A DNA stretch of 64,000 nt from Candidatus Acetothermia bacterium (GTDB taxonomy: Bacteria; Bipolaricaulota; Bipolaricaulia; Bipolaricaulales; Bipolaricaulaceae): positions 1 through 64,000 of the forward strand of contig PWTL01000071.1 of the NCBI GenBank assembly GCA_003562845.1, in the 5' to 3' direction. Each line of letters begins with the position of its first letter. Position 1 is the first letter of the stretch. The notes beneath the pieces were generated by a model that was not told the origin of the DNA, searched no databases, and saw only the letters and a list, made by a program, of their open reading frames with translations. Position numbers and translations under genes: made by a program. This document shows positions 1 through 64,000 of this stretch, one piece after another.

Positions 1-882
1 AACCTGTTGTTCGTCGGCCCGCCGGGGGCGGGCAAGTCACTCCTGGCCCGCTGTCTTCCAGGGGTGCTCCCCGAACTCTCGCTGGAGGAGGCCCTGGAGG
101 TAAGCCGCATCCACTCAGTAGCGGGGCTGCTTCCGCCCGAGCGGCCACTGTTGCGCTGGCGGCCGTTTCGCGACCCCCATCACACAGTCTCCTATGCGGG
201 GATGGTCGGCGGTGGTCGCGGGGTTCCGACCCCTGGGGAGGTCACGCTGGCCCACCGGGGGGTGCTGTTTCTGGACGAGCTTCCGGAGTTCCCCCGCAGA
301 GTGCTGGAGGCGCTGCGGCAGCCGCTCGAGGAGGGTCGGATCAACGTCACCCGCAGCGGGATGAACGTCACGTTTCCCGCAGCGGTGATGCTGGTAGGGG
401 CGATGAACCCGTGTCTGTGCGGTTATCTGGGGGACCAACAGCGGGGCTGTCGCTGCCGGCCGCATGAGGTCGAACAGTACCGGAAGCGCCTGTCGGGGCC
501 GTTCATGGACAGGATGGACCTGTTCGTCCCTGTGCCGCGGCTCAGCCGAGACGAACTCCTGGGAGAGGGAGAGGCGGAGACCTCGGCGGCGGTCCGTGTG
601 CGCGTGGAAGCGGCCCGCCGGCGACAGGGGGAGCGCTTGGGAGGGGCAGGTCGGACGAACGCGCAGCTGGGCCCGGGGACGGTGAGAAAGGAATGTCGCC
701 TGACTCGGCAGGGGCGGCAGCTCATGGAGCGGGCGGTGGACCACTTTGGGCTGACAGGGAGAGGCTATTCGCGCACGCTGAAGGTAGCGCGTACGGTCGC
801 CGACCTCGACGGGGCGGAGACGATCGATGCCCAACACTTGGCCGAGGCTCTGCAGTACCGTGCCGGCGAGGACAGGCGGTAG
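1..882 (+). CDS. comM: Mg-chelatase-like AAA+ ATPase ComM/YifB family, 3' part (5' end outside window)
   Basis: Open from base 1: [42 protein letters not shown] (Walker A), FLDELPEF (Walker B), NPCLCGYLGD, C-terminal [14 protein letters not shown]. Confidence 0.93.
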   Translation, partial: NLLFVGPPGAGKSLLARCLPGVLPELSLEEALEVSRIHSVAGLLPPERPLLRWRPFRDPHHTVSYAGMVGGGRGVPTPGEVTLAHRGVLFLDELPEFPRRVLEALRQPLEEGRINVTRSGMNVTFPAAVMLVGAMNPCLCGYLGDQQRGCRCRPHEVEQYRKRLSGPFMDRMDLFVPVPRLSRDELLGEGEAETSAAVRVRVEAARRRQGERLGGAGRTNAQLGPGTVRKECRLTRQGRQLMERAVDHFGLTGRGYSRTLKVARTVADLDGAETIDAQHLAEALQYRAGEDRR

Positions 883-1062
883 GGGGGAGTATCGACGGAA
901 CCGTTCTACAGGAAGCGCTCCATGAGCAACGACCCCGTAAGATGCCGAGCGTTGCGCTAGCGTGGCGGACTGCCACGAGGCTATGGTGTAGCGAGAGGCG
1001 GGCAGTCCTTTTCTCCCTGAAGGGGGCGAACGAGCGGGGCGAGGGCATTGAGGAGGTTAGGC

Positions 1063-1305
1063 ATGACCCGTGAAGAGCTGCTGTCACGGATATCGATCAA
1101 CCCGGACATTTGTTTCGGCAAGCCTTGCATCAGGGGGCACCGAATATGGGTGTCGCTCATCTTGGACCTCCTGGCGAGCGGCTGGAGTCATAAGGACGTC
1201 TTGGACAAGTACCCCGGGTTGGAGGAGGCTGACATTCTCGCCTGCATTGCGTATGGCGCTGAGATGGCGCGCGAACGATACGTCGAAGTGCCGATGAATG
1301 CCTGA
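1063..1305 (+). CDS. DUF433 family antitoxin
   Basis: MTREELLSRISINPDICFGKPCIRGHRIWVSLILDLLASGW..., typical DUF433 PxxxxGKPxIRGxRI motif; GAGG upstream of ATG 1063. Confidence 0.88.
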   Translation: MTREELLSRISINPDICFGKPCIRGHRIWVSLILDLLASGWSHKDVLDKYPGLEEADILACIAYGAEMARERYVEVPMNA

Positions 1306-1307
1306 GC

Positions 1308-1691
1308 GTGAAGATCAAGCTGGACGAGAACCTGGGAGAGCGTGGCGCGGAGTTATTTCGTGCTGCGGGCCTTGACGTGGCGACGGTTCAGTCCCAGTCG
1401 TTGACCTAGGCTTACGACCGGGAGTTGATCGCCCTGTGCAGGGCGGAGTCGCGGTGCCTAGTGACGTTGGATATGGACTTCAGCAATCCTCTGGTGTTCA
1501 GTCCCTGGGAATACTCCGGCATCGCCGTGTTGAGGCTGCCGCGGAAGCCCACCGACGAACACTTGTGGGCCTGCTGTGGCACCCTGATCCGGGGCCTTCA
1601 GAGATCTGACATCAACGAGAAAATCTGGATCGTTGAGACCGAGCGAATCCGAGAGTATCGGCCAGAGCATCCAGACGTCTCAGGGGAGTGA
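1308..1691 (+). pseudogene. DUF5615 PIN-like toxin, interrupted by in-frame TAG (1407-1409)
   Basis: GTG 1308: VKIKLDENLGERGAELFRAAGLDVATVQSQSLT*AYDRELIALCRAESRCLVTLDMDFSNPLVFSPWEYSGIAVLRLP; both halves are in the same frame and match the DUF5615 layout. Confidence 0.8.
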
Positions 1692-1921
1692 ACACCGCGC
1701 TATCATCGGCTAGGATTCGCACAAACCGCCAGAGGCTGTGCTGAGAACGAGTACCTCCTTTGACAGAGCGGTGAACCCGTGCATGGGCAGAGTCAAGGGG
1801 GACCGATGGCAGGAACAGGTGGGGATGTCCTGACTGAGGATGGCCAGACGATAGAGCCGGCCTGCAATCTCGCTGGAGCGGAGAACTCCTCCCGAGTAGC
1901 GTTGCACAGAAGGATGGTGTG

Positions 1922-2623
1922 ATGAAGTTCGACGTCTATTGCGACGAGAGCCGCCCGGAGCTGCTGGCCTCCAAGAACCCCAAGGGGCAGTTCATGGTGA
2001 TCGGCAGCCTCTGGCTGCCGACCGAGAGGCGCGAGCCTCTCAAGAGAGCGATACACGAGCTTCGCAACCGACACAAGGTCGGCGGTGAGTTCAAGTGGCA
2101 AAAGGTGTCCCCATCACGCCAAGGTTTCTACAAGGATCTGGTCGAGCTGTTTCACCAAGAAGGCGATGAAGCGCGGTTTCGCTGTATCGCTGTAGATCGA
2201 GACCATGTAAATCTGAAGCTCCATCACGAAGACGACCAAGAGCTCGGGTTTTACAAGTTCTACTACCAGCTCCTTCACCATTGGATCCTGGACTTCAACG
2301 AGTACGTCATCTTTGTCGACTTCAAGAGCAATCGCCGGCGCGACCGCCTGCATGTACTGCAGCGCTGTCTCAGCTGCGCCAATCTGTCCTCTGTTGTCTC
2401 CGTGGTGCAGGCTGTCCGATCTGACGAGTCGGTGCTGGTCCAGTTGACGGATGTTCTGACTGGCATGGCCTCCTACCGGCTGAACAGCCAAGTGCGCACT
2501 CATAGCGCCAAGGCAGACGTGCTTGCCCACCACGAACGCCTGCACGGCAGACAGATCGGACCTACCTACAAGAGCGAGCAGAAGTTCAACGTGTTCCGGA
2601 TAGACCTCTCAGGAGGTTGGTGA
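1922..2623 (+). CDS. DUF3800 domain protein (RNase H-like fold family)
   Basis: MKFDVYCDESRPE...FMVIGSLWLP...FVDFKSNRRRDRLHVLQ...VQAVRSDESVLVQLTDVLTGMASYRLN, DUF3800 motifs (CDES N-term, D...QLTDvL.G). Confidence 0.82.
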   Translation: MKFDVYCDESRPELLASKNPKGQFMVIGSLWLPTERREPLKRAIHELRNRHKVGGEFKWQKVSPSRQGFYKDLVELFHQEGDEARFRCIAVDRDHVNLKLHHEDDQELGFYKFYYQLLHHWILDFNEYVIFVDFKSNRRRDRLHVLQRCLSCANLSSVVSVVQAVRSDESVLVQLTDVLTGMASYRLNSQVRTHSAKADVLAHHERLHGRQIGPTYKSEQKFNVFRIDLSGGW

Positions 2624-2624
2624 G

Positions 2625-3086
2625 GTGCCGTATCCGTCGCTGCTTGGCTTGTCAGGAGAGGCCCAGTACCGTGCCCACTTCGAGACCACTTACTGCGCGG
2701 GCCCAGTCTTCACATTCGACGGGGTCGAGGTCCGCTTCCGCAGAAGCGATTTCGACCATTGCTGCTTCGAATCGTCCCGCCGCGACCGGAGCAAGGACAG
2801 GTTCTCCAGAAGCAGGGCCGAACGGCTGGACTGGATCGGGGCCGCGCTGCGCGACCCAAACGCTGAACTCTTCATAGGGTGGGACAGGAATCGTAAACGC
2901 TATGATCCGAACAGGCGCGTGGCAGTGGTGATGCAGAACTACGTCGTGGTCATCGCGATCACGGGGCCGAACCGTGCAGACTTCGTAACGGCCTATCTAG
3001 CGGAGACACAATCCCAGAAGCCGGCGCGGCCCTCCACGCTGGACCGCATCCGAAGCAGCCCGAAGTGGCCAAGAAAAAACCGCTGA
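2625..3086 (+). CDS. Small protein with phage-barnase/RelE-like (PBECR-type) nuclease flavour
   Basis: GTG start 2625 overlaps/abuts DUF3800 stop (2621-2623) with AGGAGG upstream; C-terminal half RRVAVVMQNYVVVIAITGPNRADFVTAYLAET resembles small RNase toxin cores. Confidence 0.5.
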   Translation: MPYPSLLGLSGEAQYRAHFETTYCAGPVFTFDGVEVRFRRSDFDHCCFESSRRDRSKDRFSRSRAERLDWIGAALRDPNAELFIGWDRNRKRYDPNRRVAVVMQNYVVVIAITGPNRADFVTAYLAETQSQKPARPSTLDRIRSSPKWPRKNR

Positions 3087-3354
3087 TTCGCCAGGCTGGC
3101 TCAGCGGAGGCCTTTGTAGGTTCTGCTGCCACTGGCAGAGAACAACTGCAGTATACACCTGCCGCCACCGCATGTCCATGTTTGGAGTTGTCACACATGA
3201 TGAGCATGAAGGCTGCCCGTGTTTCTCATGTGGGATGAGCATGGAGGGTGAACCGGTCTCTGCCGTCCTGCCTGCTCTTTGTCTGTGGTAGCAATATACA
3301 TATGCAAGGGTGGGGGAGGAGGTGGATGGGATGATGCTCGCAGGAGGAAGGGGC

Positions 3355-4057
3355 ATGGTTAGGGACAACTGCGTACAGGGGGCGCTGTGCGCATTGGGCA
3401 TCGCGGCACTTGCATCTCTTCTTTGGATCCCGACACAAGCTCGAGGAGCGCAGTGGTCCGCAGCGAGTTTTGAGAGGCCTGAGTTTGAGGCTTAAGTGCT
3501 GATTCGAGACTGGTTGGTCACACCGCTCTATTTGGCTTATGGTGGCGACGGGAGCCTCTATATCTCGCACACAGACCACGGCCTGGTGATCGTTGGGGAG
3601 GACGGAACAATAGTAACACCTTGATTGAGGCCCAAGTCACCGGTGATGGCGTGCTGGCCGCAAGAGCGCTCCGGGACGGGTGTGGTCATGACTCAGCCTG
3701 TAACGCGCCGCACCTTCGAGTTAGATTCAAGGTCGTTGCCCGGCTTTGTTGATCCACAGAGGTTCGCCGTGAGCGCAAGCGGCGATATCTATCTCACTGC
3801 ACCTGGTCTACTGCTCCGATATTGGCGGGTTGAGGAGCCTTGAGCCTGTGGCAGCAGTTCACCTACCACCGGGCGGAAGGGAGGGTATGGTTAGAAAGGA
3901 GCTCGGTCTAGCCGTAGCGAGAGATGCCGCAGGCCGATGGTGGGTGCAACAAGCGCCAGGGCGCAGCGCCATGCATGCCCAGTTCTCGACGTTTGCCCCG
4001 ACGAGCTCGCGTTCCTCGTGACCGAGGAGGGCGGCGAACTCGACCGGCGGGAGTGAG
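3355..4057 (+). pseudogene. Eroded secreted (possibly beta-propeller) protein gene
   Basis: Signal-peptide-like MVRDNCVQGALCALGIAALASLLWIPTQARGAQW; then fragments YGGDGSLYISHTDHGLVIVGEDGTIV, DPQRFAVSASGDIYLTAPGLLLRYWRVEEP and PDELAFLVTEEGGELDRRE separated by stops/frameshifts. Confidence 0.45.
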
Positions 4058-4166
4058 CTAAGGTGCATGGCAGGCGTTGTGCTGTCGCCGATCGTGATGA
4101 TTGGGCAATCTGATCAGCGTTTTCTTCTAGGCAGTTCCCATCGCAGGGTGAGTGTGCCATGTCCCG

Positions 4167-4466
4167 AACCTCCTGCTGGTGGGGCCACCGGGGGCGGGCA
4201 AGTCGCTTTCGGCGCGGTGTTTTCCCGGGGTGCTCCCGGAGCTATCGCTCGAGGAGGCGTTGGAGGTGTCACGCATTCACTCGGTGGCGGGGATGCTTTC
4301 TCCGGAGCGGCCGCTCATGCCCTGGCGGCCGTACCCCGGCCCCCATCATACAATTTCCCACGCGGGGATGGTCGGGGGGAGGGCGCGATGTGCCGGTGCC
4401 CGGGGAGGGCACGTTGCTGAAGCACTGCAGTACCGGGCAAGTGAGGAGTCAGGTGTGCACAGGTGA
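4167..4466 (+). pseudogene. Second, decayed comM copy: +1 frameshift and internal deletion joining the Walker region to the extreme C-terminus
   Basis: [71 protein letters not shown], then after a frame shift [13 protein letters not shown], then [13 protein letters not shown]; about 83% aa identity to residues 1-71 of the copy at base 1. Confidence 0.85.
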
Positions 4467-4656
4467 CGCCGGCCTCCGTTGTGTCTCCACATCCCCTCCA
4501 CAGGGAGTGCACGCAGGGTGCCCAACCTGGGCTAGTGTCCCGAATGGTGATGCTATCGAAAACCGGCTTCGTTGCGGGCTGGCGGTGGTAGCTTATCATG
4601 TTGCACAGACACTTCGGATGGCGTTCCCGGCGAGGGACGCACGAGGAGGGGATGCC

Positions 4657-6789
4657 GTGAGGCGCTTCCTGGCGGTTGTTTTTCTAGTGGTGCTCAGTGG
4701 TACACCTTTGGCCTGGGCCCGAGAGGCTTTGCCCCTGTTGCGGGTGGAGGTAGCGGGAAACGAGCGCATAGCGCAGCGGGAGATAATCGCCGCCACCGGG
4801 CTCAAGGAAGGCGAGCCAACAGATGCGTCTCGGATCCGCCTTGCTGCACAGAGTATAGAGGAGATGGGGTATTTCGGCCGGGTAGTCCCGGACATGGAGG
4901 TCGTGGACGACCAGATCGTGGCCCGGTTCACCGTCGTCGAATACCCGGTTATCGAGAGTATTACTCTGCTCGGCGTTCCGCAGTTGGAAACAGGAACTCT
5001 GTGGGCGGCGCTGCGTAGTTGGTTCGCGGAGGGGCCGCGTGTTCCCGAGAGCAGAATCCGCTCTATCCTGCGGGACCACGACATCAGCCCGGGCAAGGTG
5101 CTCAATGCCGTCAGTCTGCGTACAGCGTTGGAGAAGGTCCTGGAAACCTATCGCGAGCGCGACGTGGTCACGGTGGAGATTGGACAGGTGATCCCCGGGG
5201 AGGAACTGGTGATCGAGATCGTGGAGCTTCCCGTGCTCGGACACCGCCTGCGGGGGCTGTCCACGGTGCCGGAAGAAGAGGTGCGGGGGTTGATCGACGT
5301 CCCCGAGGGCAAGGTGGGGCGGCTGTCGGAAATACAAGACGCGCTGAGGGCACTCACGCGCTCGGTGTACTTCTCTCACGTCGATGTCGAGCTTCAGGCC
5401 GGGGATGGCGGTGTGTGGCTGCACTGGGTGCTTGAGGAGCGGCAGCTCCTTGCGGAACCTGCTGCAGTATCCGCCATCGTGCTCTCCGGAGTTCAGGCGC
5501 TGCCCTATGAGCGAGTGGCGGGGCGCGTGGGAGAGGTCCCTTCCGGCGAGGTGGGCAACTACGAGGCGCTGAGAGCGCTGGCCCCCGCGCACGATTATTA
5601 CCTCCGGGAAGGCTACTTCATGCTTGCTTTGGACAGCGAGCTCGACGGCGATGTGTTACGGGTCCGGCTGAGGGAGGGCGCGCTCGGGGAGATCATCCTC
5701 ACCGGGAACACGCGTACCTCGGACCGGGTCGTAATGCGAGTGCTGGAGCTCCGGGAAGGGGAGTTTCTGACCGAGGCGCGGCTCTCGCGGGCCAGACAGA
5801 GCCTCATGGGCATGGGCTACTTCTCCGACGTGCAGCTGGTGCCCGAGTGGGTGGAGGACGCGCTCACGCTGACGGTGACGGTCAAGGAGATGGAGCGTTT
5901 GGGTCACATCCGCGGAGCGATGACCTACTCCCCTCAGGAGAAGGGTATCGTGGGGAACGTGGAGTACGCGCAGAAGAACTTGTTGGGCACAGCGCAGGAC
6001 GTGTCGCTGTCTTTGGCGCGTGGCCTCACCGGAACAGGTTCCACCACCTGGAGCCTCGGCTACCAGGGGCACGCGTTCCCTGTGTACAACTTGCTGAGCG
6101 TGGATTTGTACCGCCGCGAGGAGAGAGGAACGCTGACCTTGGGCGGCGAGTTCATGGTCTCGTATCCGCTCGCCCCGTACTGGAGCCTGCGCACGACGCT
6201 GCTCAGCGAACGTTCGTGGGAGGCGGCTGAAGGGACCCCGGTCGGCCAGCGAACTGCAGTGAGAATGGGGGTAAGCTTCAGTGATCGGGACAGCCCCATA
6301 TTCCCCCGCCGAGGGCAGCAGCTGAGCGTGTCGCTGGAGAAAGCGGGTACGTTCGCCCCCGGGGCGGAGTACCTTTCCCTCCTGGCGAGTGTCTCACGGT
6401 ACTGGCCGTTGGATGTGGATACCCTCCTCTGGGAGGGGCGTGCCGCGCTCGCGCAGCGCCTCCTCGTCCGTACTGGTTGGGACCTTCCCTCGCACTACCG
6501 GTTTACCCTCGGCGGGGTGGACACGGTCCGCGGGGCGACGGCCACCACCGTGGGCGGGCTGGCCCTGCTCAACACCGAGCTTCGCTTCGAACTGGCGCAG
6601 GGATTTGCCGTGGCTGGCTTCTGGGACGTGGGGACGGCTTTGACAAAGCCACACTCAGTGTCTTCTCTGGGGATGGAGATCTCGGCGCACATCGCCGGGA
6701 TGTACGTGCGCATCTCGATGGCCTGGCCGGATGACCGGCCCGCCTCGTGGGTTCCGGTGTTCGAGTTCGGTATGCAGCCGATGTTCTGA
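4657..6789 (+). CDS. bamA: BamA/Omp85-family outer membrane protein assembly factor
   Basis: GTG 4657 with GAGGAGGGG RBS and signal peptide VRRFLAVVFLVVLSGTPLAWA; POTRA repeats; C-terminal beta-barrel (GGVDTVRGATATTVGG...). The track ORF start at 4159 is an artefact reading through the comM pseudogene. Confidence 0.9.
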   Translation: MRRFLAVVFLVVLSGTPLAWAREALPLLRVEVAGNERIAQREIIAATGLKEGEPTDASRIRLAAQSIEEMGYFGRVVPDMEVVDDQIVARFTVVEYPVIESITLLGVPQLETGTLWAALRSWFAEGPRVPESRIRSILRDHDISPGKVLNAVSLRTALEKVLETYRERDVVTVEIGQVIPGEELVIEIVELPVLGHRLRGLSTVPEEEVRGLIDVPEGKVGRLSEIQDALRALTRSVYFSHVDVELQAGDGGVWLHWVLEERQLLAEPAAVSAIVLSGVQALPYERVAGRVGEVPSGEVGNYEALRALAPAHDYYLREGYFMLALDSELDGDVLRVRLREGALGEIILTGNTRTSDRVVMRVLELREGEFLTEARLSRARQSLMGMGYFSDVQLVPEWVEDALTLTVTVKEMERLGHIRGAMTYSPQEKGIVGNVEYAQKNLLGTAQDVSLSLARGLTGTGSTTWSLGYQGHAFPVYNLLSVDLYRREERGTLTLGGEFMVSYPLAPYWSLRTTLLSERSWEAAEGTPVGQRTAVRMGVSFSDRDSPIFPRRGQQLSVSLEKAGTFAPGAEYLSLLASVSRYWPLDVDTLLWEGRAALAQRLLVRTGWDLPSHYRFTLGGVDTVRGATATTVGGLALLNTELRFELAQGFAVAGFWDVGTALTKPHSVSSLGMEISAHIAGMYVRISMAWPDDRPASWVPVFEFGMQPMF

Positions 6790-6825
6790 TACTATCCGAG
6801 ACGAAAGTAGAAGGAGGAGAGAGGG

Positions 6826-7584
6826 ATGAAGACAAACACAGTAGTTTTGTTACTCTTGGGTGCGGTGTGCCTGGGCCTGGTGGGTGGTGTCCTAGGTGGG
6901 ATGCTCATCGGCGGCAATGGCGCTGATCCGGCGCTCACGAACAGGGTGGGCGAGCTGGAGGCCAAGGTTTCCCAACTGGAGGCGGCGGACCCAGCGTCAG
7001 AACTGCGAGTCTCCTTTGTGGATGCCGAAGGGCTGTTCCTCGAAGTGTTCCTCCCACAGGTGGCGGGGGAGCGGCAGGCCATGGACCAAAAGCAGCAGGA
7101 GATGCTCTCCCTGCGCGAGAGCTACCAAGCCGGGGAGATCGATCAGGACGAGTACGAGCAGCAGTATCTCCGCTTGCAGACAGAGGCACTGCAGGCTCAG
7201 CTGCGGGTGAACCTGGCCATGCTGGAGAAGATGCTGGCCTCGGATGGTTTCGTCGGCATCAGGGGGCAGCTGCAGCAGATTCGGCAGCAGGCCGAAGTCC
7301 TGGACTCCGAGTTGGAGAGGATGCGACAGCAGAGTCGAGCGGGCGTCCTTGACCGTGAGGGGTTCATGGCCCAGCTGCAGGCTCTACAGTCTCCAACGCA
7401 GCAGTTGGATCAGGTTTTGACGCAGGCGGCCGCGGCCAAGATAGTGGAAATCTCCCAACAGGTAGCACGTGACGAGGGGTATGACTTGGCCCTGAGGAAG
7501 AAGGAAGTCGTTGTGTACTGGGATCAGGAGAGGATAGCTGACATCACCCCCGAGGTGAAACCGCGCTTGGAGAGGCTGTTTTGA
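6826..7584 (+). CDS. OmpH/Skp-family periplasmic chaperone-like protein
   Basis: N-terminal TM/signal anchor, long coiled coil rich in Q/E/L, C-terminal GYDLALRKKEVVVYWDQERIADITPEVKPRL; directly downstream of bamA. Confidence 0.75.
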   Translation: MKTNTVVLLLLGAVCLGLVGGVLGGMLIGGNGADPALTNRVGELEAKVSQLEAADPASELRVSFVDAEGLFLEVFLPQVAGERQAMDQKQQEMLSLRESYQAGEIDQDEYEQQYLRLQTEALQAQLRVNLAMLEKMLASDGFVGIRGQLQQIRQQAEVLDSELERMRQQSRAGVLDREGFMAQLQALQSPTQQLDQVLTQAAAAKIVEISQQVARDEGYDLALRKKEVVVYWDQERIADITPEVKPRLERLF

Positions 7585-7604
7585 GCGGAGCTTAAGGGCG
7601 ACCT

Positions 7605-8039
7605 TTGAACATCGAGGACCTGAAGCGCCGGCTGCCGCTGGCATACCCGTACCTGATGATCGATCGGGTCACGGCCCGCGGAGAAGGACAAGTAACAACG
7701 CGGAAGTGTGTTACGGTCAACGAACCGTTCTTCCAGGGGCATTTCCGTCCCCCGTACCCATCGGTCATGCCGGGGACCATGCTGGTGGAGGGCATGGCGC
7801 AGACTGCGGGCCTGCTCCTTGAAGGGGACCAGCTGGCTTGGTTGGCCGGGGTGGAGCGGGCCCGCTTTCATCGTCCTGTTGTGCCGGGGGACGTGGTGAC
7901 CTACCACGCGGTGCTGCAGAGGCGGCGGGGGCCCCTTCTCCGGGCGGAGGTACGGGCCGAAGTGGACGGCAAGAGGGTCGCAGAGGCGCTGATTCTGCTC
8001 ATGGAAAGCGGAGAGGAAGATGTGGGACAGACTGGTTGA
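7605..8039 (+). CDS. fabZ: 3-hydroxyacyl-ACP dehydratase FabZ-like
   Basis: TTG start; LPLAYPYLMIDRV, NEPFFQGHFRPPYPSVMPGTMLVEGMAQTAG (hotdog-fold FabZ motifs). Confidence 0.85.
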   Translation: MNIEDLKRRLPLAYPYLMIDRVTARGEGQVTTRKCVTVNEPFFQGHFRPPYPSVMPGTMLVEGMAQTAGLLLEGDQLAWLAGVERARFHRPVVPGDVVTYHAVLQRRRGPLLRAEVRAEVDGKRVAEALILLMESGEEDVGQTG

Positions 8040-8928
8040 GTGCGTGCCCAATGTGTCCGAGGGACGAAGGCAGGAAGTGATCGACGAGCTTGCCGGTGCA
8101 GTCCGGGAGGTGCAGGGAGTGGTCTTGTTGGATGTAGACTCCGATGAGGCCCATCACCGGTCTGTGTTCACCATGGTCGGCTCGCCGGGGGGCATAGAGG
8201 GTGCTGTTGAGGCCCTATTCGCGGTGGCCATGTCGCGCGTCGACCTGCGGGGGCACGAAGGAGAGCACCCCCGGATGGGGGCCGTGGACGTGGTCCCGAT
8301 GGTCCCCGTACGAGGTGTGACCATGGCCGACTGCGTGGACCTCTCCCGGAGGGTGGGACAGGCGATCTGGGAGAAGTTCCAAGTACCTGTGTACCTGTAC
8401 GAAGAAGCGGCCGTCGATCCCGCGCGGCGAAATCTGGCCCACATACGCCGGGGGCAGTTCGAAGGGTTTGCGGAGAAGATCAAGCAAGAAGAATGGGAGC
8501 CGGATTTTGGCGAACGACGTGTACATCCCAGCGCGGGGGTGTGCGCAGTGGGGGCGCGGGAGTTCCTCATCGCATACAACGTGAACTTGGGAACCTCTGA
8601 TCTGCAAACCGCACAGGAGATCGCCCGCGCGGTCAGGGCTTCTTCGGGGGGCTTTCGTTACGTGAAGGCCCTGGGAGTGGATCTGGCGGAGAGGGGGATC
8701 GTCCAGGTGTCGATGAACCTTACCAACTACAAGAAGTCCCCCCTCCCCCGGGTGCTGGAGTGCATCCGTCGGGAGGCGGCTCGCTGGGGCGTCCCCGTGG
8801 TGAGCTCGGAGATTGTGGGGCTGGTTCCGCAAGCGGCCCTGGACGCCGTCGTTCAGTATTACACGTCCTTGGAGAGCTTCCGCCCGGAGATGGTGTTGGA
8901 GCGGCGTGTCCAGGATCTGACAAGCTGA
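8020..8928 (+). CDS. ftcD: Glutamate formimidoyltransferase
   Basis: MWDRLVECVPNVSEGRRQEVIDELAGAV...LDVDSDEAHHRSVFTMVG...HPRMGAVDVVPMVPVRGVTM. Confidence 0.92.
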   Translation: MWDRLVECVPNVSEGRRQEVIDELAGAVREVQGVVLLDVDSDEAHHRSVFTMVGSPGGIEGAVEALFAVAMSRVDLRGHEGEHPRMGAVDVVPMVPVRGVTMADCVDLSRRVGQAIWEKFQVPVYLYEEAAVDPARRNLAHIRRGQFEGFAEKIKQEEWEPDFGERRVHPSAGVCAVGAREFLIAYNVNLGTSDLQTAQEIARAVRASSGGFRYVKALGVDLAERGIVQVSMNLTNYKKSPLPRVLECIRREAARWGVPVVSSEIVGLVPQAALDAVVQYYTSLESFRPEMVLERRVQDLTS

Positions 8929-8959
8929 TTAGGCCGCGGAGGGTTCGGGGCCGGGTGGG

Positions 8960-10243
8960 GTGACGGTGGGGAGCCTCCCGTTTCGCAAGGTTGGCGTGCT
9001 GGGCTTTGGCCGCACGGGCCGGGCCACGGCAGTGGAGCTGGTAGGGCGCGGGGTGGAGGTGTTCGTCTCTGAGGCGCGGTCCTTGAGCCCGCGGGAGCGA
9101 ACTCTTCTTGCCCGCTACGGAGTCGGGTGGGAAGATCAGGGGCACACCGGGCAGGTGCTGGACGCCGACCTACTGGTGTTGAGTCCCGGTGTTTCCCCGC
9201 ATAGCAGCGTGGTGGACGCGGCCCGAGCGCAGGGAATACCGGTGTGGTCGGAGCTCGAGCTGGCCTATCGCCTGTGCTCTCCGGAGCGGCTTATTGCTGT
9301 GACGGGAACCAACGGCAAGTCAACCACCACGGCCCTTGTAGGAGCGATTCTGCGTGCCGCGAGGATGAGGCCGGTAGTGGCGGGCAACATCGGACGGCCA
9401 GCGGTGAGGACTGTTCACCAAGCGGCCGGCCGACCGTGGATCTTGGAAGTCAGCTCATATCAGCTGGAGCTTGTGGGGCAGTTTCGTCCTCATGTTGGTG
9501 TATGGTTGAACTTCGCTCCTGATCACCTGGCGCGCCACGCCTCCCTGGGCGGCTACTTCGCGGCCAAGGCGCGTTTGCTGGCGAAGCAACGGGCAGCTGA
9601 TGTGGCTTTGCTGCCGCCTTCCCTTCTGGCGCGGCTCGCCCCCAAGGCGCGGACCGTGAACCCTGAGGGCCAGAGCTTGCCCCGTGGATGGGGAGTGGGG
9701 CTGCCAGGGCATCAGCTGTTCAACTTGCGAGCCGCGTGGGGTGCAGCCGTAGCCGCCTATCCGCAGCTCTGCGGTAGCCGAGTGCCCTGGGAACCTGTGG
9801 CGCGAGTTCTCCACCAACCCCATCGACTGGAGATGGTGGGCAGCCGGCGGGGCATCACGTTTGTGAACGACTCCAAGGCTACTAACGCCTCCGCCACGTT
9901 GACCGCCCTCAGCTGCTTCTCGGGTCCGGTAGTGCTAATACTGGGAGGGAGAGCTAAGGAGACAGGGTACGAAGTCCTCGGCCAGGCCCTTCGCGAACGC
10001 GCTCGGGTGTGTGTACTGATAGGCGAGGCACGAGCCATGTTCGCCCGGCTGCTCGATTCGTGGGGAGTGCCGTATGTGGTGGCCGACGGTGTGGAGAAAG
10101 CCTTGTCGCTCGCGTACAAGGAGGCGCGGCCGGGCGATGTGGTACTCTTTTCGCCCGGCTGCGCCAGCTTCGACATGTTCAGAGACTACGCGGAGCGCGG
10201 CCGCGCTTTCCGCCGAGTATTTAAGCGAATGCGTGAGCAGTGA
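8960..10243 (+). CDS. murD: UDP-N-acetylmuramoylalanine-D-glutamate ligase
   Basis: GFGRTGRATAVEL, VTGTNGKSTTTALVGAIL, FVNDSKATNASATLTAL, Mur ligase signature. Confidence 0.96.
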   Translation: MTVGSLPFRKVGVLGFGRTGRATAVELVGRGVEVFVSEARSLSPRERTLLARYGVGWEDQGHTGQVLDADLLVLSPGVSPHSSVVDAARAQGIPVWSELELAYRLCSPERLIAVTGTNGKSTTTALVGAILRAARMRPVVAGNIGRPAVRTVHQAAGRPWILEVSSYQLELVGQFRPHVGVWLNFAPDHLARHASLGGYFAAKARLLAKQRAADVALLPPSLLARLAPKARTVNPEGQSLPRGWGVGLPGHQLFNLRAAWGAAVAAYPQLCGSRVPWEPVARVLHQPHRLEMVGSRRGITFVNDSKATNASATLTALSCFSGPVVLILGGRAKETGYEVLGQALRERARVCVLIGEARAMFARLLDSWGVPYVVADGVEKALSLAYKEARPGDVVLFSPGCASFDMFRDYAERGRAFRRVFKRMREQ

Positions 10244-10506
10244 GGGGTGAGGCGTGAGGTGTAAGGAGTTGGGCGTCGGTGTGTAGCTTGTAACTTGTGG
10301 CTGGTGGAGAGCTTTTGGTTGACTAACAGGGTCGGGGTCATCCCCGACCCTGGACCCGCACACGAGACGTAAGCGACCTCGCACAGAAGGTACCACCCTC
10401 CTCAGCCTCCCGAACCGACATGGCCGGGCCACAGGCCTGCCTTCCCGCCCCTCACCTCTTACCCCTTTCCCCTCACTCCTCTCGCCTCTCTCCTCACAGC
10501 TCACGC
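10231..10506. repeat. MITE-like inverted-repeat element between murD and ftsW
   Basis: Arms 10231-10258 (gcgtgagcagtgaggggtgaggcgtgag) and 10479-10506 (ctctcgcctctctcctcacagctcacgc) are complementary at 24/28; interior perfect 10-bp hairpin at 10328-10351; no credible coding capacity. Confidence 0.65.
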
Positions 10507-10623
10507 CTCGCATGTCCCCTGTTGAGGGGCCAGCTGTCCGCTGGCGACGAGAACGATAGCCGTTGCCTGCTGGTCTTGGGTCCTACCGTTTGGGGGACAC
10601 GTGAGCAAGACTGGCGCGCGGAG

Positions 10624-11721
10624 GTGGCGGTGGACCGGCTGCAAGGAAAGATCCTAGTGGTGTCCGTGTTCCTCCTGTGGATGGGGCTGCTGTTTGTGTA
10701 TTCGGCGTCCTTTCCACTGTCGGTGCGGCTGTTCGGTCATCCATTCGGGTTCTTGGAGAGACAGGCTCTGGGGGCGGTGGTGGGCCTGGTGGCTTTGGGG
10801 GTGCTGTGGCGGGTCGACTACCACATGTGGGCTCAGGTAGACGACATCCTCCTCGTGGGGGTGTTCTTCCTGAGCGTGCTCACCCTGGTCCCCGGGATCG
10901 CAAGCGGGCCGCGGTGGCTTGGTGTAGGCCCGGCTACAGTGCAGCCTACGGAGCTGGGCAAGGTGGCTTTGGTTCTGTATTTGGGCGGTTCACTGGTGCG
11001 TCGCGGAGAGGCGATCAGGGATTTCCGCCAGGGGATCCTGCCCTATCTCCTGGTATTGGTCGCGTTCAGCGTTGTCTTGGTGCTGCAACCGGACCTGGGA
11101 ATGCTACTCCTGTACTCGTCGGCAGTAGGCTTTCTCCTGTGGGTGGGAGGAGCCCGGCTCCGCCATCTCCTTGCCGTCGGCGCCGGGGCACTCCCGGTGT
11201 TGGCCGGTCTGCTGGCGGCCGCCCCGTATCGGGTGGGGCGTCTGCTGGCGTTCTTCGACCCCGCAGGATACCAGGAAACTTATGCATACCAGGTGTACCA
11301 GTCCATGATGGCCATCGGAGCGGGCGGAGTGCTGGGGCGCGGGCTGGGAGCTTCCAGGGCCAAGCTCTTCTATCTGCCGGAGGCACACAACGACTTCGTG
11401 TTTGCAGTGGTGGCAGAAGAAACCGGGCTGCTCGGGGCGGGGAGCGCAGTGTTGTTGTTGGCGGGGCTTGTGTTCCTTGCGTATCAGGCTGCCCGTCGGG
11501 CTCCGGATCGCCTGGGGGCCCTATACGCCCTGGGAGCGGCGTTTCTGTTGGGATTCCAGGCGCTCCTCAACTTGGGGGTGGTGGTGGGAGTTTTGCCGGT
11601 CACCGGGCTCACTCTCCCGTTCCTCAGTTACGGAGGGTCTTCGTTGGCGGTGACCTTGGCCCTGGTGGGGCTGATCCTGAGCGTGGCTCGACAGGGCGTC
11701 TCCAAGGAGGGGAGAGCATGA
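10624..11721 (+). CDS. ftsW: Lipid II polymerase / cell division protein FtsW (SEDS family)
   Basis: VDRLQGKILVVSVFLLWMGLLFVYSAS..., VLQPDLGMLLLY, HNDFVFAVVAEETGLLGA, LPVTGLTLPFLSYGGSSL; start moved to GTG 10624/10630. Confidence 0.95.
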   Translation: MAVDRLQGKILVVSVFLLWMGLLFVYSASFPLSVRLFGHPFGFLERQALGAVVGLVALGVLWRVDYHMWAQVDDILLVGVFFLSVLTLVPGIASGPRWLGVGPATVQPTELGKVALVLYLGGSLVRRGEAIRDFRQGILPYLLVLVAFSVVLVLQPDLGMLLLYSSAVGFLLWVGGARLRHLLAVGAGALPVLAGLLAAAPYRVGRLLAFFDPAGYQETYAYQVYQSMMAIGAGGVLGRGLGASRAKLFYLPEAHNDFVFAVVAEETGLLGAGSAVLLLAGLVFLAYQAARRAPDRLGALYALGAAFLLGFQALLNLGVVVGVLPVTGLTLPFLSYGGSSLAVTLALVGLILSVARQGVSKEGRA

Positions 11722-12794
11722 GGGTGATGGTTGCCGCGGGCGGGTCCGGCGGACACGTGTATCCGGCGTTGGCAGTGATGGAAGAGCTCCGTCGTCGGGG
11801 TGCCCTGACACAGGTGGCCTGGGTGGGGGACCCTAAGGGGATAGAAGCGAAGATTGTGGAACCACACCCGTGGGTGACCTTCCTTCCCCTGCCGGGGCAA
11901 GGGCTCCCCAGGAGCGAACCATGGCGTTGGCCGGGCGCCCTTGTCAGAGCACTGAGGTCCGTGATGAAGGCAGTCAGGCTCGCGAGGGCCTTTCGGCCCC
12001 ACGTTGTCTTGGGCATGGGGGGTTATCCGGCGTTCGGTCCGGTGCTTGCGGCATCCATTCTGAGGATCCCCGTCGTCATTCACGAGCAGAACGCACGCCC
12101 GGGATTGGTCAACCGTGTGCTGAGCAGGTTCGCCAACGAGGTGTTGGTCTCGTTTGCCGAGACGCAGCTGGCGGGAGGACGGCGGGTCAGGACTACAGGG
12201 AACCCGGTACGCGAGGAAATCGTGTCCTTGGGGCAGTCCCGCGAGTTGGGACGAGAACTTCTTGTGGTTGGCGGTTCACAGGGGTCGCGGACGCTGATTG
12301 ACGCGGCGCTGCGGGCGGCCCCCAAGTTGTCCCGGCTACCAGGCTTTCGCATGCGAGTGGTGGTGGGGAGATCTTCCCCCGCGTCCGAAGTCAGGCGTCG
12401 CCTGCAAGACGCAGGACTGGCTGAGGTAGAGGTGGTGGACTACGAGCCGGACATGGCCCGGGCGCTGCGCAGCGCCCGGTTGGTACTTGCTCGGGCAGGT
12501 GCGACCACAGTGGCCGAACTGGCGGCGGCTGGGCGCCCGGCGATCCTGGTCCCTTGGTCGGGAGCGGCTGCAGGACACCAGGAGTGCAACGCGCGTGCGT
12601 TGGCGTGGCGTCGGGGCGGAGTGGTGCTGTCCGATGAGGAGCTGGCGCGCACGGATTTGGGTGATCTGCTGGGGCGCCTGTGGGAGGATCCAGGTCAGCT
12701 TGAGGCCATGGGAGAGGCGGCCCGCGCGGCTGCCTGCCCCGATGCCGCCCGTCGAGTGGCCGACGTCCTTGTGCGTGTGGGAGGGAGGAGCTGA
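11718..12794 (+). CDS. murG: UDP-GlcNAc:MurNAc-pentapeptide-PP-undecaprenol GlcNAc transferase
   Basis: MRVMVAAGGSGGHVYPALAVMEELRRRG..., HEQNARPGLVNR, VGGSQGSRTLIDAAL; ATGA overlap with ftsW. Confidence 0.96.
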   Translation: MRVMVAAGGSGGHVYPALAVMEELRRRGALTQVAWVGDPKGIEAKIVEPHPWVTFLPLPGQGLPRSEPWRWPGALVRALRSVMKAVRLARAFRPHVVLGMGGYPAFGPVLAASILRIPVVIHEQNARPGLVNRVLSRFANEVLVSFAETQLAGGRRVRTTGNPVREEIVSLGQSRELGRELLVVGGSQGSRTLIDAALRAAPKLSRLPGFRMRVVVGRSSPASEVRRRLQDAGLAEVEVVDYEPDMARALRSARLVLARAGATTVAELAAAGRPAILVPWSGAAAGHQECNARALAWRRGGVVLSDEELARTDLGDLLGRLWEDPGQLEAMGEAARAAACPDAARRVADVLVRVGGRS

Positions 12795-14155
12795 TGAAGA
12801 AGCTCGGAAGGCGGGTCCACCTTGTGGGGATAGGCGGGGAGGGGATGGCGGGGCTGGCCACGCTGCTACTGCAGTCAGGGTACGAGGTGTCCGGCTCCGA
12901 CCTGCGTTCCTCCGACCGGCTGCTTGCGCTCGGGGCGGCGGGGGCTGAAGTGTACACAGGGCACTCCGCGGCCCACCTTCCTCCAGGGACGACTGATGTA
13001 GTCTACTCAGCGGCCGTGCCGAACGAGAACCCAGAGGTGGAAGCAGCGCGCGCGCGTGGTCTGCTGCTGTGGCCGAGGCTTCCCGCCCTGGGGAGCATCA
13101 TGGACTCCCGCCGGTTTGTGGCGGTTGTCGGGACTCACGGCAAGACCACCACCGCAACGTGGACAGCTCACCTTCTGCGCAGCCTGATCGGTCCCGTGGG
13201 ACACTACTTGGGGGGAGAGGTTCCGGGTCTGCCGCCGGCTCAGCTGGGTACGGACCCCCTGTTCGTAGCGGAGGTGGATGAGTCGGACGGCCGGTTCACC
13301 TGTCTTCAAGCGGACGTGGCCCTCCTCACGGCTGTGGACAGCGATCACCTGGAGACCTACGGGAGTGTGGCCGGTCTCCGGGCGGCGTTCCGCGGCTTCC
13401 TCCTCCGTGCCGGCGAGGCTGTTTTGTGCGTCGACGACCCGGGCGCGGCATCGCTGCTCTCGGTGCGCGGCGACGCGTTCACGTACGGCCTGAGTCACGA
13501 GGCGCGCTTGCGGGCTGTTAGGCCTGAACCCAAAGGAGGGAAGATCACTTTCGGGCTCCGGTTGGACGGCCGCAGGGAGGGCGAGGTGGAGCTTCCCGCC
13601 CCCGGAATACACAACGTGCAGAACGCGTTGGGGGCGCTTGCCGTGGGGCTGGTGGTGGGGGTCCCCCTCAGGGACATGGTGGACGCCTTGCGCCGGGCGC
13701 CGCGCCCCCGACGACGACTGGAAGTGCTGGAAGAGAATGGGTACCTGGTGGTTGACGATTACGCACATCACCCACGAGAGGTGGCGGCTGGACTCGCCGC
13801 CCTGCGCACAGGATGGCCTGATCGGAGGATAGTTGCGGTCTTTCAGCCTCACCGCTACACGCGTACGGCACGTTTGGTCAAGGAATTCGGCACGGCATTG
13901 GCTGATGCTGACGACGTCATGGTCACGGAGGTGTATCCGGCCTTTGAGCCGGCGGTGGCGGGGGTGAGCGGACGACAGGTCGCCGATGCGGTTACGACCA
14001 ACGGGGGACGGGCTCTGTTTCGGCCGACGTTGGATGAGACTTGGGAGGCCGTGACCCAGACGGTGCAGCCGGGGGACTTGGTGGTGTGCTTTGGAGCGGG
14101 GGACATATGGCGACTGTCGCACAGGATCTCACAGGCGCTGTTCTTTGGGGGCTGA
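12794..14155 (+). CDS. murC: UDP-N-acetylmuramate-L-alanine ligase
   Basis: VHLVGIGGEGMAGLA, VGTHGKTTTATW, EVDESDGRF, DDYAHHPREVAAGL. Confidence 0.96.
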   Translation: MKKLGRRVHLVGIGGEGMAGLATLLLQSGYEVSGSDLRSSDRLLALGAAGAEVYTGHSAAHLPPGTTDVVYSAAVPNENPEVEAARARGLLLWPRLPALGSIMDSRRFVAVVGTHGKTTTATWTAHLLRSLIGPVGHYLGGEVPGLPPAQLGTDPLFVAEVDESDGRFTCLQADVALLTAVDSDHLETYGSVAGLRAAFRGFLLRAGEAVLCVDDPGAASLLSVRGDAFTYGLSHEARLRAVRPEPKGGKITFGLRLDGRREGEVELPAPGIHNVQNALGALAVGLVVGVPLRDMVDALRRAPRPRRRLEVLEENGYLVVDDYAHHPREVAAGLAALRTGWPDRRIVAVFQPHRYTRTARLVKEFGTALADADDVMVTEVYPAFEPAVAGVSGRQVADAVTTNGGRALFRPTLDETWEAVTQTVQPGDLVVCFGAGDIWRLSHRISQALFFGG

Positions 14156-14994
14156 GGGATCTTCCGGGCCGGGTGGCTCTGACTGAGCCCCTGCACCGGC
14201 ACACAACCTTCCGCATTGGCGGACCGGCAGCGGTGATGTACTGGCCCACCGAGTCTGGGGCGTTGGTGGAGGCTGCTCGCTGGGCGCGGGAGGCGGGAGT
14301 TCCCTGCCATGTTCTGGGGGGAGGGTCCAACGTGCTGTTCCTCGATCGCGGTTTCCCCGGGCTTGTGCTGTCCACCCGAGGGATGAGAGGGATTGAGGTC
14401 AACAGGAACGAGGTGCGTGCGCAGGCAGGAGCTCCTCTATCTTGTCTGGTCCGCTACGGGATGGGTGCCCTGGCAGGGATCCCGGGGACGGTGGGCGGTG
14501 CAGTGGTGATGAACGCCGGCACCAAGCACGGCTGCATTGAGCAGCACCTTCGCTGGGTGCGGGCAGTTGACGGACGGGGACGGCTCCGCAAGCTGACTGT
14601 CGCAGACTGTGAACTGCGTTATCGGGATTCGGCGCTTCGGCGGCTGGGGTGGCCGGTGTTGTCGGTTGGGCTGCGGCCTACCGGCAGCGTGGATCCCCAG
14701 CGAGTGTTGAAAGAACGGCGAGGTTCCCAGCCTACAGAAGCAGCGTCTGCCGGCTGTGTGTTCCGCAATCCGCCCGACGGACCGCCGGCAGGGTGGCTCA
14801 TAGATCGCGCAGGGCTCAAGGGAATTCGGGTGGGAGATGCGGTGGTCTCTTCTGTGCACGCCAATTTCATCTACAACGCGGGGCAGGCCGGGGCCTCGGA
14901 TGTACTAGCGCTGATCGAGCGTGTGCGTTGTCGGGTTCAGCAAACGTTCGGCATATGGCTAGGGCTGGAGCTGGATGTGGTCGCGCCTCTATGA
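14107..14994 (+). CDS. murB: UDP-N-acetylenolpyruvoylglucosamine reductase
   Basis: LHRHTTFRIGGPAAVMYWP, LGGGSNVLFLDRGFPG, GIPGTVGGAVVMNAG, GCVFRNPPDGPPAGWLIDRAGLKG; overlaps murC 3' end by 49 nt. Confidence 0.95.
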   Translation: MATVAQDLTGAVLWGLRDLPGRVALTEPLHRHTTFRIGGPAAVMYWPTESGALVEAARWAREAGVPCHVLGGGSNVLFLDRGFPGLVLSTRGMRGIEVNRNEVRAQAGAPLSCLVRYGMGALAGIPGTVGGAVVMNAGTKHGCIEQHLRWVRAVDGRGRLRKLTVADCELRYRDSALRRLGWPVLSVGLRPTGSVDPQRVLKERRGSQPTEAASAGCVFRNPPDGPPAGWLIDRAGLKGIRVGDAVVSSVHANFIYNAGQAGASDVLALIERVRCRVQQTFGIWLGLELDVVAPL

Positions 14995-15659
14995 GGGGTG
15001 TTCGGCAGCTCTGCCTCGCGATGATCGTTCTGATCGCAGGATTCACGATTGTCCGTTGGGGAGGGTGGATCCGCGTGGACGGCGTGCGGGTGATGGGAGT
15101 TCACCACCTGTCCTCCCAGTATGTGTCCCAGTTGACTCAGATTGTTTTGGGTGCTAACATGCTTCGCTTGGATCTTCGGGGGGTACGGGACCGAGCGATT
15201 CGTGACCCTTGGGTCGACGATGCCCGAGTCACGCGCGATGTAGTGTCCCGAGTGGTGACGATTGAGATTCGAGAAAGGGAACCGGTGGGACGGGTCCAGC
15301 TCGAGGGGGGAAGAACCGTTTGGATTGACGCGCAAGGGGTGGTGCTTGGTCCAGCGGAAGGGGCCGCTTTGTGTAACGTGCGTGCCTCTGAGGGCCAGGT
15401 CTCCCATGCGGTGGCGTCCGCTGCTGCCGCCTTGGCATCATGGGATGACACCTTACTTGAGAAGTTCCCCAGCTTCGACGCTTCCGATCTGGACTGTGTC
15501 GTGGCCCGAGGGGACGATGTGCCGAGAGTCCTGTGTGGACCAATTGGCGAACTCCCCTCTGCACTTGCTACCCTAATGCAGGTCGACCAGGCAAAGGATC
15601 TGAGCGAGTTCCGGGAGGTGGACCTGCGGTGGGGCAGCGAGGTGATCCTGAAGCCTTGA
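14991..15659 (+). CDS. ftsQ: FtsQ/DivIB-type cell division protein
   Basis: N-terminal TM, POTRA-like VDGVRVMGVHHLSSQYVSQLTQIVLGANMLRLDLRGVRDRAIRDPWVDDARVTR; position between murB and ftsA. Confidence 0.85.
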   Translation: MRGVRQLCLAMIVLIAGFTIVRWGGWIRVDGVRVMGVHHLSSQYVSQLTQIVLGANMLRLDLRGVRDRAIRDPWVDDARVTRDVVSRVVTIEIREREPVGRVQLEGGRTVWIDAQGVVLGPAEGAALCNVRASEGQVSHAVASAAAALASWDDTLLEKFPSFDASDLDCVVARGDDVPRVLCGPIGELPSALATLMQVDQAKDLSEFREVDLRWGSEVILKP

Positions 15660-15675
15660 TGAAGGTGGTGAGGCG

Positions 15676-16935
15676 ATGAGGCGGGAGAGGCTGGTGGTGG
15701 GGCTAGACGTCGGAACCACGAAGGTGTGTTGCCTCGTGGCGAACGCGATGGAGGGCCTTATTGAGATCATCGGCATGGGGATGTCCCCCTCCCGGGGTCT
15801 GGAGAAGGGTGTAGTTGTGGACATCGGCCGTACTATCCAGTCGATCAAAAAATCGGTGGACGAGGCCGAGAACATGGCTGATATGCGGGTGGACAATGTG
15901 TATGTGGGCATTGCTGGCAAGCACATCCGCTCGCTGAACAACACAGCCACGGTGTCCATCACCCGCCAGGACCGGATCATCACGCAGGAGGACGTGAAGA
16001 GAGTGGTGGAGGCCGCGCAGACGATCTCCTATCCGCCCGACATGGAGCTGATCCACGTGATCCCCAGACAGTATGTGGTCGATGGTCAGGAGGGGATCAC
16101 TGATCCGGTGGGAATGACCGGGACGCGCCTGGAGGTCGACGTGCACTTGGTGTTGGGGTCGGTCACCGCGGTGCACAACCTGGTGCGTTGCGTAGAGACC
16201 CTCGGGGTACGGATTGCGCAGATCGTCTTGGAGCCTCTGGCTTCGTCCATGGCCGTACTGTCGTCGGCGGAGAAGGAGCTCGGCGTAGTGCTCCTGGACA
16301 TGGGGGGAGGCACCACGGATATCTCAGTTTTTCGCGGGGGCGACATTTGGTTCTCCAAGGTGATCCCCATTGCCGGCGACCATATCACCAACGACATCAC
16401 CGTGGGCCTGCAGACGCCGATTGAGGAGGCGGAGCGCATCAAGAAGGAGTACGGTACCTGCTTGGTGGACGCGGTGGGCGAAGAGGAGACGGTGGACGTG
16501 GCCACCATCGGGGGCGATGGGACGCGGGCGGTGAAGCGCAAGAAGCTGGCGAAGATCATCGAACCTCGCGTGGAGGAGATGTTGGACTTGGCTATGCAGG
16601 AGGTGGAGGACGCGGGCTACAGAGATCTGGTGCCGGCGGGGATCGTCCTCACCGGAGGCACTGCACTCCTCGAAGGGATGACAGAGTTCGCCCAGCAACG
16701 CTACGATCTACCGGTGCGGCGGGGAAGAATTCCGCAAGGGATCCACGGCCTGCGGGATATCGTGGAGTCCCCTATCTACGCAACCGGGATCGGTCTTCTC
16801 AAGTACGGTGTGGAAGGGCGGGATTTCGCCCGGGGCAAGGGACACTCGCAGTACCACCATTTCGGGCCCCGTGGGCGATCAGGGGGATTGTTCGGGAAGC
16901 TGATGGGGTGGTTCCGTAAGTTCCTCCGGGGGTGA
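15676..16935 (+). CDS. ftsA: Cell division protein FtsA
   Basis: VVGLDVGTTKVCCLVA, GVVLLDMGGGTTDISVF, VLTGGTALLEGM; C-terminal amphipathic LFGKLMGWFRKFL. Confidence 0.96.
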   Translation: MRRERLVVGLDVGTTKVCCLVANAMEGLIEIIGMGMSPSRGLEKGVVVDIGRTIQSIKKSVDEAENMADMRVDNVYVGIAGKHIRSLNNTATVSITRQDRIITQEDVKRVVEAAQTISYPPDMELIHVIPRQYVVDGQEGITDPVGMTGTRLEVDVHLVLGSVTAVHNLVRCVETLGVRIAQIVLEPLASSMAVLSSAEKELGVVLLDMGGGTTDISVFRGGDIWFSKVIPIAGDHITNDITVGLQTPIEEAERIKKEYGTCLVDAVGEEETVDVATIGGDGTRAVKRKKLAKIIEPRVEEMLDLAMQEVEDAGYRDLVPAGIVLTGGTALLEGMTEFAQQRYDLPVRRGRIPQGIHGLRDIVESPIYATGIGLLKYGVEGRDFARGKGHSQYHHFGPRGRSGGLFGKLMGWFRKFLRG

Positions 16936-18002
16936 GCATGATCGGAGACGGCCTAGCCAAAATCAAGGTTATCGGCGTGGGGGGCGGCGGAGGCAACGCC
17001 GTCAGCCGTATGTGGCGGGCCGGCCTGGACGGGGTGCAGTTGGTGGCGCTGAACACCGACGCCCAGGTTCTGTCGATCATGGAAGCACATGAACACCTGC
17101 AGCTCGGCCGCAAGCTCACCGGGGGCCTGGGGGCGGGAGGGGATCCGGAGGTCGGCCGAGAAGCGGCCGAGGAGTCCCGTGAGGAGATCAAGGATCTGCT
17201 TGAGGGGTTGGACATGGTGTTCGTCACTGCCGGCATGGGGGGCGGTACGGGCACTGGCGGGGCGCCGGTGGTGGCGGAAGTGTCCAAGACATTGGGAATT
17301 CTCACCGTGGCCATCGTCACCCGGCCGTTCTCCTTCGAGGGAGCCGCCCGTGGGGAAAAAGCGCGGGCCGGAACAGACAAGCTCTCACAGCACGTGGACG
17401 CGATGATTGCTGTCTCCAATGATAAGCTCCTCAAAGTGGCCCCGCCGGACATGCCCCTCAGCCGTGCGTTTGAGATGGTGGACGCCGTGCTCTTGCAGGG
17501 GGTGCAGGGGATCACCGAGTTGATAACCGTTCCTGGCCTTATCAACCTGGACTTCGCCGACGTGGAGTCCGTGCTGCGCGAGGCGGGAACGGCCATGATG
17601 GGAATCGGCGACGCCGAAGGGGAGAACAAGACCCGTGAGGCAGCGCGGAGAGCGATTTCGTCCCCGCTGCTGGACGCGCCCGTCAAGAACGCCAGAAAGG
17701 CCATTCTGAACATCACTGCCGGAGAGGACCTCACCTTGGAGGAGGTCACTGAGGCTGCACAGGTGATCCAGGAGGCATTGTCGGACAAAGCTGATCTTAT
17801 CTTCGGGGCCACGATCAGGCAGGGAATGGAGAAGGCGCGCATCACGGTCATTGCCACAGGATTCGCTGTCCAAGCAGGGGATGAGCTTCCGGAGTCGGAT
17901 GAAACGGCCCTGCTGGCGCGCATCGAGAGGGAAGGCGGTGTGCGCGACGACTACGACATCCCCACCTATCTCCGCCGTAGTCGGCGGAGCGAGAGTCCGT
18001 AA
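16932..18002 (+). CDS. ftsZ: Cell division protein FtsZ
   Basis: IKVIGVGGGGGNAVSRM, GMGGGTGTGGAPVVAE, tubulin signature; C-terminal YDIPTYLRRSR. Confidence 0.97.
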   Translation: MSMIGDGLAKIKVIGVGGGGGNAVSRMWRAGLDGVQLVALNTDAQVLSIMEAHEHLQLGRKLTGGLGAGGDPEVGREAAEESREEIKDLLEGLDMVFVTAGMGGGTGTGGAPVVAEVSKTLGILTVAIVTRPFSFEGAARGEKARAGTDKLSQHVDAMIAVSNDKLLKVAPPDMPLSRAFEMVDAVLLQGVQGITELITVPGLINLDFADVESVLREAGTAMMGIGDAEGENKTREAARRAISSPLLDAPVKNARKAILNITAGEDLTLEEVTEAAQVIQEALSDKADLIFGATIRQGMEKARITVIATGFAVQAGDELPESDETALLARIEREGGVRDDYDIPTYLRRSRRSESP

Positions 18003-18124
18003 TAAGGACACCATGGAGGCGGTTCCTCAGGGCTGCCTCCCCACCCCATGTAGGCTCGGAGTTCTCGGAGAATGTTCGGCGGCTGAAACTCTACAGGCGT
18101 CCGCTCCGTGCGAGGCTGGCAGCC

Positions 18125-19762
18125 CTATTCACTGTAGCGGTTGGTGATGGGCATGCGGCGTCCAGTGCCGAAGGCCTTGGGGCTCACTTTGATGATCAGG
18201 GGCATCTGCCGCCGTTTGTGTTCCGACCGGCTTAGCCGGCGCAGGACATCGTCCACCACGGGCTGGCTGAAGCTTTCGGAGAGCGACTCCGGGGCTTCGT
18301 TTTGCACCAGCAATGCCTTGAGGAGGGGGTCGAGGACCTCGTACGGGGGGAGGTCCTGGTCGTCCCGTTGCCCCGCCCTGAGCTCGGCAGAGGGAGGACG
18401 CTCCAGCGTGCCGGCGGGGATGAGCTCCCGGCGATGATCGGAGTTGAGCAGCCGTGCCAGTTCGTACACCTCGCCCTTGAGGAGGTCGCCGATAGGAGCG
18501 ATGGCGCCTACGGTGTCCCCGTACAGGGTGTTGTACCCCAGGGAGATTTCCGGCTTGTTCGCCGGACAGAGGGCTATCCTACCGGTGGCGTTGCACAGGG
18601 CCATCAGCAACACCCCGCGGACGCGAGCCTGCAGGTTCTCCGCCACCAGGCCTTGGGGGGAAGCGTGGGCGGCCAAAGTGCGGGAGAGGGTCTCCAGCGG
18701 CTCCTCGATGGGTAGCTCTAGCAGGGTTACTCCGAGGGCGTCCGCGAGCGACAGTGCCTGTTCTCGCGACTCCGGGGCGGTAAACGGCCCAGGCATAAAC
18801 ACGGTCGACACCCGGTCCGCCCCCAGGGCCTCCCAGGCCAGGGCGGCGACAACGGCGGAGTCGACGCCGCCGGAGACGGCGATCCACACTCCGTCCAGGC
18901 TGTTCTTTCTCACGTAATCCCGGAGCCCGGTGACGATGGCTTGACGGGTGCCGTCCATGTCCAGGGCGGGGGGCGGCTCTACCGCGGGGCCTGCGGGGTC
19001 GAAGTAGTACACCCCTGGAGTGAAGGAGGGAGCGGACAGCAGAAACTCTCCGTCGGGGCGCACGGCGAAGCTTCCGCCATCGAAGACGAGTTCGTCCTGC
19101 CCACCGACCATGTTTGCGTAGACGAGCGTCGCGCCCGCCTGTTCAGCCCAGCGGGCGGCCAGCCCCCGGCGAAGCGCGGCCTTCCCGCGGAAATACGGGG
19201 ACGCAGAGACGTTTACCATCAGGTCTACACCCGCCCTTGCCTGCTCCTCCAGCACTCCGCTCTGGTACCATAGGTCCTCACACACTGACAGGCCCACCCG
19301 AAGGTCTTTCCATTGCACAACGTCCACGGAGCGCCCCGACGTGAAGTAGCGGCACTCGTCGAACACGTCGTAGCAGGGAAGATGTTGTTTTGCCTGTCGG
19401 CCGACGATTGCCCCGTCTTCGGCCAACAGGACGGCGACGTGCAGTATCTCCTCGCCCCCAAAGTCTCTGGACGAGGGATCGGCCATGTTGGCCGGCCGCT
19501 TACCGGCGTTTAGTACGTGTCCCAGGACCACCGTTGTGCCTTGTGAGGCTTCGAGGACTCTCATCAACGCCCCCGCGGAAGCTTCCACAAATCCAGGTCT
19601 GTGAAGCAGGTCTCGCGGTGGGTACCCCAGTAGAGCCAGCTCGGGGAGGATGACAAGCTCGGCTCCGGCCTGGCGCGCCTCGCCCACGGCCAGGCATGCG
19701 GCCTCTGTGTTCCCGTGCAGGTCGCCTACGGTGGGGTTCAACTGGGCGACTGCGATCAACAT
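18125..19762 (-). CDS. nadE: Glutamine-dependent NAD+ synthetase
   Basis: Nitrilase domain (LPELALLGYPPRDLL, VCEDLWY) plus synthetase domain (GVWIAVSGGVDSAVVAALA, NKPEISLGYNTLYGD). Confidence 0.95.
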   Translation of the reverse strand: MLIAVAQLNPTVGDLHGNTEAACLAVGEARQAGAELVILPELALLGYPPRDLLHRPGFVEASAGALMRVLEASQGTTVVLGHVLNAGKRPANMADPSSRDFGGEEILHVAVLLAEDGAIVGRQAKQHLPCYDVFDECRYFTSGRSVDVVQWKDLRVGLSVCEDLWYQSGVLEEQARAGVDLMVNVSASPYFRGKAALRRGLAARWAEQAGATLVYANMVGGQDELVFDGGSFAVRPDGEFLLSAPSFTPGVYYFDPAGPAVEPPPALDMDGTRQAIVTGLRDYVRKNSLDGVWIAVSGGVDSAVVAALAWEALGADRVSTVFMPGPFTAPESREQALSLADALGVTLLELPIEEPLETLSRTLAAHASPQGLVAENLQARVRGVLLMALCNATGRIALCPANKPEISLGYNTLYGDTVGAIAPIGDLLKGEVYELARLLNSDHRRELIPAGTLERPPSAELRAGQRDDQDLPPYEVLDPLLKALLVQNEAPESLSESFSQPVVDDVLRRLSRSEHKRRQMPLIIKVSPKAFGTGRRMPITNRYSE

Positions 19763-19887
19763 TGGTTTCCTCTCCTCAGCGGGCAGCGTGCTGGGGCGGG
19801 GGGGGGGTCCGTCGGCGACATAGTGCCCTCCTGATACCGGGGGCGGGCTGGTTTGTCAAGGCGGCATTAACTAGAATCCTGACAGAC

Positions 19888-20094
19888 ATGGAAGTTCTGA
19901 AACAAGTGGTGTTCTGGGTGGGTGTGACGCTCGTTGGGGGGTTCGTCGCCTATGTGGGTCGCTACGGAGCGGAGCGCCTTCTGAAACGGCGCAGGCAAAG
20001 GCAAGCGGAGGCCCTGGACAAGGAGCGGGCCAAACTGGAGAAGAAGCGAGCCAAGGCGGCCGCCAAGACCGAAAAGAAGCGCAAAGATTCTTAG
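19888..20094 (+). CDS. Small membrane protein with Lys/Ala-rich basic tail
   Basis: MEVLKQVVFWVGVTLVGGFVAYVGRYGAERLLKRRRQRQAEALDKERAKLEKKRAKAAAKTEKKRKDS; one TM plus highly charged tail. Confidence 0.5.
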   Translation: MEVLKQVVFWVGVTLVGGFVAYVGRYGAERLLKRRRQRQAEALDKERAKLEKKRAKAAAKTEKKRKDS

Positions 20095-20095
20095 G

Positions 20096-20506
20096 CTAGA
20101 AATGTCCTAGGTAACGCAGGGCGTCAAACAGCTCGTCGATGGCCGATTCGCCTCTTCCTTCCTGTATTGCTCGCCGGACACAGTGGCGCGTATGAGAATG
20201 GGCAAGGACGCGGGCTGTGCGCCCCAGGATGCCTTGCACTGCCGCGATCTGCTTGAGGACATCCACACAGTAGCGGTCGTCCTCCACCATCTTGCGGATG
20301 CCGGAGAGATGTCCCTCGGCGGTCCGGAGCTGGCGGATGAGCTGCTCTCTGAGCTTAGGTTCTTCTTGGAGACTCCCGATTCGTTCCAAGGTCGCCCCTT
20401 TCCCCGTGCGCGTACGCAGGTGGGCCTTAGTGTAGCACAAAGGGCCGGAGTGGCCGCCGGGAATGCCCCCCATGGTGAGCAGACCCTCGCGGGTGCGATA
20501 TAGCAT
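20096..20506 (-). CDS. CsoR/RcnR/FrmR-family (DUF156) transcriptional regulator
   Basis: LIRQLRTAEGHLSGIRKMVEDDRYCVDVLKQIAAVQGILGRTARVLAHSHTRHCVRRAI, characteristic C/H/C fold; exact start uncertain. Confidence 0.85.
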   Translation of the reverse strand: MLYRTREGLLTMGGIPGGHSGPLCYTKAHLRTRTGKGATLERIGSLQEEPKLREQLIRQLRTAEGHLSGIRKMVEDDRYCVDVLKQIAAVQGILGRTARVLAHSHTRHCVRRAIQEGRGESAIDELFDALRYLGHF

Positions 20507-20544
20507 GTGGTGCAACCTACGCTCTAGGTCTATACCATCTGTCC

Positions 20545-23466
20545 ATGGCCGACGCACTGAAGGGGCTGAACGAGGAACAACGGTGGGCAGTGGCCCACGG
20601 CCGGGGTCCGGTACTGGTGCTCGCCGGCGTGGGAACGGGGAAGACCACGGTCATCGCCCGCAGGATCGCGTTTCTGATCTCCGAGGGGTTAGTGCAGCGC
20701 CCGAGCCAGCTTTTGGTTTTCACCTTTTCTCGCTGGGCGGCGGAGGAGATGCTGGACCGAGCTTTCGACTGGGTCGGCTACGGGGCACTTGATGCGTGGG
20801 TGGCCACTTTTCACTCGGTTTGCGAACGCATTCTGCGGGAGAATGCCCCCCTAGCAGGATTGCCTCCTGATTTTCAGGTCTTGGACGAGTGGGAGCAACG
20901 GTTGTTCGTCCTCGACCATCTCTGGGAGTTCCCCTGGGGAAAGCTGAGGCCGCGTGTCACGCGGCAGCCGCTGCGGATGGTGGGCCCTGTGTTGTCCCTG
21001 CTCTCCCGGGCCAAGGACGATGCAGTCTCCCCGGAGGCTTTCTGTTCGTGGGCGGCTGAGGCGGATGAGGCGACTGAAGAGACGGCCGCTGGCCGGGAGT
21101 TGGCCGCGGTGTACGGTGCCTATCAGGGCATTCTGGCCAAGGAGGGTGCGGTCGACTTCGGGGACCTGATCCTGTACGCGGTGCGCCTGCTCGAGGAACA
21201 TCCGGGGATCCTCGCTGGCTACCAGCAGCGGTTTCCGTACATTCTGGCCGACGAGTTCCAGGATACAAGCCGGGCTCAGTTTCGTTTGGTGCAGCTCCTC
21301 GGCGGGCACCGGAACATCACCGCGGTGGGGGACGACGACCAGGCGATCTACGGGTTCCGCGGGGTTCCGTGGGACAACTTGCGCGCCTTCGTGACGCACT
21401 TCCCCGAGGCGAGAGTGGTTGTGCTGACGCAAAACTACCGCTCCACTCAGCAAGTGTTGGATGCGGCGGCGCGGTTGATCCGCCACAACGAGTATCGCCT
21501 GGAGACGTTATCCCAACGCGGGGAGCTTGCGCTGGAGATCAGCAAAGAGCTCCGTTCGGCGGCAGAACGCCCGGAGGGGCCGAAGCCCGTTCACCGTCAG
21601 TTTCCCAGTGTCGTGGAGGAGGCGGAATTTATCGCTGAGGAGGCGGTCCGACTGGCGGCAGCGGGCATCCCCTACAGGGACATGGCGGTGCTTTACCGCA
21701 ACCGTTATCGGCCGGACCCGTACCTGGGGGCGCTGTCGGAGAAGGGTGTTCCGTGGGTCCTGGGGGGGCGCTCCGGAGAGGGCCTGTTCGACCAAGAGGA
21801 TGTCAAACTTGTGGTCTCGTTTCTGCGGCAGGTGGCCGATCCGGGCGATGGTCTCGCCCTTCACCATCTGGCTGGCTCAGAGCTATACGACGTTCCCGCC
21901 GACGATCTGGCCCGGCTGACGGCGCTGGCCAATCGCCAGCATCGGCCTTTGGGGAAGCTGGCTGAGGAGGCAGTGCGCGGAGAAGTCTCTTGCTCTGACG
22001 AAGGAAAGCAGAACTTGGGCCGTCTTCTCGGACACTTGGACCAGAGCAGGAGGCTCTCCCGAAGGCGTCCGGCTGGGCAGGTGCTGTACGAGTACTTGAC
22101 GACCCAGACACGGTGTTTGGAGCAACTGGCCGCCTCCACGGGCCCGGAGGCGGTCCGACGGCTGGAACATGTGGCCCAGTTCTTCGAGCAGGTCATACGC
22201 CGCTTCGAGCAAGTCGCTCGTCACGATCGTGTTCCGTGGTTTGTGCGCTACCTGGAGAACCTCATGGCTCTGGGGTACAACCCCCTGGTGGGGCAGGCAG
22301 AACCGGGCACGGAGGCCATCCAGGTGTTGACTTTCCACCAGGCCAAGGGACTGGAATACCAGGTCGTCTTTCTCACCGGCCTCGTGGAGGACTACATGCC
22401 TGGCCGAGCACGGCGCCCGACATTTCCCCTGCCCGCGGAGCTCGTGGGCGATGACCTTCCGGCGGACGTGGCCCACCTCGAGGAACAGCGGCGCTTGTTC
22501 TACGTGGGGATGACTAGAGCCAAGCACAATCTGTACCTTCTTTCAGCTGCGGACTATCGATCTCCGGGGGAAGAGCCGCGCAAACGCCCGGCGAAGGTGT
22601 CTCGCTTTGTACTGGAGGCAGTGGGCCCCGAGGGGCTTGGCGGGCAGATGCCCCTCGCCTCTCCTTCCCTGCGCATCGCGCGGATGGCAAGAGATGTGGC
22701 CAGGGTGGACCCCCGGGAGACTACAGACGGTCGCGTGTCGTTGAGCCACCAGCGGGTGGACGACTATCTGACCTGTCCTCTGAAGTACCGCTATGTACAC
22801 ATCCTGCGTGTCCCTATTGCCCTACACCATTCAGTGGTGTTCGGTCACGCGGTGCACCGGGGGATTCAGGCTTATCACATGGCTCGTGCGCAAGGCCGGG
22901 ACCTCCCCCTGGAGGAAGTGCTGGCGGTGTGCGGTAATGCCTGGCGGTCTGAAGGCTTTCTGTCCGCCGAGCACGAGGCGGAGCTCATCTCCGAGGCCGA
23001 GGAGGCCCTGGGCGCGTTCTACTCTTTTGAGGAAGCTGAGGGAATCCGCCCCGCGGAGGTCGAACGGTATTTCGCCTTCCTCGAGGGAGGCGCACGGGTC
23101 ATCGGATACTGGGATCGGGTGGACAGTGATGGGGGTCGCACTGTGATCATCGACTACAAGACCAGCCTGGCCCGTCCCCAGGATGCGGGTCGGCGAGCGC
23201 GGGAGTCCCTGCAGCTCGCGATCTATGCCCTGGCGCACGAGCGGCTGTACGGGGAACCGCCGGACGAACTGCAGCTGCGCTTTCTCACGCCGGAGGTTGT
23301 TGTGGGAAAGGCAAAACCCACCCCGCGGATGCTGGACAAAGCACGGGAGGCCATTGCCCGAGCGGAGGCAGGCGTACGCGCGGGGAACTTCTCCCCACAG
23401 CCCTCGCTCTTTGCTTGCCGCAACTGCGCCTATCGAAGCATCTGCCCTGCCGCCCACTCGGTGTGA
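20545..23466 (+). CDS. UvrD/Rep-type SF1 helicase fused to C-terminal PD-(D/E)XK nuclease with putative Fe-S cysteines
   Basis: LNEEQRWAVAHGRGPVLVLAGVGTGKTTVI, DEFQDTSRAQFRL, GDDDQAIYGFRG, TFHQAKGLEYQVVFL, VGMTRAKHNLYLLSA; C-term GYWDRVDSDGGRTVIIDYKTS and CRNCAYRSICPA. Confidence 0.92.
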   Translation: MADALKGLNEEQRWAVAHGRGPVLVLAGVGTGKTTVIARRIAFLISEGLVQRPSQLLVFTFSRWAAEEMLDRAFDWVGYGALDAWVATFHSVCERILRENAPLAGLPPDFQVLDEWEQRLFVLDHLWEFPWGKLRPRVTRQPLRMVGPVLSLLSRAKDDAVSPEAFCSWAAEADEATEETAAGRELAAVYGAYQGILAKEGAVDFGDLILYAVRLLEEHPGILAGYQQRFPYILADEFQDTSRAQFRLVQLLGGHRNITAVGDDDQAIYGFRGVPWDNLRAFVTHFPEARVVVLTQNYRSTQQVLDAAARLIRHNEYRLETLSQRGELALEISKELRSAAERPEGPKPVHRQFPSVVEEAEFIAEEAVRLAAAGIPYRDMAVLYRNRYRPDPYLGALSEKGVPWVLGGRSGEGLFDQEDVKLVVSFLRQVADPGDGLALHHLAGSELYDVPADDLARLTALANRQHRPLGKLAEEAVRGEVSCSDEGKQNLGRLLGHLDQSRRLSRRRPAGQVLYEYLTTQTRCLEQLAASTGPEAVRRLEHVAQFFEQVIRRFEQVARHDRVPWFVRYLENLMALGYNPLVGQAEPGTEAIQVLTFHQAKGLEYQVVFLTGLVEDYMPGRARRPTFPLPAELVGDDLPADVAHLEEQRRLFYVGMTRAKHNLYLLSAADYRSPGEEPRKRPAKVSRFVLEAVGPEGLGGQMPLASPSLRIARMARDVARVDPRETTDGRVSLSHQRVDDYLTCPLKYRYVHILRVPIALHHSVVFGHAVHRGIQAYHMARAQGRDLPLEEVLAVCGNAWRSEGFLSAEHEAELISEAEEALGAFYSFEEAEGIRPAEVERYFAFLEGGARVIGYWDRVDSDGGRTVIIDYKTSLARPQDAGRRARESLQLAIYALAHERLYGEPPDELQLRFLTPEVVVGKAKPTPRMLDKAREAIARAEAGVRAGNFSPQPSLFACRNCAYRSICPAAHSV

Positions 23467-23510
23467 GCGGCAGGTTTCCGCCTTACAATCGTCTGGGAAA
23501 GGAGTTTGCC

Positions 23511-25265
23511 ATGAGGAGCGACCGTTGCGGGGAGCTGACAGCTCAGGATGTGGGCCGCCGGGTGCGCCTGGCGGGCTGGGTGCACCGCCTGCGGGACTTG
23601 GGAGGGATCACCTTTGTCGACCTGCGGGACGCCTCCGGCATTGTGCAGGTCCTGTTTCGCGATCTTGACCAGGCCCACCAGCTGTCCAGAGAAGACGTGG
23701 TCCAGGTAGAGGGTACAGTAGCGCGCCGCGAGGCGCCGAATCCGGAGTTGCCTACCGGTGAGGTGGAGGTGGAGGCGGAGGGACTGCGAGTGCTGGCACA
23801 GGCCGCTCCTCTTCCGTTTGCGGTCGACGATGACGTTTCGGGAACTGGCGAGGAGACACGTCTCAAGTACCGCTTCATCGATCTCCGGCGGCCACGTATG
23901 CAGAGGAATCTGGCGTTGCGCCATCGCCTGTGCATGTCCGTTCGCAGCTTCCTCGACAGGCAGGGGTTCGTGGAGGTGGAGACTCCGGTGTTGACTCGGT
24001 CCACGCCCGAGGGGGCACGTGACTTCCTGGTTCCTTGCCGCCTGGTGCCGGGAACCTTCTACGCGCTCCCGCAGTCGCCACAGTTGTTCAAGCAGATCCT
24101 CATCGCCTCCGGGGTAGAGCGCTACTTTCAGATCGTGCGTTGTTTCCGCGATGAGGACCTGCGAGCCGATCGGCAGCCGGAGTTTACGCAGCTGGACTTG
24201 GAAATGGGTTTTTTGGACACCCCAGAGCCCCTGTTTGCGCTCCTGGAGGAGTTGATGGCGCACGTGTTCCGCGAAGCGGCGAAGATTGAGCTTCCCACCC
24301 CCTTCCCCCGGCTCACTTACGCCGAGGCTATGGCCAGCTACGGTTCGGACAAGCCCGACCTGCGGTTCGGTATGAAGCTTGTGGACGTTTCCGATCTCTT
24401 TGCCGACGCGGGATTCCGTGTCTTCGCCCGCGCGATTGCCGACGGGGGCCGGGTGTGCGCACTGTGTGTCCCCGGCGGGGGGGACTTCTCCCGCGGAGAG
24501 CTGAACAGGGTCGAGGAGGAAGCGGTGGCGCTGGGCGCTCCGGGGTTGAGTTGGCTGAAGCGTGCTGAGGAGATCACTTCCCCCCTGGCCAAGTTCGTAG
24601 GAGAGGGAGTTCTCCAAGGGGTGGTGGAGAGGACCGGGGCGCAGGAGGGAGATCTCGTTCTGTTGTCCGCGGGTCCCCCCGCGGCGTTGAACCCGGCGGT
24701 GGGCGAGCTTCGTCGGAGGTTGGCGCACGAGCGCGGGCTGGTGGACACGGGCGCGTGGGCTCCGGCGTGGATTACCGATTTTCCTCTTTTCAAGGCCGGT
24801 GAGGGGGGCAGACTGGACTCGGAACACCACCCGTTCACCGCCCCGCACGAGGAGGACCTCCCCCTGTTGGAAGAGGACCCGTTGCGGGCACGAGCAAAGT
24901 GTTACGACCTTGTGCTCAACGGTGTCGAACTCGCGTCTGGATCCATCAGGATCCATCGCCGGGACGTGCAGCAGCAGATCCTTTCGCTTCTGGGGATTGA
25001 CCAGGAGGAGGCCGAGCGCCGGTTCGGGTTTTTCCTGCGGGCTTTGGAGTACGGGGCTCCGCCCCATGGGGGCATCGCCTTCGGCTTGGACCGCTGGGTG
25101 ATGATGCTGGCGGGGGAGAGAACGCTGCGGGAAGTCATTGCCTTTCCCAAGACGGCGGGAGGCAGCTGTCCCCTGACCGGCGCGCCGGCGCCGGTGGATG
25201 AGGCGCAGCTAACGGAATTGGGACTGACGGTGGAAGGGGGGGCGAGCACGAATCCTGATCCCTGA
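23511..25265 (+). CDS. aspS: Aspartate-tRNA ligase
   Basis: HRLRDLGGITFVDLRDASGIVQV, FVEVETPVLTRSTPEGARDFLVP, FRDEDLRADRQPEFTQLDLEM, GGIAFGLDRWVMMLAGE. Confidence 0.96.
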   Translation: MRSDRCGELTAQDVGRRVRLAGWVHRLRDLGGITFVDLRDASGIVQVLFRDLDQAHQLSREDVVQVEGTVARREAPNPELPTGEVEVEAEGLRVLAQAAPLPFAVDDDVSGTGEETRLKYRFIDLRRPRMQRNLALRHRLCMSVRSFLDRQGFVEVETPVLTRSTPEGARDFLVPCRLVPGTFYALPQSPQLFKQILIASGVERYFQIVRCFRDEDLRADRQPEFTQLDLEMGFLDTPEPLFALLEELMAHVFREAAKIELPTPFPRLTYAEAMASYGSDKPDLRFGMKLVDVSDLFADAGFRVFARAIADGGRVCALCVPGGGDFSRGELNRVEEEAVALGAPGLSWLKRAEEITSPLAKFVGEGVLQGVVERTGAQEGDLVLLSAGPPAALNPAVGELRRRLAHERGLVDTGAWAPAWITDFPLFKAGEGGRLDSEHHPFTAPHEEDLPLLEEDPLRARAKCYDLVLNGVELASGSIRIHRRDVQQQILSLLGIDQEEAERRFGFFLRALEYGAPPHGGIAFGLDRWVMMLAGERTLREVIAFPKTAGGSCPLTGAPAPVDEAQLTELGLTVEGGASTNPDP

Positions 25266-25372
25266 GGTTGTGCTGGTTGTCCTGGTGGGCCTGCCAGCTG
25301 TGTGGCTGGCTCGTGGCCCACCTTGCGTTGGATGAAGCAGCAACTGCGACGGCTGTAGCGGGCGTCGTCGAC

Positions 25373-26119
25373 TCAGGGCGGGGAACCTAAGGGGAACGGG
25401 TCTTCATCGTCGCCTCCCTCTATCGGGTAAGGGACGGACGCGTCGTGTCCCTCCCAGTAGTTCCCCTGGGTGTCCAGGTGAAAGTAGTTGCCCCCCTGTT
25501 CGGAGTAGGCAGGGATGCGGCAGTCGAAGAAAGCGTTTCCCGCCACAGTGTTCGCCTCAGATCCCAGGTCCAGGCGAACGCCCACATGGCTGGAGCGGAC
25601 AGTGGAGTCCATTACGATAAGCTCTGTGACTCCGGAGGCCCACAAGCCGGCCTGGACGTTCTCGATGTGAACTTGCTCAACTGCCAGCTCCGAGGAGAAT
25701 AGAATGCGGATCCCATCCTCGCACTGACTGATCGCAACGTCCCTGAGGACGATGTGGGAGGACATGTGAATCGAAACGCCGGTCGCGCAACCGGAGAGGT
25801 GAGTGTTGTGCACCTTTCCGGTGTGGATCTGTGATAAGCGTACCCCTGCCAGCCGCGCACCCCTGACGGACACGTTCCGTATGACAAAGGAGCGGGTGGT
25901 GTTGTGAATGAGGATGCCATACCTGTCCCCGTCAGCGTCGATACACCATCCTTCGATCACGTAGGGATCCCCGGAGAGTCCCGTTCCGGAAACCACACCG
26001 TGTTCCTCGGTGAACTCGAGGTCGGAGCGGATTGCAATTGGACCACGCGAGGTCTGTTCCGCCGTTCCCGAGACCAACATCGCACCCAGCACCAGCAAAG
26101 CCAGCATTGCCTTGCGCAT
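25373..26119 (-). CDS. Secreted right-handed parallel beta-helix (PbH1/NosD-like) protein
   Basis: Signal peptide MRKAMLALLVLGAMLVSGTA; SGDPYVIEGWCIDADG.YGILIHNTTRSFVIRNVSVRGA repeats; NYWEGHD. Confidence 0.8.
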   Translation of the reverse strand: MRKAMLALLVLGAMLVSGTAEQTSRGPIAIRSDLEFTEEHGVVSGTGLSGDPYVIEGWCIDADGDRYGILIHNTTRSFVIRNVSVRGARLAGVRLSQIHTGKVHNTHLSGCATGVSIHMSSHIVLRDVAISQCEDGIRILFSSELAVEQVHIENVQAGLWASGVTELIVMDSTVRSSHVGVRLDLGSEANTVAGNAFFDCRIPAYSEQGGNYFHLDTQGNYWEGHDASVPYPIEGGDDEDPFPLGSPP

Positions 26120-26220
26120 CGTCCATCACCTGATGTTCACAGTAGCCTCGGGCGGCGAGCCGTCCCAGGGAGTTTGTCCCCTCCGGGGGTAATATCCATG
26201 ACACGTCGGTGGCCTAGCGG

Positions 26221-27438
26221 TCAGTCGCGCCTGTCTCGCGTCCACAGTACGAACCCCGCCCCTGCGGCGAAGGCCAGGGAGGTTATCGTGCCCCACATCA
26301 GGGCTGGGGACAGGGGAAACGCGTCCAGCAGGACTCCTCCCAGGAATGGTCCTGCGGACCATCCCACCGCCTCGGCCAGCCCGAACGCCCCCATGTACGT
26401 CCCGCGACGCCCCGGAGGAGCCATGTCAGCTGTCACTCCCAGGGCTGTGGGGTGGAAGATCATCTCTCCGAGCGTCACCACCGCGATCACTCCGAGCAAG
26501 GCCCCGTAGCTGTGGAACCACCCCAGAGACAGATAACCCAGTCCATAGAGCACACTCCCCAGTACTAACGCGCGATGCTTTCGCAGCCGTGCAGCGGCAC
26601 GGGCCAGGGGGTACTGAAGGGCGACTACCAGCGCCCCGTTCAGGGTCAACAGCCCTCCGAAGCGGGCTTCGGACAGCCCCAGGCGGTCCACAGTGAACAC
26701 GGACAGCGTGGACACAAGCTGTCCGCTAACTACAAGGACAAGGACCGACAATCCCACAAACAGGATGAATCTGCGATCTCTCAGGGTGGCTGACAGTCCG
26801 GCCAAGCCATGCTGCACTCCCTCCACGGGCGCCGGCTCTCGATCCAGGCCGACTGTCAGAACGAAAGAAAGAGCTGAGGCAGCGGCGGAAAAAGCGAACA
26901 GAGCCGCATAAGGGAGAGCTACCGCTAGAAATCCGCCCAATGCGGGGCCCGCTGCCCACCCTACATTTGACCCCACCCGTAGAAGGCCGTAGGCCTCGGT
27001 ACGCTGCTGAGGTGGGGTCAGGTCGGCGATCATAGCGGAGATGCAGGGCATAGCGAACGCGCCGGACAGGCGCACAGCGGAGTAGCACAGGGCGATGGCC
27101 CACACATCCGCGTGTTGCCAGATCAACGCGGCGAGCAGTAGAAACAGGGATGCCCGAGACGACACTGCCCACATGAGCACAGGGCGCCGTCCAACGCGGT
27201 CCGCCAGATCTCCCCCTACGAGGCGGCCCACAGGCGCGAGAATCGCGCTGAGCATCATAATCGCGCCCACCACAGTCATAGGGAGCTCCCTCTGCTGGTG
27301 CAGGTACAAAGAGAGGAAGGGGAGGGACATGGACACGCCTCCGGCTGTGACCATCCTGAGCGTTACCAGTGCCCACACGGATTTATCGTATCTGCTGACA
27401 AGTGCTTGCGCTTTACGTTGGAGAGAGAGCACCAACAC
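26221..27438 (-). CDS. MFS transporter (12-TM, drug-exporter like)
   Basis: GRLVGGDLADRVGRRPVLMW motif and repeated TM segments. Confidence 0.88.
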   Translation of the reverse strand: MLVLSLQRKAQALVSRYDKSVWALVTLRMVTAGGVSMSLPFLSLYLHQQRELPMTVVGAIMMLSAILAPVGRLVGGDLADRVGRRPVLMWAVSSRASLFLLLAALIWQHADVWAIALCYSAVRLSGAFAMPCISAMIADLTPPQQRTEAYGLLRVGSNVGWAAGPALGGFLAVALPYAALFAFSAAASALSFVLTVGLDREPAPVEGVQHGLAGLSATLRDRRFILFVGLSVLVLVVSGQLVSTLSVFTVDRLGLSEARFGGLLTLNGALVVALQYPLARAAARLRKHRALVLGSVLYGLGYLSLGWFHSYGALLGVIAVVTLGEMIFHPTALGVTADMAPPGRRGTYMGAFGLAEAVGWSAGPFLGGVLLDAFPLSPALMWGTITSLAFAAGAGFVLWTRDRRD

Positions 27439-27558
27439 CTCCCCTGTTCATGAGAAGCCACTGTCCTGACAAGCGCACCACCCACAGCGGCGCTTACAAA
27501 ATAGGGACGTGATCTCACCAGTTCTCCTGTGTTGCACGGGCAGGCAATGACACACGTG

Positions 27559-28053
27559 CTACTCCAAGGGGGGAAGGTCGATGAGTTGCGCGCACAGGGA
27601 GGCCGTATTCACCAGCATGCAAGTTGCCCTGCCGGAGAGCCACCCTGAGCACTCGCCGGGATTCGCCACTAGCGGTGGACCCTCACGCAGCTCCGGCTGG
27701 TGCAGGTGGCCGTAGACGATGAGGTCGAAGTGGCCGGAGTCCGCGAGAGACTCCAGAGTGCGAGGCTCGTGCATGAGCACTGTCCGCCGGCCGCCGACAG
27801 AGAACTCGTGGGGTCCGTGATGAATCTCTCCCACACCTGCAAAGCGCTGGGACAAGAATAGCTTGTCCCCATCGTTGTTGCCGAACACGCCCACCACCCG
27901 TAGTCCCAATTCCTCGAAGGGAAGTGCGGTGAACGGGGAGACGAAGTCGCCCGCGTGGATGATCAGCTCCGCCCCTTGGGTTTGCAGCACCTTCAGGGCC
28001 TGCCGAAGCCGGGGCAGATGATCGTGGGTGTCGGATACAATGCCGACTATCAT
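27559..28053 (-). CDS. YfcE/MJ0936-type metallophosphoesterase
   Basis: MIVGIVSDTHDHLPRL, IIHAGDFVSP, VFGNNDGDKLFL, VYGHLHQPEL. Confidence 0.9.
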   Translation of the reverse strand: MIVGIVSDTHDHLPRLRQALKVLQTQGAELIIHAGDFVSPFTALPFEELGLRVVGVFGNNDGDKLFLSQRFAGVGEIHHGPHEFSVGGRRTVLMHEPRTLESLADSGHFDLIVYGHLHQPELREGPPLVANPGECSGWLSGRATCMLVNTASLCAQLIDLPPLE

Positions 28054-28154
28054 GAGCTTCAGGATACCTCGGAGTCGTCGACTCTCAAGCGGTCTGCCTG
28101 TTCACGGTGACTGCGGGTTGTCCACACAGATCTTCCACAGAGAAGGGGTAACCT

Positions 28155-28769
28155 ATGCCGGTGAAGGGAAGGAGCAGCATGTCGGGAACAAATAGTAGAA
28201 GAGGCGTAGTGGTAGCAGGGTTTGTCCTGCTGGGGACATTGACAGCTGTGGTGCTTTCGGGAGCGGCTGTGGATCGCTTGCCTTCTGCTTGTGCGGACAG
28301 AGAAGTACGAGCAGCAGAATCCTCGGAGCCGGTCCAAGCAGCAGTGGGAGTGGAACCGGGCAAGGTAGCCCAGGAGTTCACATTACCTGATCTGGACGAA
28401 CAGCCACTATCGCTCTCCGAGCTGCGGGGGTGTGTGGTGGTGATCGAGTTCTGGGCCAGTTGGTGCCCCCCGTGCTGGGAGTCAGCACGACACTTGGACG
28501 AGCTGCGTCAGAGACATGAAGGACGGGGCTTGGTGGTGGTCGGGGTGAGCCTGGACTACAGTCGGGCGGCCATCGACAGATTTCTGCAGGAGGTGGGAGA
28601 TCCAGGGATGGTCGTCCTGTGGGGATCCTTGGCGGAGGCCAGGGGGGTGGCGGAGAAGTACGAGGTGCGGGCTATTCCCCGAGCTCTGGTGATCGACAGG
28701 CGTGGCGTGATTCGTTTTGTCGGCCATCCTGCCCGCATCACTGACAGCCTGTTAGAACCACTGTGGTAA
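28155..28769 (+). CDS. TlpA-type thioredoxin-fold (thiol:disulfide) protein
   Basis: N-terminal TM; VVVIEFWASWCPPCWESARHLDEL; VRAIPRALVIDRRGVIRFVGHPA. Confidence 0.88.
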   Translation: MPVKGRSSMSGTNSRRGVVVAGFVLLGTLTAVVLSGAAVDRLPSACADREVRAAESSEPVQAAVGVEPGKVAQEFTLPDLDEQPLSLSELRGCVVVIEFWASWCPPCWESARHLDELRQRHEGRGLVVVGVSLDYSRAAIDRFLQEVGDPGMVVLWGSLAEARGVAEKYEVRAIPRALVIDRRGVIRFVGHPARITDSLLEPLW

Positions 28770-28850
28770 GCACTTCTTAGAGCAATGGGCGTTGTGACCT
28801 TCCGGGGCGCTGTGGTTGACAGGCCCTGTGCGGCGGGCCTAGGATGCATC

Positions 28851-30224
28851 ATGACCCTGTGGAGAGTCTGTGGGCTGCTCGTGGGACTGTGCTCTGTGGT
28901 GGTGGTGGCGACCCAGGCGGATTCCGTCTGGCTGCTGGAGGTCCGAGGGGAGATCGGCCGGGGCACGGTGAGCTATCTGCGTTCAGGCATCGCCGCCGCG
29001 GACGAGGCGGGGGCATCGGCGGTAGTATTGGACTTCTTCACTCCTGGTGGGTACCTGGATGCCGCCAGCGCGGCCCGCGAACTGATCCTGCACTCACCGG
29101 TTCCCACTATCGCCTATGTAAATGGGGAGGCGTTCTCCGCCGGCGCGCTTCTGGCCCTGGCTTGCGAGCGCATTTACTTTGTCTCCGGGGGAGTTATGGG
29201 AGCGGCAACACCGGTTATCTTTGACGGAGCCACCATGCAGGAGGCGTCGGAGAAGATGGTGTCGGCGGTGCGAGCTCTGTTTCGCAGCACTGCTCAGGCG
29301 CGAGGCCGCAGGGCTGAGGTTGCCGAAGCAATGGTCGACGCCAAGTTGGTCGTGGAAGGCCTGGTGGGAGAGGGAGTGCTGCTAACGCTGACAGCGGACG
29401 AGGCCGCCCAGTGGGGATACTCGGAAGGGAAGGCGAACTCTGTAGCGGAGCTGCTGGAGATTGCGGGTTTGGGGGGGGCGGCGGTGGAACGGTACGCGTT
29501 CCGCTGGTCCGATCGGGCCCTGGAGGTGCTCACCTCCCCCTGGGTGGCGGGCCTGCTCATCACGGTGGGGATGCTTGGGTTGATCTCGGAGCTGGTCACT
29601 CCAGGATTGGGCTTTGCCGGAGTGGCTGGGGCCATATCGTTGGGTCTGTTCCTGTGGGCGCACTTTTTGGTGGGAATCGCCGGCTGGGAGTCGCTGGTCT
29701 TCTTCCTTGGTGGTGTGGTGGCAATTGTTCTGGAGCTGCTTGTGTTCACCGGTAGTGACTTCGGCGTTGCGGGGCTCGCAGGGCTAGTGCTTATCGGGAT
29801 GGGTTTTTACACGGCGATGGTGGGGCCATTTACCCGTCCGGACGAAGCTCTGTGGGCGATTGGGGCAGTGTCGTTAGCGTTGGTGGTGGCTTTGGTGGGG
29901 TCCGTGTTGCTCCTTACTCGGCTACCCCGAAGTCGGCTCCGTTTAGGAGGGGTGATCCTGTCCACGGCGCTGAGGGGCCGAGCGTACGATGTTGAACCCA
30001 CCGACTCCTCCAGCGGCAAGATCTGGCTGGGCAAGGTAGGTGTGGCGGTTACGGATCTTCGGCCCATCGGCGTCGCCCTGATCGATCGGGAGAGGGTTGA
30101 TGTGGTTTGTGAGGAAGGCTTCTTGCCCAGAGGCACGGGCATTGTGGTGGTCCGGGATGAGGGATATCGTAAGGTGGTTACTCGTTCGGATGCTGGTCAA
30201 CGCACTGTGGAGGTGACAGGATGA
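28851..30224 (+). CDS. NfeD-family membrane-bound ClpP-class protease homolog
   Basis: [22 protein letters not shown] (Ser), four C-terminal TMs, NfeD OB-fold tail [39 protein letters not shown]. Confidence 0.9.
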
Positions 30225-31231
30225 GCCCGCTGGTTTTTGTGATCGCAGGTCTGGCCATACTTGTGCTGTGGCTCTTTTTCTACTTCGTCCCTGTGGGGCT
30301 GTGGATCTCGGCCATAGCTGCGGGGCTTCCAATAGGGCCGGGATCGTTCATCGGGATGCGACTGCGCAAGGTAAGCCCGCACAGGGTTGTGGGCCCGATG
30401 ATCGCCGCGTGGAAGGCGGGACTGGAACTCACGACCTCGAACCTCGAAGCGCATTACCTCGCCGGGGGCAATGTGGATCGGGTGGTACGTGCCCTGATTT
30501 CGGCGGACAAGGCCAGCATTGGCCTCGACTTCCAGCGAGCGGCGGCCATTGACCTCGCTGGAAGGGATGTGCAGGATGCAGTGGCCATGTCCGTCAACCC
30601 GCGGGTGATCGAGACTCCGCGGGTGGGTGCCGTGGCTGCTGACGGAATCCAGCTGTTCGCTGTGGCCAAGGTCACCGTGCGGGCGAACATCGAGCGGCTG
30701 GTCGGCGGGGCCACTGAGGAGACCATCATCGCCCGGGTCGGCGAGGGCATCGTCTCCGGCATCGGCTCCGCAGAGAACCACAAGGCAGTGTTGGAGAATC
30801 CTGACTCCATCTCCAAGAGAGTCCTAGAGCGTGGACTGGACGCCGGTACAGCGTTCGAGATCCTGTCCATCGACATTGCAGACGTGGACGTGGGGAAGAA
30901 CATCGGCGCCCAATTGCAGACTGATCAGGCCGAGGCTGATCTCAAGGTGGCTCGGGCAAAGGCCGAGGAGCGTCGGGCCATGGCCGTGGCTCAGGAGCAA
31001 GAGATGAGCGCTCTGGTACAGGAACGCCGGGCCGCAGTGGTGGAGGCCGAGGCCGAGGTCCCCCGGGCCATCGCTGAGGCGTTCCGCAGCGGACAGCTGG
31101 GGGTCATGGACTACTACCGCATGCGCAACATCCAGGCCGACACGCAGATGCGCGAGGGGTTGTCTGGGAAACAGAGGGACAGTGGGCCTGCAGATGAGCC
31201 GCGCCGAGAGCGACGGCAGAGGGAGGAGTGA
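30221..31231 (+). CDS. floA: Flotillin-like protein FloA (YqfA)
   Basis: [68 protein letters not shown]; immediately after nfeD (ATGA overlap). Confidence 0.93.
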
Positions 31232-31234
31232 CCT

Positions 31235-31369
31235 GTGGACGAACCTCAGATCAGGGACGAAGTTCGGAGGATCCTCCAGCGGGATCCGCGCGTGGGCATT
31301 CTGCTTGCGGAGATACTGGCTCCCCCCCTCGCCGCAGAGGATGCCCCGGTGAAACCTTGGGAACGCTGA
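31235..31369 (+). CDS. 44-aa hypothetical protein downstream of floA (below ORF-track size cutoff)
   Basis: GTG 31235 with GGGAGGAG upstream: VDEPQIRDEVRRILQRDPRVGILLAEILAPPLAAEDAPVKPWER*. Confidence 0.5.
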   Translation: MDEPQIRDEVRRILQRDPRVGILLAEILAPPLAAEDAPVKPWER

Positions 31370-31383
31370 GATAGGGCGGCCGG

Positions 31384-32739
31384 TCACGCTCTGCTGAGGG
31401 CGTCCACCGCCCGTTCAAGGCCCATACGCCGGGAGCCCTTTACCAGTAGGAGGGACGGGCTCCCTGCCAAGTCTTCGGCGATATGCTGAACGAGGGAGTC
31501 GAGCTCCTCCGCTTCCGCTGCTCCAGGTCCTTCCCAATGGGCGAAGGCCGCCGCAGCTCGCTCTCCGAAGCAGTACAGACGGTCAAGACCCTGCCAGTTG
31601 GCTTCCTCGACCATTTTGCGGTGATAACACGCTTCTTGCGGACCCAGGTCCAGCATGTCCCCGAGCAGGGCAGCCCTCCGTTCAACGGGGAGGTGGAGAG
31701 AAGTCAAGCTGTGCATCGCTGCCCGCACCGATAGAGGATTGGCGTTGTACGAGTCGTCCAGTATCCAGCCAAACGGTGCGGAACGCAGTTCCAGACGGTG
31801 GTGAATAGGTTGTACGTCTGCTAAAGCGCGTGCAGCCGGCTCCGGCCGTACACCCATGGCCCAGGCCATGGCCAGGGCGCCGCTGGCCAATACGGCCACA
31901 TGTTCTCCTAACATCGGCACACTGACCTCTATCACTCCGGGCGGCGTCTCCACCCGGAAGCGGATCCCGCTGGGGTCCTGATCAACTACGTCGTGTGGGC
32001 GGAAGTCAGCCTGAGGGTTGCGCCCAAAGCGCAACACAACCGCCCGGCAGCGCTCGATGCGTTCCCGCAAGTGAGGGTAGTCCCAGGCCAGGGCCAGCGC
32101 GCCCTCTTCGGGCACAGCCTCCGCCAGTTCCCACTTGGCCTCGGCGACGTCCTCAATGGTCCCCACTGTGGCTAGGTGTGCTTCGCCGACGCCGGTGATT
32201 ATCCCTCCCCAAGGTCGTGCCAGCTCGGTCAAGCGACGGATCTCCCCCCGCGCGCTCATGCCCATCTCCAATACCACAGCCTCTGCGTCGTCGGGGACAG
32301 AGAGAATGGCCAGGGGCACTCCCAGCTCTGTGTTGTAGCTCTCGGGAGCCCTGAATGTTCTGTAGCGCGCAGACAGCGCTGCCGTCAACAGCTCCTTAGT
32401 GGTAGTCTTGCCGAACGAGCCGGTCACCCCGACAACCGGAACCTGGAGCTGGCGCCGCCGCCAGGCGGCCAGGTCCCACAGTGCTCGCTGTGTGTTCTCG
32501 GCAAGGAGGAGATTGTGTCCTTCAGAAACAGGGCGGTTCACCAAGGCTCCCGCAGCTCCGCGGGCAAAGGCCTCCTTGAGAAAAGCATGTCCGTCATGTC
32601 TCCTGCCGGGAAGGGCTACGAACAGGTCTCCGGGGCGGACGCGCCGGGAATCGCAGGTGGCTCCGGTGGCGCAGCATGGCTCGCGCACCTGCCCCAGACG
32701 GGCATCCACGGCCCGGGCTGCCTGCCGCAAGTCCCACAC
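31384..32739 (-). CDS. murF: UDP-N-acetylmuramoyl-tripeptide-D-Ala-D-Ala ligase
   Basis: GDLFVALPGRRHDGHAFL, VVGVTGSFGKTTTKELL, ILDDSYNANPLSVRAAM. Confidence 0.95.
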   Translation of the reverse strand: MWDLRQAARAVDARLGQVREPCCATGATCDSRRVRPGDLFVALPGRRHDGHAFLKEAFARGAAGALVNRPVSEGHNLLLAENTQRALWDLAAWRRRQLQVPVVGVTGSFGKTTTKELLTAALSARYRTFRAPESYNTELGVPLAILSVPDDAEAVVLEMGMSARGEIRRLTELARPWGGIITGVGEAHLATVGTIEDVAEAKWELAEAVPEEGALALAWDYPHLRERIERCRAVVLRFGRNPQADFRPHDVVDQDPSGIRFRVETPPGVIEVSVPMLGEHVAVLASGALAMAWAMGVRPEPAARALADVQPIHHRLELRSAPFGWILDDSYNANPLSVRAAMHSLTSLHLPVERRAALLGDMLDLGPQEACYHRKMVEEANWQGLDRLYCFGERAAAAFAHWEGPGAAEAEELDSLVQHIAEDLAGSPSLLLVKGSRRMGLERAVDALSRA

Positions 32740-32740
32740 G

Positions 32741-34513
32741 TCAGCCTCCCCGGTCCAGGGGTATATACACGGAGACTTCGCCGGCGACGACCGTGTCGGG
32801 CAGAGTGACGGTCCGCCCGTCTATGCCTGCCAGATACTCGACGCCCGTGAGTTCCGACAGGGGGTCGAGCAAGAACAGCTCCACGGTCAGCATGTCGTTG
32901 GACGGTACTCCTTCGATGTACGTGATCAGATCACCCAGAGTCTCCAGCAGTGGTGGTGCTTCTCCGCGCTCCATGGGGCGGGGTCCTCCGTAGGCGCGCA
33001 GCTCGACGTAGGGTCCCTGGGCGGACAGGGGGATGCTCAGCTCTCCTGACCAGTCCTGCTCCTCACCGCGCCAGTCTCGGGCGTACACAGTGAACGGCAC
33101 AATGTCCCCGGGTCCGAACGTCCGTCCGTGTACCACGAGGTCGGTGATAACCGTGGCCCGGAATCCTCGGGTCACCTCGGCCTGCAGACGCACCACTGTC
33201 AGCTCAGGATCCTGAAATTCGTTGTACTGCAGGATGTTGAGCACTGCGGCCGCCTCCCAGGGGACATAGGCGGCCACGTCTTGAGTGGACAAAAACACGT
33301 TGTCCCGGACCAGAGGACGAGGCATCCCCTCTCCTTGAAACACGTAGCTGACGGACACTGTCCCTTCTCCTACGCGGTCCAGGGCACGGTCGGTGGTCTC
33401 CAAGCCGGCCAGGTACAAAAGGAGCGCCTGCAATCGTGGCTCCTCGGCCATGACGGCGTTCAAGGGATAACTCTCCGTCCGGCCCTCGGCTGCAGCAGTG
33501 ACCTCGAAGTTCAGCTCGATCCCTGCCGGCGGGAGGTCAGTGCGGCCACCCACTGCCGCCCAGCGGTCGGCGAGGACGCCACCCTCCACCTGTCCCAGGG
33601 TTCCGAATTTGAACGGTGCATCCAGTGCCTGCACGGTGTCCATGACGTGTGCTTGGGTGAGGAAGTACCGCGAGGGACCGGAGAACAGAAAGTGGTGCCC
33701 CAGGGCCACCATGGCCGAGCCCTCCACCTCGGTGACCGTGCCCAGTGCGCCGATCGTCATGTCCCCCACCATCAGGCCCACCCCCACCGGACCGCCAGGG
33801 CGCAGTTCCCAGTCGCTGGCCCCTGACACCCCGGCCGCGGAGATGACGCGGGGAATGCCCAGGTCGTCTAGTCCGGGGATAGAGTCAGCCCAGGGAGGCA
33901 GAAGCTCTGTTAAGGGGGAGTCGAACGCCTTGAGGTCGAGCCCCTCCCGGAGGGCCCGCACCGCCCGCTCTGAGAGTCCGGAAGTCAGCACCGGGGCTTG
34001 CAGCGGCCAACTGCACAGCTCACTTTCCTCTGCTTGGCCCTGCTGAAGGCTGGGTTGGGGACGTGCCGGGGGGTCGGGTTTGATGCGCGGTAGCTCCGGC
34101 AGAGGGCGATCCTTGTCCTGCACCTCCTGCAATACTTCCAGCATGTCCTGGACAGGGGTGACAAGGCCCAGTGGTCGCTCCGGCTCCGCTGCCCACACTG
34201 CGGCTCTAGAGAGCGCCCCCGCCAGACGTCCGTCCAGGTACACTGGGCTCCCGGACATGCCTTGCGCTATTCCCCCGGAGCGCTCGATGGCTTCCCCTGA
34301 GGCGCGGATGACTATGAACTGCTGACGGACACCCGGTTCAGTTATCAGCCCCACTACCTCGACCTGGAACTCCACCAGCTCTTCACCGGACACCACAGTG
34401 AGGCCGTACCCTGTCATGCCCGGAGTGATCTCATCCAGCGGTATGTACTCGCCGCCGGCCGCGCCCGCTGCCAGCAGCATCGCCGCCAGCGCCACTGAAC
34501 ACACATACCTCAT
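32741..34513 (-). CDS. SpoIVB-like S55 family serine peptidase domain protein, secreted
   Basis: Signal peptide; YIPLDEITPGMTGYGLTVVSGEELVEFQVEVVGLI...ERSGGIAQGMSGSPVYLDGRLAGALSRA; MVALGHHFLFSGPSRYFLTQAHV. Confidence 0.8.
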   Translation of the reverse strand: MRYVCSVALAAMLLAAGAAGGEYIPLDEITPGMTGYGLTVVSGEELVEFQVEVVGLITEPGVRQQFIVIRASGEAIERSGGIAQGMSGSPVYLDGRLAGALSRAAVWAAEPERPLGLVTPVQDMLEVLQEVQDKDRPLPELPRIKPDPPARPQPSLQQGQAEESELCSWPLQAPVLTSGLSERAVRALREGLDLKAFDSPLTELLPPWADSIPGLDDLGIPRVISAAGVSGASDWELRPGGPVGVGLMVGDMTIGALGTVTEVEGSAMVALGHHFLFSGPSRYFLTQAHVMDTVQALDAPFKFGTLGQVEGGVLADRWAAVGGRTDLPPAGIELNFEVTAAAEGRTESYPLNAVMAEEPRLQALLLYLAGLETTDRALDRVGEGTVSVSYVFQGEGMPRPLVRDNVFLSTQDVAAYVPWEAAAVLNILQYNEFQDPELTVVRLQAEVTRGFRATVITDLVVHGRTFGPGDIVPFTVYARDWRGEEQDWSGELSIPLSAQGPYVELRAYGGPRPMERGEAPPLLETLGDLITYIEGVPSNDMLTVELFLLDPLSELTGVEYLAGIDGRTVTLPDTVVAGEVSVYIPLDRGG

Positions 34514-35634
34514 GTCCTCCCCTTTGCCAGGCGTACGGCCTGGGCTGCCCCCTCCTCCATTGCCTCCACCGGTACCAGTCCGCTTCGGCTGAGGATGTCT
34601 CGCCCCTCGGCAGCGTTGGTTCCGGTGAGGCGGACCACAACGGGTAGGCCCGCAGGAAGAGAATCTGTAGCCTCGCTGATCCCCTTGGCCACCTCATCGC
34701 AGCGAGTAATGCCCCCGAACACGTTTATCAGGAGGGCGTCGAGTTTCTTCTCCCTGTTGACGATGTCCAGTGCGGTCTTGACCCTATCGGAACGAGCTCC
34801 GCCGCCAATGTCCAGAAAGTTGGCCGGCTGCCCGCCGGCCTGGGCCACCAGGTCCAGGGTCGCCATAACTAGCCCGGCGCCGTTGCCGATGATGCCGATA
34901 TTTCCATCCAAGCGGACATAGTGAAGCCCAGCTTCGCTGGCCTCAGTTTCCAGTGGGTCCTGGTCCCCTTCCCGGAGGCCCTCGAATTGCTGTCCGGGGT
35001 GGTGGTCGTCGTCCAGTATCACCTTGGCATCCAAGGCCAGCAGTCCGTCCTCAGTCTCCGCAAGCGGGTTGATCTCCACCAATTGGGCTTCGTAGTTGAG
35101 GAACATATGGTAGAGTTTTGTCGCCACGCCGGCGAGGGCTTTGCGCAGGGAATGTGGTGCGGGCTGCAATAGGCGGCGCAGACGGAAGGGGAGGAGACCT
35201 TCCAAGACCGGCACAGGTACCTGCCGCACCTTCTGTGGTTGGGCACGCGCTACATCCTCGATGTCCACCCCACCGGTGGGCGAGTAAATGAACACGGGCG
35301 ACCGCCGGCGCCGGTCGAGGGTGACGCTCAGGTAGTGTTCCGCCTGGACGTCGGCGGCGGCCACGGCCAACAGTTCCCGCACAGGGTAGGACTTCAGCTC
35401 CATGTGGAGGAGTTCTGCGGCAACTCGCCGCGCTTCGTCGGGCGTCGTCGCCGTACGAATGCCGCCGGCCTTGCCCCTGCCGCCAACTGGAACTTGGGCT
35501 TTGAGTACCACCGCCCCGCCGATGTTCGCGGCTACTTGGCGAGACTCCTCGGGGCTACGGACCACAGAGCCTTGGGGAACCGGAATTCCTGCTCGTGCCA
35601 ACAGCTCTCGTCCTTGCCATTCCAACAGGCGCAC
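34510..35634 (-). CDS. sucC: Succinate-CoA ligase [ADP-forming] beta-subunit-like
   Basis: VRLLEWQGRELLARAGIPVPQG, VLKAQVPVGGRGKAGGI, LVEINPLAETEDGLLALDAKVILDDD, FLDIGGGA, INVFGGITRCDEVAKGI. Confidence 0.92.
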   Translation of the reverse strand: MRLLEWQGRELLARAGIPVPQGSVVRSPEESRQVAANIGGAVVLKAQVPVGGRGKAGGIRTATTPDEARRVAAELLHMELKSYPVRELLAVAAADVQAEHYLSVTLDRRRRSPVFIYSPTGGVDIEDVARAQPQKVRQVPVPVLEGLLPFRLRRLLQPAPHSLRKALAGVATKLYHMFLNYEAQLVEINPLAETEDGLLALDAKVILDDDHHPGQQFEGLREGDQDPLETEASEAGLHYVRLDGNIGIIGNGAGLVMATLDLVAQAGGQPANFLDIGGGARSDRVKTALDIVNREKKLDALLINVFGGITRCDEVAKGISEATDSLPAGLPVVVRLTGTNAAEGRDILSRSGLVPVEAMEEGAAQAVRLAKGRT

Positions 35635-35728
35635 GAAACCTCCTTTGTTTGTCCGTCTGAGCATAACTCTCGTGCCGGCTACGGGCCAGGCCATGGTAGT
35701 GGGCCTAGCGGCCGCAAAGCCTGTCTCT

Positions 35729-37688
<1,960 letters not shown>

Positions 37689-37703
37689 CCTGCCTGCGCC
37701 GGG

Positions 37704-38183
37704 CTACCTCTCCAGGAGCTGGGCCTCCAAAAAGTCGGCCACTTCCTCCGCATCAGGTGGCAGGACTGGTATTCCATCGGGCACCCGGGGTCTGCCCTCG
37801 GCCACCACGGCCAACACCGGAATGAGCCCAGCCAAGGGTTCGCCGCTTCTGTAGACTTCTATCTTGACGAAGCTCGACCTCTTGAACCCCTCCAAGAGGA
37901 CCACATCGAGATCCCCGAGGTGTTGGAGGACGAGGGCTTCGGTGGCCAGTTCCTCGTGATCCCACAGTAGCGCCCCACCGGAGTCGGAAAGCACCAACAC
38001 CCTCTCGGCGCCCGCCCGCCGGTGGAGATAGGAGTCTTTACCGGGAGAGTCCAGTTCCACGTCCGGGGCGACATGCTTGGCCGTGCCCACACGGAGCCCG
38101 CGGGCGCGCAAGGCGGGAACGAGGCGGCGGATCAACGCCGTCTTCCCCGCGTTGTGGTGGCCGATGATGGCGAGCGCCTTCAT
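37704..38183 (-). CDS. mobB: MobB-like molybdopterin-guanine dinucleotide adapter GTPase
   Basis: MKALAIIGHHNAGKTALIRRLVPALRARGLRVGTAKHVAPDVELDSPGKDSYLHRRAGA, VVLLEGFKRSSFVKIEV; start moved to ATG 38183. Confidence 0.85.
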   Translation of the reverse strand: MKALAIIGHHNAGKTALIRRLVPALRARGLRVGTAKHVAPDVELDSPGKDSYLHRRAGAERVLVLSDSGGALLWDHEELATEALVLQHLGDLDVVLLEGFKRSSFVKIEVYRSGEPLAGLIPVLAVVAEGRPRVPDGIPVLPPDAEEVADFLEAQLLER

Positions 38184-38190
38184 CTCTCGC

Positions 38191-40035
38191 TCACCGGCAC
38201 CCCCGCTGTGCCAGCTCTTCCAGCCCGGCAGAGCGCAGCCGCTCGTCTGTGGGACCGCACTCGTCCCAACCCCGCAGCCTGTAATACTCCTCCCGCTCCC
38301 GGCGGAACGCCTCGCGGTCGATGGGGCGTGATGCGGAAGCGCCTCTGGGCAGGGGATCATGCAGGCGATCCGGCAGCCGGTCGTGCTCAGACCGGTAGCC
38401 ACAAAGGCCCGAGTACAGCCGCAAAAGGTCGAAGTTGCGCCCGCCGATGTCCAACATCCCTTGGGCATCGATGCTCTCTCCGGTGGCCGCTGCCAACAGC
38501 TCCCGCAGCTCAGGGAAGTTGTACCTTGGACCAGTCATGGAAGTGGTGAACACGCACATAACTAGAGAATTATTGAACGAGCGCAGGTTCTCGTAGAGGA
38601 CGGCGATCGACGCCTTGCCCTCCAGCTGGAAGCGGTCCACCGCGTCCTTCACGCCCAATTCGGGCGTGGGGGAGTCCTGCTCCAGCATGGTGTCGTGCAT
38701 ACCCTCGAGGTGGGTGGCCCCGCGGGGGCTGATGGCGTAGGAGAGGCCGAGGCCCACCTTCCCTCGCGGCTCGTGCATGGGGAGCTCGACTCCCTTGACC
38801 GTCATCACGAAGTTCGCGCCGACTGAACGAGCCCAGCTGTCCAGGCCGCCGGCGATGGCGTCCCCTAGGCCTTCTCGTTCCCCTATCTTGCGCACCCAGG
38901 TGACCATGGCCTGCGGGTCTCCCCAGGGCACCTCCTCGCTGATGAGCTTGCGCTCGGATGCCTCCATGAGGGTAGCCACCGCCACGCCTGCGGAGATCGT
39001 GTCCAGGCCGTAGGCGTTGCAGAGCTGGTTGCCCAAGGCTATGGCCGACAGGTCGGAGACCCCGCACAACGACCCCAGAGCGCCCACGGTCTCGTACTCC
39101 GGCCCGCCGTACAGCGGGTGCACCTCCTGTCCCGCGAAGCTCGTTTTCACCGCCCTCTTGCAGCGGATGGGGCAGCCGGTACACGTCTCGCGCTCTGTGA
39201 GGATGGTATCGGCCATGCGCTCTCCGCTGATGGCATCAGCTTCGTCGAACACGCCTTGCTGGAAGTTTTGCGTGGGGAGGACGCCTGTCTCGCACAGTCC
39301 CAGCACTCCGCCGGCGGTGCCATAGCGTCCTAGTCTCTGTGCTCCCTTGCTCTCGGCGAGGGCGCGGCCGAACGCAGCTCGCAGGCGGGCGAACGCTTCC
39401 CTGTCCGCCAACGGTTTGTCCTCGTGCCCCTTCACGGCCACGGCCTTCAACCTCTTTGCTCCCATGACCGCCCCCAGGCCGGGCCTTCCCGCCGAACGGT
39501 TCACATCGTGCATAACGCAGGCCATCTGCACCTGTCGCTCCCCTGCCGGGCCGATGCACGCCACGCGTGTCCCCGGGTGAAGATCCTTCAACATCCGATC
39601 TGTGTCCAAAGTCTGACTTCCCCACAGTTTTCCCGCCGGCTTGAGTTCAGCCTTGCCCTCGCTGAGGAGGAGGTACACCGGCTTGGCCGCGCGGCCACGG
39701 ATGATAATTCCGTCGTAACCGGAGCGCCCCAGCTCGTGTCCCAAGTACCCTCCCACGTAGGAGCACGCTATGGAGCCGGTCTTAGGGGACACTGCCATCA
39801 ACACGTGCCGCCCCGCCCCGGCAAGGCCCGTCCCTTGAAAGGGTCCGCTGGCGAACACCAGCGCGTTTTCCGGGGCGAAGGCATCTGTCCCGGGAGGGAC
39901 CAACTCCAACAACAGCCGAGCGGCGATCCCTCTCCCGCCGAGATGCAAACGGTACCAGTTCTCCGGTATCTCCCGGTCTGTGAACTCTGCATTCGTGAGG
40001 TCAACATCCAAGTACCTGCCGAAAGTCCCTCGCAT
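38191..40035 (-). CDS. aor: Tungsten-containing aldehyde:ferredoxin oxidoreductase family protein
   Basis: MRGTFGRYLDVDLTNAEFTDREIPENWYRLHLGGRGIAARLLLEL, SGPFQGTGLAGAGRHV, CTGCPIRCKRAV, AISPRGATHLEG. Confidence 0.94.
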   Translation of the reverse strand: MRGTFGRYLDVDLTNAEFTDREIPENWYRLHLGGRGIAARLLLELVPPGTDAFAPENALVFASGPFQGTGLAGAGRHVLMAVSPKTGSIACSYVGGYLGHELGRSGYDGIIIRGRAAKPVYLLLSEGKAELKPAGKLWGSQTLDTDRMLKDLHPGTRVACIGPAGERQVQMACVMHDVNRSAGRPGLGAVMGAKRLKAVAVKGHEDKPLADREAFARLRAAFGRALAESKGAQRLGRYGTAGGVLGLCETGVLPTQNFQQGVFDEADAISGERMADTILTERETCTGCPIRCKRAVKTSFAGQEVHPLYGGPEYETVGALGSLCGVSDLSAIALGNQLCNAYGLDTISAGVAVATLMEASERKLISEEVPWGDPQAMVTWVRKIGEREGLGDAIAGGLDSWARSVGANFVMTVKGVELPMHEPRGKVGLGLSYAISPRGATHLEGMHDTMLEQDSPTPELGVKDAVDRFQLEGKASIAVLYENLRSFNNSLVMCVFTTSMTGPRYNFPELRELLAAATGESIDAQGMLDIGGRNFDLLRLYSGLCGYRSEHDRLPDRLHDPLPRGASASRPIDREAFRREREEYYRLRGWDECGPTDERLRSAGLEELAQRGCR

Positions 40036-40154
40036 ACCATATCCCCCTTTCACCTGTCCATTCTACTACACTGGCTGTGATGCCCCAGAGGAGGCGGTGG
40101 CATGCGGTACCATGGACTCATGTTCGATTTCTTCCGGTGGCGGACGAGGGCGCT

Positions 40155-41162
40155 GTGAGGGCGCTGGTCACGGGAGGTACGGGTTTTCTGGGGGCGAACG
40201 TGGTCCGTGTTCTCCTGGAGGAGGGGCTGACTGTGCGCGTGTTGGCCCGCCCCCGTTCGGACAGGCGGGCGCTGGCCGGGCTGGACGTGGAGGTCGTGGG
40301 CGGAGACATCCTCGACGAAAGATCCGTCCGGCGAGCGCTGACGGGGTGCCCAGTGGTGTTCCACGTGGCCGCTTTGTACGCGTTCTCCCCGCGTCAGGTT
40401 CAGAGAATGTACACGGTGAACGTGGACGGGACCCGCATGGTGCTCGAGGCGGCGCAGCAGGCCGGCGCGGAGCGCGTGGTGTACACAAGCTCTGTTTCCG
40501 CGCTCGGGCTGCGCGAGGAGGGCCGCGGGGCTGACGAGACGACCCCGGTTCGTTCCGAGCTCATCGTCGGCCACTACAAGAGAAGCAAGTATCTGGCCGA
40601 GCAGGTGGCGCTGGAGTTCTCACAGCGGCTCCCGGTGGTGATAGTGAACCCGAGTTTCCCTGTGGGCCCGTGGGATGTGAAACCCACCCCCACCGGACAG
40701 GTGATCGTCGACTTCTTGAACCGAAAGATGCCCGCGTACGTGGATACGGGAATGAACGTTGTTGACGCCGAAGACGTGGGCCGGGGGCACTTCCTGGCCG
40801 CGGAGCGGGGACGCCCGGGCGAGAGATACATTCTGGGAGGAGAGAACCTGACCATGCGTGAGTTTCTGCAGTTGCTCGCCGAGGTGAGCGGCCTCCCTGC
40901 CCCCAAGGTGCGCCTTCCCTACCTCCCGATCCTTGGCCTGTCGTATCTGAACTACTTCTCCCTGCGCTGCACAGGGCGGGGCAGTAAGCGGATGACGCCG
41001 GAGACGCTGCGCATGTCACGGCACAAGATGTTCTTCGACCCGAGCAAGGCTGTCGGGGAGCTCGGCTTTCCGCAGACGCTGCCTCGGGAGGCGCTAAGCA
41101 AGGCGGTTCGCTGGTTCTGGGAGCACGGCTATGCCGTGGGGCCGGGGCGGGAGAGCGGTTGA
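40155..41162 (+). CDS. NAD-dependent epimerase/dehydratase, HpnA-like (hopanoid-associated sugar epimerase type)
   Basis: VRALVTGGTGFLGANVVRVLL; PSFPVGPWDVKPTPTGQVIVDFLNRKMPAYVDTGMNVVDAEDVGRGHFLAAERGRPGERYILGGENLTM. Confidence 0.88.
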   Translation: MRALVTGGTGFLGANVVRVLLEEGLTVRVLARPRSDRRALAGLDVEVVGGDILDERSVRRALTGCPVVFHVAALYAFSPRQVQRMYTVNVDGTRMVLEAAQQAGAERVVYTSSVSALGLREEGRGADETTPVRSELIVGHYKRSKYLAEQVALEFSQRLPVVIVNPSFPVGPWDVKPTPTGQVIVDFLNRKMPAYVDTGMNVVDAEDVGRGHFLAAERGRPGERYILGGENLTMREFLQLLAEVSGLPAPKVRLPYLPILGLSYLNYFSLRCTGRGSKRMTPETLRMSRHKMFFDPSKAVGELGFPQTLPREALSKAVRWFWEHGYAVGPGRESG

Positions 41163-41182
41163 GTCTCCTGTGTTCGCGGTAG

Positions 41183-42688
<1,506 letters not shown>

Positions 42689-42696
42689 AGGAGTGG

Positions 42697-42734
42697 GGAC
42701 AGGCACCTTTCCGCCAGGAGAGAGGTGCCTGTCC
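42697..42734. terminator. Bidirectional terminator hairpin between convergent proS and csp
   Basis: Perfect 12-bp inverted repeat GGACAGGCACCT ... AGGTGCCTGTCC followed by GGTTTTG. Confidence 0.8.
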
Positions 42735-42744
42735 GGTTTTGCTA

Positions 42745-42945
42745 TCAGCTAGGGGTGGCGTTCTTGGCCTGGGGGCCCTTTGGACTCTGCTCGATCTCGA
42801 ACTCTACGTCCTGCCCCTCGCGGAGGCTCTTGAAGCCAGGCATGTTGATCTCCGAATAGTGCACGAACACGTCCGGCCCGTCTACCTGTTCGATGAAGCC
42901 GAAACCTTTCGCGTCGTCGAACCACTTCACTTTGCCGGTGGCCAC
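42745..42945 (-). CDS. csp: Cold-shock domain protein (CspA family)
   Basis: [66 protein letters not shown]. Confidence 0.97.
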
Positions 42946-43055
42946 TGGTGTCTCCCTCCTTTCCTCTCAACTACGACCGCCTACGTGCTTGCACCGCTTG
43001 GTTGAGGGTCACCCAACAGCCACGCACTCACACTTCGTACGGTCCTCTCTCCATT

Positions 43056-43083
43056 ACTATAGGGGCTTCCGGAGAGCTGTCAA
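43056..43083 (-). promoter_or_regulatory. Candidate promoter for csp with ~100-nt 5' UTR
   Basis: On minus strand TTGACA (43083-43078), 16-nt spacer, TATAGT (43061-43056). Confidence 0.65.
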
Positions 43084-43189
43084 GCGTACGCATACAACTG
43101 AACACACCGCCCGGTTGTCTCCTCTATCCCTCAAGCTAGAGTCCCGGGTTGAGGACACTTCTGCACTGGAGGATAAGGGCAAGGTGCAC

Positions 43190-43440
43190 GATTAGCTCCT
43201 GGCGCTATGGTGCGGCTCTTGCCGAAGAGGAGACCGTCGAGTTCTCCGCCTGAAATTTCTGATCGACATGCCTCTTTCCCCTGCTCTCGTTGAGTGGCTG
43301 GAGCAACGTTCTGCATCCGGTCCGGCTGGGTCGGAAATCACGGTCGCCATGATTCTGTCAGGGACGATAGGCAGCGGTTTGGTGGAGACGACGGGACCGA
43401 ATGTAGAACCTTCCTGGTCAGTTTCCCGTTGACTCGCAGG
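43190..43440 (+). pseudogene. Putative relic of a second DUF433/DUF5615-type toxin-antitoxin pair
   Basis: Fragment ISSWRYGAALAEEETVEFSA* (TGA 43251) resembles YGAEMARERYVEVP of the intact antitoxin at 1063; overlapping fragment LKFLIDMPLSPALVEWLEQ from 43250 looks like a DUF5615/Mut7-C N-terminus with ATG replaced by CTG. Confidence 0.4.
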
Positions 43441-43535
43441 ACCAAGAAAACCTAAACGAGATCAGGCGATGCGATGTTCACTGAGGCGGGGCGGCTTCAG
43501 TCCGCAGGATCGGTCCCCATGGAGGAAGGGGGGCG

Positions 43536-43582
43536 TTGACACGCGAAAGGCAGTGTGCTAGTGTACGGCATGGGCCCGTACA
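43536..43582 (+). promoter_or_regulatory. Promoter and operator-like palindrome upstream of tacAT-like pair
   Basis: TTGACA (43536-43541), 17-nt spacer, TGc-TAGTGT (extended -10, 43559-43564), overlapping palindrome TGTACGG-N7-CCGTACA (43562-43582). Confidence 0.6.
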
Positions 43583-43612
43583 GAACCCGGGTCAATGATA
43601 GGGAGTGTCACC

Positions 43613-43885
43613 ATGGCTGTTAAAGGTGAAAGAATCGAGCTTCGCGCAAGCCCCGACGAGAAAGCCTTGGTCAAGCGGGCTGCCGCGCTAACGCACCGTT
43701 CGGTCTCCGAGTTTGTGATCAACAGCGCCGTCAAAGCTGCCCGCCGTGCTGTAAAGGAACATGAGGAAGTGGCCCTCTCTCGCCAAGACAGTGAAGCATT
43801 TGTCCAAGCCCTTCTCCGCCCTCCGAAACCAAGCGAGGGACTGAGCACCGCCGTGCAACGATACAAACGAGACAGAAACCTGTGA
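43613..43885 (+). CDS. DUF1778 (TacA-type, ribbon-helix-helix) antitoxin
   Basis: MAVKGERIELRASPDEKALVKRAAALTHRSVSEFVINSAVKAARRAV. Confidence 0.9.
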   Translation: MAVKGERIELRASPDEKALVKRAAALTHRSVSEFVINSAVKAARRAVKEHEEVALSRQDSEAFVQALLRPPKPSEGLSTAVQRYKRDRNL

Positions 43886-44404
43886 ATGGCATGCCCTGAC
43901 GTCGAACACCTTGTTGAGCCATTGGGCGCTGACCACGACAGGAGTACCTTCTTCTCAGGTATTCCTGTATTGGATGAGTATCTGCAGCACCGGGCGAATC
44001 AGGACAAACGTCGGAACGTAACCGTTCCTTTTGTTCTTATCAGCCGAGACGACCCGCGGGTGTTGGGTTACTACACTCTCTCAGCCTGTGCGGTCAGGCT
44101 TGCCGAGTTACCGTCCGATCTGGCGCGCAGGTTGCCCCGTTATCCCGTTGTGCCCACTACCCTGCTTGGACGGTTGGCCGTGGATCAGAGGTGCCGTGGT
44201 CAGGGCTTGGGGGAATTCCTTCTGATGGACGCTCTGTTTCGGAGTTCCGTCCACGCTCAGGAAGTAGCTTCGTATGCTGTGGTGGTGAGCGCCAAGAACG
44301 AAGCTGCGCGGAGTTTCTACCAGAAGTACGGGTTTCGGGCTCTCATCGACAATGAGAACCGGCTCTTCCTCCCCATGAGCACGATATCTGGGCTGTTCTT
44401 GTAG
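43886..44404 (+). CDS. TacT-type GNAT acetyltransferase toxin
   Basis: FFSGIPVLDEYLQHRANQDKRRNVTVPFVLI, VLGYYTLSACAVRLAELP, LLGRLAVDQRCRGQGLGEFLLMDALFRS, AARSFYQKYGFRAL; ATG directly abuts the antitoxin stop. Confidence 0.92.
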   Translation: MACPDVEHLVEPLGADHDRSTFFSGIPVLDEYLQHRANQDKRRNVTVPFVLISRDDPRVLGYYTLSACAVRLAELPSDLARRLPRYPVVPTTLLGRLAVDQRCRGQGLGEFLLMDALFRSSVHAQEVASYAVVVSAKNEAARSFYQKYGFRALIDNENRLFLPMSTISGLFL

Positions 44405-44668
44405 ACTCACCGTGCTGACCAGCATGCTCGTTCTGGATGACGTCGGAGAGTTCGGGATTCTCCCTCGCATTGAGAGCCGGGTGTAGCTGGGGAGCTCCAC
44501 ATGTGGGGGACCTGAGCATAGAAGCAACGCTGCCCAGAACGGATGCCTTCACACATCATCTGGGGGACGCGCTCGTTGACCCTGTAGACACGGTTCTACA
44601 ATCGGTCAGGTTGGCTCGGTGAGGCCGATTGTCATGCCTGAGGTAGATGGATAGAACGCTTGGCGAGG

Positions 44669-44744
44669 TGGTGGAGCCGACGGGACTTGAACCCGTGACT
44701 TCTGGCATGCCATGCCAGCGCTCTCCCAGCTGAGCTACGGCCCC
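44669..44744 (-). tRNA. tRNA-Ala(GGC), CCA encoded
   Basis: Minus strand GGGGCCG-TA-GCTC AGCTGGGA GAGC-G-CTGGC ATGGCAT GCCAG-AAGTC-ACGGG TTCAAGT CCCGT-CGGCTCC-A-CCA; full cloverleaf, anticodon GGC. Confidence 0.95.
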
Positions 44745-44752
44745 TTGCTACA

Positions 44753-45244
44753 TCAATCTTCCCCCTGCAAGGCTGCTCTGTCAACGTGCGTGGCACTGGG
44801 ATTGTGGAGGGGTATGGAGTCGAGCTCTCCCCAGGCAAGGGTACTGAGCAGGAGCTCGGCTGCGGCCTTGACTGCCGGGGTCAGGCCCTCCCCGGGTTCC
44901 AGGAGAGCAGGTTGCACTCCCACCAGGACCAGATTGCGGACACTGTCTTGTAGGAGAGACAGAAGGAAGGGAAGGGGGAGGCCATGGGTGCTCGTGAGCA
45001 TGGCTGGTGCGGCGTGTACTGGAAGGCGACGAACTGTGCCGGGGGGCAGGTCCAGCTCCGCTGCATCCACTATCAGCAGGGTGTGTGGTCTGTCCCGTTG
45101 GATCTTTCCCACGATGTTCTCGGGCGTCGTGCCCGCCAGGTACACGGTCCACCCGTGCGCAGCAAGGCGACGGCCTATCCACAGGCCGACCCCGTCATCT
45201 TGGCGGAGCGGGTTTCCCACCCCCAGGAAGGCATGGTGCATCAA
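44753..45244 (-). CDS. Hydrogenase maturation protease (HycI/M52-like)
   Basis: HAFLGVGNPLRQDDGVGLWIGRRLA, TLLIVDAAELDLPPGTVRRL, TSTHGLPLPFLLSLLQ. Confidence 0.8.
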   Translation of the reverse strand: MMHHAFLGVGNPLRQDDGVGLWIGRRLAAHGWTVYLAGTTPENIVGKIQRDRPHTLLIVDAAELDLPPGTVRRLPVHAAPAMLTSTHGLPLPFLLSLLQDSVRNLVLVGVQPALLEPGEGLTPAVKAAAELLLSTLAWGELDSIPLHNPSATHVDRAALQGED

Positions 45245-45993
45245 GCAAGGTTCTCCCGGAGGAAGGTCCGGAACGGGTGGGCCAGGTTGGTCATGTTGTC
45301 CATCTTCAGGATCAAGATGCGTGGTCCGTCCAGGGAGATGATGCCCCTCTCTTTGAGGTCGGAGAGCACGCGGATGGCGGTCTCGGTAGACACCCCAGCC
45401 ATCTCTGCGAGCTCGGTTCGCGGTAGTTCAACGCCGATATCCAGGCCCTGCACAGTTTCCTTTCCAAAGGCCTGGTACAGTTCCACGAGCGCCCGAGCGA
45501 CGCGCTCTTTGGCTGAACGGGAGGTGATCTCCACGAGTTTGTCGCCGAACACCTTAACCTCACGGGAAAGCATCTCCACCAGACGTAGCCCGACGTCGGG
45601 GTACTTGCGAACGAAGGCGAGGAAATCCTCCTTCGGGATGAACATAAGGCGCGATGGTTCAAGGGTCTTGGCATAACAAGTGTACGTCTCCCGGTCGAAC
45701 AGCGTCTTCTCCCCCAGTATCTCTCCGGGGCCGAGCAGTTTGAGAATCTGAGAGTGCGACGGGCGGGTGTGTTTGGCTACCTTCACCTTGCCCTGACAGA
45801 CAATGTACAGGCCAAAGGCGGGCATTCCTTCACGGAACACCGTCTCCCCGGCTGGCACTTCCGTGGTCCGCATGAGCTCACGGAGTTCCTTCCATGCTGG
45901 GGCAGGGAGGCTGTGGAACACATACGAACAGCTAACATCGCACCGCTCGCAGGGATCAAGTCTGGTCGGCCGGCTTACGGGCGCTTCCCGCAT
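45241..45993 (-). CDS. Crp/Fnr-family transcriptional regulator with N-terminal cysteine cluster
   Basis: CERCDVSCSY N-term; cNMP-binding fold ETVFREGMPAFGLYIVCQGKVKVAK; HTH PRTELAEMAGVSTETAIRVLSDLKERGII. Confidence 0.92.
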   Translation of the reverse strand: MREAPVSRPTRLDPCERCDVSCSYVFHSLPAPAWKELRELMRTTEVPAGETVFREGMPAFGLYIVCQGKVKVAKHTRPSHSQILKLLGPGEILGEKTLFDRETYTCYAKTLEPSRLMFIPKEDFLAFVRKYPDVGLRLVEMLSREVKVFGDKLVEITSRSAKERVARALVELYQAFGKETVQGLDIGVELPRTELAEMAGVSTETAIRVLSDLKERGIISLDGPRILILKMDNMTNLAHPFRTFLRENLA

Positions 45994-46912
45994 TTCGATA
46001 TCGTTTGTACCGCAAAGCCTTCAGCTCGTCCAGCGAGCTCGAGGACAATGCGCGCAAGTGCTCGCCCAAGGCGCTTCGCAGCTCGTCTGCGGTTTTGTCG
46101 GGGTCGGTGTGCGCCCCGCCCACGGGTTCGGGGATTATCTGATCGGCGAATCCCAACTCCACGAGGTGGGGGGCGGTGAGGCGCAGGGCTTGTGCCGCCT
46201 GCGCTGCTGACGAAGAGTCCTTCCACAGGATTGCTGCTGCTCCCTCGGGGGAGATCACGGAGTACGTTGCGTTTTCCATCATCAACACGCGGTCGGCCGC
46301 GCCCAGGGCGATGGCGCCGCCTGAGCCGCCCTCCCCGAGGATGACAGCTACGGTGGGGACGTTGAGCGCGAGCATACGGGAGATGCACTGCGCGATGGCT
46401 CCGGCGATGTTCTGCTCCTCCGATTGAAGCCCGGGATACGCGCCGGGCGTGTCCACCAGAGTGACCACGGGCAGGTGCAAACGTTCGGCAATGTCCATCA
46501 GGCGCAGGCACTTGCGGTACCCTTGGGGGGTAGCCATACCGAAGCGACAGGCCCGCTGCTCCTCAGGAGTGCTCCCACGATGATGGAAGAGGAACATGAT
46601 TCTCTCCCCTTGCACCAGGGCGGGGCCTCCGCGCAAGGCAGGGTCGTCCCCGCCCATTCGGTCGCCGCGCAGCTCGTAGAACGCCTCCGCGAGGGCCTCC
46701 ACCAAAGGCAGCCCTCGAGGGCGTTCGGGATGGCGGGCGAGCTTTACCCTGTCCCAATCGGACATTCGTGCGTACTGCTCGCGCCTTAGGCTGAACAGCT
46801 TCTTCTCCAGAAGCGTAATCTCCTCACGGAGGTCCACGTCGCCCGTCTCCATCATCTGGCGCAGCTCGGCCACCTTGTCCTCCAGCGCGCGGATAGATGA
46901 GTCGTCAACCAT
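45956..46912 (-). CDS. accA: Acetyl-CoA carboxylase carboxyltransferase subunit alpha
   Basis: ARHPERPRGLPLVEAL, GMATPQGYRKCLRLMDIAERLHLPVVTLVDTPGAYPG, VILGEGGSGGAIALG, YSVISPEGAAAILWKD. Confidence 0.95.
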   Translation of the reverse strand: MVDDSSIRALEDKVAELRQMMETGDVDLREEITLLEKKLFSLRREQYARMSDWDRVKLARHPERPRGLPLVEALAEAFYELRGDRMGGDDPALRGGPALVQGERIMFLFHHRGSTPEEQRACRFGMATPQGYRKCLRLMDIAERLHLPVVTLVDTPGAYPGLQSEEQNIAGAIAQCISRMLALNVPTVAVILGEGGSGGAIALGAADRVLMMENATYSVISPEGAAAILWKDSSSAAQAAQALRLTAPHLVELGFADQIIPEPVGGAHTDPDKTADELRSALGEHLRALSSSSLDELKALRYKRYRNAGSARKPADQT

Positions 46913-47756
46913 GCGCACCTCCTGTGAGCACATGCAAGGCCTTTGCCAGCTCCGCCCGGAGAGACTCGCGGGTCACTACCTGGTCCACCACACCGTGTTC
47001 CAGAGCGAACGTTGCGGTCTGGAAGCCCGCGGGAAGCCGCTCTCCGGTTGTCTTCTCGATCACGCGGGGTCCGGCGAACCCGATCATGGCGCCTTGCTCG
47101 GCGATGGTGACGTCGGCCAGGCTGGCCACTGACGCCAGCATGCCGCCGCTGGAAGGGTAGGTGAACACGACGATGAACGGGACTCCCGCTTCTGCCAGCA
47201 GGTTGCGTGTGGCTACGGTCTTGGCCATTTGCATGAGCGAAACTATGCCCTCCTGCACCCGCGCTCCGCCGGAGGCGACGACTAGTACAAAGGGAATATG
47301 CTCTTCCGCAGACCGTTCCACCGCTGTGGCGATCTCGTCACCCACCACTTGACCCATGCTTCCGCCGATGAAGCGGAAGTCCATCACGGCGAGGAGCAGC
47401 GGGGAACCGTCCAAGGTCCCCCGGCCCACCAGGATCGCGTCGTTAAGCCCTGTGATGGCTTGAGCTTCGTCCAGTCGCTCCTGATAGGGGCGGCGATCGA
47501 CGAACTCCAACGGGTCGGTGGATGTGTAGTCCGCTGTCAGTGTAGTGTAGCTGTCCTGGTCTACAATAGACGCAATGCGTTCCTGCGCTGTGAGGAAGAA
47601 ATAGGCGCCGCAGCGGGGACAGATGTGGTTTGTCTCTTTGAGCTTGCGGCGGAATACGAGCTCTCCGCACTCTCTGCACCGCAGCCAAGCAGTCTCTTCG
47701 GCCCGACGCGGCTCTACTTCTACGTAGCGTCCTCGGTTATCTCGCCTGATCGGCAT
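46905..47756 (-). CDS. accD: Acetyl-CoA carboxylase carboxyltransferase subunit beta
   Basis: Zinc ribbon CRECGE..CPRCGA; MDFRFIGGSMGQVVGDEI, ASGGARVQEGIVSLMQMAKT, GFAGPRVIEKTTGERLPAGFQTATFALEHGVVDQVV. Confidence 0.95.
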   Translation of the reverse strand: MPIRRDNRGRYVEVEPRRAEETAWLRCRECGELVFRRKLKETNHICPRCGAYFFLTAQERIASIVDQDSYTTLTADYTSTDPLEFVDRRPYQERLDEAQAITGLNDAILVGRGTLDGSPLLLAVMDFRFIGGSMGQVVGDEIATAVERSAEEHIPFVLVVASGGARVQEGIVSLMQMAKTVATRNLLAEAGVPFIVVFTYPSSGGMLASVASLADVTIAEQGAMIGFAGPRVIEKTTGERLPAGFQTATFALEHGVVDQVVTRESLRAELAKALHVLTGGAHG

Positions 47757-48411
47757 CGGGCACCTCCTTGGGTGTCGGCCTCCCCTGCAGCTTCTGCGGG
47801 ACAACCACGCCCCCTGACAAAACGAGGCTGAACCCTTCGTCCATGGTCAAATCCAGGGGGACCACTTTGTCTTCCGGCAGGAACAAAACCCATCCCGAAA
47901 GCGGGTTGGGCGCCGTGGGGATATATACTGAAACCACGGGCCTGCCGAATACCTGGTCCAGCCGCGAAAGCTCATTGCTGGTCACGACCCCCAGCACATA
48001 CGATCCTTCCTTGGGGAACTCCACCAACACAAGCCTCTTGTGCTGGGCTCCCGGTACCACCTCCCGCTTGAGCAGGGCGTGCGATAGCTGCCGCGTGGCC
48101 CAATAGAGCTTGCGCAATACAGGGAGCGAGAGCAAGCCCTGCTCCACGGTACTCACCAGGCGTTTGCCCAACCAGTAGCGGGCTACAGCTCCCACTAGCA
48201 GGACTACACTTGCGGTTACCAGGATCTCCGTGCCGGGGATATACCGTCCAAAGGCGCGAGTAAGAAGCTGCGACAGCGCAGTCTGTGGGCCTACCCAGCT
48301 GGCCACGAGACGGAAGGTGAGCCACAGGACATACGCTGTCAGTCCTGCGGGCAGGATCACCAACAGCCCCGAGACGAACGTATCACGTAACAGGCGCATC
48401 AGGCGCTTCAT
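47737..48411 (-). CDS. DUF502 family membrane protein
   Basis: FVSGLLVILPAGLTAYVLWL; VLVEFPKEGSYVLGVVTSNE; VYIPTAPNPLSGWVLFLPEDKVVPLDLTMDE. Confidence 0.9.
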   Translation of the reverse strand: MKRLMRLLRDTFVSGLLVILPAGLTAYVLWLTFRLVASWVGPQTALSQLLTRAFGRYIPGTEILVTASVVLLVGAVARYWLGKRLVSTVEQGLLSLPVLRKLYWATRQLSHALLKREVVPGAQHKRLVLVEFPKEGSYVLGVVTSNELSRLDQVFGRPVVSVYIPTAPNPLSGWVLFLPEDKVVPLDLTMDEGFSLVLSGGVVVPQKLQGRPTPKEVPDADQAR

Positions 48412-48568
48412 GTCTCCTCCTGCAGCTCCTTCCGGTTGTACGCCAAACCTGCTGGCTACGCAAAGTGGTCCCCCGGCGCTGGCGCCTGGCAGCGGTAGGC
48501 GTATTGGTTATGATTCTTCGACGAATCGTAGGGAAGTGTGTCGAGCTGAGAAAGGAGGAGTGCGCAAA

Positions 48569-50527
48569 GTGGGCAAGGGTGTGAAGTGGGTGGAGCCTGA
48601 TCCGAAGCGTTCAAACTGGTATTGGCCAACCGACGAGGCCAAGCAGCGTGCCTGGGTGTCCGACCCCGAGGTGTACAAGAGGGCGGAGGAGGACCCACAA
48701 GGCTTTTGGGCCGAACGAGCGGACGAACTGCACTGGTTCAAAAAATGGGACAAGGTTTACGAAGAAGCTCCTTATGAGTTCAAGTGGTTCAGCGGAGGCA
48801 AGCTTAACCTATCGTACAACTCCCTGGATCGTCATGTGGACGCCGGCCATGGAGACCGAGTAGCTCTGATCTGGGAGCCGGAGCCCACCGACCAGCCCGG
48901 TCGTGTGTTGACGTACAGGGAGCTGCTTGCGGAAGTGGCCCGCCTGGCAAACGCTCTCAAGGAGATGGGGGTGCAGAAGGGAGATCGGGTGGGAATATAC
49001 CTACCCATGATTCCCGAGGCAGTGATCGCCATGCAGGCTGTAGTGCGCATTGGTGCGGTGCATTCAGTGGTCTTCTCCGCCTTCTCAGCAGAAGCACTGC
49101 GTGACCGGATGCTTGACTGTGGGGCCAGGGTATTGATCACCGCTGACGGCTACTATCGCCGCGGGAAGCCCATTGCCTTGAAGCCGAATGCTGACCAAGC
49201 GCTGGCCGGCACTCAAGTGGAAAAGGTGATCGTGGTCAACCGCTCGGGGAGCGACGTGCCGATGTCCACGGGGCGGGACGTCTGGTACCACGAGCTGGTA
49301 ACGGACCAGCCTGAAGAGTGTCCGGCGGAGGAGATGGAGGCGGAGGATCTTGCCTTCATCCTGTACACATCCGGCACCACGGGTAAACCCAAGGGGGTTA
49401 TGCACACCACCGGCGGTTACGCTGTGCAGGCCTACACAACGTGCAAGTGGGATTTCAACCTCCACGAGGACGACACTCACTGGTGCACGGCTGACGTGGG
49501 GTGGATCACCGGGCACACGTACATCAACTACGGTCCCCTGATGAACGGGGTGGCGACGGTGGTGTACGAGGGGACCCCCGATCACCCCGACTATGGTCGC
49601 ATGTGGCAGGTCATCGAAAAGCACAAAGTGACGGTGTACTACACTGCTCCTACGGCGATTCGCATGCACGTCAAGTGGGGCGAGGAGTGGCCCGCCAAGT
49701 ACGACCTGTCCACGCTGCGTATCCTGGGAACGGTGGGCGAGCCCATCAACGAAGAGGCGTGGATGTGGTACTTCAGGAACATTGGCGGGGAGCGCTGTCC
49801 CATTGTGGACACGTGGTGGCAGACGGAGACGGGCGCGACTTGCATTCAGGCGCTTCCGGGGATGGGGCCGTTCGTTCCCACCGTTGCCGGCAGGCCGTTC
49901 CCCGGAATCAGGGCGGCGATTCTCGACGCCGGGGGACAGGAGCTCCCCGCGGGCGACGGAGGGTATCTGGTCCTCAAACCACCGTTCCCGCCAGCCCTTT
50001 TGCGTGGCCTGTACGGGGACCCCGAGAAGTACAAGGGGACATACTTCTCCGAGTACGGCCCGGGTTTCTACTTCACTCGAGATGGGGCGCGCATCGACGA
50101 AATGGGGAACGTGCGCATTACCGGTCGGGTGGACGATGTGATGAACGTGGCCGGCCATCGCTTGGCCACCGCCGAGGTGGAGGACGCACTGACGCAGCAT
50201 CCGTTGGTGAGTGAGGTGGCCGTCGTTTCTCGCCCCGACGAAGTCAAAGGAGAGGTACCCATCGCGTTTTTGCTCCTGAAAAAGGGAGCGCAGGCTTCTG
50301 ACGGGTTGAAGCGCGAGTTGGTGAAGACGGTGGACAAGCAAATCGGCCCCACGGCACGTCCTGCGGAGATCTACTTCGTGGAGGACGTTCCCAAGACGCG
50401 CTCGGGAAAGATCATGCGCCGGGTGCTCAAGTCCCTGGTCCGTGGTGAGCCGCTGGGGGACGTGGCCACGCTACGTAATCCTGACTCTGTAGAGGACCTG
50501 AAACGAGCTGTGGGCTACAAGAGCTGA
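48569..50527 (+). CDS. acs: Acetyl-CoA synthetase, AMP-forming
   Basis: ILYTSGTTGKPKGVMHTTGGY, DTWWQTETGATCI, RITGRVDDVMNVAGHRLATAEVE, PKTRSGKIMRR; AAAGGAGG RBS upstream of GTG 48569. Confidence 0.93.
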   Translation: MGKGVKWVEPDPKRSNWYWPTDEAKQRAWVSDPEVYKRAEEDPQGFWAERADELHWFKKWDKVYEEAPYEFKWFSGGKLNLSYNSLDRHVDAGHGDRVALIWEPEPTDQPGRVLTYRELLAEVARLANALKEMGVQKGDRVGIYLPMIPEAVIAMQAVVRIGAVHSVVFSAFSAEALRDRMLDCGARVLITADGYYRRGKPIALKPNADQALAGTQVEKVIVVNRSGSDVPMSTGRDVWYHELVTDQPEECPAEEMEAEDLAFILYTSGTTGKPKGVMHTTGGYAVQAYTTCKWDFNLHEDDTHWCTADVGWITGHTYINYGPLMNGVATVVYEGTPDHPDYGRMWQVIEKHKVTVYYTAPTAIRMHVKWGEEWPAKYDLSTLRILGTVGEPINEEAWMWYFRNIGGERCPIVDTWWQTETGATCIQALPGMGPFVPTVAGRPFPGIRAAILDAGGQELPAGDGGYLVLKPPFPPALLRGLYGDPEKYKGTYFSEYGPGFYFTRDGARIDEMGNVRITGRVDDVMNVAGHRLATAEVEDALTQHPLVSEVAVVSRPDEVKGEVPIAFLLLKKGAQASDGLKRELVKTVDKQIGPTARPAEIYFVEDVPKTRSGKIMRRVLKSLVRGEPLGDVATLRNPDSVEDLKRAVGYKS

Positions 50528-50562
50528 GTGCAATAGGGCAAGCATGGGGATATAGGCAAGCT

Positions 50563-50595
50563 GCCGGGGGCGGACCCGAGCGGTCCGCCCCCGGC
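50563..50595 (+). other. Strong GC-rich hairpin between acs and OFA transporter (no U tract)
   Basis: Perfect 14-bp stem GCCGGGGGCGGACC / GGTCCGCCCCCGGC, loop CGAGC. Confidence 0.85.
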
Positions 50596-50614
50596 CATGT
50601 GAACGGGGGCGTGT

Positions 50615-51916
50615 ATGGGGGAGCTAAAGGTGTTTGGCCTTTCTGTGGAGAGGGGACGCTGGCTGTACGTGGCGCTGGGGGCGCTTATCAACATGTGCTT
50701 GGGGGCGGTGTACGCTTTCAGCGTGTTCCGCAGGCCCTTGGAGGAGATGTGGGGCATCGGCGCCACGCACAGCGGCTTGCCGTTCATGGTGTTTCTAGGA
50801 GTGTTCAGTGTGGGGATGGTTGTCGCCGGCCGGGGGTTGGACCGCTGGGGCCCGAAGAAGACAGGCCTCGTGGGAGGGGTTCTGGTCGGCGCGGGGTGGC
50901 TTCTGGCCGGATTGTCGCCGAGCATCGGCGTGCTCACGCTGTTGTACGGAGTGCTGGCGGGGGCAGGGGTGGGGGTGCTGTACGGCTGTCCCATTGCCGT
51001 GTCTGCGAAGTGGTTCCCGGACAAGAAGGGCCTGGCCGTGGGGCTAACCGTAATGGGTTTCGGGTTGTCGGCGTTGGTGATGGCTCCTCTTCTCGAGCTG
51101 AGCATTCGGGCCCTGGGTCCCCTGGCGACGTTTTCCGTCTTCGGCGGAGGATTCTTGGCGTTGCTTGTTCTTCTTTCCCTTCCAATGCGCGTGCCTCCTG
51201 CGGGCTGGTCTGCTCCGGGCAGAGAGGCCGGCGCTGGTCGGGAGATGGGGGCGCCGGTGGACTTGGAGACGGCAGCCATGCTCCGGAGCAGCGCTTTCTA
51301 CGGGTTGTGGGGCTCTTTTACGGTGGGCTGCCTGGCCGGTCTCATGGCCATCGGTATCGCGGCGCCCTATGGGCAAGAGGTGGCACGCCTGGCACCAGGA
51401 ACTGCAGCGGTGGCCGTGTCAGTGTTTGCCCTGTTCAACGCAGCCGGACGGCCGCTGTTTGGATGGCTCACGGACCTACTCACTCCGAAGAAGACAGCGG
51501 TACTGTCCTTCTCCTCTATTATCGTTGCGTCGACTGTGCTCGCGATGTGGGGAGAGGGGAACCCGACGGTGTACTTTGTCGGCTTTTCCCTGTTGTGGCT
51601 GAACCTCGGCGGTTGGCTGGCCATCGCTCCCACAGCCACGGCGACGTTCTTTGGCACGAAGTACTACGGGAGCAACTACGGTTTGGTGTACACGGGATAC
51701 GGGCTCGGGGCCATCCTGGGGATGGTACTCTCGGGGTTGCTCCGGGACTTGACGGGGAGCTATGTGTTGGTGTTCCCTCCGGTGATCGGGATGGCAGTGG
51801 GGGGCCTACTGCTGGCGCTGTTTCTGCTCAACCCTGTGACCGGTGAACCGAGGGCGATTGTGCCGCGACGTTCTTCCAGGGGAGCCTCCGGCGCTCGGCG
51901 AAAAGGGAAACGCTAG
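50615..51916 (+). CDS. OFA (oxalate/formate antiporter)-family MFS transporter
   Basis: RWLYVALGALINMCLGAVYAFSVFRRPLEEMWG, GRGLDRWGPKK, AVSAKWFPDKKGLAVGLTVMGFGLSAL, RPLFGWLTDLLTPKK. Confidence 0.9.
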   Translation: MGELKVFGLSVERGRWLYVALGALINMCLGAVYAFSVFRRPLEEMWGIGATHSGLPFMVFLGVFSVGMVVAGRGLDRWGPKKTGLVGGVLVGAGWLLAGLSPSIGVLTLLYGVLAGAGVGVLYGCPIAVSAKWFPDKKGLAVGLTVMGFGLSALVMAPLLELSIRALGPLATFSVFGGGFLALLVLLSLPMRVPPAGWSAPGREAGAGREMGAPVDLETAAMLRSSAFYGLWGSFTVGCLAGLMAIGIAAPYGQEVARLAPGTAAVAVSVFALFNAAGRPLFGWLTDLLTPKKTAVLSFSSIIVASTVLAMWGEGNPTVYFVGFSLLWLNLGGWLAIAPTATATFFGTKYYGSNYGLVYTGYGLGAILGMVLSGLLRDLTGSYVLVFPPVIGMAVGGLLLALFLLNPVTGEPRAIVPRRSSRGASGARRKGKR

Positions 51917-54177
51917 CGGAGCGGCTTCTCCGCGAACACCACTCCGTCCTCGACGACAATGCGGACCTCAAACCCGCGTCGTTGGAGAAGGGAGATCATG
52001 CGCACGTTATCTGGCGTGAGCTCACAGGTGATGCGCCGGGCCCCGAGTTCGGTGGCGGTGTCCACCATGTGGTCGGTGAGGAGGCTGCCCAGCCCTCTGC
52101 CCTGCCACGAATCAGCGACGAACACAGCGAACTCAGCGAGGTCACAGTCAGGGTCGAGGAACAGCTCTCCCTCTCCGGCTAGGCTCGGCCCTCTCTCCCC
52201 TTTCACCTCAGCCACCATGACGAGTTCGCGGCGGTAGTCAATGCAGCAGTGGCGGCGGCCCATGCGCCTGGAGGGTTCATGATGGACGGAGTGGTACCGC
52301 AGCCGCAGCGAGTCCGGGGAAGAGGAAGTGAGCATCCGCCGCCACAGGGGCTCGTCGTCGGGGCGAATGGGGCGGAGCGTGGCGCAGGTCCCGTCTCTTA
52401 GGCGAATGCTCTGTACACTTCCGTCCGGGTACGGACAAAGGGAAAGGTGTGCCTGCGAGCACGTCGGGTCGCTCCGGCCACGGGCTCCCAGGGCAGTTGC
52501 CTCCCCGTCGACGACGAAGACAGGACCGAGGTCCAATTCCACCAGCTGGGGCAGCTTGACAGCCAGTCGGGAGAGCTGCAGGAGGAGGAGCACCAACCTG
52601 CGGGAAACGGCCGGCGCCAGCCTGGGGAAGAGCTCACTGAGCATGGACCGGGCCAACGGCTCGGTCAGGGGGGGCAGACCGACTGCGGGATGCTCCCCGA
52701 GTTCGTCCGGAGAGGAAGCGAGCACTACCGACCCGAACACGGGGTGACGGCGCAGGCGAACGAGCAGTGACGGGGGATTGTGGCCCGCTGCTGCGGGGTC
52801 CACACGAACTCCCCAGCGGGCCAAGAGCGCGCGGAGCTCTTCCTTTGGTATCTCTCCAGCGGTAAGGGGGAGAGAGCCTCCTTCTGTGGGCCCGGCGGGA
52901 AGAGAGCCCCACGGCTGGTGGAGGAGGTCCAGGTTGCGCGTACATTCGGCCAGGCATCTCAGCGCGTCGGCAGCGTCGGCGAGAAGAGTGTACACGGCAA
53001 CTCCCCCCGTACGGAGCGCTTGTGCGGTCCGTTGATCGGAGGTCACCGCTACGAGTGGTTTTCCGCTGTTTGTGGCTGCTGCGGCCAGTCTGTTAGCTAC
53101 CTGGACGTTCGTCCCACTGGGCAGGTTGGCGAGCAGCATGTGGACAGCGGAATCGAAGAGCAGCGCCTCCGCGGCGGACAGAAGAGCATCTGATTCCACC
53201 TGTGGGGGGAGAGTGATTCGTGCGTTCTCTTCACGACAGCCTCCCTGGCGAAGGAGGGCACGAGTGGCAGGAGCCAGTTCGCGTGTCTTCGTAGCGCAAT
53301 CCTCCAGAACTTCTTCTGTTCCTACCTCGGTGAGCACTGCCATCTTGTGCCCTAGCGGAGGGTAGTCTGCTCGGGCCAGGAGTTCCACCAGGTTGATCAG
53401 GTCGTGGCCCCGGCGTACCGGCACTCCACCGGCACGGCGCAGGGCCTCGGCGAACACCTGCCATTCCCAGTCACAATCGCACCTACAGGCGACAACGGGT
53501 CTGTCCCGGGAGAAGGACCACACAGCGGGCAGAAGCTTGTGTGGGGTGGGCAGTCGGTCCACGTCCAGCAGGAGAGTCTGTACGCGGCCGCGCCCGTGCA
53601 GGTAGTCCGTCACATCGGCCAGGTCGACGTCGACCTGGTCGCCGAGAGAGAGGAGGTGGCTTATTCCGAGGTCTGCGCATTCGGCCCGGGCGGTGAGCTC
53701 GGTCCATAGGGGGGAAGAGCTCGATACCAGGGCCAGTCCTCCGTGGGCGGGCATGCCCGGCATGACGCTTGCGTTGAGCTGTAGCGCAGGAACCAGCAAC
53801 CCCAGGGATCCCGGACCGATTATACGAGTGTCGGGGTAGTTGTCGTTTAGGGACTGTAAAACTCTGTGCGGCGCGTCCTGCGTCATTATGAGGACGCCGG
53901 GTAGCCCCTCCTCAGCACAGGATCGGACCAATCCCGCGACCTCTGACTCGGGGGCGTCTACCAAGGCCAGGTCTACTTCGACGGGAAGTTCCCTCACTCG
54001 GCGCATTGCGGGCAGGGGTCTGTATTGGGCAAGGGCTTCGCCTACAAGGAAAACGTCGCCTCTGTAGTTGTGCTGGAGAAGGTTTCGTAGCACCAGACGG
54101 GCGAGTTCGCCGGAGCCTTCGGAGACGACGGCCAGCCGTCTGGGCCGCAGCGCGCGCTCGAGGTTACGGATGCCCAC
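51913..54177 (-). CDS. Degenerate NDP-forming acyl-CoA ligase scaffold with C-terminal GNAT acetyltransferase
   Basis: MGIRNLERALRPRRLAVVSEGSG...; same layout as the 54184-56877 paralog, no SHTGALAG-type motif; GNAT end FAVFVADSWQGRGLGSLLTDHMVDTA retained. Confidence 0.85.
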   Translation of the reverse strand: MGIRNLERALRPRRLAVVSEGSGELARLVLRNLLQHNYRGDVFLVGEALAQYRPLPAMRRVRELPVEVDLALVDAPESEVAGLVRSCAEEGLPGVLIMTQDAPHRVLQSLNDNYPDTRIIGPGSLGLLVPALQLNASVMPGMPAHGGLALVSSSSPLWTELTARAECADLGISHLLSLGDQVDVDLADVTDYLHGRGRVQTLLLDVDRLPTPHKLLPAVWSFSRDRPVVACRCDCDWEWQVFAEALRRAGGVPVRRGHDLINLVELLARADYPPLGHKMAVLTEVGTEEVLEDCATKTRELAPATRALLRQGGCREENARITLPPQVESDALLSAAEALLFDSAVHMLLANLPSGTNVQVANRLAAAATNSGKPLVAVTSDQRTAQALRTGGVAVYTLLADAADALRCLAECTRNLDLLHQPWGSLPAGPTEGGSLPLTAGEIPKEELRALLARWGVRVDPAAAGHNPPSLLVRLRRHPVFGSVVLASSPDELGEHPAVGLPPLTEPLARSMLSELFPRLAPAVSRRLVLLLLQLSRLAVKLPQLVELDLGPVFVVDGEATALGARGRSDPTCSQAHLSLCPYPDGSVQSIRLRDGTCATLRPIRPDDEPLWRRMLTSSSPDSLRLRYHSVHHEPSRRMGRRHCCIDYRRELVMVAEVKGERGPSLAGEGELFLDPDCDLAEFAVFVADSWQGRGLGSLLTDHMVDTATELGARRITCELTPDNVRMISLLQRRGFEVRIVVEDGVVFAEKPLR

Positions 54178-54183
54178 TGTCGA

Positions 54184-56877
54184 CTAGGAGCCCTCCAGGT
54201 CTTTGTGAGCCAGGACGACTCCCTCCTCAGAGCGGTGTTCCAGGCGGAAGCCCCGGCTCTCAAAGATGGCCAGCATGCGACGGTTGTCGGGAGTGGTCTC
54301 TGCTGTCACGTGGGACACCCCCCACCCAGCGGCGATCTCCAGGCAGTAGTCCGTGAGCTGATTACCCAGCCCCTGCCCTTGCCAAGGATCCGCCACGAAC
54401 ACCGCGTATTCTGCAGTACTGGGATCTGGACCGGCGACCAGCCTCCCCACGCCGGCGATCTTCCGTTCACCCTCTTCTTCCAGCTCGGCGACGATGGCCA
54501 TCTCGCGATCGTAGTCGATGAAGCAGTACCGGGTGGCCATCTCATGGGTGCTCTCCTTGAAGATGTACTGAAACCGAAAACGGATCGACTCGCGCGATGA
54601 AACACGCAGCATTTCATGCCACAGCGGCTCATCCTCCGGGCGGATCGGGCGCAGAGTGACAGTCTTACCGTCTGTCCCTGTCACCTTGCGCACGTACTCG
54701 TCCGGGTAGGGGCGGATGGCCAGGTGTTCGTACGGCCTCACGTCGCGGCTGAGTCTCTCCGGATCGACTATTAGCCGCGCATCCAGGGCCACAGCTTCGT
54801 GGGGAGTGACCAGCAGCGGGTTTATGTCCAGTTCGGCGATCGCGGGGTGTTCGGCCACGAGGTAGGAGAAGCGCATCAACACCTGGAGGAGCTTGTCCAG
54901 GTCTATTGGCGGTCGGCCCCGATAGCCTGTGAGCAGGGGCCAAGCATTCAATGACTCCAACAACCTTCGGGCGAGCCGCTCGTTCAGGGGGGGCAGTCCC
55001 AGTGCGCGATCGCGGAACACCTCGGCCGCGGTTCCCCCTGTGCCGACCATGATCACCGCGCCGAAAGCTGGGTCGTGCTTTGCGCCTAAGATGAGCTCGA
55101 AGCCGTGTTTGGCGTTTACCATCCGTTGAACGGTGACCCCCAAAACTTCGGCCTCCGGCCGCTGTTCTCGAGCCGCATCCACTATGCGTTCGTAAGCCCG
55201 GCGAACCTCTGGCTCGTCGTGCAGATCGAGCACTACTCCCCCCACGTCTGTCTTATGAGTTATGTCTGGAGATAACACCTTGAGCACCACCGGATAACCT
55301 AGCTCATGTGCGACGGCCACGGCCTCGTCCGCGCTGTGAGTTTCGTGGACTTCGGTCACGGGGATGCCGTATGCCTCAAGGAGATCTTTGGAGGCTTGTT
55401 CGCTCAGTGTAAGGGAGTCAGCAGAGGTTAGGCTGGCGAACTTGTCCTTGATCGTGTCCCGGTCCATGGACAGCTGCACGGGGATCTCCCGAGGGGTTTC
55501 GTAGAGGACTTCCAGATTGCGCGCGTAGTGTACCAGGTGCATGAACGCCCGCACGGCCTGTTCGGGAGTAGTGTAGGCGGGGACCCCGTGTTGAGCCAGA
55601 GTGCGCAGTCCCTGCTGAACGGTGCGACCGCCCATCCATGCGGCGAGAATCGGTTTGGAGGACTTCTCGGCGAGGTTGGCCAGCGACTCGGCGGTGACTG
55701 AGGGGTCAGTCATGGCCTGCGGAGTGAGGATGACCAAGGCGGCATCCACCTCCGGATCGGAGAGAACGATCTCAGTGGCCTCGACGAACCTGTCCGGTCC
55801 GGCGTCTCCGAGCACGTCCACTGGATTGCCCCGGGACCAGAACGCCGGGAGAGCCTTGTTGAGTCTCTCCAGCGTATCATCTGACAGTGTGGCCAGAGCG
55901 CCCTCCCGCGCGAGCAAAGCATCGGTGGCCATCACCCCCGGCCCGCCCGCGTTGGTCACTATGGCCAGACGGGAACCCGTTGGGGCCCGGGTTCTCGCCA
56001 CCAGTTCGGCGCAATCGAACACGTCATCTATCTCGGCAACGCGCACGATGCCGGCGCGTTGCAGCGCGGCGTCGTACACCGCGTCCTCTCCGGCCAGGGC
56101 GCCGGTGTGTGACGCTGCAGCCTGAGCGGACTCGGCGAAGCGGCCCGATTTGTACGCTACTACCGGCTTGTGCTTGGAGAAAGCCCGGGCTGCGGACATG
56201 AACTCGCGGGACTCTGTGATTGATTCCATGTACAGAATCATGGAGCGGGTATGAGGATCCTCGCCGAAGTAGTCGATGAGATCGCCGAAGTCTACGTCCA
56301 GCATGTTCCCAATGGACACGAAGAACGAGAACCCGATGTTGCGCTCGAGCGCCCAGTCCAGCACCGAGGTACACAGTGCTCCCGACTGAGAGATGAACGC
56401 CACATGTCCTGCCTGGGGCATTGCTCCGGCGAAACTCGCGTTGAGCCGCAGCGAAGGGACGATGACGCCGAGGCAGTTGGGCCCGATTATGCGAGTTCCC
56501 GGGAAGGCGGCCGCTTCCTCGCTCACTCTGTCCTCGAGATCACGTCCCTCTTCCCCCGTTTCCTTGAAGCCTGCAGAGTTGATGACAATACCCTTAATGC
56601 CGGCAGTGCCGCACTCTCTGACCAGTCCCGGTACCGTGTGCGCGGGGGTGCAAATCACTGCGAGATCAGGAATGCTGGGCAGAGCGGTCACAGTGGGATA
56701 GGCGTGAATTCCCTGGACAGACTCCCGCTTGGGGTTCACGGGGTAGACTACACCGGAATAACCTGAGCCGACGAGGTTGCGAAAGACTGTGTACCCGACG
56801 CTGGACCGGTTACCGCTGGCCCCGATTACCGCCACGCGCTTAGGCTTGAAAATCTTGTCCAGATTGCGGATGCCCAC
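54184..56877 (-). CDS. NDP-forming acyl-CoA ligase (CoA-binding + ATP-grasp) fused to GNAT acetyltransferase (Pat/YfiQ-like architecture)
   Basis: MGIRNLDKIFKPKRVAVIGASGNRSSVGYTVFRNL; AASHTGALAGEDAVYDAAL; YPVVLKVLSPDITHKTDVGGVVLDL; ELDINPLLV; YAVFVADPWQGQGLGNQLTDYCLEIA. Confidence 0.93.
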   Translation of the reverse strand: MGIRNLDKIFKPKRVAVIGASGNRSSVGYTVFRNLVGSGYSGVVYPVNPKRESVQGIHAYPTVTALPSIPDLAVICTPAHTVPGLVRECGTAGIKGIVINSAGFKETGEEGRDLEDRVSEEAAAFPGTRIIGPNCLGVIVPSLRLNASFAGAMPQAGHVAFISQSGALCTSVLDWALERNIGFSFFVSIGNMLDVDFGDLIDYFGEDPHTRSMILYMESITESREFMSAARAFSKHKPVVAYKSGRFAESAQAAASHTGALAGEDAVYDAALQRAGIVRVAEIDDVFDCAELVARTRAPTGSRLAIVTNAGGPGVMATDALLAREGALATLSDDTLERLNKALPAFWSRGNPVDVLGDAGPDRFVEATEIVLSDPEVDAALVILTPQAMTDPSVTAESLANLAEKSSKPILAAWMGGRTVQQGLRTLAQHGVPAYTTPEQAVRAFMHLVHYARNLEVLYETPREIPVQLSMDRDTIKDKFASLTSADSLTLSEQASKDLLEAYGIPVTEVHETHSADEAVAVAHELGYPVVLKVLSPDITHKTDVGGVVLDLHDEPEVRRAYERIVDAAREQRPEAEVLGVTVQRMVNAKHGFELILGAKHDPAFGAVIMVGTGGTAAEVFRDRALGLPPLNERLARRLLESLNAWPLLTGYRGRPPIDLDKLLQVLMRFSYLVAEHPAIAELDINPLLVTPHEAVALDARLIVDPERLSRDVRPYEHLAIRPYPDEYVRKVTGTDGKTVTLRPIRPEDEPLWHEMLRVSSRESIRFRFQYIFKESTHEMATRYCFIDYDREMAIVAELEEEGERKIAGVGRLVAGPDPSTAEYAVFVADPWQGQGLGNQLTDYCLEIAAGWGVSHVTAETTPDNRRMLAIFESRGFRLEHRSEEGVVLAHKDLEGS

Positions 56878-56954
56878 CAGTGCCCTCCTTGCCTGTCATT
56901 GCCCGCGCAACCACCACTGCACCTGAGGAAGCAAGGCGGCCTCCCCCGAGGAAG

Positions 56955-56984
56955 TTGACAGCCTTACCAACCAGCGGGTACTAT
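56955..56984 (+). promoter_or_regulatory. Candidate sigma70-type promoter for rpsI-rpmE
   Basis: TTGACA (56955-56960), 18-nt spacer, TACTAT (56979-56984). Confidence 0.55.
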
Positions 56985-57020
56985 TTCACCGCAATTTCGT
57001 CTCGGAAACAAGGATCGGAG

Positions 57021-57479
57021 GTGAGTCCCCTTTTGGATCCCGTAGCTACGCAAGAGCAGCGTCTGCCCAAGAAGGTGGGAGACGCCTATCATGGAGTGGG
57101 CCGGCGGAAAGAGGCCGTGGCCCGCGTGTACATAAGCGAAGGCAGCGGTCGGGCGACTGTCAACGGTCGGCCGGCGGTGCAGTACTTCGGGGCGTTTGAG
57201 GACGCGTCTGAGTACCTGAACCGACACCTCATGACGCCCTTTTATATCACGGGGACAGTGGGCCGGTACGATGTGCGCGCCCGAGTCAGAGGAGGAGGCC
57301 CCACCGGCCAGCTGGAAGCAGTGCGGTTGGGGATCGCTCGTGCATTAGTAGGGGTGGCGACGGAGTTCAAGAAGGGGCTGAAGGACGCTGGCCTGCTTAC
57401 ACGGGATGCGCGGGTGGTTGAGCGCAAGAAGTACGGGCGCCGTAAGGCGCGGAAGAAGGAGCAGTACTCCAAGCGGTGA
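57021..57479 (+). CDS. rpsI: 30S ribosomal protein S9
   Basis: [78 protein letters not shown] start with GGAG. Confidence 0.96.
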
Positions 57480-57486
57480 GGAGAAC

Positions 57487-57714
57487 ATGAAAAAGGACAT
57501 ACATCCCACGCTTCACCGGACGGTAGTCCATTGTGGCTGTGGGGCAGAAGTGGAGACTTTGTCCACGAAGAAGGAGCTGCGAGTGGACGTTTGCTCTAAG
57601 TGTCACCCCTTCTTCACCGGCGAATCCCGGCTTGTGGACACGGAAGGCCGAATCGAGCGGTTCGAGCGCAAGTACGGCAAAGACTGGCACGAAGACCGCG
57701 GGAAGAAGAAGTAG
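57487..57714 (+). CDS. rpmE: 50S ribosomal protein L31 (Cys-containing, zinc type)
   Basis: [64 protein letters not shown]. Confidence 0.96.
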
Positions 57715-57717
57715 TTC

Positions 57718-58587
57718 ATGCCCATCGGGGGGCAGGCGGTTATCGAGGGAGTGATGATGCAAAACGGCCACCGCGTAGCGGTGGCCGTTCGTACGCCCAG
57801 TGGCCGGATAGCAGTCCGCGATCTAGGGCGTCCTCCCCGTTTCCCCAGGGCGACGAAAGTGCCTTTTGCACGGGGGCCACTCCGAATGTTCGAAATGCTG
57901 TCATTGGGGATCCGTGCCCTGAATGTGTCCGCGGAGCTCTCGTCCGGCGAGGAAGGGGAGATGGGCAAGTGGGCCATGGGACTTATGACCCTCGTCGCGC
58001 TTGCTCTGGGACTGGGAGCTTTTGTCCTCCTACCAAACTACTTGGCCACGTTCACCGGGATTCCCCAGCGCGTGTTGTTCAACTTGGCGGAGGGGGGCAT
58101 CCGTGTCTGTGTGCTGGTTGCCTACATGTACCTGATCTCCCGACAGAGGGATATCCGTCGCGTTTTCCAGTACCACGGGGCGGAGCACAAGGCGGTACAT
58201 GCTTTTGAGGCAGGGCATGGGGCTTCTGCGGAGGCCGCCCGAGGGTTCAGCCCTACTCACCCCCGCTGCGGTACAGCTTTTCTTCTTTTGTTCGTTGTGG
58301 TAGCGGTGTTGATGTTCTCGGTACTTCCCGCGGAGCCTCTGTGGCTGCGCCTGGCGGGGAGGCTGGCCCTACTGCCTGTTGTAGCGGGATTCACCTACGA
58401 AGTGCTTCTTCTGGGCGGGCGACATCCCAGGGCATGGTGGCTGAAGCCGTTGGTGTTGCCGGGGTTGCTTCTACAGAAGCTGCTTACAACGCAGGAACCC
58501 ACCGACGATCAGATTGAGGTGGCTGTGGTGGCCCTGCGTCACGTGACCGAAGATGCAGCAGCGGCGAGCGCCTCCACAACCTCATAG
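57718..58587 (+). CDS. DUF1385 family membrane protein (YqhQ-like)
   Basis: IGGQAVIEGVMMQNGHRVAVAVRTPSGRI; VFQYHGAEHKAVHAFEAG; HPRCGTAFLLLFVVV. Confidence 0.92.
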   Translation: MPIGGQAVIEGVMMQNGHRVAVAVRTPSGRIAVRDLGRPPRFPRATKVPFARGPLRMFEMLSLGIRALNVSAELSSGEEGEMGKWAMGLMTLVALALGLGAFVLLPNYLATFTGIPQRVLFNLAEGGIRVCVLVAYMYLISRQRDIRRVFQYHGAEHKAVHAFEAGHGASAEAARGFSPTHPRCGTAFLLLFVVVAVLMFSVLPAEPLWLRLAGRLALLPVVAGFTYEVLLLGGRHPRAWWLKPLVLPGLLLQKLLTTQEPTDDQIEVAVVALRHVTEDAAAASASTTS

Positions 58588-59393
58588 GGTACGTGTACGC
58601 TGCCCAAGCTCTCGTTGACCGAATCGGGCCCGTGGTCGTCGGAGCCACCTGTGGGGATAAGCCTTAGGGCCTCGGCGAGGGCTGCGAGTTCTGCTGATGA
58701 GATGTATACAGGAACGCGACCCACCTGGTATGGATAGTGCACTTCCATCGCTTCTAGCCCCATGTTCCGCAGTGCTGTAAGAATGCCCTCCCAATCGTCG
58801 ATGGGCAGAAACGCCGGATGGGCTAGCGCTGCCACCCCTCCGGCTGTACGGATTGCGTGCACAACTTCGGGAAAGCTGGGGCGGGGCAAGGGTGCGTAGC
58901 ACGGACCCCCGCGGGAAAGAAAGCGCTGGAAGGCCTCGTCAGTGCTTTGTGCTGCCCCGACGTCGACCAAGGCCGCGGCCAGGTGTGGGCGCCCCACCGC
59001 GCCGTCGGTCAGGCCAGCCACCGCTCGGTAGTCGAGCTGCAACCCCAGCGACATGTTGCACAGGGAGATCATCTCCTTCATGCGTTCAACGCGCGCGTGA
59101 GCCATCTGACCGAGGAGCTCCTGAAGCCGGGGAGAAGACGGGTCTACGAAGTACCCCAGAACCTCTCCTCGGTGGCCGAGGATGTCGGCTTTGATCTCCA
59201 CCCCGGTGATGACCTCCGCTCCCTCCAGCGTCTGCACAGGAGCGGTCAGCTCGGGGCCTATGGTGTCGTGATCTGTGATTGCTAGGCAGTCGAAACCCGC
59301 GGCCCGGACACGCTGAACAGCAGCCTTGAGTTCCAGTGTGCCGTCGGACCACCGGGTATGGAGGTGCAGGTCGGCGTGCCGCTCAGAGGCCAT
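58539..59393 (-). CDS. PHP-domain phosphoesterase
   Basis: HADLHLHTRWSDGTLELKAAVQRVRAAGFDCLAITDHDTI; GGVAALAHPAF; PTGGSDDHG. Confidence 0.92.
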   Translation of the reverse strand: MASERHADLHLHTRWSDGTLELKAAVQRVRAAGFDCLAITDHDTIGPELTAPVQTLEGAEVITGVEIKADILGHRGEVLGYFVDPSSPRLQELLGQMAHARVERMKEMISLCNMSLGLQLDYRAVAGLTDGAVGRPHLAAALVDVGAAQSTDEAFQRFLSRGGPCYAPLPRPSFPEVVHAIRTAGGVAALAHPAFLPIDDWEGILTALRNMGLEAMEVHYPYQVGRVPVYISSAELAALAEALRLIPTGGSDDHGPDSVNESLGSVHVPYEVVEALAAAASSVT

Positions 59394-59435
59394 GAACTCA
59401 GTCTAGTTGCTCCTGTGTTCACGTGCCACTCCAAT

Positions 59436-59843
59436 TCACTCAGCGCCGGCGGGCTTCCCCGAGGCCTCGCGCCACACGCGGTCAAGGATTCCGTTGACAA
59501 AGGAGGGCGCCTTATCTGTGCCGTAGCTCTTTGCCAGTTCCACCGCCTCGTCCATCACCACTTCGGGGGGGGTAGCAGTATGCAGCAGTTCGTACAGAGC
59601 CAAGCGGAGGAGGTTAAGATCGACCAGAGCCAGGCGATCAACCCCCCAACCTTGTGCTCGCCGGTCTATAATCTCGTCCAGTTGCTCCCGCCGCTCCAGA
59701 ACTCCCGCCAGCAGGGTCAGCGCCAACTCGGCCTCGGAAGGGGAGATGTCTCCATCGTCGGCCAGTAACTCGTCGGCCGGCGCTGCCAGGTACTCCCAGC
59801 CGTACAGGGCACGTAGCACCGCCTCGCGGGCGCGCCGCCTCAC
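59436..59843 (-). CDS. nusB: Transcription antitermination protein NusB
   Basis: VRRRAREAVLRALYGWEY, DEIIDRRAQGWGVDRLALVDLNLLRLALYELL, PPEVVMDEAVELAKSYGTDKAPSFVNGILDR. Confidence 0.94.
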   Translation of the reverse strand: MRRRAREAVLRALYGWEYLAAPADELLADDGDISPSEAELALTLLAGVLERREQLDEIIDRRAQGWGVDRLALVDLNLLRLALYELLHTATPPEVVMDEAVELAKSYGTDKAPSFVNGILDRVWREASGKPAGAE

Positions 59844-59850
59844 GAGTTTC

Positions 59851-60384
59851 TCACTCCACAGGTTCGGACGGCGGCGTGGGCGGCTCGTGGCTGGCCGTTC
59901 CACGGATGGCCAAGTTGATCTCGTGCACCGGTATCCCTGTCTTGCTTTGGATCTCCCTGCTGAGCAGCTCCTGGATCCGGTCGGCGAGCTTGGGAGCCTC
60001 TTCTCCCGCAGGGAGGCGCATGATCACCTTCAGGTATACTCCGTCGGCCCCCGGCCGTAGCGCAACACGAAACCCACTCAACCCGAGCTCCCGTGAAAGG
60101 AGGGCGGTTGCGAGCTCTCGAATCGCGCGCGGGGCAATGATGATCTCCCCCTTGGGTCCCGGCCTGCGGACCGCACGTTGGGAGGCGCCGTATTCGCCAG
60201 CGTACTTGATGGCGAGCGCCGCCGCCCCCAGGAAAGAAACCGCCAGCACGCCCAGCACCGTCCGTCCCCACCAGGTGGTGACGCCCGGCAGCCACCCTTG
60301 CGGAACACCGGCCACGGCAAACCACACCGCCAGGCCTGCGGCGCCCGTCATCACAATCAGCGCTGCCGTCGCAACGACTAACAC
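59851..60384 (-). CDS. AmaP-like Asp23 membrane anchor
   Basis: Two N-terminal TM segments then Asp23-like domain GEIIIAPRAIRELATALLSRELGLSGFRVALRPGADGVYLKVIMRLP...VHEINLAIRG. Confidence 0.75.
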   Translation of the reverse strand: MLVVATAALIVMTGAAGLAVWFAVAGVPQGWLPGVTTWWGRTVLGVLAVSFLGAAALAIKYAGEYGASQRAVRRPGPKGEIIIAPRAIRELATALLSRELGLSGFRVALRPGADGVYLKVIMRLPAGEEAPKLADRIQELLSREIQSKTGIPVHEINLAIRGTASHEPPTPPSEPVE

Positions 60385-60385
60385 C

Positions 60386-60793
60386 TCACGCCTCCTCAGG
60401 TTGCTCGCCTTCTTCAGGGAACAGCAGGCGAGTCACTTCCACATCGACGGAGCGAACTTGCAGCCCAGTCATGCGCTCCACATCGGCCTTGACCCGCTCC
60501 TGCAGCTCTTGAGCGACGTTGCTCACCGCATATCCGTAGACGATGGCCACTCTAATAGCCACCTTCACCTCTCCGCCGTCGATGACCGTCTCCACCTGGC
60601 GTTTGGCTGCCTCCCCCTTGCGGAACTGCCCCCCGCGGGGAGGCGTGACGCCCTCAACCTCGGCGGCGGCCAACCCGGCTATTGTGGCGATGACGTCCTT
60701 GGAAATGCTGATGGCACCGCTGCCCGCCACTACTTCTTGCGTAAGCTCCTCTTCCTTCTCTGTATGCTCTGTGTGTTCCTTTCGCTCAGCCAT
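60386..60793 (-). CDS. Asp23/Gls24 family envelope stress protein
   Basis: GAISISKDVIATIAGLAAAEVEGVTPPRG...VKVAIRVAIVYGYAVSNVAQELQERVKADVERMTGLQVRSVDVEV. Confidence 0.9.
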   Translation of the reverse strand: MAERKEHTEHTEKEEELTQEVVAGSGAISISKDVIATIAGLAAAEVEGVTPPRGGQFRKGEAAKRQVETVIDGGEVKVAIRVAIVYGYAVSNVAQELQERVKADVERMTGLQVRSVDVEVTRLLFPEEGEQPEEA

Positions 60794-61175
60794 CGCTTTC
60801 CTCCTCGCCGTTCAGTACCAGTTCTTCCTCTGGGGGGATCACGCGCTTGACGAACACGTTCACCTTACCCACGCGGGCGCTGGCCAGCTGCTCCAGGTCC
60901 TCGCGCACTGCTTGTTGCACTCCCTGGGCGACCTCGTGAACCGGATAGCCTAGGATGACGGCGATGCGCAACTCCACATTGACCGTGTCGCCCTGAGCAT
61001 CCAAATGCACGCTCTCTTCACCGCCGCCGAAGATGGCTATCACGCCACCCCCTCCGCGAAGCGGGCGCACTCCTTCCACCTTGTCCAACGACTTGGCCAC
61101 GGTAGCGGCGAGCACATCGCTGTGTACCGAGACTTTCCCCAGCGCCAGCTCCATCACTACTTGCTGTTCCGCCAT
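60786..61175 (-). CDS. Asp23/Gls24 family protein (second copy)
   Basis: GKVSVHSDVLAATVAKSLDKVEGVRPLRGGG...VNVELRIAVILGYPVHEVAQGVQQAVREDLEQLASARVGKVNVFVKRV. Confidence 0.88.
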   Translation of the reverse strand: MAEQQVVMELALGKVSVHSDVLAATVAKSLDKVEGVRPLRGGGGVIAIFGGGEESVHLDAQGDTVNVELRIAVILGYPVHEVAQGVQQAVREDLEQLASARVGKVNVFVKRVIPPEEELVLNGEEESDG

Positions 61176-61184
61176 TGTTCCTCC

Positions 61185-61748
61185 TTAGGAGACCCTTTCC
61201 ACATACACGCCGGTACGAGTGTCCACCTTGATCCGGTCGCCCGCCCTGACGAACAAGGGGACCTTGATCACCGCACCAGTCTCCAGTGTAGCAGGTTTAT
61301 CTCCGCCGGTAGCCGTATCGCCCTTCACCCCCGGCGGCGTGTCCACCACCTCCAGTGTCATGAAGCTGGGGGTTTGGACTTGCAGCATTCTCCCGTCGTG
61401 GAAAAGCCCCTGGACGTCCATGCCTTCAAGCAGGAAGTCCTTGAACTTGTCCAGCAGCTCCGGAGGTACGCGGTATTCCTCGAATGTTGATTTGTCCATG
61501 AACACGTACGCAGAGCCATCGTTGTACAAGTACTGCATAGGACGCGTCTCCATGAACGCCGGCTCGAGGTGATCCGAGTCGCGCAGGGTGTCGACGATGG
61601 TGCGCCCGGTGCCCAGGTGTCGCAGTTTAGCTCGTACAAAGGCGCTTCCCCGCGCCCTCTTCACGTGCTCGAACGATGCTACCTCGTACAGCTCCCCGTT
61701 GTACACAAGGGTCATGCCTCTGGTTATCTCCCCTATAGAAATGGCCAC
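61185..61748 (-). CDS. efp: Elongation factor P (Arg at the modification-loop tip)
   Basis: ISIGEITRGMTLVYNGELYEVASFEHVKRARGSAFVRAKLRHLGTG; C-term DRIKVDTRTGVYVERVS. Confidence 0.94.
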   Translation of the reverse strand: MAISIGEITRGMTLVYNGELYEVASFEHVKRARGSAFVRAKLRHLGTGRTIVDTLRDSDHLEPAFMETRPMQYLYNDGSAYVFMDKSTFEEYRVPPELLDKFKDFLLEGMDVQGLFHDGRMLQVQTPSFMTLEVVDTPPGVKGDTATGGDKPATLETGAVIKVPLFVRAGDRIKVDTRTGVYVERVS

Positions 61749-61830
61749 ACATGTCCTCCTCCGCAGCGTGTCCTCTGCTTCATGTGTACAGCATTGTATA
61801 ACATTCCGAGGTGCGTGCCGACAACCCCCG

Positions 61831-62286
61831 TCAGTTTGCTCTCGGTTTTCGGCTACACGATCTGTCGACGAGGACGTGAAGTAGGTGTGGAAGGTACAGC
61901 CCCGCGCACAAAGCCGGAATGTGCGGTCCTAGCTGCGGCAGCCCCCGGGGGATCTCCCAGAAGGCGGAGAGCAAGGCCCACGCTCCTGCGGCCAGAACCA
62001 GGAGATACCCTACACGGGTCAGCGGGCCCCACAGGAGTGAGTGGGAGAGGCCGCGGTGGCGAAACAGATGTGAATAAGGCCCCCACAGGGGGCGTAACAG
62101 CCCCCACCGACGACTGGGGTCTGTCCGTCGCAAGTCTAGATCGGGGGATAGCAGAACGCTCGCTGCCGTGTATGATAGGGCGAACAGCACGAGCTGTTCG
62201 TGCTGTACACCGAGCGCGACCCCTGCGCTGACCCACAGGGGGAGCGTTGTCAGTTCCAGGGCCAAGTGTGAGCGTCCCGTGGCCAC
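61831..62286 (-). CDS. DUF2227/YdjM-like membrane metal-binding protein
   Basis: SHLALELTTLPLWVSAGVAL; SPDLDLRRTDPSRRWGLLRPLWGPYSHLFRHRGLSHSLLWGPLTR; LYLPHLLHVLVD. Confidence 0.75.
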   Translation of the reverse strand: MATGRSHLALELTTLPLWVSAGVALGVQHEQLVLFALSYTAASVLLSPDLDLRRTDPSRRWGLLRPLWGPYSHLFRHRGLSHSLLWGPLTRVGYLLVLAAGAWALLSAFWEIPRGLPQLGPHIPALCAGLYLPHLLHVLVDRSCSRKPRAN

Positions 62287-62324
62287 GAGACACTGTAGCC
62301 GGGAAGGACAAGGGGGGGCAACCC

Positions 62325-62353
62325 TTGACCGGGCCCAGGGTAGCGGCTACAAT
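62325..62353 (+). promoter_or_regulatory. groESL sigma70-type promoter
   Basis: TTGACC (62325-62330), 17-nt spacer, TACAAT (62348-62353). Confidence 0.75.
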
Positions 62354-62360
62354 CCGTGCG

Positions 62361-62387
62361 TTAGCAGCTAAGGCACCCCAGTGCTAA
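62361..62387 (+). promoter_or_regulatory. CIRCE-like HrcA operator
   Basis: TTAGCAGCT-N9-CAGTGCTAA vs consensus TTAGCACTC-N9-GAGTGCTAA (6/9 and 8/9), placed at the predicted groES transcription start. Confidence 0.75.
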
Positions 62388-62404
62388 ATTTGAGGAGGTG
62401 GGTG

Positions 62405-64000
<1,596 letters not shown>

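Follow-up and report, generated by a model that had tools for sequence, protein, structure and literature searches.

Two adjacent genes, both encoding a CoA ligase fused to a GNAT acetyltransferase, raise the question of whether the copy with the eroded ligase still functions and, if so, as what. The inactive ligase domain found in Pat/YfiQ proteins is of debated origin and use. The window (the whole stretch of 64,000 nucleotides that was analyzed) is part of contig C30 of a 1.45-Mb genome that is 85% complete and comes from an uncultured bacterium; the named genomes closest to it are Candidatus Acetothermia MAGs (PXEP01000050 and PWTC01000018), of the phylum also called Bipolaricaulota. The initial annotation had described the two genes as same-strand neighbors separated by 6 nt, and both open reading frames and the gap (54178 to 54183, minus strand) were confirmed, as was the shared N terminus MGIRNL. 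Overall, the 754-aa and 897-aa proteins are 36% identical. The genes for an AMP-forming acetyl-CoA synthetase (acs) and an MFS carrier lie on the opposite strand and point towards the tandem pair, with acs two genes away from the 754-aa gene (Table 1).

Table 1. Coordinates of the tandem pair, its neighbors, and the diagnostic sites within the window.
Feature	Position	Strand	Basis or remark
Acetyl-CoA synthetase Acs, AMP-forming, candidate substrate	48617..50527 (start approximate)	+	NF001208 and TIGR02188, above cut-off
MFS carrier, L-lactate transporter type	50615..51916	+	Above NCBIfam cut-off
Eroded Pat-type protein, 754 aa (ACD remnant, predicted ligase-dead, plus GNAT)	51913..54177	-	GTG start
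GNAT domain of 754-aa protein (residues 576-754; Q-x-x-G-x-G loop at 692-697)	51916..52452	-	PF00583
Codon of E682, equivalent of the putative general base E809 of PatZ/SePat	52132..52134	-	
Junction (about residues 469-470) lacking ATP-grasp residues, 754-aa protein	52767..52773	-	
Junction (residues 231-236) lacking the phospho-His loop, 754-aa protein	53470..53487	-	
Intact ACD plus GNAT fusion, 897 aa, first gene of the tandem	54184..56877	-	GTG start
GNAT domain of 897-aa protein (E823; QGQGLG at 833-838)	54187..54705	-	Pfam and alignment
ATP-grasp domain of 897-aa protein, complete	54766..55422	-	PF13549, 284.8 bits
Codon of H541, second catalytic His on ATP-grasp, 897-aa protein	55255..55257	-	Alignment, motif table
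Codon of H257, phospho-His of the alpha domain, 897-aa protein	56107..56109	-	Alignment, motif table

The 897-aa protein has a complete set of Pfam domains (CoA_binding, Succ_CoA_lig, Ligase_CoA, ATP-grasp_5, and GNAT), and its best solved relative, like that of the 754-aa protein, is Escherichia coli PatZ. Its residues were assessed in a motif table covering the Pat-type proteins of the family and two stand-alone ligases of the source genome. When aligned with solved ADP-forming synthetases, all ligase residues checked are kept (E218, H257, H541, and D684), with H257 in SHTGALAG and H541 in LKVLSPDITHKTDVGGVVLDL (ITHKTD), in agreement with the motifs first read from the sequence. The phospho-His, second His, and catalytic Glu and Asp by which an ADP-forming acyl-CoA synthetase is recognized are thus all present. 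A classical Type I Pat lacks the ligase catalytic His, which the 897-aa protein retains as H257. Since the ligase residues are all kept and the GNAT domain is intact, this protein is predicted to be a bifunctional acetate-CoA ligase/acetyltransferase.

The ligase part of the 754-aa protein is damaged at several places. A region reading CRCDCDWEWQ spans a 15-residue deletion of the phospho-His loop, about 76 ATP-grasp residues including the second catalytic His are gone, and the catalytic Glu is replaced by Asp. In addition, a 9-residue stretch is missing from the CoA-binding domain, and the CoA loop is two residues shorter (VIGAS to VV--S), with the modelled fold kept. Above the Pfam cut-offs, the protein matches Succ_CoA_lig, CoA_binding_2, a partial ATP-grasp_5, and Acetyltransf_1, the ATP-grasp domain being incomplete. 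With both His residues deleted and the Glu changed, the signature of an ADP-forming acyl-CoA synthetase is absent, while the missing catalytic His agrees with a Type I Pat. The alignment places neither an intact catalytic His nor the ATP-grasp motif in this copy. The initial annotation was therefore right that both motifs are lost, but it had placed LLVRLRRHPVFGSVVLASSP (LLVRLRRHP) at the ATP-grasp motif. This segment aligns with ELILGAKHDPAFGAVIM, approximately 50 residues past the motif; the register shift leaves the conclusion on ligase loss unchanged because the motif segment itself is deleted. Without the phospho-His loop and the 76 or so ATP-grasp residues, the 754-aa protein cannot, as judged from its residues, be expected to work as a ligase. 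Because the CoA loop has lost residues, acetyl-CoA sensing by its N-terminal domain may also have been weakened instead of retained.

The GNAT domain of the same protein is preserved. It has the Glu and the acetyl-CoA loop of a Type I Pat GNAT, namely E682 and QGRGLG (motif ADSWQGRGLGSLL; consensus Q/R-x-x-G-x-G/A), as the initial annotation had noted for the loop. E809, the PatZ and SePat equivalent of E682, is the postulated base (PMC8556138, PMC6456759). The domain matches the GNAT domains of PatZ, Streptomyces lividans Pat, and Rv0998. An AlphaFold2 model of the 754-aa protein, built from eight sequences (pLDDT 85, pTM 0.84), has PatZ as its top match over the whole-chain fold (9it0/9isq; for 9it0, E value 1.6e-53 and TM 0.81), followed by ADP-forming synthetases and then by the GNATs of S. 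lividans Pat and Rv0998. Residues that are invariant in and specific to the eroded copies include an LRYHSVHH stretch, C581, C645, and C718.

Of 100 genomes of the phylum, three (G000, G001, and G007, from two genera of one family) encode orthologues of the 754-aa protein, at 50-51% identity and with no stops; 34 of the 100 contain a strong match to some Pat-type protein, intact copies included. A single-sequence search of the genome contigs with the 754-aa protein found no named relatives; an alignment-based search of the contigs returned the two Acetothermia orthologues together with distant Pat or ligase proteins. In these two Candidatus Acetothermia MAGs (G001 and G007, loci L049 and L048), the eroded copies carry the same deletions with identical boundaries. 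The gene order acc-acs-MFS-eroded-intact-rpsI is common to all three genomes, with rpsI about 2 kb further off in G007. G004, a genome that is 58% complete and has an intact copy of the same clade, carries an HD-GYP-like gene (read from its translation) instead of an eroded copy at the corresponding position. In other family members, the intact pat gene is accompanied by acs and an acetate or MFS carrier, and in other genera genes reading as fhs and folD intervene between pat and acs or the carrier.

Identity between species is 66-72% in the eroded GNAT, 34-61% in the ligase remnant, and 71-92%, depending on the domain, in the intact copy. The pN/pS of the eroded GNAT is approximately 0.27, a value that is indicative only because synonymous sites are saturated. 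In 754 random codons of the same composition, about 18 stops would be expected, and none is observed; the orthologues are fully open in two other genomes, and chance and assembly error are therefore excluded. The open frames, the constraint on the GNAT domain, and the shared deletions and neighborhood argue that the 754-aa gene is kept by selection, above all for its GNAT domain. Long branches, the lost ligase motifs, and a fast-changing remnant are also what a decaying duplicate without function would show. This is nevertheless very improbable, given a frame that stays open in three species of two genera despite saturated synonymous change, a GNAT domain under strong constraint, identical deletion boundaries, and a conserved place. 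A pseudogene or assembly artefact as such was ruled out because gene order, lesions, and open frames agree among three independent assemblies.

Not all of the remnant changes at the same pace, residues 146-235 being its best-kept part (52-61% identity). This hints at a role for the Rossmann/flavodoxin-like part, through which the 754-aa protein could join the 897-aa oligomer and act mainly as a non-ligase partner subunit that tunes the ligase or the acetyltransferase. The adjacency of the genes, with a 6-nt gap and the intact copy first, would suit such a partner, and PatZ and SePat are oligomeric through their N-terminal domain (PMC8556138). However, the gap is about 70 nt in G007. Moreover, conservation is highest in the GNAT domain, which has its full motifs, and a purely structural partner would need neither. 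We consider this explanation unlikely.

The phylogeny unites the eroded copies in one clade, with support of 100/100 in the full-length tree and 99/99 in the GNAT tree, but does not fix the age of the duplication. In an approximately unbiased (AU) test on the GNAT domain, the union of the eroded copies with the intact ones of their own clade was not rejected (P = 0.317), and neither was, on the full length, a placement of the eroded copies outside all intact copies of the family (P = 0.312), because the branches are so long. The duplication predates at least the split of the two genera; beyond that, both a recent and an old origin are compatible with the trees and the AU tests. A second Pat paralogue in family f5 of the phylum (L124:2825-5485 and L073:226-2886; G050 C34 and G056 C80) has lost the ATP-grasp His loop; in it, SHTGSLAGED has become SHIGLSPRRN and the GNAT motifs are kept. 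Putatively ligase-dead Pat copies have thus arisen independently in that family.

Stand-alone Pat-type GNATs of approximately 165-180 aa, which form one clade (100/99), are encoded in ten genomes of the family (L075-L083 and L042:7827-8333). They lie directly 3' of, and on the same strand as, a gene for an ~890-aa 2Fe-2S/molybdopterin formate dehydrogenase subunit (68-87% identical), and in G003 the two are found within one open frame. This suggests that formate dehydrogenase is under acetylation control via the fdhA-linked GNAT. Among the other family genomes with this formate dehydrogenase in the searched set, the stand-alone GNAT is present in nine of nine and is adjacent in all except G011. 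The formate dehydrogenases at G000:C36:2834-5515 (L110) and in G007:C47 (L109) have no neighboring GNAT, possibly by chance.

These GNATs bear on the target of the 754-aa protein, which might be a counterpart of the stand-alone enzymes that follow fdhA in related genera and might acetylate formate dehydrogenase or a small molecule instead of Acs. The eroded GNATs group with the fdhA-linked ones in the GNAT tree, a weak grouping (74/51) that is not significant, and both G000 and G007 have an eroded copy in place of a GNAT next to fdhA. In G001, by contrast, an eroded copy is present, yet fdhA of that type was not found, and each of the three genomes has the eroded gene in its acs locus. A target other than Acs thus appears quite improbable.

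Type I Pats acetylate and inactivate Acs, with the ligase-like domain serving acetyl-CoA sensing and oligomerization, and the control site of Acs is K609 (PMC8556138, PMC6456759). In the Acs encoded here, K598 sits in a C-terminal P-KTRS-GK motif (PKTRSGK), which is that of the Salmonella lysine acetylated by Pat (K609), and a sirtuin is encoded in each of the three genomes with an eroded copy. We favor, with a probability of roughly two-thirds, a Type I Pat pair in which a ligase-competent ACD-GNAT fusion is accompanied by a ligase-dead paralogue that would be a dedicated lysine acetyltransferase with Acs as its likeliest substrate. The initial annotation had proposed a duplication with one copy remaining a ligase and the other becoming a ligase-dead acyltransferase. 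This is backed by the residue checks, the lesions shared by three genomes, the constraint on the GNAT domain, and the fold match to PatZ, and it holds at the level of sequence; the division is less strict, however, as the intact copy also has a complete GNAT.

In the favored Pat pair, the 897-aa protein, a complete ADP-forming ACD fused to a GNAT, would interconvert acetyl-CoA and acetate with ATP and also acetylate lysines. In the 754-aa protein, the dismantled ligase (phospho-His loop, ATP-grasp half-domain, and CoA loop) would act as a scaffold for the GNAT under selection. This acetyltransferase would modify the neighboring Acs at K598, and the sirtuin of the genome would remove the acetyl group. 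As the CoA site of the ligase domain is damaged, the 754-aa protein would probably be less sensitive to acetyl-CoA than PatZ, or its neighbor would supply the regulatory domain. The loss of acetyl-CoA gating is what we infer from the residues, and we infer Acs as the target from the gene neighborhood only. For the 754-aa protein, the likeliest function is that of a dedicated lysine acetyltransferase, with Acs or other acetyl-CoA enzymes as its probable targets; its 897-aa sister most likely still makes or uses acetyl-CoA.

The E. coli PatZ GNAT alone, without its N-terminal domain, is inactive (PMC8556138), and the 754-aa protein might likewise be inactive because the domain that the isolated GNAT needs is damaged here. 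Acs might already be handled by the GNAT domain of the 897-aa protein, and the two proteins may differ in their substrates since their GNAT domains are just 42-47% identical. A more speculative scheme, which we regard as a long shot, is a two-protein acetate switch, in which the 897-aa protein would make acetate and ATP, and the ungated 754-aa protein, with its cysteines C581, C645, and C718, would respond to a different, perhaps redox, signal in setting the activity of Acs or formate dehydrogenase. In Bipolaricaulota, the Wood-Ljungdahl pathway has been proposed for acetate making or oxidation (PMC9992828), which makes control of acetate activation plausible. Elsewhere in the window (38191-40053, minus strand), a 620-aa open reading frame reads like an aldehyde ferredoxin oxidoreductase, judging by its translation only.

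The pair brings together, in one genome, the presumed ancestral state, a ligase-competent ACD-GNAT fusion, and a derivative that appears ligase-dead. With these coexisting forms and the independent ligase-dead copy of G050 and G056, one can test which portions of the old ligase are required for the acetyltransferase activity of a Pat, and the pair equally makes testable whether an intact ACD-GNAT truly has both activities. In other families of the class, an acetyl-CoA hydrolase/transferase-like protein bearing a Pat-type GNAT at its C terminus immediately precedes a GNAT-less ADP-forming acyl-CoA synthetase (L085:582-4624, L086:991-5090, L088:1307-5328, L089:2644-6868, and L090:975-4992), the same two activities packaged differently.

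Compared with known systems, the pair is a new variant within the Pat/YfiQ family and not a new kind of system. Like E. coli PatZ/YfiQ and Salmonella enterica Pat (Type I, class I-alpha KATs), the 754-aa protein has lost the phospho-His and kept the GNAT Glu and the Q-x-x-G-x-G loop. However, PatZ has a full ATP-grasp domain with an HKS loop, whereas the 754-aa protein, in which that half-domain is missing and the CoA loop is shortened, adjoins a ligase-competent paralogue; where the 897-aa protein has an SHTGA loop, PatZ has none. The 897-aa protein shares the aligned E218, H257, H541, and D684 with ACDs (Ca. Korarchaeum ACD1, 4xyl; Pyrococcus horikoshii, 2csu/1wr2), but unlike these it has a GNAT fused at its C terminus and a paralogue in which the ligase residues were lost. 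Type III KATs (mycobacterial Pat Rv0998) and single-domain Type IV KATs have a GNAT related to that of the 754-aa protein and act on Acs in known cases (PMC8556138). Their regulatory domain is different or absent, and the 754-aa protein has an eroded ligase scaffold instead.
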